From: a virus
Virus record (IMG/VR): IMGVR_UViG_3300008625_000091
Coordinates: 1-21,048 of that record
Length of the DNA: 21,048 nucleotides
Reading direction: 5' to 3' (one strand)
Below, in pieces: positions 1 to 21,048 of the stretch (positions are counted from its first letter, which is position 1; each line of letters starts with the position of its first letter). Below the pieces are notes generated by a model. That model made no database searches, had not been told where the DNA came from, and was given only the letters and a program-made list of their open reading frames with translations. The position numbers and the translations under genes were made by a program.

Positions 1-616
1 AGCGATTAATAATATATGTCCAATCGTAGCTTATGAAATTCCACCCAGATATAATGGGCAATTTACTTATATATTTAGTCAATAGCGTATATACCATATC
101 ATACTCAGAATTAAACTTAATATACTTTAATTTCCAAGTATCATCTGTAACTTTAAGAAAATGATTATGTATATCAATTTCGATATTTGTGATTTCATTA
201 GGAGAAAGATCTTTTAACCCTAAGATTATAATTTCTTTATCAGGCGTTGCTATAGAAACTGTAATAATTCTATTTTCTGCTTTTTTTGCTTCTGGGAAGC
301 CATCAGTTACTTCAACTTCAATATCCATAAAATACATCTTTGGATAATTGTGTGCAAAAATTAAGTCTTTATCTTCTTGAGGCAGAGTTTGCAAAAAATC
401 AATAATACTATGTTTATTTAAAAACTTTGCATTTGCTTGTTTAACAGGTCTCCCATCCCAATTCGTGTAAATATCAGATTTATATCTATCACCATCATGA
501 CAAACATACCAATTTTTAAATTGATTTAAATCATATATCTTATATGCTGTTTCACCTTCTTTATCATAATACGAAACAGTTAATCTATTATCATCTTGCT
601 CAATACTTAATAGCAT
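1..616 (-). CDS. 43: Family B DNA polymerase, N-terminal part (T4 gp43-like), cut by window edge
   Basis: This is the first 205 residues of the replicative DNA polymerase; the rest lies beyond the left edge. The N-terminal region and the start of the 3'-5' proofreading exonuclease are visible. Exo I is FMDIEVE with the metal-binding pair Asp98/Glu100, followed by GFPEAKKAENRI, very like T4 gp43 around Asp112/Glu114. Exo II is GWNFISYDWTYIINR at 191-205 with Asp198. The start at 616 is supported by AAAGGA about 7 bases upstream. It is the last gene of the dut-nrdJ-polymerase run, 10 bases after the reductase stop. Palm and thumb motifs are out of view, so an intact polymerase domain is assumed. 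A stand-alone exonuclease, as in split phage polymerases, cannot be excluded. Confidence 0.9.
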   Translation of the reverse strand, partial: MLLSIEQDDNRLTVSYYDKEGETAYKIYDLNQFKNWYVCHDGDRYKSDIYTNWDGRPVKQANAKFLNKHSIIDFLQTLPQEDKDLIFAHNYPKMYFMDIEVEVTDGFPEAKKAENRIITVSIATPDKEIIILGLKDLSPNEITNIEIDIHNHFLKVTDDTWKLKYIKFNSEYDMVYTLLTKYISKLPIISGWNFISYDWTYIINR

Positions 617-626
617 TTAAATTCCT

Positions 627-3128
627 TTATCCACATTTACTAAAACCACAACTTTTGCAACTTAAACATCCATCTTGAATAATTAGTCCGTCAGGATCTT
701 CGCATTCTGTACATGTTTTATTTATTAATTCTATATCTTCTGTGATATATTGTTTCAGCGTTCTAGCAACAACTTTACTAAAACTTGTAATATTCGATGG
801 GACTTTATTTAATTGATCGACGATATATTCAACGCCCATTCTATGTCGAAGCGCAGATGAAATTAATCTTGTTAATGCTTCTTCTTCCTCTGATTTAAAC
901 AGGTTTGTAATATCCTTTACGATGAAGTTATCGTTTTTACCACAAATTAAATCATATTTCCCATGAGACCTCTTTTCAAGTCTGCCTAGCTTGATATAAC
1001 GTGGCAGATTAAATTTATCTTCAGACTCTTCATCTTCTGTCCATTTTCTAAATGCAAATATTTCATAAGGCTTATCCAATAACTTTCCTACAATAACCAA
1101 CCACGCCTCCCCCGTTGCTATTCTGTGGTGTATATCGCACTCTAATGTCTTAGGTCTTTCAACTGCTGCCATTTTTTCAAACTTTTCTTCTTCTTTCTTT
1201 TCTTTTGCAATTAGTACACCACTTCTACTCCCTTCTCTATATAAAGTTACACCTTTACATCCAGCTTTCCATGCAGTCATATAAACCTCATTTACTGTTG
1301 ACTTTTTAGTATCTTGTGGTACATTCACTGTAACTGAAATTGAGTGATCTATCCATTTTTGTATTACGCCTTGCATTTTAACTTTTTGAACCCAGTTAAT
1401 GTCATTTGATGTTGCTTTGTAATATGGGGATTCTTTTACAAATTTTTCTATCTCTTCATCATTAAGCTCACCAAATATCCCATTTATATTCATCCATCTT
1501 TTAAAACCATTATGAAATACAGTATGCTCTGTCCATGCATCGCCTAGATCATCTACAAAATCTGATGTTGCAATTTCATTTGGGTTTACTTTCTTTCTTC
1601 TTGTATATTGAATAAGAAATACCGGTTCAATCCCTGATGTAGTCTGAGTCATCATGCTTACAGTACCAGTAGGCGCAAGAGTTAGGTTTGCAATATTTCT
1701 CCTACCATATCTTTTATAATCTTTTCTTTGTTGCATAGATAAATTCATATCGATTCGTTTAAGAAAATCATTTTCTTTCTCTGTGTCATAATCCCAAATT
1801 GGAAATGAGCCTCTTTCTTTAGCAAGCTCTATAGAACTTACGTATGAACTAACCGCTATTAACTTATGAACCTGTTCTGAGAATTTTATTGCCTCATCTG
1901 AGCCATATTGCATATTCATATATGCAAGCATATCGCCTTCTGCAGTTACACCTAACCCAGTTCTTCTTCCTTGTATAGCCTTTTCTTTTATCTTTTGCCA
2001 AAGTTCTCTTTCAACTCTTTTAATACTATTGTTCTCAGGGTCAGAACTTATCTTTCTTAAAATTGCATTAATCTTTTCAATTTCTAAGTCAATCATATCA
2101 TCTAAAAGTCTTTGACCAATCTTTGTGTGTTCTGCCAATAAATCAAAATCAAAACTTGCATCTTCTGTAAATTCGTTTTCAACATAACTTGATAAATTTA
2201 TAGCTAAAAGTCTACAAGAATCATAAGGACAGAGAGGGAGCTCACCGCAGGGATTGCTGGAGATAGTTCTAAAGCCTTCTTCTGCATACATATCTGCTGG
2301 TGACTCGCTTAGCACTTTATCCCAGAAAAATATACCAGGTTCTGCGCTTGACCAAACATTATTGATAATATGATCCCATAAAGACTTTGCGTCAATATCA
2401 AGTTCTATCTTCGGATTTTCAGATTCTACTGGATATTGAAGCTTAAATGTTTTATTAGCATCAACAGCTCTCATGAATTCATCACTTAATTTTAATGAAA
2501 TATTAGCACCAGTTATGTCAATCTTATTCATCTTTGCATCAATAAAACTTTCAACGTCTGGATGTCTAATATCAAGCGTGAGCATTAGTGCTCCTCTTCG
2601 ACCTCCTTGTGCAACTTCTCTAGTTGAATTTGAAAATCGCTGCATGAATGGCTTTAAACCGGTTGAGGTCATTGCAGAATTATGCACTTTAGTTTTATTA
2701 GGTCTTATATGAGAAAGATCATGGCCTACACCACCTCTTCGTTTCATAAGCTGTATCTGCTCTTCATCAACCATTGTAATACCGCCATAAGAATCAGCAC
2801 CATTACCAATCACAAAGCAATTTGACAATGAAATGACTTGGTGCTTATTACCAATCCCAAACATCGGACTTCCTTGTGGTACAAGATACTTAAAGTCTTT
2901 TAGTAAATCATATATCTCATCTTTACTATATGGGTTTTTATACTTTCGTTCTATTCTTGCAAATTCTCTTGAAAGTCTCATATGCATTTCATCTGGGTGA
3001 TGCTCTAGTAAATTACCATCTTCATCTCGAAGTGCATATTTATTCAAAAAAGTATTTGCTGCTAATTCATCTCCATTAAAATAGTCAATTAATAATTCTG
3101 ATGAATGCCCAACGTCAATTACTGTCAT
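627..3128 (-). CDS. nrdJ: Adenosylcobalamin-dependent (class II) ribonucleotide reductase
   Basis: This 833-residue enzyme reduces ribonucleotides to deoxyribonucleotides for phage DNA synthesis, using adenosylcobalamin to make the thiyl radical. The catalytic loop is NPCGE at 292-296, with the radical Cys294 flanked by Asn292 and Glu296. The redox pair is probably Cys104 (LSNCFV) and Cys305 (SCRLLAINL). A glycine-rich stretch around LAPTGTVSMM follows. The tail is cysteine-rich (CTEC, CLSC, CGFSKCG), as in NrdJ enzymes, where it acts as a shuttle or zinc site. No separate small radical subunit (NrdB) is encoded nearby, which fits class II. It sits directly after dUTPase and before DNA polymerase, forming a nucleotide-supply and replication run. 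T4 itself uses class I NrdA/NrdB. The family call is firm; whether the substrate is di- or triphosphate is not decided by the sequence. Confidence 0.93.
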   Translation of the reverse strand: MTVIDVGHSSELLIDYFNGDELAANTFLNKYALRDEDGNLLEHHPDEMHMRLSREFARIERKYKNPYSKDEIYDLLKDFKYLVPQGSPMFGIGNKHQVISLSNCFVIGNGADSYGGITMVDEEQIQLMKRRGGVGHDLSHIRPNKTKVHNSAMTSTGLKPFMQRFSNSTREVAQGGRRGALMLTLDIRHPDVESFIDAKMNKIDITGANISLKLSDEFMRAVDANKTFKLQYPVESENPKIELDIDAKSLWDHIINNVWSSAEPGIFFWDKVLSESPADMYAEEGFRTISSNPCGELPLCPYDSCRLLAINLSSYVENEFTEDASFDFDLLAEHTKIGQRLLDDMIDLEIEKINAILRKISSDPENNSIKRVERELWQKIKEKAIQGRRTGLGVTAEGDMLAYMNMQYGSDEAIKFSEQVHKLIAVSSYVSSIELAKERGSFPIWDYDTEKENDFLKRIDMNLSMQQRKDYKRYGRRNIANLTLAPTGTVSMMTQTTSGIEPVFLIQYTRRKKVNPNEIATSDFVDDLGDAWTEHTVFHNGFKRWMNINGIFGELNDEEIEKFVKESPYYKATSNDINWVQKVKMQGVIQKWIDHSISVTVNVPQDTKKSTVNEVYMTAWKAGCKGVTLYREGSRSGVLIAKEKKEEEKFEKMAAVERPKTLECDIHHRIATGEAWLVIVGKLLDKPYEIFAFRKWTEDEESEDKFNLPRYIKLGRLEKRSHGKYDLICGKNDNFIVKDITNLFKSEEEEALTRLISSALRHRMGVEYIVDQLNKVPSNITSFSKVVARTLKQYITEDIELINKTCTECEDPDGLIIQDGCLSCKSCGFSKCG

Positions 3129-3142
3129 TTATATTCTTTACG

Positions 3143-3598
3143 TTAATTTGTTCCAGTTGATCCAAAGCCACCAGTGCCTCTTTCACTGGCTTTGTCTTTC
3201 CATAATTCTTCTTCTGAATTTACCTCGATTGGTAATTCATAATTTATAGGTAATAATAAAAATTGCATGATTTTATCCCCAGGGCTAACCTCTGTTACAG
3301 TATCCCTAGATACATTGCTTACATTAATGTGAATTTCTCCTTGGTAATCTTCATCTACTACACAAGCACCTACATATAATTGTTTTTTAACTGCAATTCC
3401 TGATTTATTAAAAGCTATTAATGCAAATCCTTTAGGGACATTTGCTTTAATACCGCTCGGTATTAATAAGCTTTCACCTGGTTTTACTAATTTAGTATTA
3501 CCATCATTCCAATCATCTGGTATAAAAAAGTCCAATCCTGCACTTTCTTTTGTGCCACGAACCGGACTTTTAACATCTCTTAATTTATAAAATTTCAT
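3143..3598 (-). CDS. dut: dUTP diphosphatase (trimeric dUTPase family)
   Basis: Hydrolyses dUTP to dUMP and pyrophosphate, keeping uracil out of DNA and feeding dTMP synthesis. At 151 residues it has the usual trimeric dUTPase length. All five motifs can be found: I is AGLDFFIP (20-27); II is NKSGIAVK (64-71), with Lys where Arg is usual; III is GACVVDEDYQGEIHI (77-91), with the catalytic Asp in VVDEDY; IV is SPGDKIMQ (105-112); V is RGTGGFGSTG (140-149), the flexible P-loop-like arm over the substrate. It heads the dut-nrdJ-polymerase run, and 14 bases separate it from the reductase. No clear ribosome-binding site precedes the start. The promoter-like element at 3611-3650 lies only about 13 bases upstream, so the leader would be very short. 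Confidence 0.95.
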   Translation of the reverse strand: MKFYKLRDVKSPVRGTKESAGLDFFIPDDWNDGNTKLVKPGESLLIPSGIKANVPKGFALIAFNKSGIAVKKQLYVGACVVDEDYQGEIHINVSNVSRDTVTEVSPGDKIMQFLLLPINYELPIEVNSEEELWKDKASERGTGGFGSTGTN

Positions 3599-3610
3599 AC
3601 AATAATTTTT

Positions 3611-3650
3611 AATTATTATATAAAATAATGATGTAATTGTTTATCTATTT
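3611..3650 (-). promoter_or_regulatory. Conserved promoter-like element upstream of dut, copy 1
   Basis: Read on the minus strand, the core is ATTATTTTATATAATAATT, preceded by ATC. The 22 bases at 3611-3632 match those at 18660-18681 upstream of gp32 with a single mismatch. Both contain TATAAT and a dyad ATTATT-N6-AATAAT. Upstream, both also share TAAATA-G/C-ATAAACAA at the -35 position, with one base difference in spacing. There is no TTGACA. The layout (good -10, non-standard upstream box) resembles T4 middle promoters that need an activator; that reading is inference. Confidence 0.55.
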
Positions 3651-3652
3651 AT

Positions 3653-4045
3653 CTACTCTGATTTTTTAATCTTTTCAAAACTTCTGCCTGCAAAATATGC
3701 ACCATATACTGTCATTAATAGAGTTTGATAAACTGGGATATATGAATCATTTATTTGAAATTCCCCAATGTTACCATCAAATATAGATATTACAACAAAC
3801 ATTAAAGTTAAAAATATTAAGCTTAATGGTCTAACATTCTTACTTAAAAAACTACCATGCTTCATATCACTTTCCCATCTGGCAGAAACTTGTTCTTGCG
3901 CAGCTTCTTCTGCATTTACTAAAATCTGCTTTACTTCAGTTTTTAGCTTCATACGTTCTTCGTCGCTCGTAACAAGATTATCTACAGCATCTCCTATTTC
4001 TTTTATTGTATTACCTGTAAAAAATGTTAATAATTTATCTAACAT
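3653..4045 (-). CDS. Holin-like membrane protein (GTA-type 3TM holin family)
   Basis: This is probably the holin that permeabilises the inner membrane at lysis. The soluble N-terminal half contains LVTSDEERMKLK and EEAAQEQVSARWESDMKHGSFLSKNVRPL, followed by a hydrophobic segment (about 73-90) and a second one (about 103-119) with a charged tail. The order DEER, then a Glu/Ala/Arg-rich helix, then W-x-S-D, then S-x-L-S-K-x-x-R-P-L before the membrane segments, is the pattern of the holin family known from gene-transfer agents. The ATG at 4045 overlaps the upstream gene's end by 11 bases and is preferred to an in-frame TTG two codons earlier. It is last in the 4804-3653 run. No endolysin is visible nearby. 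Another small phage membrane role is possible. Confidence 0.65.
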   Translation of the reverse strand: MLDKLLTFFTGNTIKEIGDAVDNLVTSDEERMKLKTEVKQILVNAEEAAQEQVSARWESDMKHGSFLSKNVRPLSLIFLTLMFVVISIFDGNIGEFQINDSYIPVYQTLLMTVYGAYFAGRSFEKIKKSE

Positions 4046-4457
4046 AGTCAATATATTTTTTTATATACTTTCTTTCATTTACCATAGAATTTTGACATAC
4101 AGGACAAGTCATTAATTCGCATGAAACCTCTTCATCTTTAATTGCAACTTCGCCGCAATTTAAACATTTGCAATAATGATGCCCAAACGGCATATCCCCA
4201 CTTCCTATATTATGCGTTTGCATATTAGGTAGTGCTACATCTCCCATACCTGAAATATCATTAAGTTCTATATTTTCTTTAACTTTGTATGGTAAATCTT
4301 TATGCTTAGTTTCAGCGAAATCTTCTAAGTCTTTTTCAGACATTGAATTTGCAAGATCAATAACTTCTTGAGATATTTCAAACTTTTTAAGCTCTCCTCT
4401 TCTATATGCAAGAGCCATCCCAAACAGACGCTGCTGTGCGATTGACTTAGATGGCAT
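4035..4457 (-). CDS. DUF3008-type small protein with C-terminal zinc ribbon
   Basis: Function unknown. The N-terminal 60 residues (MPSKSIAQQRLFGMALAYRR, then LANSMSEKDLEDFAETKHKDLP) match what I recall of DUF3008, a small family common in phages and bacteria. A glycine/methionine-rich linker follows. The C-terminal part is a likely zinc ribbon with Cys98/Cys101 (CLNC) and Cys118/Cys121 (CPVC), plus extra Cys96 and Cys113. The fusion of the two parts suggests nucleic-acid or protein binding, but no enzyme motif is seen. The start at 4457 has GAGG about 8 bases upstream, and its first base coincides with the last base of the preceding gene. It is the middle gene of the 4804-3653 run ending in the holin. 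Confidence 0.7.
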   Translation of the reverse strand: MPSKSIAQQRLFGMALAYRRGELKKFEISQEVIDLANSMSEKDLEDFAETKHKDLPYKVKENIELNDISGMGDVALPNMQTHNIGSGDMPFGHHYCKCLNCGEVAIKDEEVSCELMTCPVCQNSMVNERKYIKKYIDYVR

Positions 4458-4804
4458 TATTTTTCCTCTGTAACTAGAGTTCTTCTATAGATTCGTGAAC
4501 CAAATTTTGAAAGTTTAATGCCATCTTCTGTAACTTTAAAAAGCTTAGTATTTTTACGCTTCCATGCTTTACTGCCCTGTGCTGCAGCTATAATATTATC
4601 AAGTTCCTCTTCAGTAACTATCCCATCTTTCATTGCACTTAGCACTGCACTTCTAACTCTTGCTTTTGCGTTAATGGATTTAGATGGATATTTATCTGTG
4701 TATTTACGCTTAACCTCAACTCTTTCATCAACTAGTTCAATATCAATTTCTTTATTAAGTTCATTAAAAACAAAGTCTTCAAAGTTTTCATAAATTTTAG
4801 TCAT
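4457..4804 (-). CDS. Hypothetical protein, basic, head of the holin run
   Basis: A 115-residue protein that I do not recognise. The first 19 residues, MTKIYENFEDFVFNELNKE, have the aromatic spacing and Asn-Glu ending of the tag A leaders of the neighbouring operon (Y-x-x-F-x-x-F then F-N-E), so it may be a degenerate capsid-targeting-like leader. The middle is basic (KRKYTDKYPSKSINAKARVR). It is followed by a helical stretch, DGIVTEEELDNIIAAAQGS, and a basic end (KAWKRKNTKLFKVTEDGIKLSKFGSRIYRR) that could bind nucleic acid. It is the first gene after the element at 4814-4836, 26 bases downstream of the 745-residue protein. No ribosome-binding site is evident. Length, codon pattern and tight linkage to the next gene support a real gene. 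Confidence 0.6.
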   Translation of the reverse strand: MTKIYENFEDFVFNELNKEIDIELVDERVEVKRKYTDKYPSKSINAKARVRSAVLSAMKDGIVTEEELDNIIAAAQGSKAWKRKNTKLFKVTEDGIKLSKFGSRIYRRTLVTEEK

Positions 4805-4813
4805 AATTTTATA

Positions 4814-4836
4814 TTTGTTTTTTTATATATTTAAGC
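4814..4836 (-). promoter_or_regulatory. Late-promoter-like element, copy 1
   Basis: The minus strand carries CTTAAATATATAAAAAAAC, which with its flanks matches the element at 14457-14479 at 22 of 23 positions. In both places it begins in the Ala-stop codon pair (GCT TAA) of the previous gene and precedes the first gene of a new run. The TAAATATATAA core is related to, but not the same as, the T4 late-promoter box TATAAATA. The promoter role is inferred from position and conservation. Confidence 0.45.
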
Positions 4837-7068
4837 CACTAATGTATATTGTGGAACATTATTTTGTGTTTGGGTCCAGCTATGGCTTACATTTATTTTT
4901 ATTTTTCCATTTTTTATTAAATTCACAAATTCATTAGATTTTTCAATGCAGACATAATTAGCGTTATCTAAATTTATAAACATTAAATAATCCCATTTTT
5001 CTTGTTTCTTATAATAATCAAATATAAATCTGCTGTACTCTAATTTAAAATCCATAAGCATCTTTTTTTCTGAAGCGGATGAATTTAAAGTATCTAAAAA
5101 TGATAATTCATTAAAATTACTAACATTTACAAAAATCTTTCTAAACAACTCTTGTAATACTTCTACAGCTTTAAGTGGGTTATCTGCATTTAATATAAAC
5201 TCTCTATACATTGATAATCCTTTATCAGTAAAATTAATATTGTTAATGTTTTTAGATATTTCTTTAAAGGGTAGTATATTTTTCTTTTTATCTAAATATT
5301 TATTATTTATTTTCTCTTTTGGTGTAAACCCATAGTTAACAACACTAGAAAAATCTTTAATGAAAGTTTTTTCATTATTTATAAAAGTACCATAGCCCCT
5401 TTGCGCTTTTAATCGAGCCCCTCTACCTTTAACTTCATAATTATTATCACCTATTTTAATATCTCCATGTTCTGCTTTTCGTCCGCCCAATAAAGCAATT
5501 AAAAATGCTTCTCCTTTTCCAATTGCAGATTTATCTATTTTTTTAGGCTCCCAGTCAATAAAAGTCTTGATAAGCTTTGTGTGAAATTTGCTATTAGTAA
5601 TTAAATTATTCTTAAAATTTGACACCTTCCCAATATCTAAATCATTGAATAACGTCCCGTCTATTGATAATTTATCAACTATTTCTATATTATCTTCTAA
5701 TGATCCGCCTGCGCCAACTAATAAAGATAAAAAGCCATTAACTACTTTATCTATACCAGTCGTTAAGCCTAAGCCTGAAAAAATCTCTTTAATTTTTGAA
5801 CTTAATCCTTGTTTATTAATGTATGTATTGATATAATTTAATTGATCAATCTCCAAGTCTTTCAATGAAAGATTTATATTATTAATTATTTCATCTCTAC
5901 CTTCACTAATCATAAAACTTTCAAAATCTTTAACTTCATCGCTGTCCTCTATAATATCTGGTTCTTTTCCTATCTTTTCATTAATCTTATCAATCAATAA
6001 ATTTATTTCTGTAATAGCAGCATTTGAAATTAGTGTAGTTTCTTTGCTTCTATGCTTTCTGAAACTACCCAACATTGCCTGAAAGATTTCACTTAAAACA
6101 TGAATGTCTAATAATTCGTTAGTTCTTTTGTTCTTAATATTTTTTTTATTAAGTTTAAATTCTGGCTTATTTGCAAAATCCATTTTCTCTAAACTCATTC
6201 CTAAAAGTCTATGCATATTCTTTTCCATATACATATTAAAAATATTTGAGATACACTCTAAATATCTTAAATCTTCACCATGTTCTTTAAGCAAAATATG
6301 CTCCCATGATTCATCTTTTATCATATATTCTACTAAGTCTAGTAATACTAAGTCGTATGAATCATTAGGCGTATATGAATCATTACTTTCTTTAAGAGAG
6401 CTCTGTAGTAGCAGATTAGAAACAACCTTTCCTGCATGAAATGTAAAAATAAATCCATTAGTATTCTTATGTGTATCTTTGTTAAGTGTCATCTCATGAA
6501 TTCTAGGGTCTAGCACTGACATAATATGTGCTGTAAATGAACTATTACTGAATAGCCCAAAAACATCTTTACTGCTCTGTGATAGCAACTCTTTTAACTT
6601 AAATTTCTGATTCTCACTTAATTTATCGTTAAATAAAATAGGCGGGTGTTCTATTTCAAATTTATCTGCCCATTCATTTAGTATCTTAGGCTCTCTAATA
6701 ATCTTTTTAACTTTATCATTCTCCATTACTTGAATTGATATAAGTATTAGATTATTCTTCGGTAGCCTGTCATATTCAGTTCTTACTGGCTTTGTATTAG
6801 TCATATAATACATTTCAAATATGTAATTATCTGGGACTTCTTCAATCATATCTTTCCAAAAACTTGAAAAATGCTCATACGCATTTTCGTATAATGATGT
6901 TAAAGTTCTATCAACTACGTTTAATGCCGTATTTGAATTTGCCTTAAATATTTCAAAACCATCGTTAACTTTCTTCACCTTAATTCTAGGCGCGTCAATC
7001 TTTTCTGTTACTAAAAGACTCTGTTTAAATAATTTGTCTAAGTTCTTTTCTTTATATAGTGATTTCAT
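4831..7068 (-). CDS. Large protein: ligase-like nucleotidyltransferase domain plus possible PD-(D/E)XK nuclease domain
   Basis: A 745-residue protein, last of the packaged-protein operon (its ATG overlaps the previous stop as ATGA). Near the N-terminus, VTEKIDAPRI (20-29) resembles motif I of the ligase/mRNA-capping superfamily (KxDG, here K23-I-D-A). YIFEMYY (82-88) with TEYDRLPKNNLILI (98-111) resembles motif III. NTNGFIFTFHAGK (202-214) may be a degraded motif IV, so ligase activity is doubtful. In the second half, GKGE (517-520), GD (535-536) and YEVKGRGARL (544-553) form a pattern like a PD-(D/E)XK nuclease active site (Glu520, Asp536, Glu545, Lys547). It lacks an N-terminal tag, but residues 380-389 (KDFESFMISE) look like an internal tag A between the two halves. 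The fold assignments rest on motifs only. An alternative is a structural head protein with relic domains. Confidence 0.5.
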   Translation of the reverse strand: MKSLYKEKNLDKLFKQSLLVTEKIDAPRIKVKKVNDGFEIFKANSNTALNVVDRTLTSLYENAYEHFSSFWKDMIEEVPDNYIFEMYYMTNTKPVRTEYDRLPKNNLILISIQVMENDKVKKIIREPKILNEWADKFEIEHPPILFNDKLSENQKFKLKELLSQSSKDVFGLFSNSSFTAHIMSVLDPRIHEMTLNKDTHKNTNGFIFTFHAGKVVSNLLLQSSLKESNDSYTPNDSYDLVLLDLVEYMIKDESWEHILLKEHGEDLRYLECISNIFNMYMEKNMHRLLGMSLEKMDFANKPEFKLNKKNIKNKRTNELLDIHVLSEIFQAMLGSFRKHRSKETTLISNAAITEINLLIDKINEKIGKEPDIIEDSDEVKDFESFMISEGRDEIINNINLSLKDLEIDQLNYINTYINKQGLSSKIKEIFSGLGLTTGIDKVVNGFLSLLVGAGGSLEDNIEIVDKLSIDGTLFNDLDIGKVSNFKNNLITNSKFHTKLIKTFIDWEPKKIDKSAIGKGEAFLIALLGGRKAEHGDIKIGDNNYEVKGRGARLKAQRGYGTFINNEKTFIKDFSSVVNYGFTPKEKINNKYLDKKKNILPFKEISKNINNINFTDKGLSMYREFILNADNPLKAVEVLQELFRKIFVNVSNFNELSFLDTLNSSASEKKMLMDFKLEYSRFIFDYYKKQEKWDYLMFINLDNANYVCIEKSNEFVNLIKNGKIKINVSHSWTQTQNNVPQYTLVA
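5902..5931 (-). other. Internal tag A-like motif within the 745-residue protein
   Basis: These bases encode KDFESFMISE, followed by Gly (residues 380-389). The spacing K-x-F-x-x-F-h-x-x-E and the ending I-S-E match the N-terminal tags of the neighbouring genes and the L/I-x-E rule of T4 prohead protease. It lies between the ligase-like and nuclease-like halves, so it may be a fusion scar or a processing site. Chance occurrence cannot be excluded for so short a motif. Confidence 0.35.
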
Positions 7069-8129
7069 AAACTTCTACTTACTGTTTCTATTCCATAATC
7101 AATGAATTTAAATATCTTCTCCATAGCAGCCCTAGCATGAGCTGTTTCAGCTTTCTTAAACTTACTGCTATGCCTTACATCAGATATTGAATTTATATAA
7201 TTTTCTTCTGTCTTGTTTATCATGTCATCTGCACTTGAAAGAGAGAATATGTGTAATAAGTCGTTCATTTCTAATGTATATGCAAGACCCTTAATGCCTA
7301 CACAGAATTTTTCAAGTGTAACATTATCTCTTGTTAAACCTTTTTGCTGCTTTAGGAGCTTATGTACTTTCATCTTCTTTTTATTCTTACCATCAAATTC
7401 CATTGCCCATTCAGCAATATCGTATAAGAAGTTGCCAAAGTCTAAACTAATAATCATCTCTTCGACATTTTTTCTCTTTCTAAAACTAACTAAGTTACCA
7501 TCAATAAACTTTGCTCTTACTCCTCTATCAAGAAAGCTCATGGTTAAAGTCAAGCCAATTGCTTTATACAAATAGCCAATAACAAAACCTTTTATGTCTT
7601 TTACTGGTGTATATCTACCTATCGCCCAATCTTTATAGATGCCACTAGTAATTAAAATGTCTGCTTGTATAAACATGTCATCTTTTGGAATTATTAAAAG
7701 CTTAATACTTGTTGGGCTTGATATCTTAACAGACTCTTCATAATCAACAGAATTTGGCTTAAACGCCTTTATCCAATCTAAAAGCATTTCATTATAAAGC
7801 TTAATTGTATCTAATTCATTTTTTCTATTATTTGTAGGATTTGGATCAAACTCTAAAATCGGATATTCAAATAAGTAATCAATATCACCATATAATTTAT
7901 CTGGTTGATTAACTAAATCATCTTCCCAATAACTGCCTGAGCCAACTGCCCGTATTGGTTTCATCGGAGGCATTCCTTCTTTATCAAGCCAGGCATTAAA
8001 CTCTTTAAAAATACTTTGTAATGTTTCATGTGCAAGCTTTAAAACATGTGGGGTTAATACAGTAGATTGTGTCTTTGCACTTGACCAGCCACCTTCATTA
8101 ATGAAGTTTGTATATGATTTAATTTTCAT
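7065..8129 (-). CDS. Pol-beta-fold nucleotidyltransferase with capsid-targeting-like leader
   Basis: A 354-residue protein of the DNA polymerase beta/CCA-adding superfamily. The active-site signature is present: GSGSYWED (63-70), then YGDIDYLFEY (80-89) with metal ligands Asp82/Asp84, and a third acidic residue, Asp157, in FIQADILIT. Such enzymes transfer nucleotides to RNA, small molecules or proteins; the substrate cannot be read from the sequence. The leader MKIKSYTNFINE, followed by Gly-Gly, has the form of the T4 internal-protein tag (MKTYQEFIAE) and ends in I-N-E, a gp21-type cleavage site. It overlaps both neighbours by 4 bases (ATGA), which implies translational coupling. A second, clearly different nucleotidyltransferase lies at 9435-10316. 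The superfamily call is firm; packaging in the virion is inference. Confidence 0.75.
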   Translation of the reverse strand: MKIKSYTNFINEGGWSSAKTQSTVLTPHVLKLAHETLQSIFKEFNAWLDKEGMPPMKPIRAVGSGSYWEDDLVNQPDKLYGDIDYLFEYPILEFDPNPTNNRKNELDTIKLYNEMLLDWIKAFKPNSVDYEESVKISSPTSIKLLIIPKDDMFIQADILITSGIYKDWAIGRYTPVKDIKGFVIGYLYKAIGLTLTMSFLDRGVRAKFIDGNLVSFRKRKNVEEMIISLDFGNFLYDIAEWAMEFDGKNKKKMKVHKLLKQQKGLTRDNVTLEKFCVGIKGLAYTLEMNDLLHIFSLSSADDMINKTEENYINSISDVRHSSKFKKAETAHARAAMEKIFKFIDYGIETVSRSL

Positions 8130-8533
8130 ACTAAATTAAATTTTTTTGCAAGTTTATATGTAAGCTTGTCGTGTGCTTTACTATGAGCAAGCGATTGCTT
8201 TGTATGTGCAAGAATTGCATGAGCAAATTCATGACACACTGCATAGTCCGCTGGGTTACTAGTTAAACCTGTATTATCGATAGTCATTTTATCTATAAAA
8301 ATAAACTTGCCGCCTCTTAATCTAGTCGTAGTTAAAAACCCACTCCCTCTTCCCTTTAAATCTTTAAAGACTAATGGAAACTTTGGAATATCTGGGTACA
8401 TCTTCTGTAATTCTTTAAAAACTTTCTTAGCATTATCAAGCTCTGATTTTAAATAATCAAACTCATTTACCTTACCAACATAGATCTTGTCTGGATTTTC
8501 TGTAATATAATTTGGATATGATTTAATTTTCAT
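8126..8533 (-). CDS. Putative zinc metallopeptidase (HExxH) with capsid-targeting-like leader
   Basis: A 135-residue protein with a zincin helix AVCHEFAHAILAH: His101, Glu102 and His105 are the metal and catalytic residues. The third ligand may be one of the following histidines (His110 or one in SLAHSKAHDK). A mixed alpha/beta region (FPLVFKDLKGRG, KFIFIDKM) precedes it, as in SprT-like or minimal metallopeptidases. The leader MKIKSYPNYITE, with cleavage-like I-T-E, is nearly the same as in the next gene's product (MKIKSYTNFINE). Its start shares one base with the stop of the exonuclease gene (TAATG), and its end overlaps the next gene by 4 bases. The substrate is unknown. If packaged, it would act either in the head or in the host after injection. 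The HExxH motif is short, but its helical context is typical. Confidence 0.65.
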   Translation of the reverse strand: MKIKSYPNYITENPDKIYVGKVNEFDYLKSELDNAKKVFKELQKMYPDIPKFPLVFKDLKGRGSGFLTTTRLRGGKFIFIDKMTIDNTGLTSNPADYAVCHEFAHAILAHTKQSLAHSKAHDKLTYKLAKKFNLV

Positions 8534-9435
8534 TATATCCTGTATTTCTTTTTCTTAGACCACCACCAAGGCTTTTTAGAAAGAGCATCGAGTTTTGCAG
8601 CATGCTGATGCTCCTTACTAATATCTATATCAATGTATTGGGTAAAGAATTCTTTCATTCTTTCAACAATTTGCATTAACATCTCAACATCAGCTTTTGC
8701 GTCATGCCATGAATCAACACTTACGCCTAACGCCTTTCCTAAATTTCCAAGCGTCGATGAAACTTTGTTTCCACGTTCTCCTGTTTTTAACTTATTAGAT
8801 AAAGCTGTTAAAATACTTTCTAACTCTTTGCTATTCTCAGCAGCTTGTAAAAGAGGAACAAAATAAAGTCTTGACAATTTTAATGTATCTAATACTTCAG
8901 CTTTAGGGAACTTTAAATCAAATAATTTAGCTCTTACATGCATAAATTTCATATCAAAGGGTGCATTGTGCGCAATTAAAATAGGATCTTTAAACTTAGA
9001 TATAAATGAAATAAAATCTTCTATTGATTTTTTCTCTTCTATAAAATCAACACCCTCATCGCCGTATCTTGTCATTTTTAAGAGTTCATCAGGATTGCTT
9101 AACCCTTTACTTTTACCTCTTGCCTTTTGTCTTTCTTCCCATCCTTTTCTTTCATCAGAATCAGGTTTTAATAAATGCTTTGCGGGGTCTCCTAATTTAG
9201 CCTTAGTGTTAAACGAATCAAGTTCTTTCATAGTTGAGCCATCATACGCAATTGCTGCAACTTGCGTAAGCTGAATATAATCTACATGAGGCTTAAGCCC
9301 TAGTGTTTCAGTATCAAAATAAATTAGAGTCTTACCTTTAAATTTTAAGGTACTGTTTAACAGTTGTTTAATAGTAAAGCCATAAAGCTTAGCCTCTTGT
9401 AGAGTTGTATAATTTGAATATGATTCAATTTTCAT
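8533..9435 (-). CDS. DnaQ-like DEDDh 3'-5' exonuclease with capsid-targeting-like leader
   Basis: A 300-residue exonuclease with all three DEDDh motifs: Exo I YFDTETLGL (Asp41, Glu43), Exo II LIAHNAPFDMKFM (Asp161) and Exo III WHDAKADVEML (His244, Asp249). This is the family of DNA polymerase III epsilon and of RNases such as RNase T and oligoribonuclease, so the substrate may be DNA or RNA. The polymerase at the left edge has its own proofreading domain, so this enzyme is probably not for proofreading. The leader MKIESYSNYTTLQE, followed by Ala, ends in L-Q-E like a prohead-protease site. A good GAGGA site lies about 6 bases before the start, which overlaps the previous stop (TAATG). The tail is basic and Trp-rich (KKPWWWSKKKKYRI), useful for nucleic-acid binding. 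Confidence 0.85.
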   Translation of the reverse strand: MKIESYSNYTTLQEAKLYGFTIKQLLNSTLKFKGKTLIYFDTETLGLKPHVDYIQLTQVAAIAYDGSTMKELDSFNTKAKLGDPAKHLLKPDSDERKGWEERQKARGKSKGLSNPDELLKMTRYGDEGVDFIEEKKSIEDFISFISKFKDPILIAHNAPFDMKFMHVRAKLFDLKFPKAEVLDTLKLSRLYFVPLLQAAENSKELESILTALSNKLKTGERGNKVSSTLGNLGKALGVSVDSWHDAKADVEMLMQIVERMKEFFTQYIDIDISKEHQHAAKLDALSKKPWWWSKKKKYRI

Positions 9436-10316
9436 TATAGTTCCTCAGGGAATGGTAACTTTGATTTACTTAAATATATTTCAAATTTTTGTATAATAAT
9501 ATCTTCTTTATTTTTATATGGAAATGTTTTTGAATTAAAAAGATCCCAGCATTTTTCAAATGTCATTATATCTTTAGCTTTAACGCCTTCACCAAATAAA
9601 GCTTCAGCTACTTCATCTGGAACATTGCTTACAACTCTATCAAAATCTTTTAAAAGTTTAGGTGTTTTAACCAAGCCACGTTTACCCTGTAAAGACTTTC
9701 TAACTTTAACAAGACCTGTATTTAATCTAATGACTAACTGCTCATATTCAACGGTTTCTCCAGTGTCTAGTTTCTTAGTGGCTTCTTTTTTAGACTCTGT
9801 TGCAATTGCCATCATTAATAAGTTTCTGTATGCACCTTTATATCTTGACTCTGTCTTGGTAAAATCTGGACTATGATACATAAATTTTGACCATTCTAAG
9901 CTATCCGAAAGCATTAAGTCAACTTGACAATATCCATTGGCTTTATCTCCTTTAATAGGAAATGGCACTGAAACTTGTTTGAATCCATAATTAACTGCAG
10001 TATCATAACCTGCAGCTTTTAAAGTCATATTTAAAAACTTTAATACTTCATTGATAGAAGTTGAGTTTTCACCTGCAAGTTTATCAATACTTACCGCAAT
10101 ATCAATATCTCCTGATTCTATATCATCGCCTTTCTTTCCAGCTGAACCTATAACTGCTGCATCTATATCAAAACCATCTAAACCTACTGCATTTAAAAGA
10201 TCCCTTTCTACATGCTCTAAGGTTTCAGGTATCTCTCTACCTAAAATAGGTCTTACGTCATCAATAGCATTACCGCTTTCATAAAGCTTCAAGAACTCTT
10301 TAAAAGTTTTAATCAT
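9435..10316 (-). CDS. Second pol-beta-fold nucleotidyltransferase with capsid-targeting-like leader
   Basis: A 293-residue protein with the superfamily signature GSAGKKGDDIESGDIDIAV (57-75): Gly57-Ser58 and metal ligands Asp70/Asp72, with the third carboxylate Asp133 in YCQVDLML. A helical C-terminal half follows (MMAIATESKKEATKKL, then RLNTGLVKVRKSLQGKRG). The leader MIKTFKEFLKLYE, followed by Ser, closely resembles T4 internal-protein tags and ends in L-Y-E. The start overlaps the stop of the 75-residue gene by 4 bases (ATGA), and its end shares one base with the exonuclease start. It differs in length and sequence from the nucleotidyltransferase at 7065-8129, so the two are not a simple recent duplication. 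The acceptor (RNA, protein or small molecule) is unknown. Confidence 0.75.
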   Translation of the reverse strand: MIKTFKEFLKLYESGNAIDDVRPILGREIPETLEHVERDLLNAVGLDGFDIDAAVIGSAGKKGDDIESGDIDIAVSIDKLAGENSTSINEVLKFLNMTLKAAGYDTAVNYGFKQVSVPFPIKGDKANGYCQVDLMLSDSLEWSKFMYHSPDFTKTESRYKGAYRNLLMMAIATESKKEATKKLDTGETVEYEQLVIRLNTGLVKVRKSLQGKRGLVKTPKLLKDFDRVVSNVPDEVAEALFGEGVKAKDIMTFEKCWDLFNSKTFPYKNKEDIIIQKFEIYLSKSKLPFPEEL

Positions 10317-10540
10317 TGATATTTTTTGTTAATATTTTCATAAAAATCTTTTGCATATTCTTTCCCATATACGTCATTAAACATATTAGCAATACCCTTT
10401 GCAAATACTTCAACTCCCATATTTTTGTCAAGCTTTTCCATAGCAGAATCAATTTTAACTGCTACATCAAATTCATCATAACCAGAAATACGTTCGTTAA
10501 GCTCTTTTCTAATAAGTTTTCTTAATTCTTGCTCTTTCAC
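10313..10540 (-). CDS. Small tag B protein, function unknown
   Basis: A 75-residue protein with a GTG start. It begins MKEQELRKLIRKELNE, the basic amphipathic tag B helix ending in L-N-E, shared with the products of 10551-11558, 12142-12411 and 19360-19698. The rest (ISGYDEFDVAVKIDSAMEKL, then MGVEVFAKGIANMFNDVYGKEYAKDFYENINKKY) is predicted helical with no known motif. It lies between the 335-residue protein and the second nucleotidyltransferase, with a 4-base overlap with the latter. Size and leader suggest a small virion-internal protein; that is inference. Confidence 0.65.
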   Translation of the reverse strand: MKEQELRKLIRKELNERISGYDEFDVAVKIDSAMEKLDKNMGVEVFAKGIANMFNDVYGKEYAKDFYENINKKYQ

Positions 10541-10550
10541 TGTATTATTT

Positions 10551-11558
10551 TTATTTTGTGTATTTTTTATACCACTGTCGCTTTTCTAATTCTTTTTCTA
10601 TATAGTCATATAACCAATCTGCGTCCATCTTAGGTCCATCGTTCCATAAGTTATTAGCTTGAGCAGTGTCATATGTCATTTCTTCATAATCAAATCCGCC
10701 GTCATCTTTGATTCTTTGTTTAAAATCATCTTCCCATTGATTAACAAATTCTTTTGCTGCTTCTTGATATTCTTTCTTGCTCATCTTAGCTTCATTCAAA
10801 GTTTGAAGTTCTTTTCTAATAATTTTGCGAAGCTTATATGTTTCGTCCAAAGACTCTTTAACTTTAACTAAGCTTGTTTGTCCAAATCCTGGAAGTTTTG
10901 CAAGAGCTTTAATACCCTTAACAACTTCACTTGTTCTATGCAGTGTGCCGATTTTATTTCTGCCTCTATTATCATTCATATAAAAGACATTACTTAAAGT
11001 ATCAATCTCTGTATCAATAATGGCTTTGCCATCTTTTGCAATTAAAGTAATAAAGTAAGCTCTATCGTTATATTTTTCTATCTTTATAATTTTAACTTTT
11101 GCAAGTTCAAATGCGCGCTTCATTAAATTAACATCCTGTTGATCTGAAGAGTCTAAGCCTTTAATAGACCATACGTCTTTTTCATTTAAATGATTTTCGT
11201 TAAAGATTTTAAGTTGCTTTGTATATCTTTCTGTGTATTTATCGCATTTAGATTTATTTTTGCTATAAAACTTTTCCATATCTTGAACCCAAGATGCACC
11301 CATGTTACTCCTAAAGAAATCGTAAGCATCGTCGTAGTCAAGTTCTTCATCTTGGAAATAGCCTGGTGTATCAAAATCTGCTCCGTCTGGTAACTTTGTC
11401 CCAAACGTGTCAAGTATATGACCAACTGTCATTTGATCAAGAGTGATTAGCCATTGTTCAAATTTATCATATTCACTAGATGATCTTTTAAGTTTTTCAG
11501 TAAGGGTCTTAATGTTTTCTTGTATAAGTTTTCTCAATTTCTGTTCTGTTATCTTCAT
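10551..11558 (-). CDS. Unknown protein carrying two tag B motifs (N-terminal and internal)
   Basis: A 335-residue protein I cannot assign to a family. It begins MKITEQKLRKLIQENIKTLTE, tag B with two L/I-x-E sites. An acidic region follows (ADFDTPGYFQDEELDYDDAYDFF cut across 60-82), then a possible beta-rich stretch (VKIIKIEKYNDRAYFITLIA). At 241-256, YKLRKIIRKELQTLNE, followed by Ala, is a second full tag B in mid-protein. After it comes a 79-residue helical acidic unit (MSKKEYQEAAKEFVNQWEDD to KKYTK) about the size of the small tagged proteins nearby. The parsimonious reading is a fusion of two tagged proteins, possibly separated again by the prohead protease. The start overlaps the previous stop (ATGA). 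Confidence 0.65.
   Translation of the reverse strand: MKITEQKLRKLIQENIKTLTEKLKRSSSEYDKFEQWLITLDQMTVGHILDTFGTKLPDGADFDTPGYFQDEELDYDDAYDFFRSNMGASWVQDMEKFYSKNKSKCDKYTERYTKQLKIFNENHLNEKDVWSIKGLDSSDQQDVNLMKRAFELAKVKIIKIEKYNDRAYFITLIAKDGKAIIDTEIDTLSNVFYMNDNRGRNKIGTLHRTSEVVKGIKALAKLPGFGQTSLVKVKESLDETYKLRKIIRKELQTLNEAKMSKKEYQEAAKEFVNQWEDDFKQRIKDDGGFDYEEMTYDTAQANNLWNDGPKMDADWLYDYIEKELEKRQWYKKYTK
10791..10838 (-). other. Internal tag B motif within the 335-residue protein
   Basis: These bases encode YKLRKIIRKELQTLNE (residues 241-256), matching the N-terminal leaders of four other genes in this window (LRKLIR core, ending L-N-E before a small residue). The next residues are Ala-Lys-Met-Ser, as though a former start codon followed. 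It marks a likely gene-fusion joint or a protease processing site. Confidence 0.5.
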
Positions 11559-12142
11559 TGTATTGCTTTTTTTATTTTATTATAAAATTTAAAGAATAGT
11601 ACCTCTGGAATCATCGCTTTAAGTGCATCTGCGTCATCATCTTGAAATGCATGTCTTACTGCGGTTCCACTTGCACCACTTGTTCTATCATCTACTACCT
11701 TTAATTCAAATTCTTCTGTAGGCACATCTGACTTATCTGATAAAAGATAATCAATTTGGCCTTTATAGCCTTTATATCTATCTTCACCAGTTCCCATGCC
11801 CATTGGATTATAACCAATGCTTCTAAGCCATTTAATCATTTGCGGTATATTTCCCATAACATTGTCAGGCTTTACCAGTATATCTGCAATAAACTTCTTA
11901 TTCTCTTTTGCTAATGCATTACCCATATCTTGTAAGAGCTTTTTGTCTTTAATTGGAGAGTTCTTATTCTTACTAACTATTTGTATAGGTATAACTCTTA
12001 ACTTGAACATTTTATAAGCTTTTTCAAATGCTTTAAGATGCCCATTATGAAATGGCTGAAATCTCCCAGGGAATATAATTACCTTCTCTCCGGTATGTTC
12101 AGACTGGATAGACTCTACGAATTGTTTAAACTCTAAAATCAT
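11555..12142 (-). CDS. NMNAT-like adenylyl/cytidylyltransferase with leader
   Basis: A 195-residue nucleotidyltransferase of the HIGH-type superfamily that includes NMN adenylyltransferase (NAD synthesis) and cytidylyltransferases. The nucleotide-binding start is VIIFPGRFQPFHNGHLKAFE (21-40), with HNGH at 32-35 as the HxGH motif. The second signature is SGASGTAVRHAF, with SGTAVR at 158-163 as the (I)SGTxxR motif. MGTGEDRYKGY (116-126) may shape the substrate pocket. About 18 residues precede the core: MILEFKQFVESIQSE resembles a shortened tag A (F-x-x-F-V-E). The start shares one base with the upstream stop (TAATG). An NAD-related role is likely by family, but other nucleotidyl acceptors are possible. 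An NAD-synthesis enzyme placed among probable injected proteins is notable. Confidence 0.75.
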   Translation of the reverse strand: MILEFKQFVESIQSEHTGEKVIIFPGRFQPFHNGHLKAFEKAYKMFKLRVIPIQIVSKNKNSPIKDKKLLQDMGNALAKENKKFIADILVKPDNVMGNIPQMIKWLRSIGYNPMGMGTGEDRYKGYKGQIDYLLSDKSDVPTEEFELKVVDDRTSGASGTAVRHAFQDDDADALKAMIPEVLFFKFYNKIKKAIQ

Positions 12143-12411
12143 TAAGCAATCCCTTTTCTTTTAAGTTGTTTTACTAAAGCTTCAACGTCTTGCTTTGTAA
12201 AATGAACTTTTTCTCTTTTACCAAAAATTACAATACCGCCATCGTTAGTAACGTTATATTCAACCGATGGGTTTACAAATGTTTCTCGAATAGATTTGCC
12301 CTTTGTCAACCGTTCTACTTGCTTCTTAGACCGAAATGATCCAGAAGAATCTTCATTCATATGCTCTTTAATTGTTAATCTAATTAGTTTTCTTAATTCT
12401 GATTGTTTCAT
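12142..12411 (-). CDS. Small tag B protein, function unknown
   Basis: An 89-residue protein beginning MKQSELRKLIRLTIKEHMNE, a clear tag B leader with I-K-E and M-N-E as possible processing sites. The remaining part (SSGSFRSKKQVERLTKGKSI, then YNVTNDGGIVIFGKREKVHF, then FTKQDVEALVKQLKRKGIA) is basic, with a possible beta hairpin and a C-terminal helix. It ends in a one-base overlap with the NMNAT-like gene. An A/T-only stretch, not a ribosome-binding site, precedes the start, as with the tag B gene at 19698. No function can be proposed; basic charge would suit a DNA-associated internal protein. Confidence 0.6.
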   Translation of the reverse strand: MKQSELRKLIRLTIKEHMNEDSSGSFRSKKQVERLTKGKSIRETFVNPSVEYNVTNDGGIVIFGKREKVHFTKQDVEALVKQLKRKGIA

Positions 12412-12415
12412 CTTA

Positions 12416-12811
12416 TTATTTTATTTTATTTATCCATTTTTTCACTTCTCTTTGTGCCCAATCTTCAGCCTTTATTTCAAAGCTGTTATCTTTATAAAAA
12501 TCTCCGTTATTAGCTAAAGCAATGTCACCTGCATGCTTATATTCATCTTTATATTTCTTAACACCCATTTCATATACACCCCTGACATGATTAATTTCAT
12601 GTAAAACAGTAATAAGAAAATCTTTCTCTGTTTTATATGAAGTTCTTAATCTTATTGTGTCACTATCCCAATCATATTCAGCTTTATTTTTTAAATTTTT
12701 AACAAACTTTACTTTAGTATTAAAGCCATAGTGCTTAATAAGAGAACTTGCAACTTCAAGATAATCTATTCTTTCATTAATAAAGTTCTCAAACGTTTTA
12801 ATAATACCCAT
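12416..12811 (-). CDS. Putative zinc metallopeptidase (HEINH) with capsid-targeting-like leader
   Basis: A 131-residue protein with the zincin motif ITVLHEINHVRG: His71, Glu72 and His75. Downstream, SFEIKAEDWAQREV (110-123) offers Glu112 or Glu116 as the third zinc ligand, the arrangement of gluzincins. The leader MGIIKTFENFINE, followed by Arg, is tag A with I-N-E. It starts right after the stop of the ligase-like gene (TAA then ATG). It differs clearly from the HEFAH protein at 8126-8533, so the operon encodes two separate zincins. The substrate is unknown. Possible targets are host proteins after injection or phage head proteins during maturation. Confidence 0.65.
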   Translation of the reverse strand: MGIIKTFENFINERIDYLEVASSLIKHYGFNTKVKFVKNLKNKAEYDWDSDTIRLRTSYKTEKDFLITVLHEINHVRGVYEMGVKKYKDEYKHAGDIALANNGDFYKDNSFEIKAEDWAQREVKKWINKIK

Positions 12812-14101
12812 TTATAACTTTCCAAATTTTATGATTGAAACAATTTGATGTATTGGAGCAAAAAGACCAGTAAACTTATAAAGCTTTCCCTTAAAGTTAA
12901 AAACTATACCTTCACTTGCAACTAATTTGTTTAAGCCACCCGCGTTTTCAATTCTTTTCATTTCACTTTCAACTTTTTTAATAGCTGTAGCATTATCAGA
13001 CGCGTTTATAACATTAATTGCATCCTCTAATTGTTTTCTCATTACTTCGCTACTTCCATCTAAATCAGTTGCTAAATAAGAACTCATTTGCTGCATTACT
13101 TCTGTACCTACCTTAAGAAAGACAGTTTCTATTGGCTGAACAAAATCTTTCCAATCTGCCTTCCATCCGCCAGCTTTTGCTGAATAGCCAATCACCCACT
13201 CTTGAAACTTTTCATTTTCAATTTTCTTCATGTCTCTAACTGTAAAGTATGAACCTTTTTGTTCAGCAAATCTTTGCGAAAGTAGATTAATTTCATCTAT
13301 AGATATTTCATAATTAAATGAATTTGCCCAAGACTTAATCTTTTCACCGAACGAATAATATAGCAAATCACCTATAGTATCGCTGTCTTTAAGCCCAGCT
13401 TCTTTTATAATTTTATTCACGTTACTCTTTAACGTATTTGCTATCTTTGGAAACTTGTCAGACTTAACTAGTGTAATAAAATTAGGAGCTTGTAAAGAAA
13501 ACGATGATTGTTTATTTGCATTAACTTTAACAAGTTCTTTCTCAAGCATCTTAGTAATCTTAGAATCCATCTCAGAGGCTTGTTTACCATTATCATCATA
13601 TTCTATTAAGCCATGAAATACTAATAAAGGGCTTCCATAATAAACTGTGTTGGATGACTTCGGATGAATAACTTCTAATGAAAGAAATCTCCTGCCTTCA
13701 CCAAATACTTCTAATAGTAATTTCTTAGGTAATGCAGAAAGAGCAGCACTTAAATCCGAGCCTGCTAAATACATCACATCAGCTACAGCTTTCCATTGCT
13801 CTTTAACATCAGAAAGAAACCAAGCTTTCTCTGCCTGATTCTTCTTTGTGTGAACCTGTTTTGCAAATCTTATCTCATCATTCTTCCATGTAATAGAAAG
13901 TTGAATGCCATCTGTTTTCTCAGAAACCATGTTCTCCCTTCTAAATCCAATATCTAAAGAAAGTTCAATAAGTTCTTTTATCTCTGTAAATGATAATGTT
14001 AAATCTTCAAATGGGTGCTGAAGATGGCCAAATGATCCACCTTCAATTAATAAATTAGACATAGATTCATTTACAAAATCTTTAAATGAATGAAGCCTCA
14101 T
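12812..14101 (-). CDS. DNA/RNA ligase-like nucleotidyltransferase with capsid-targeting-like leader
   Basis: A 429-residue protein of the ligase/capping-enzyme superfamily. Motif I is SEKTDGIQLSI, with the AMP-accepting Lys62 in K-T-D-G. Motif III is RFLSLEVIHP (138-147, Glu143), followed by VYYGSPLLVFHGL. Motif IV is SEGIVFNF (Glu397), and motif V is KLYKFTG (Lys406/Lys409). Unlike the 745-residue protein, all key residues are kept, so it is probably active in joining or adenylylating nucleic acid. Two leader-like sites occur: MRLHSFKDFVNE (V-N-E) and SMSNLLIE followed by Gly-Gly (L-I-E at 18-20). The long insert between motifs III and IV is unusual for a small ligase. It is second in the packaged-protein operon, 4 bases after the acidic protein. 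RNA versus DNA substrate is undecided. Confidence 0.7.
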   Translation of the reverse strand: MRLHSFKDFVNESMSNLLIEGGSFGHLQHPFEDLTLSFTEIKELIELSLDIGFRRENMVSEKTDGIQLSITWKNDEIRFAKQVHTKKNQAEKAWFLSDVKEQWKAVADVMYLAGSDLSAALSALPKKLLLEVFGEGRRFLSLEVIHPKSSNTVYYGSPLLVFHGLIEYDDNGKQASEMDSKITKMLEKELVKVNANKQSSFSLQAPNFITLVKSDKFPKIANTLKSNVNKIIKEAGLKDSDTIGDLLYYSFGEKIKSWANSFNYEISIDEINLLSQRFAEQKGSYFTVRDMKKIENEKFQEWVIGYSAKAGGWKADWKDFVQPIETVFLKVGTEVMQQMSSYLATDLDGSSEVMRKQLEDAINVINASDNATAIKKVESEMKRIENAGGLNKLVASEGIVFNFKGKLYKFTGLFAPIHQIVSIIKFGKL

Positions 14102-14105
14102 TATA

Positions 14106-14441
14106 TTACTCTTCAGTTATTTCAATATCTAATTCTTCTTCAAGTGATTCTTCAGCATCTTCAACTGATTCTTCAACTGATTCTTCAACATCTTCAACTG
14201 ATTCTTCACCTTTAGCATTCTTACCTTCGCCTTTATCCCAGCCAGTAGAAACTTCATCAAAGAATTTTGACTTATCTTCATCAGATAATTCAGCAGGAGA
14301 GCCTACGTCATACTTTTTCAGAAGGTCTTTAAAGAAATCTGCATATTCTTGTTGTAGTGCAGATTTTTCTTCAGTTACTTGTTTAATAACAGCTTCCTTG
14401 CGAAAGTCACTAAAACTTTGAAATGATTTTATGTTTTTCAT
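14106..14441 (-). CDS. Acidic core-like protein with capsid-targeting-like leader
   Basis: A 111-residue protein that heads the packaged-protein operon. Its leader MKNIKSFQSFSDFRKE is of the tag A type. The middle (YADFFKDLLKKYDVGSPAEL, then SDEDKSKFFDEVSTGWDKGE) is a small helical domain. The last third is almost wholly acidic with repeated E-S-V-E-D/E units. T4 gp67, a prohead core protein, likewise has a strongly acidic C-terminal half, and T4 core proteins are digested by gp21, so an internal scaffold or core role is a fair guess by analogy only. Short repeats in the DNA (14137-14208) mean the acidic tail length may vary between relatives. It follows the late-promoter-like element at 14457-14479. 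Confidence 0.65.
   Translation of the reverse strand: MKNIKSFQSFSDFRKEAVIKQVTEEKSALQQEYADFFKDLLKKYDVGSPAELSDEDKSKFFDEVSTGWDKGEGKNAKGEESVEDVEESVEESVEDAEESLEEELDIEITEE
14137..14208. repeat. Short tandem repeat coding for the acidic Glu/Ser tail
   Basis: On the plus strand, units such as TTCAACTGATTC and TTCAACATC recur head to tail, giving the E-S-V-E-D/E pattern of the acidic protein. It is a coding microsatellite-like repeat, prone to length change by slippage. There is no spacer variety, so it is not a CRISPR array. Confidence 0.7.
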
Positions 14442-14456
14442 AATGTGTTTTGTTTT

Positions 14457-14479
14457 TTTGTTTTATTATATATTTAAGC
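14457..14479 (-). promoter_or_regulatory. Late-promoter-like element, copy 2
   Basis: On the minus strand the core is CTTAAATATATAATAAAAC. It differs by one base in 23 from the copy at 4814-4836 and, like it, overlaps the GCT TAA end of the previous gene (here uvsW). It precedes the twelve-gene packaged-protein operon. Position and conservation argue for a promoter of a structural or late class; this has not been tested. Confidence 0.45.
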
Positions 14480-15973
14480 TAATTTTATCTTTTTAACAGT
14501 AAATGGAAAATGTTGCTCTTTATATATTTTTTGTCTTGCTATGCCATGTCTATATAAATGATTCTGCCAATTAAGCGTAGAAAAATTATCTACAAAATCA
14601 ATTATATTTAACATGTCTTTTCCTTTTCTTAATCTTAACCCTCTCCCTATACTCTGTCTTATTATGACTTCTGACTTGAACGATTCTGTAAAGAAAATAT
14701 TATGTATGTTTTTAACTGAAATTCCAGTGCTGAATGTGCCAAAGCTTGCTATTAATATGACGTCATCCCCGTGTTCCATTTTTTCTTTATATGTTTCTCG
14801 AATATCTGCATCAACAGATCCATCGACATAATAAATTGCTTTATCATTTAATTTTCTAAGTTCTTTATATAGTGTTTTCCCATATTCAATTCTATGAAAT
14901 AGCACTAACGTATTTTTTGTCACTTTGCTTATAACATCTGTGACAAAATCTAGCCTCGTATTAGATTGTATTACATAATTCTTTTCAAGTTCAAATACTT
15001 TTTTACTATCATATCCAGATTTTTGCAAAGATTCAAATGAATCTCTTGTTTTTTGAGGTGCATAATTTAAATCTAATACAGATACTTTGCATTTAGAAAC
15101 ATACCCAGAATCTTGCAATGTCTTTGTGTCAATATCTGTTACGACAGGTCCAGCACCGCTCATAAGAGTAAGTCTATCTAAAGTCCCTGGCTTAGGGATC
15201 GTCCCGCTTAGCCCAATAGAATAATCACACGTGCATTTTTCTAAAATCTTTTTAATCGAAATTGCCTTTGCTTTGTGTGTTTCATCTACTATTACAGCGT
15301 TAAATACATCAAAATACTCTTTAGACTTTTTAGTTAAACTTTGATATGTGCCAACTACTACATTGCAATTGTCTTTTATCTTTTTACCTGAATAAATTTG
15401 CTGTATTTCTAAATCTATCTGGCTGTTATCACTATATTCATAAAAATCTTCTGATGCCTGAATAACTAAGCTAACGTTCGGGACTACATATAAAATCTTT
15501 TTAGTTTTCTCAAATTCTAGCAAATACGCAATAACTAAATAAGCAACTAATGTTTTTCCAGATGAGGTAGCCATCTCAGTAAGACACTTCCTATACTTTA
15601 ATATATTAAATGCAGCTTCTATCTGATAATCTCGCGGAGTTAAATTGCTTTCTTTAAGTAAAGTAATTACCCATATTTCAAAATCTTCATATTTAATGTT
15701 TCTATCAAATAACTTATTAATTGAGTCATCAAATTCTATATTAAGCTTAAACTTCTTTGCAATATCTAGAACTTCTTTCCATAAGCCAGCTGGAATGTAT
15801 TTATCATTTTTAAAATAGCTTACATAACCGTCCCATACTCCCTTCTTAACAAGAGGATTAAATCTCCAACTTTCAATTCTTTTAGTTAAAGATACATTAA
15901 GCTGTTCGAGTTCTTGTTCAGTAGCATCGCTAACTATTAGAATCTTTTTATTTCCGTTTAGTGATAATTTCAT
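14474..15973 (-). CDS. uvsW: UvsW-like recombination and branch-migration helicase
   Basis: A 499-residue superfamily 2 helicase, close to the roughly 500 residues of T4 UvsW, which unwinds R-loops and branched DNA and drives the switch from origin- to recombination-dependent replication. Helicase motifs in order: PRDYQIEAA (Q-like, 113-121), Walker A ATSSGKT (135-141), LYVVPN (Ia), GTYQSL (Ib), Walker B DETH (230-233), SGT (256-258), TLVLFHR (IV) and RQSIGRGLRLRKG (VI, from 439). The N-terminal 110 residues, with the W-D-G-Y pattern, match the UvsW substrate-recognition domain. It follows uvsY closely, and the two cooperate in T4 recombination. Its ATG comes 3 bases after the uvsY stop with no ribosome-binding site, so translation is probably coupled. 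Confidence 0.9.
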   Translation of the reverse strand: MKLSLNGNKKILIVSDATEQELEQLNVSLTKRIESWRFNPLVKKGVWDGYVSYFKNDKYIPAGLWKEVLDIAKKFKLNIEFDDSINKLFDRNIKYEDFEIWVITLLKESNLTPRDYQIEAAFNILKYRKCLTEMATSSGKTLVAYLVIAYLLEFEKTKKILYVVPNVSLVIQASEDFYEYSDNSQIDLEIQQIYSGKKIKDNCNVVVGTYQSLTKKSKEYFDVFNAVIVDETHKAKAISIKKILEKCTCDYSIGLSGTIPKPGTLDRLTLMSGAGPVVTDIDTKTLQDSGYVSKCKVSVLDLNYAPQKTRDSFESLQKSGYDSKKVFELEKNYVIQSNTRLDFVTDVISKVTKNTLVLFHRIEYGKTLYKELRKLNDKAIYYVDGSVDADIRETYKEKMEHGDDVILIASFGTFSTGISVKNIHNIFFTESFKSEVIIRQSIGRGLRLRKGKDMLNIIDFVDNFSTLNWQNHLYRHGIARQKIYKEQHFPFTVKKIKLA

Positions 15974-15976
15974 ACA

Positions 15977-16405
15977 TTATATATTTTCTAGGTCTACTCT
16001 AACTTTAGCAGCCCATCCCATTTTATCAAGCGTCTGTATACATTCTTTGAAAAATTCAAGCTGAGAATCTAGTAATTGTATTTGCATGATTTCTATCGCC
16101 AAATCAGATTTTAACATCATATTTTTTTGTTTGTCAGACCATTTGTAGTCGTTTTTATAATATGATATATATTTATGCTTTTGAAGTACATTGTATGACT
16201 TTTTGTTTTTAAAAATCGTGGAGTTCAAGTCTGCTACTTCTTCTACTAGCATTTGTCTATATGAAAGCATTAGTGCGATATCATCTTCTAGCTTTTCAAC
16301 ATTACGAATACCTTTAATTATTTCACGAATTCTGCTGGTCCACTCGCTTCTTTTAGAAGAAAGAAACTTTTCTAAATCTTCTAGTTTTTTCTCTTTATCA
16401 TTCAT
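15977..16405 (-). CDS. uvsY: UvsY-like recombination mediator
   Basis: Probably the mediator that loads the UvsX recombinase onto gp32-coated single-stranded DNA. Starting at 16405 it has 142 residues (T4 UvsY has 137). That ATG overlaps the upstream stop as TAATG and has AAGGGA about 9 bases before it, so an in-frame start 11 codons earlier is less likely. The sequence is charged and helical throughout. The C-terminal part resembles T4 UvsY in pattern: a polar stretch (YKWSDKQKNMMLKSD), then a helix with QIQLLDSQLEFFKECIQTLD, and an end KMGWAAKVRVDLENI comparable to the KSRGFAIKHIQDMRAFE end of UvsY. Position between gp32/primase and UvsW fits. The similarity is modest and judged by eye. Confidence 0.65.
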   Translation of the reverse strand: MNDKEKKLEDLEKFLSSKRSEWTSRIREIIKGIRNVEKLEDDIALMLSYRQMLVEEVADLNSTIFKNKKSYNVLQKHKYISYYKNDYKWSDKQKNMMLKSDLAIEIMQIQLLDSQLEFFKECIQTLDKMGWAAKVRVDLENI

Positions 16406-16611
16406 TAAAACAAATCCCTTTTGCTCTTCTTTTTCCAATGCTTAAATACTTTTACTTTTTTTCTTTTAGGCTTTTCAATTTTTAAAACGGGCAGTTCTAT
16501 TTCCTTTGTATCTTCAAGCTTTAAGTCAATCAGTAACTTATTCTTTCGCTCGTCTAAAATTGAATCTCTTAAAAATTCTTCTATTTCTTTATCAATCATA
16601 TAATTATACAT
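16405..16611 (-). CDS. Small basic protein between primase and UvsY, function unknown
   Basis: A 68-residue protein I do not recognise. The first half is acidic and helical (IDKEIEEFLRDSILDERKNK). The second half is strongly basic (EKPKRKKVKVFKHWKKKSKR), as expected of a nucleic-acid-binding tail. Two starts are possible: ATG at 16611, overlapping the primase stop by 8 bases, or ATG at 16599, 4 bases after it. Neither has a ribosome-binding site. Its stop overlaps the UvsY start (TAATG), which supports a real coupled gene in the replication run. It may be an accessory factor for primase or recombination; that is a guess from context. Confidence 0.6.
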   Translation of the reverse strand: MYNYMIDKEIEEFLRDSILDERKNKLLIDLKLEDTKEIELPVLKIEKPKRKKVKVFKHWKKKSKRDLF

Positions 16612-17671
16612 AAATCATATCCAAACTTTCGTTTGAGAAATACTTTTCAATATGTCTATGTGCATTTATTTTGTTTTTATAACATATCATCATTAAATCG
16701 TTCAAATCCTTGATATTATATTTATATAAATTATAATCATCAATTAACTTTTTCCATAAAAAAACGTGCTTTCCTGCTTTTAACTTTTCAAGCATAATGC
16801 GCTTACCTACTTCATCGTTATCAAATAAATATCTGACTGTACTTAGCTCGTCAAATTCTATAGTATTTCTACCAGCTGTGGTTAGACCTAATGAGTTATA
16901 TAAAAACTTTGCATCTAATGGCCCTTCAAACAAAGTAAAAGATTTTGAAAAGTCAATAGTCCCAATACCAAACAATGTTGATAACTTATTAATGTTTTTT
17001 ACTTCTTCAGCTTCTTCTGTTAAATGCATTGAATCTAGCTTACAGTTGTTTATAATTTTTTCAAGATTAAATGTCATATACTTGTTTGGCCCGCCTTTCA
17101 TATCTCTAATTTGGAAAGATACTACATCTCCAGTAGGCAAAAGATTTAATATATACAACTTATCATACTTTTCAGAATACAAAAATGACTGGGAGAATAT
17201 ATGTATAAGTCTTTTTTTAAGATACGGATAGATTGTGCTATTTTGTGAAATTGGATAGCATTTAAACTTGTCTTGAATTTTACTTATTGGGACTGCATAT
17301 CTTTTAAGTTTCTCAAATAGTTCAAATTCTAAAACTTCTGCTTGTTTTCCAAAACTGGCATTTGCTTTAATATAATCTAAAACATTTAATGTTGTGTTTG
17401 GGTCTTTGAATGAAACTGAAAAGTCTTTAAACAATCTATATATGTCTGTGTGCTTTTCACAGTTATAACAGTGATACTGGAGCGTATCGAAATATAAGTT
17501 GCCTCTTGCTTTATTCTTGTCAATTGCAGAATCCCCGCAATACGGGCATGCAAAGTTTAAACGACCTTGCATGTCCCGCATGCTTTGTTTAGAATGATTA
17601 GAGTGCTGCTCAGTTAAAATTTGATGAATTAAACTTGTTATTTCATCAAATAAACCTGAATTTACCTCCAT
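16604..17671 (-). CDS. 61: DNA primase (T4 gp61-like)
   Basis: Makes RNA primers for lagging-strand synthesis together with the phage helicase (not in this window). At 355 residues it is close to T4 gp61 (342). The N-terminal zinc-binding domain has CPYCGDS (Cys42, Cys45) and YHCYNC (Cys68, Cys71), the zinc ribbon that recognises the priming site. The catalytic TOPRIM domain has LFEGPLDAKF (Glu249) and YLFDNDEVGK (Asp284/Asp286), followed by IKDLNDLM, a common C-terminal TOPRIM element. AAGG lies about 8 bases before the start. It comes 10 bases after gp32 and is followed, with overlap, by the small basic gene. The assignment is firm. Confidence 0.9.
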   Translation of the reverse strand: MEVNSGLFDEITSLIHQILTEQHSNHSKQSMRDMQGRLNFACPYCGDSAIDKNKARGNLYFDTLQYHCYNCEKHTDIYRLFKDFSVSFKDPNTTLNVLDYIKANASFGKQAEVLEFELFEKLKRYAVPISKIQDKFKCYPISQNSTIYPYLKKRLIHIFSQSFLYSEKYDKLYILNLLPTGDVVSFQIRDMKGGPNKYMTFNLEKIINNCKLDSMHLTEEAEEVKNINKLSTLFGIGTIDFSKSFTLFEGPLDAKFLYNSLGLTTAGRNTIEFDELSTVRYLFDNDEVGKRIMLEKLKAGKHVFLWKKLIDDYNLYKYNIKDLNDLMMICYKNKINAHRHIEKYFSNESLDMIYV

Positions 17672-17681
17672 TAGTTATACC

Positions 17682-18596
17682 TTAAATATCTAAGTTATTA
17701 AGGAAATCATCAAGAGCTTCGTCGCCTGTATCTTTATTGGTATCACCAGCTACTTCTGTATCAGTCGGCTGTTCATCATTTACTAAAGATGTCGCTACTT
17801 GTTTTTCTTCAACTACTGGAGCAGATGTGGATGTGATATACTCCCCAGGACTTCTATACTGGTTTAAGCATGTATTTACCCAGTCATGTGTTTCATCATC
17901 CCATTCTTTATACTCGAATACAGAGACGTTTGGTGTATTATCAGTCAAATGCGTTCTAATAAGATCCATACTTTCTGTGTTGCGTTCCATTTCTACATCA
18001 TCAATAGCAATTGGAGATGTTGAGTTAGAAAACTTACTTGAATCATAATTATTAAAATCGCCCTGTCTTGTGATAATTAACTCAAAGTTCTTTCCATCAA
18101 AAAGATCAAAAATTTGAGTAGCTTCACCAAATGCAGGTTTTAATTCTTCATCAAGTTTTTGCTTAATCTTGTAACCAAATTTAAAAACCTTCAATGTACC
18201 TTCTAAATCAGGATTCTGTGGGTCTTTAATAACTTGAACAATGCCATAAAACTGTTCTCTGCGCTTAAGCTTTTCGCTATTCTTGCGGTCTACTGCAGAT
18301 TCAGATTTACGAAGCTTAAAAAACAACTTTGCAATTGGATCTTCTTTATTAACAGTGCCTGGTGAATCTATAAGTTTGCCATCACCATTTTGATCTGTCA
18401 GCCAATATACCCATTTATGAATTAATGGATTTGTAGGATTGTTTATGTTTGGGATGAATCTGATTAGTGCTTTATAAACGCCATCTTTCCCATCTAGTGC
18501 ATTGGGTTTATAAATATCAGATTGTGTCTTTTCTCGTTTATGCATTTCAATATCGTCTACGCCGATATTAAAAATGTCTAGTTCGTTCTTTGCCAT
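17682..18596 (-). CDS. 32: Single-stranded DNA-binding protein (T4 gp32-like), apparently zinc-free
   Basis: Coats single-stranded DNA in replication, repair and recombination and contacts polymerase, primase and recombination proteins. At 304 residues it is near T4 gp32 (301). The N-terminal part is charged; the core contains YKALIRFIPNINNPTNPLIH and KWVYWLTDQNGDGKLIDSPG, the aromatic and basic pattern typical of gp32. LKVFKFGYKI and FELIITRQGDFNNYDSSKF follow. The tail is acidic (DTGDEALDDFLNNLDI), the protein-interaction end of gp32. The T4 zinc ligands (three Cys and one His in the core) are absent; the only cysteine is near the C-terminus (NTCLNQY). AGAGG lies about 7 bases before the start. 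It heads the replication run behind a roughly 60-base leader. Confidence 0.9.
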   Translation of the reverse strand: MAKNELDIFNIGVDDIEMHKREKTQSDIYKPNALDGKDGVYKALIRFIPNINNPTNPLIHKWVYWLTDQNGDGKLIDSPGTVNKEDPIAKLFFKLRKSESAVDRKNSEKLKRREQFYGIVQVIKDPQNPDLEGTLKVFKFGYKIKQKLDEELKPAFGEATQIFDLFDGKNFELIITRQGDFNNYDSSKFSNSTSPIAIDDVEMERNTESMDLIRTHLTDNTPNVSVFEYKEWDDETHDWVNTCLNQYRSPGEYITSTSAPVVEEKQVATSLVNDEQPTDTEVAGDTNKDTGDEALDDFLNNLDI

Positions 18597-18659
18597 TTTA
18601 TTGCCTCTTAACTTCTTTGTTTTGTTTATTGCCTGTAAAGTGCCTATTAGCTCTTTAAC

Positions 18660-18697
18660 AATTATTATATTAAATAATGATTATTTGTTTATGTATT
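18660..18697 (-). promoter_or_regulatory. Conserved promoter-like element upstream of gp32, copy 2
   Basis: The minus-strand core is ATTATTTAATATAATAATT, one base different from the copy upstream of dut (3611-3650), with TATAAT and the same ATAAACAA box about 17 bases upstream of it. It lies in the 100-base gap between the RuvC-like gene and gp32, the longest gene-free stretch here. A start about 60 bases before the gp32 ATG would leave an A-rich leader with no clear secondary structure. T4 gp32 represses its own mRNA through its leader, so this leader is a natural place for similar control; that is inference. Confidence 0.55.
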
Positions 18698-19359
18698 TAA
18701 TCTTTTAATCTAATTCCTGCATTAATAACCAAGTATGAATCAACTAAGTCATCTAATGGTGCATAGACTTTCTTACCTATTTCTAATTCTTTTGCAAAGT
18801 TATAAAAATCTGACTTCACTATATCTTTATCACCTAGTCTATTCTCTGAAAAGACATCCCATAATTCTCTTTTATTATATCTCCCATGACCTGCTTGTTT
18901 CTTAATAGTAGTAGGAGCAAGAACTATCATAGAATCTTCTGCATATATGAATTCCAATATTATCATGTTTTTTAAGATTGTGGTAGCTCCTACAATGTCT
19001 ATCAAATTATTTGTTTGACTTCCATAGCTATATCCTTCAAATATAAAGTGTAAACTTGTATCATCTGTCCTCTGTCCAATTGCAAACTTAAGATGTTTTA
19101 ATATGAGTAATGCATTATCTGTGTAAAGCCTGAGTTTCTCAAATTCTGAACGCAATACTTTCTTTTTAATATCTCTTGAAATTAATTCTATAACCTCAAC
19201 ATCTGCTAATGTAGAAAGTTCTTCAATGACTTTAATCTCTTTCTTTGTGTGTTTTTTATCAAGTGAAATAAAGCTTAACCACTTATACGTGTTATCTTTA
19301 TAAATACAAATGCCTGGGCTTTTAAGACTAAAGTCTATGCCTATGAAAATGTCTTTCAA
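18697..19359 (-). CDS. RuvC-like Holliday-junction resolvase (RNase H fold)
   Basis: A 220-residue nuclease of the RuvC/RNase H-like superfamily, expected to cut branched DNA before packaging and during recombination. The four acidic residues are in place: Asp9 in FIGIDFSLKSPG, Glu108 in FIFEGYSYGSQ, and two of Asp203/Asp204/Asp207 in APLDDLVDSYLV. LAPTTIKKQAGHGRYNKREL (148-167) matches the P-x-x-x-K...G-x-G-x-x-x-K region of RuvC-type phage resolvases. T4 uses the unrelated endonuclease VII (gp49) for this job, so this may be the functional substitute. It begins one base after the preceding small gene and ends just before the gp32 promoter-like element. Confidence 0.8.
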   Translation of the reverse strand: MKDIFIGIDFSLKSPGICIYKDNTYKWLSFISLDKKHTKKEIKVIEELSTLADVEVIELISRDIKKKVLRSEFEKLRLYTDNALLILKHLKFAIGQRTDDTSLHFIFEGYSYGSQTNNLIDIVGATTILKNMIILEFIYAEDSMIVLAPTTIKKQAGHGRYNKRELWDVFSENRLGDKDIVKSDFYNFAKELEIGKKVYAPLDDLVDSYLVINAGIRLKD

Positions 19360-19698
19360 TTAATGGTTTTTTCTTGCCCATTCGTCCATTTTACCTAAAT
19401 CAACGTTTTTATATTTATTTGTATACTTCATAGAATAGCAAAACATTGCAATCCAATTATAATCCCAAGCATCTTTTAATTTATTATCTTTTACAAATTT
19501 AGTAATCCATATTTGTAAATCTTTATTTTCTATTTTTTTCTTATCAACACCTTTATTTGCAACTAAAAATTTATCAGATTGCTTTTCTGGAGAATCTACA
19601 CCATACCAATATCTATGCTTAGTGTTTATTGCAATGTTGCCTTCATTCAAGCTTTGAATTTCTTCTCTAATTATTTTTTGTAATTCTGATGTTTTCAT
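19360..19698 (-). CDS. Tag B protein, function unknown
   Basis: A 112-residue protein that begins MKTSELQKIIREEIQSLNE, followed by Gly, the clearest tag B leader with a gp21-like L-N-E site. It lies outside the main packaged-protein operon. The body is basic and Trp/Tyr-rich (HRYWYGVDSPEKQ, then DLQIWITKFVKDNKLKDAWD, then YNWIAMFCYSMKYTNKYKNV), probably a small helical domain. No family is recognised. An A/T-only stretch of about 20 bases precedes the ATG, similar to that before the tag B gene at 12411. It sits between the glycine-zipper protein and the RuvC-like gene. Confidence 0.6.
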   Translation of the reverse strand: MKTSELQKIIREEIQSLNEGNIAINTKHRYWYGVDSPEKQSDKFLVANKGVDKKKIENKDLQIWITKFVKDNKLKDAWDYNWIAMFCYSMKYTNKYKNVDLGKMDEWARKNH

Positions 19699-19709
19699 TT
19701 TATCTTATT

Positions 19710-20087
19710 TTATTTTTTCTTACCTAAACTATTTCCAATTGCCGCACCAAGAGCTGCCCCTACAAGTCTTGAAGTCAATAAGTCATATAAAACTCCTTTA
19801 CTAATTCCTAAGACTTTTGCAATAAGCTTTCCTACACTCTTGCCAAATGCAAATCCGGTAAGTCCACCAAATATACCACCAAGTATGCCTTCATTTGTCA
19901 TTTCTTCATTAAGATCCGCGAGTGTTTTTCCTTTATCTAAGTACTCTTCAACAAACGCATCGATTGCTGCATCAACTTCAGCTTCTTCTTCTTCAGTTAA
20001 TTCTGACTTGAGATTTTCATTAAGCGATTCAACTTCAGCTTCTGAAATTTTATCTTCCTTTTCTATAAATTCTAAAAATGTTTCCAT
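19710..20087 (-). CDS. Acidic leader plus glycine-zipper protein, possible membrane-active internal protein
   Basis: A 125-residue protein in two halves. Residues 1-67 are very acidic, starting METFLEFIEKE (tag A-like), with several L-x-E sites (SLNE, ELTE, DLNE) and ending MTNE before GILGG. Residues 68-125 are hydrophobic and glycine-rich (GILGGIFGGLTGFAFGKSVG and LVGAALGAAIGNSLGKKK), a glycine-zipper pattern seen in membrane-inserting proteins. Similar proteins occur, as far as I recall, in marine T4-like phages without a known role. Removal of the acidic part by the prohead protease would release a membrane-active peptide, suggesting a role in DNA entry; this is inference. It follows the MscS-like gene by 3 bases. 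Confidence 0.6.
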   Translation of the reverse strand: METFLEFIEKEDKISEAEVESLNENLKSELTEEEEAEVDAAIDAFVEEYLDKGKTLADLNEEMTNEGILGGIFGGLTGFAFGKSVGKLIAKVLGISKGVLYDLLTSRLVGAALGAAIGNSLGKKK

Positions 20088-20090
20088 AAA

Positions 20091-20450
20091 TTATATATTA
20101 TCTTTTTTATGTTTGTTTCTCATTTCTATATATTTTTGTCTATACTCAGTATTTGGTAATTTTTTCTCCAGTGTTAAAGACTTTAATCTTGTATTTTTAA
20201 CTACCATCTTTGTATTTTCTTCAACCATATAAAAAACTGTCTTTCTTAAAGTAACTCTAATAATTCTGGCTTCTCTGCCATTTACATATATTACATCATC
20301 ATTATTAAAATCATTTCCAATAAAAATGCCTAACGCCTCTATCATTTCTGTTATAGTGTTTCTAAATATAGAAAGAGTAAAAAATGCAAGTGCCATCCAG
20401 CCATATTTACCTATAAGCTCAGTTGTTATTTCTTGTACTACATCTTCCAC
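20091..20450 (-). CDS. Small membrane protein with MscS-like beta domain
   Basis: A 119-residue protein with a GTG start that shares one base with the tail-tube gene's stop (TAGTG) and has GGAG 8 bases upstream. A hydrophobic segment (WMALAFFTLSIF, 18-29) is followed by an amphipathic helix and then a small beta domain: IGNDFNNDDVIYVNGREARI, VTLRKTVFYM and VVKNTRL (44-90). The order (N/G-D-x-V-x-V-x-G then I-x-V-x-x-R-x-T then x-V-x-N) is that of the MscS mechanosensitive-channel beta domain. It has only one clear membrane helix against three or more in MscS, so it is not a full channel by itself. Position after a tail gene suggests a virion or infection-stage role. Confidence 0.6.
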   Translation of the reverse strand: MEDVVQEITTELIGKYGWMALAFFTLSIFRNTITEMIEALGIFIGNDFNNDDVIYVNGREARIIRVTLRKTVFYMVEENTKMVVKNTRLKSLTLEKKLPNTEYRQKYIEMRNKHKKDNI

Positions 20451-20992
20451 TAATCAATCTCCATATTTATTTCCATAATATTATATGTAAAAGAAACATC
20501 AAATGTCTGGAACTCTGCTACATTACTTGCAAAACTTAACTCTAGCTCAGTTAGCATTTTCATAATCGGTTCAATCATTTTGATTGTTACCAATGCATTC
20601 CCTTCTGAATCTTTCATTCTTAATAAAAAATCATCAATATTATTATCTAACACGTAATAATATAAGAGCGTGTCTAGTAATATCCAATAGTTTATATACC
20701 CGTCGACAAGCTGGAATGTCACAGTAAACTCCCTATCAATTAATTGCTGAAGCGGCTGACTTCCCTTAAAGTATGTAACTGTCCCGTCGTTAGTTTGAAC
20801 TTCTGCGGGGTCAAAGCCAAAGCTTGGTATTGATACACTTTGAATTGTATAATTGATAAAATCTATAGTTTTTTCAACTACATTCCCTGGGATTCTGTTT
20901 AAGTAAGACCCATATTTCTCTTCAATTGCTTCTGGAATAAAGTTTCTAGGGAATTTAAAGTCGAACTGATTATTTCTTGCATTTAATAACAT
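20450..20992 (-). CDS. Tail-tube-like virion structural protein
   Basis: A 180-residue protein resembling the tail-tube fold family of T4-like phages (gp19 and relatives). The visible signs are the N-terminal NQFDFKFPRNFIP segment, the strand FTVTFQLVDGYINYWILLDTL (read 109-129 in two parts), and the C-terminal alternating strands LELSFASNVAEFQTFDVSFT and YNIMEINMEID. Length is close to that of gp19 (163). The start at 20992 overlaps the upstream stop (TAATG) and has GGAG 8 bases upstream. It may be the main tube protein or a tube-like baseplate or terminator component; neighbours that would decide this lie beyond the right edge. Confidence 0.6.
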   Translation of the reverse strand: MLLNARNNQFDFKFPRNFIPEAIEEKYGSYLNRIPGNVVEKTIDFINYTIQSVSIPSFGFDPAEVQTNDGTVTYFKGSQPLQQLIDREFTVTFQLVDGYINYWILLDTLLYYYVLDNNIDDFLLRMKDSEGNALVTIKMIEPIMKMLTELELSFASNVAEFQTFDVSFTYNIMEINMEID

Positions 20993-21048
20993 TATTTAAT
21001 CTCCATAGTTGCAAGTTTATCAATAACATTATAAATCTTCGTGACAGT
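20992..21048 (-). CDS. C-terminal end of an unidentified upstream gene
   Basis: Only the last 18 residues (TVTKIYNVIDKLATMEIK) and the TAA stop are in the window. The stop overlaps the ATG of the tail-tube-like gene as TAATG, and the GGAG serving that start lies inside this reading frame. The tight linkage suggests a tail or head gene, but the fragment is too short to assign. Confidence 0.6.
   Translation of the reverse strand, partial: TVTKIYNVIDKLATMEIK

Follow-up and report, generated by a model that had tools for sequence, protein, structure and literature searches.

Here, we report that an operon in a 21,048-nt stretch of viral DNA (the whole sequence analysed, hereafter the window) very probably encodes virion enzyme cargo, packaged and injected by way of T4-type capsid-targeting propeptides that are cut by an S77 protease. 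The putative cargo most likely consists of an RNA-ligase-like protein, an NMNAT-like protein, two nucleotidyltransferases, an exonuclease and two metallopeptidases. Since these unrelated enzymes each open with a T4 head-loading tag, a ready-made enzyme kit is probably delivered together with the phage DNA. In the proposed mechanism, the first 10-20 residues of each cargo protein would form the propeptide, in which an aromatic pair, [FY]xx[FY], would bind the prohead core; the S77 (gp21-type) prohead protease would then cut after hydrophobic-x-E, so that the enzyme would be freed in the maturing head and ejected with the DNA into the next host. More speculatively, the cargo might repair RNA, restore NAD+ or disarm host defence before phage gene expression. 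Packaging of this kind is already known in T4; the operon scale, the enzymatic cargo, the interchange of two leader types (tags A and B) and the abundance in huge phages are new.

Tag A leaders, [FY]xx[FY]...xE, open eight genes within 7065-14441 and two further genes at 4457-4804 and 19710-20087 (Table 1). Mutagenesis of T4 IPIII, which begins MKTYQEFIAE, placed the targeting determinants at residues 4 and 7 and those of processing at 8 and 10 (PMC9026906). The window leaders agree at both pairs of residues, with an aromatic pair spaced as Y4 and F7 of IPIII, and most are closed by the hydrophobic P3 and Glu P1 of a gp21 site. The first-pass annotation had placed leaders at starts 14441, 14101, 12811, 10316, 9435, 8533 and 8129, and open reading frames with the N-termini it described lie at all of these; the shortened NMNAT leader is likewise present (start 12142, MILEFKQFVES). 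Its description of the leaders as ending in I/L/V-x-E holds for most, but the site is weak in the 111-aa protein, where the first hydrophobic-x-E is QVTE at about residue 24, and in the NMNAT-like protein, where F-V-E is the sole cleavage-half candidate in the leader. Two leaders had been overlooked, at 4804 (MTKIYENFEDFVFNE) and 20087 (METFLEFIEKE).

Table 1. Features of the window. A slash within a leader marks the predicted cleavage position.
Feature	Leader	Position	Strand	Remarks
111-aa protein, acidic tail	tag A, MKNIKSFQSFSDFRKE	14106..14441	-	small domain shared with jumbo phages, phrog_28651
429-aa RNA-ligase-like nucleotidyltransferase	tag A, MRLHSFKDFVNE/S	12812..14101	-	invariant motifs; ligase fold matches with weak E
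131-aa zincin-like metallopeptidase (HExxH)	tag A, MGIIKTFENFINE/R	12416..12811	-	MPTase-PolyVal E=9e-4, under curated cut-off
89-aa protein, no assigned family	tag B, MKQSELRKLIRLTIKEHMNE/D	12142..12411	-	
195-aa NMNAT-like protein	short tag A, MILEFKQFVE/S	11555..12142	-	cytidylyltransferase superfamily, GRFQPFHNGH, PF01467 3e-8
335-aa protein, no assigned family	tag B, MKITEQKLRKLIQENIKTLTE/K	10551..11558	-	
75-aa protein, no assigned family	tag B, MKEQELRKLIRKELNE/R	10313..10540	-	GTG start
293-aa Pol-beta-type nucleotidyltransferase	tag A, MIKTFKEFLKLYE/SG	9435..10316	-	GSAGKK..SGDIDIAV
300-aa DEDDh 3'-5' exonuclease	tag A, MKIESYSNYTTLQE/A	8533..9435	-	RNase_T 1e-10
135-aa metallopeptidase-like protein	tag A, MKIKSYPNYITE/N	8126..8533	-	HEFAHAILAH visible; SprT-like E=0.02, under cut-off
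354-aa nucleotidyltransferase-like protein	tag A, MKIKSYTNFINE/G	7065..8129	-	GSGSY..GDIDYLF, motif-only assignment
745-aa ligase-like protein	without leader	4831..7068	-	negative control inside the same operon
115-aa protein	tag A, MTKIYENFEDFVFNE/L	4457..4804	-	overlooked in the first-pass annotation
125-aa glycine-rich protein	tag A-like, METFLEFIEKE	19710..20087	-	beyond the 7065-14441 range
112-aa protein, no assigned family	tag B, MKTSELQKIIREEIQSLNE/G	19360..19698	-	

The 429-aa protein has no Pfam match; it carries the KxDG nucleotidylation motif and the later Glu and Lys motifs of the ATP-dependent RNA ligase superfamily, and K62-x-D64-G65, E143, E397-G398 and K409 are invariant in 32 sequences. 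Its 25 best PDB matches in a fold comparison are all RNA or DNA ligases, with a best E of 2e-3 and low TM scores. In marine ligase-like homologues the chain is long (about 800-2460 aa) and has one N-terminal leader-like stretch, and 24 of the 28 distinct N-termini of the family have [ILVFM]xE at residues 9-22, versus 32% in shuffles. Close relatives in IMG/VR were so few (one locus for the 429-aa protein and six for the protease-scaffold, four of the six being identical to the studied phage) that the analysis turned to alignments. The 195-aa protein contains a CTP_transf_like domain with the HxGH motif (PF01467, 34 bits; cut-off 21), and its L078 orthologue carries a full leader, MIHIKLFEQFKNSRLTE. 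A leaderless Lak homologue of the 293-aa nucleotidyltransferase opens M-SGMAI, exactly at the predicted post-cleavage residue. The 300-aa exonuclease (PF00929, 42.8 bits; cut-off 24) belongs to a DxE...D...HxxxxD family in which D41, E43 and D161 are invariant and H244 and D249 nearly so; in 14 of 15 homologues [IL]xE falls at one alignment column, whichever tag, A or B, precedes it. The match of the 131-aa protein to MPTase-PolyVal scores 19.7 bits, below the cut-off of 27.5, and no phage or PDB relative of the 354-aa protein was found. A PADLOC run returned a generic DEDDh match and weak matches, and nothing else.

The first-pass annotation had proposed that a whole set of enzymes is packaged and injected. 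At least seven enzyme-like proteins do bear leaders, but the 745-aa ligase-like neighbour does not; nor do its four relatives, of which the one in G014 matches RNA_ligase (PF09414) under the cut-off. We therefore rejected the leader as a mark of every gene in the locus.

The window corresponds at 100% to positions 35822-56869 of a T4-like contig of 75 kb (G001). The gp21 homologue for which a search elsewhere in the genome had been proposed is present on this contig at 71565-71906, as a gp21-type S77 prohead protease (PF03420, E=3e-15, which passes the cut-off). Counting against the packaging reading, [LIV]xE is not significantly enriched in the repeat region of the scaffold, the half fused to the protease (268 of 5000 shuffles reach the count). 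Strict leader matches number 74 among 2554 open reading frames of phages with S77 and one among 407 in three phages that lack it (p=2.7e-4). On the opposing side, some S77 phages have no leader excess (HTVC008M and G023, 0 strict matches each). By analogy, packaging is a well-supported reading of the leader, because leader-bearing enzymes occur in the virion proteomes published for three further T4-like phages; for the studied phage we infer packaging, cleavage and injection, at predicted cleavage sites. In S-CREM2, the strict pattern, set before looking, matches three of 212 open reading frames, all three being virion enzymes found by mass spectrometry (3/52 detected virion proteins versus 0/160 undetected, p=0.014); a relaxed pattern (p about 1e-3) was picked after the sequences had been seen. 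The S-CREM2 authors note that virion-associated enzymes could be contaminants. The virion-detected NMNAT-like proteins of S-SM1 and S-SCSM1 open MKKFSAFLNE and MKSFLQFLKE, respectively.

The syntenic relatives L078, LR756500 and G014 retain leaders on orthologues; the L078 homologue of the 115-aa protein opens MKYIKTFNELITE, and the LR756508 homologue of the 111-aa protein has tag B in place of tag A. An apparent leader beside the Acb1 gene in Erwinia phage COW86c belongs to the neighbouring gene and not to Acb1. Tag B proteins adjoin the portal gene in G001 and lie near terminase and protease genes in LR756508, which is what would be expected if the leader were a prohead-core docking signal on proteins that serve assembly, as core or scaffold components or as maturation enzymes, rather than being injected for action on the host. 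The acidic tail of the 111-aa protein, which resembles those of the T4 core proteins gp67 and gp68, also points in this direction. We nevertheless consider assembly unlikely, since no role in it is known for NMNAT, RNA-ligase-like, nucleotidyltransferase or exonuclease folds, and the leader-bearing T4 proteins Ip1-3 are injected inhibitors of the GmrSD restriction enzymes (PMC12373910).

Leaders are extremely numerous in huge phages, with dozens per 400 kb. This exceeds expectation for classical internal proteins and would suit a localisation or interaction tag unrelated to the capsid, for example for a replication compartment, or a translational or regulatory feature of accessory genes. Such a role is less probable still. 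Leader codons differ synonymously from gene to gene, and therefore the conservation is at the level of protein rather than DNA; the [IL]xE end is retained on both tag A and tag B; and the leader fits the T4 processing residues and predicts virion detection in S-CREM2. The first-pass annotation held that leaders on many cytoplasmic phage proteins would speak against packaging. This case did not occur, since the proteome-wide N-terminal motif search that it proposed found the leader limited to accessory proteins, with none on recognisable replication or structural proteins of the phage. Against the packaging reading, no T4-type late promoter (TATAAATA) was found directly upstream of the leader genes.

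The frequency of the leader was assessed over the first 20 residues of the 72 open reading frames of the contig, with expected counts taken from internal windows and a further comparison against 2000 shuffles. The strict form, [FY]xx[FY][ILV]xE, occurs four times against 0.39 expected (p=6.6e-4) and a loose form seven times against 0.93 (p=4.2e-5); none of the 2000 shuffles reached either count, and every loose match sits in a single cluster at 42.8-52.4 kb of the contig, the operon of the window. Leader DNA is nearly identical only among the three adjacent genes 8129, 8533 and 9435, which suggests a recent duplication of the leader. This, together with the ten leader genes in the biggest paralogous group of LR756500 (one checked member has leucine-rich repeats), is what favours chance or a recent gene duplication sharing the 5' end, a highly improbable origin already contradicted by the excess over shuffles and internal windows, by the unrelated folds and families (with the leader removed, 49 LR756502 leader proteins form 43 families and 41 of G014 form 37) and by leaders kept on orthologues of merely 30-49% identity. 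A tblastn search with a synthetic consensus leader returned three huge-phage records and no others.

Enzyme packaging remains our preferred reading, and we give an even chance to a broader one, in which the T4 capsid-targeting sequence would belong to a general export code of interchangeable tags (A and B, and possibly a third on the marine multi-domain chains). Phages with an S77 protease, as large as the 640-kb class, would use this code to fill their heads with dozens of distinct enzymes, the injected set of each phage being readable from N-termini alone, and the operon would supply, ahead of any phage gene expression, a pre-formed kit for RNA repair and NAD restoration. If the packaging reading is right, a plain N-terminal motif would predict the proteins that a phage brings into its host, and sequence would yield inventories of injected effectors in T4-like as well as huge phages. 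The recurrence of NMNAT-like enzymes, kinases and a SAM hydrolase in cyanophage virion proteomes, for which contamination had been a concern, would be explained. Enzymes, beyond small inhibitors, would be at work in the opening minutes of infection, and native leaders would be at hand for loading proteins into the heads of many phages.

Among the closest known systems is T4 IPI-III (Tequatrovirus), which shares a leader in the N-terminal 10-19 residues with an aromatic pair plus I/L-x-E, a gp21-type S77 protease in the genome and several unrelated proteins with only the leader in common. However, T4 has the leader on a few small anti-restriction proteins, whereas in the window it opens at least ten genes, most of them enzyme-like, and a second leader type (tag B) occurs on the same enzyme family. 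T4-like cyanophages have virion enzymes, including NMNAT-like proteins, with the same leader; these are T4-GC190 of S-SM1, the NMNAT of S-SCSM1, and the SAM hydrolase, APH-like kinase and cytidylyltransferase of S-CREM2. Neither a link to the capsid-targeting sequence nor a leader-bearing enzyme operon of this size was found in the accessible parts of that literature. An S77-related protease also removes propeptides after Glu from the ejection proteins of phiKZ/SPN3US-type giant phages (PMC5694885). Unlike the leaders of the window, those propeptides are long (often >100 residues), have A/S-x-E sites and lack a common aromatic leader. The injected-enzyme concept is shared with polyvalent proteins, which Iyer et al. 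(2017) reportedly described in phages and conjugative elements, and an MPTase-PolyVal-like peptidase (under the cut-off) is among the putative cargo of the window. Polyvalent proteins hold many domains per chain, and the marine homologues are likewise fused, whereas in the window no gene combines several effector domains on a single polypeptide and the enzymes are encoded as individual chains, each bearing a leader.

Thirteen consecutive genes run from 14441 down to 4457 in the window; nine carry tag A, an N-terminal leader of the T4 capsid-targeting type, and three tag B, with the consensus LRKLIRxxI...L/MxE, while only the 745-aa protein has neither. All seven leader-gene starts named in the first-pass annotation, together with the short NMNAT form, were confirmed in the sequence, and two leader genes that it had overlooked were added (see table). 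The gp21 homologue that it proposed to seek elsewhere in the genome is present on G001, the 75,247-base IMG/VR contig containing the window. The T4-like head genes of G001 are a portal-like gene, a PF03420 (S77) prohead protease and the major capsid protein; the protease and a scaffold-like tail appear fused in one 629-aa chain. Several huge phages have PF03420 within similar open frames of 576–727 aa.

The window leaders place their aromatics and hydrophobic-x-Glu at exactly the spacing of the T4 IPIII leader, MKTYQEFIAE, in which mutagenesis assigned targeting to residues 4 and 7 and processing to residues 8 and 10 (PMC9026906). Among the 72 ORFs of G001, the strict pattern [FY]xx[FY][ILV]xE, scored within the first 20 residues, was observed four times where internal windows give an expectation of 0.39 (p = 6.6e-4), and a less strict version seven times where they give 0.93 (p = 4.2e-5); for either form, 0/2000 shuffles equalled the observed count. 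Synonymous codons differ between the leaders; thus, selection acts on the leader protein.

Nine phages or contigs with S77 have the strict pattern on 74 of 2554 ORFs, compared with 1 of 407 ORFs in three phages lacking the protease (crAss001, SPO1 and phi14:2; p = 2.7e-4). This excess comes mostly from huge phages (19–21 per 400 kb versus 1.4–2.7 expected) and is absent from some S77 phages; a genome with the protease thus need not have leaders. An N-terminal search across whole genomes, of the kind suggested by the first-pass annotation, found leaders on 70 of 2184 accessory genes but on only 3 of 329 conserved genes (p = 0.02); of these three, one is the exonuclease and the other two seem to be chance matches. 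In LR756502, 49 leader proteins fall into 43 families once the leader is removed, and huge-phage cargo includes adenylate kinase, RimK-like ATP-grasp, methyltransferases, leucine-rich repeats and a DUF2201 metallopeptidase. LR756500 (L191–L210) has a multi-copy tag A family that reaches ten copies within 400 kb; the one member examined consists of leucine-rich repeats.

Three observations on homologues bear on the nature of the leader. Among 15 exonuclease sequences aligned at about 30–37% identity, 14 have Glu at one column with I/L two residues earlier, the exception lacking a leader; upstream of this column lies mostly tag A, or tag B in L016, L017, L018 and L026. For the 293-aa nucleotidyltransferase, the homologue in Lak phage is leaderless and starts M-SGMAI, where the window protein reads KLYE/SGNAI (slash, predicted cut). 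The 111-aa protein has tag A in the window and tag B in LR756508. The leader therefore behaves as a removable, exchangeable propeptide with predicted cleavage, and its swap with tag A makes tag B a candidate second targeting signal. The prohead proteases of P-SSM2 (117349), HTVC008M (72211) and S-CREM2 (gp143) start MKLITEEI or MKLIREEI, with hydrophobic-x-E soon after; these cyanophage and pelagiphage N-termini resemble tag B, which may derive from that of the protease itself. The huge-phage exonuclease follows a 2H-phosphoesterase domain (PF13563, Acb1-like) in a single fused chain that has one leader at its start and retains only [LIV]NE at the junction; the leader-bearing fusions are candidate injected anti-CBASS or RNA-processing enzymes.

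Coordinates and leaders of features
Feature	Location	Remarks
Window	G001 35822-56869	100% identity
Overlooked leader genes	window 4457-4804; 19710-20087	
Prohead protease	G001 71502-73391; L006 11502-13388	
2H-phosphoesterase/exonuclease fusions	L012 14449-15765; L029, L032, L034, L035, L037	huge phages
Marine phage chains	L132 3848-11239; L109 6143-11248	1701-2463 aa
pT24 protein	L013 10210-13020	936 aa; starts MKNFQSFVDKFVGE
S-CREM2 gp12	L271 4205-6814	virion protein annotated Cas9
T4 gene 61.1	NC_000866 18966-19130 (L270)	54 aa, uncharacterised; starts MKTFKEFIKEDMVAG
S-CREM2 SAM hydrolase		MKDFDSFLEE; strict, MS-detected
S-CREM2 APH-like kinase		MKRFDAFLTE; strict, MS-detected
S-CREM2 cytidylyltransferase		MKNFSSFLTE; strict, MS-detected

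Published virion proteomes of other T4-like phages lent the packaging reading independent support from experiment. With the strict pattern fixed beforehand on G001, 3 of 212 S-CREM2 ORFs matched, all among the MS-detected proteins of Table 3 in PMC10665884, versus 0 of 160 undetected ORFs (p = 0.014). A relaxed pattern (p about 1e-3), picked after the sequences had been seen, also matched the detected non-structural gp12 and gp13, a structural protein and an ORF whose product was not detected. The NMNAT-like virion proteins of S-SM1 (MKKFSAFLNE; PMC3037559) and S-SCSM1 (MKSFLQFLKE; PMC9602691) start similarly. The S-CREM2 authors leave contamination possible, and the available text of the three papers does not connect the virion enzymes to a capsid-targeting sequence. 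Our search of mainly open-access literature for capsid targeting in cyanophages returned a T4 review alone, and earlier recognition is possible. The Cas9 name of S-CREM2 gp12 looks doubtful, since it has no Pfam match and part of its N-terminal region is similar to the T4-GC190 cytidyltransferase of P-SSM2. T4 gene 61.1 begins with a full capsid-targeting-like leader, and its product may be an unrecognised virion protein.

As to cargo, the exonuclease (RNase_T) and NMNAT-like protein (CTP_transf_like) match above cut-off, and these assignments are firm at the superfamily level; those of two nucleotidyltransferases and two metallopeptidases come mainly from motifs. The 429-aa protein has ligase-type motifs invariant in 32 sequences, and RNA ligases are the top, but weak, matches of its predicted structure (pLDDT 73). 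The domain of the 111-aa protein also occurs in the Tenacibaculum phage pT24 protein, which is annotated 'DNA ligase 1' and matches no Pfam family. Long chains of marine phages carry the ligase-like domain at their end, together with zeta-toxin/AAA_33 kinase, poly(A)-polymerase/HD or NMNAT domains; from this company we would guess at an RNA-repair and NAD-restoring role for the window enzymes. The L132 and L109 chains combine kinase, NMNAT and ligase-like domains, L132 adding poly(A)/CCA polymerase and HD, and start with a third leader-like sequence, LTxWLTKPFLEE.

Packaging is very probably the best reading of the operon: the enzymes would enter the head by a T4-type leader, a propeptide predicted to be removed at hydrophobic-x-Glu, and are predicted to be injected into the host. 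Packaging by this kind of leader is already known; the scale, the enzymatic cargo, the exchangeable leader types and the spread into huge phages are new. Whereas the marine phage chains fuse their enzymes, the window encodes separate enzymes, each with its own leader.

Follow-up and report, generated by a model that had tools for sequence, protein, structure and literature searches.

The window, meaning the whole 21,048-nucleotide stretch of DNA analysed here, which comes from a marine T4-like virus, encodes on one strand an RNA-ligase-fold protein together with an exonuclease, nucleotidyltransferases, and a second ligase-fold protein (Table 1). The 12812-14101 reading frame (minus strand) recurs as an identical copy in the 75-kb contig IMGVR_UViG_3300009374_000001, which belongs to the same virus. 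Its product shares 27-37% identity with 48 aligned relatives, and residues E61, K62, D64, G65, E143, E397, G398, K409, and T411 are invariant in every one of them. Because these residues are identical in 48 of 48 relatives, the ligase motifs are not a product of chance, and motifs I, III, IV, and V are indeed retained, as an earlier reading of the sequence alone had proposed.

Table 1. Features of the window ligase-fold gene and its neighbours (arrow, predicted cleavage position).
Feature	Coordinates	Strand	Basis
RNA-ligase-fold protein, 429 aa	12812..14101	-	ATG start, ORF, alignment, and model
Capsid-targeting-type leader, aa 1-20 (MRLHSFKDFVNESMSNLLIE)	14042..14101	-	sequence and leader statistics
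Looser protease-type site FVNE↓S, aa 9-13	14063..14077	-	sequence; outside strict L/I-X-E consensus
Predicted prohead-protease site LIE↓G, aa 18-21	14039..14050	-	position matches inter-domain site of relatives
Motif I, E61-K62-T-D64-G65	13907..13921	-	K62 is the predicted nucleophile; 48/48 relatives
Motif Ia position, aa 80-84	13850..13864	-	altered in window, A-K-Q-V-H for A-R-N-K-G
Motif III region, aa 139-147, E143	13661..13687	-	alignment and profile
Mainly helical insert between motifs III/IIIa and IV, aa 177-392	12926..13573	-	model, alignment
Motif IV, SEGIVF, aa 396-401	12899..12916	-	alignment
Motif V, Y-K409-F-T411-G	12866..12880	-	alignment; K-x-T as in MthRnl
HxGH adenylyl/cytidylyltransferase with leader	11555..12142	-	PF01467, 3.2e-8; partner domain of the ligase in polyproteins
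Pol-beta-type nucleotidyltransferase with leader	9435..10316	-	GS...DxD pattern; 49% identical to L020 gene
RNase_T exonuclease with leader	8533..9435	-	Pfam; similarity to L032 domain
Second RNA-ligase-fold protein, aa 1-230 of 745	4831..7068	-	motifs degenerate

Outside these residues the family has a distinct build. Motif V carries a single lysine followed by threonine in 48 of 48 relatives, an arrangement found in MthRnl, an active archaeal ligase (PMC3514331). Motifs III and IV lie about 251 residues apart, compared with 68 in Rnl1 and 105 in Rnl2, the family having some 190 extra residues in this interval. The chain ends just 18 residues beyond T411, and the RNA-binding domain that usually follows motif V is absent.

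The window copy departs from its relatives at motif Ia, which reads A-R-N-K-G in nearly all of them and is altered here by the changes R81K, N82Q, and K83V. The sequence-only reading, which did not list this motif, called the ligase apparently intact, a description that fits the open reading frame and motifs I, III, IV, and V but not motif Ia. The family residue N67 (44 of 48 relatives) is likewise replaced by Q, and the window protein sits on a long tree branch. Loss of the motif Ia arginine corresponds to the R55K change of T4 Rnl2, which lowers self-adenylylation and keeps strand joining (PMC3149579). Full activity of the window copy is uncertain because motif Ia is altered; judged from its sequence, the copy may be weakened or specialised, and we give catalytic activity slightly better than an even chance.

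The second ligase-fold protein has clearly degenerate motifs. A model of its residues 1-379 matches T4 Rnl2 at Z 10.5, with all leading rows ligases, and its motif I reads EKIDA in the window and EKISG, ENLDG, or EDVKG in relatives. Since motif I varies in this way and motif IV lacks E-G, the protein is probably non-catalytic. The presence of so clearly degenerate a neighbour, the loss of R81, N82, K83, and N67, and the long branch would all suit a 12812-14101 product that is itself decaying, or that is kept for binding or structure within a family that is catalytic overall. We regard this as unlikely, because K62, D64, E143, E397, and K409 are kept, the reading frame is intact and identical in two assemblies, and T4 Rnl2 can lose the equivalent arginine and still join strands.

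The window protein almost certainly adopts the ligase fold. An AlphaFold model (45 window and IMG/VR sequences; mean pLDDT 81, pTM 0.79) was compared with known structures, and the earlier assignment to the ligase-type nucleotidyltransferases, which had been staked on a compatible fold, is borne out by leading matches that are ligases. The top 22 rows of a Foldseek search of the PDB are all ligases, yet every E-value exceeds 0.001. With VIA-align 2, the best match is NgrRnl at a moderate Z of 8.8 (rmsd 4.5 over 184 residues), followed by T4 Rnl1 (7.5), a fungal tRNA ligase (7.4), TbREL1 (7.3), and T4 Rnl2 (7.2); the first non-ligase appears at Z 5.1, and DNA ligases rank below RNA ligases. In a viral structure library the domain is matched over its whole length (TM 0.72-0.85) by phage proteins, several named cytidyltransferase-like, and RNA ligases come next.

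At the level of sequence, scans of the window protein against Pfam (to E 1), PHROGs, and NCBIfam returned nothing convincing, including no match to PF19782 (DUF6267) in Pfam at E 1 or to TIGR01209 (archaeal Rnl3) in NCBIfam, and sequence searches of PDB chains gave chance matches only. By hhalign the family is nearest to T4 Rnl1 (E 1e-4, score 42.2 against a shuffled maximum of 31.1), while comparisons with Rnl2 and DUF6267 fall inside the shuffle range, as does Rnl1 against Rnl2, which makes the test a weak one. Kinship to Rnl2 and DUF6267 therefore rests on structure and motif register.

The K-x-D-G of motif I, the glutamate of motif III, the E-G of motif IV, the lysine of motif V, and the fold itself are those of the covalent nucleotidyltransferase superfamily of ligases and capping enzymes. 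Within it, T4 Rnl1 (gp63) shares the fold and is the best profile match over motifs I to IIIa, but Rnl1 has K-x-K in motif V and a C-terminal domain after it, whereas the family has K-x-T, the insert of about 190 residues, and a leader or polyprotein setting. MthRnl and PAB1020 (Rnl3) share the fold (2vug, Z 6.1) and the single motif V lysine followed by threonine (PMC3514331) but carry a C-terminal dimer domain that the family, found in phage polyproteins, lacks; this comparison draws on the literature and structure rows, TIGR01209 having given weak partial matches in the phylum searched. The window protein is a stand-alone member of a previously unannotated phage family of RNA-ligase-fold covalent nucleotidyltransferases, one for which the Pfam, PHROGs, and NCBIfam collections searched have no model.

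The family is widespread and common in ocean viruses, and is more interesting than the single window gene. A profile scan found relatives encoded on at least 546 IMG/VR stretches; a scan with the window sequence alone recovered only the same virus, and a four-sequence profile was required to reach the rest. Among 50,697 phage records, three encode relatives, namely Microcystis phage Mel-JY01, of which no mention was found in the open-access literature, and two huge uncultured phages. Nothing points to a cellular family, since the genome-contig collection yielded three relatives, all on metagenome-assembled contigs.

Most relatives carry the ligase domain at the extreme C-terminus of a long reading frame of up to 2463 aa. 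An HxGH adenylyltransferase lies N-terminal of the ligase in most of these polyproteins and is its most constant partner. Some contain a P-loop kinase (AAA_33, with weak matches to polynucleotide kinase phrog_505), some a CCA tRNA nucleotidyltransferase (PF01743, 5.5e-31 in L074) with an HD domain, and some an RNase_T exonuclease. The L074, L006, and L032 products combine many unrelated domains in one polypeptide in the manner of polyvalent proteins, which the window protein does not. In L032, exonuclease, HxGH domain, and ligase form one chain, and in the window the same three are separate genes, each with a leader. The two exonucleases are 49% identical over 263 aa (7.6e-81), and the LQE↓A of the window exonuclease leader falls within two residues of an LVE↓G in L032. 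A second record, L020, has the gene order of the window (ligase, HxGH, Pol-beta enzyme, second ligase-fold gene), its first three genes bear leaders, and its ligase groups with the window ligase in the tree (support 0.93). The earlier grouping of the ligase with the exonuclease and nucleotidyltransferases is thus well founded, both in the L032 fusion and in relatives that join the ligase to a CCA tRNA nucleotidyltransferase, HD domain, and kinase.

The leader of the window ligase, MRLHSFKDFVNE↓SMSNLLIE↓GG, contains one strict gp21-type site (L-I-E↓G) and one loose site (V-N-E↓S). Of the two protease-type sites read from the sequence, the L-I-E site stands and the V-N-E site lies outside the consensus. 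T4 gp21 cleaves after L/I-X-E, and in T4 a stretch of ten residues at the N-terminus is enough to direct a protein to the head (PMC9026906). Leaders of the ligase type begin 9 of the 25 window genes, compared with 3.4% of internal 20-mers, and the virus has T4-type capsid and prohead-protease genes, in agreement with a packaging-type leader; several leaders have no strict L/I-x-E at their end. The LLIE↓GG of the stand-alone leader occupies the same place as the polyprotein site, and in 26 of 34 polyproteins a gp21-type site stands immediately before the ligase. Among 31 long complete reading frames, 20 have an N-terminal site when N is also allowed after the glutamate. The L-x-E before the ligase is absent in some relatives, with M in 9 of 48 and C in 1 of 48.

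Across 34 non-redundant polyproteins, protease-type sites are confined to linkers. In the domains, 20,891 residues in all, the pattern [LI]xE[GSA] appears a single time where shuffles expect 23.6; the linkers, with 19,428 residues, contain 117 copies, against 31.3 in shuffles (maximum 49). These counts come from homologous and hence non-independent sequences and use tighter domain limits set, partly post hoc, after strays were seen at domain edges. With the first, looser limits, 31 sites fell in domains and 87 in linkers. Control motifs, rearranged or charge-changed, gave flat linker-to-domain ratios of 0.4-1.5.

A candidate protease is encoded in nearly all of the records compared. Of 18 records, 17 have Peptidase_S77, the gp21 family, and 11 have Gp23; in the IMG/VR polyprotein records and Mel-JY01 the protease gene follows some 6-11 kb downstream of the ligase gene, both being on one strand. 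The window virus has its Peptidase_S77 match in the 75-kb contig, where the two genes are about 27 kb apart. An N-terminal leader, an L/I-X-E site, and a gp21-family protease in the same virus are the features of T4-type capsid-targeted internal proteins, the internal head proteins and Alt among them. The cargo here differs in consisting of nucleic-acid enzymes, and the relatives chain many domains with sites at the linkers. From these features we consider packaging with gp21-type processing highly probable.

We propose, with moderate confidence, that the window virus encodes a head-packaged, prohead-protease-matured RNA-repair set split into separate genes. The leader would draw the ligase-fold protein into the prohead, where the gp21-type protease would trim it after LIE to leave a product beginning GGSFGHLQHPFED..., and the trimmed protein would be injected with the genome. 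K62 would then take AMP from ATP, and the ligase, with the co-injected exonuclease and nucleotidyltransferases (in relatives also kinase, CCA enzyme, and HD domain), would restore and seal RNA ends, most likely those of tRNAs cleaved by host defence nucleases. Most relatives would start from a single polyprotein, which the head protease would divide into the individual enzymes; the window virus would make the same enzymes from separate genes, one leader each. Injected RNA repair had been suggested from the sequence, and the suggestion gains ground mainly through the relatives; for the window copy itself the altered motif Ia speaks against it.

RNA repair as the function is, in our assessment, somewhat favoured, and the HxGH partner, which has no clear role in RNA sealing, counts against it. 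The constancy of this partner could instead mean that the packaged ligase-fold protein is an adenylyltransferase whose product is not sealed RNA. Together with the NMNAT-like HxGH enzyme, it would adenylylate some other acceptor (a protein, small molecule, or RNA 5' end) or carry out nucleotide or NAD+ chemistry against host signalling. The reversed domain order in S-PM2, the report of NMNAT-like proteins in cyanophage virions (PMC10665884), and the lack of a canonical RNA-binding C-terminal domain would suit such a role. RNA ligases are nevertheless the closest folds and profile, and co-fusion with a CCA tRNA nucleotidyltransferase, HD domain, and kinase points to RNA ends; we judge another acceptor fairly unlikely. 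A ligase for DNA ends or nicks, which would seal breaks left in the entering genome by restriction or by nicked packaging, is very unlikely: the fold is common to DNA ligases, and the exonuclease and polynucleotide-kinase-like domain could act on DNA too, but DNA ligases are the poorer structural matches, no OB domain with motif VI follows motif V, and the family is fused to a CCA tRNA nucleotidyltransferase. For the sealing of genome breaks, an alternative raised by the sequence-only reading, we found no specific support.

Known phage RNA repair depends on proteins synthesised once infection has begun, T4 PseT and Rnl1 among them. In T4 these two repair PrrC-cut tRNA (T4 record note). A pre-loaded RNA-repair kit, if real, would act at once against tRNA-cutting defences. 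Extended to the family, the RNA-repair reading would have many uncultivated marine T4-like viruses package a polyprotein of kinase, CCA-adding enzyme, HD domain, exonuclease, HxGH adenylyltransferase, and RNA ligase of the new type, in sets that vary, which would be cut at its linkers in the head before injection and deliver tRNA repair before phage gene expression. We advance this tentatively, at a little under an even chance. If correct, it would give the prohead protease a role as maturation protease for cargo enzymes, and provide a simple rule for the giant reading frames of marine viruses, to be split at L/I-x-E before a small residue. Polyvalent proteins are likewise large multidomain phage polypeptides, presumed to be injected, but they rely on embedded peptidases for release, which is here proposed to fall to the head protease, and the paper describing them states that its 2H domains were never found together with RNA ligases (Iyer et al., 2017, PMC5512222). 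Jumbo-phage RNA repair sets also unite RNA ligases with kinases, phosphoesterases, CCA-adding enzymes, and Pol-beta enzymes, but with known ligase families rather than the window family in a packaged polyprotein (Iyer et al., 2021, PMC7824862). No account of a head protease processing an RNA-ligase polyprotein turned up in the open-access literature.

The cyanophage family DUF6267 (PF19782) is probably an RNA-ligase-fold domain distantly related to the window family, a link that would extend the ligase family to many cyanophage genomes. The two share an upstream H-x-x-H signature, the K-x-D-G and E-G motifs, and pairing with HxGH, but the profile score lies within the shuffle range and the domain order is reversed in S-PM2, where DUF6267 is fused to HxGH in a protein that is a distant structural match of the family. 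In S-SM1, a DUF6267-type gene (T4-GC71) adjoins the cytidylyltransferase T4-GC190, a protein detected in virions of this phage (PMC3037559). A cytidylyltransferase is likewise present in the virions of S-CREM2, although the authors caution about co-purification (PMC10665884). Cyanophage DUF6267 proteins at L103:33486-35261 and L104:1441-3565 keep K-x-D-G and E-G and are fused to or adjoin HxGH cytidylyltransferases.

Further observations concern the polyproteins and the other window genes. In the 2463-aa polyprotein at L074:1848-9236, about 800 residues between HxGH domain and ligase match no family, and the LxE sites suggest several further putative cargo pieces. A subclade (L006-L010, L012, and L015) has LLLMGG in place of L-x-E-GG ahead of the ligase domain, which may there stay joined to the upstream part or be cut elsewhere. 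The C-terminal part of the 4831-7068 protein includes the sequence GD..YEVKG, reminiscent of a PD-(D/E)xK nuclease. The leader-bearing products of 7065-8129 and 9435-10316 (minus strand) have Pol-beta-type GS...DxD patterns and no Pfam, NCBIfam, or PDB sequence match; the label RlaP, considered for them, is not supportable, there being no Pfam match. A second recurring leader type, roughly MK-x-S/T-E-L-x-K-I/L-I-R/Q, begins the genes at 10551-11558, 12142-12411, and 19360-19698 (minus strand), is also present in the huge phage L004, and is possibly another packaging signal. Finally, the small leader-bearing proteins of 12416-12811 and 8126-8533 (minus strand) show weak zincin-type matches (MPTase-PolyVal, E 9e-4; SprT-like, E 0.02) and are possibly packaged metallopeptidases.
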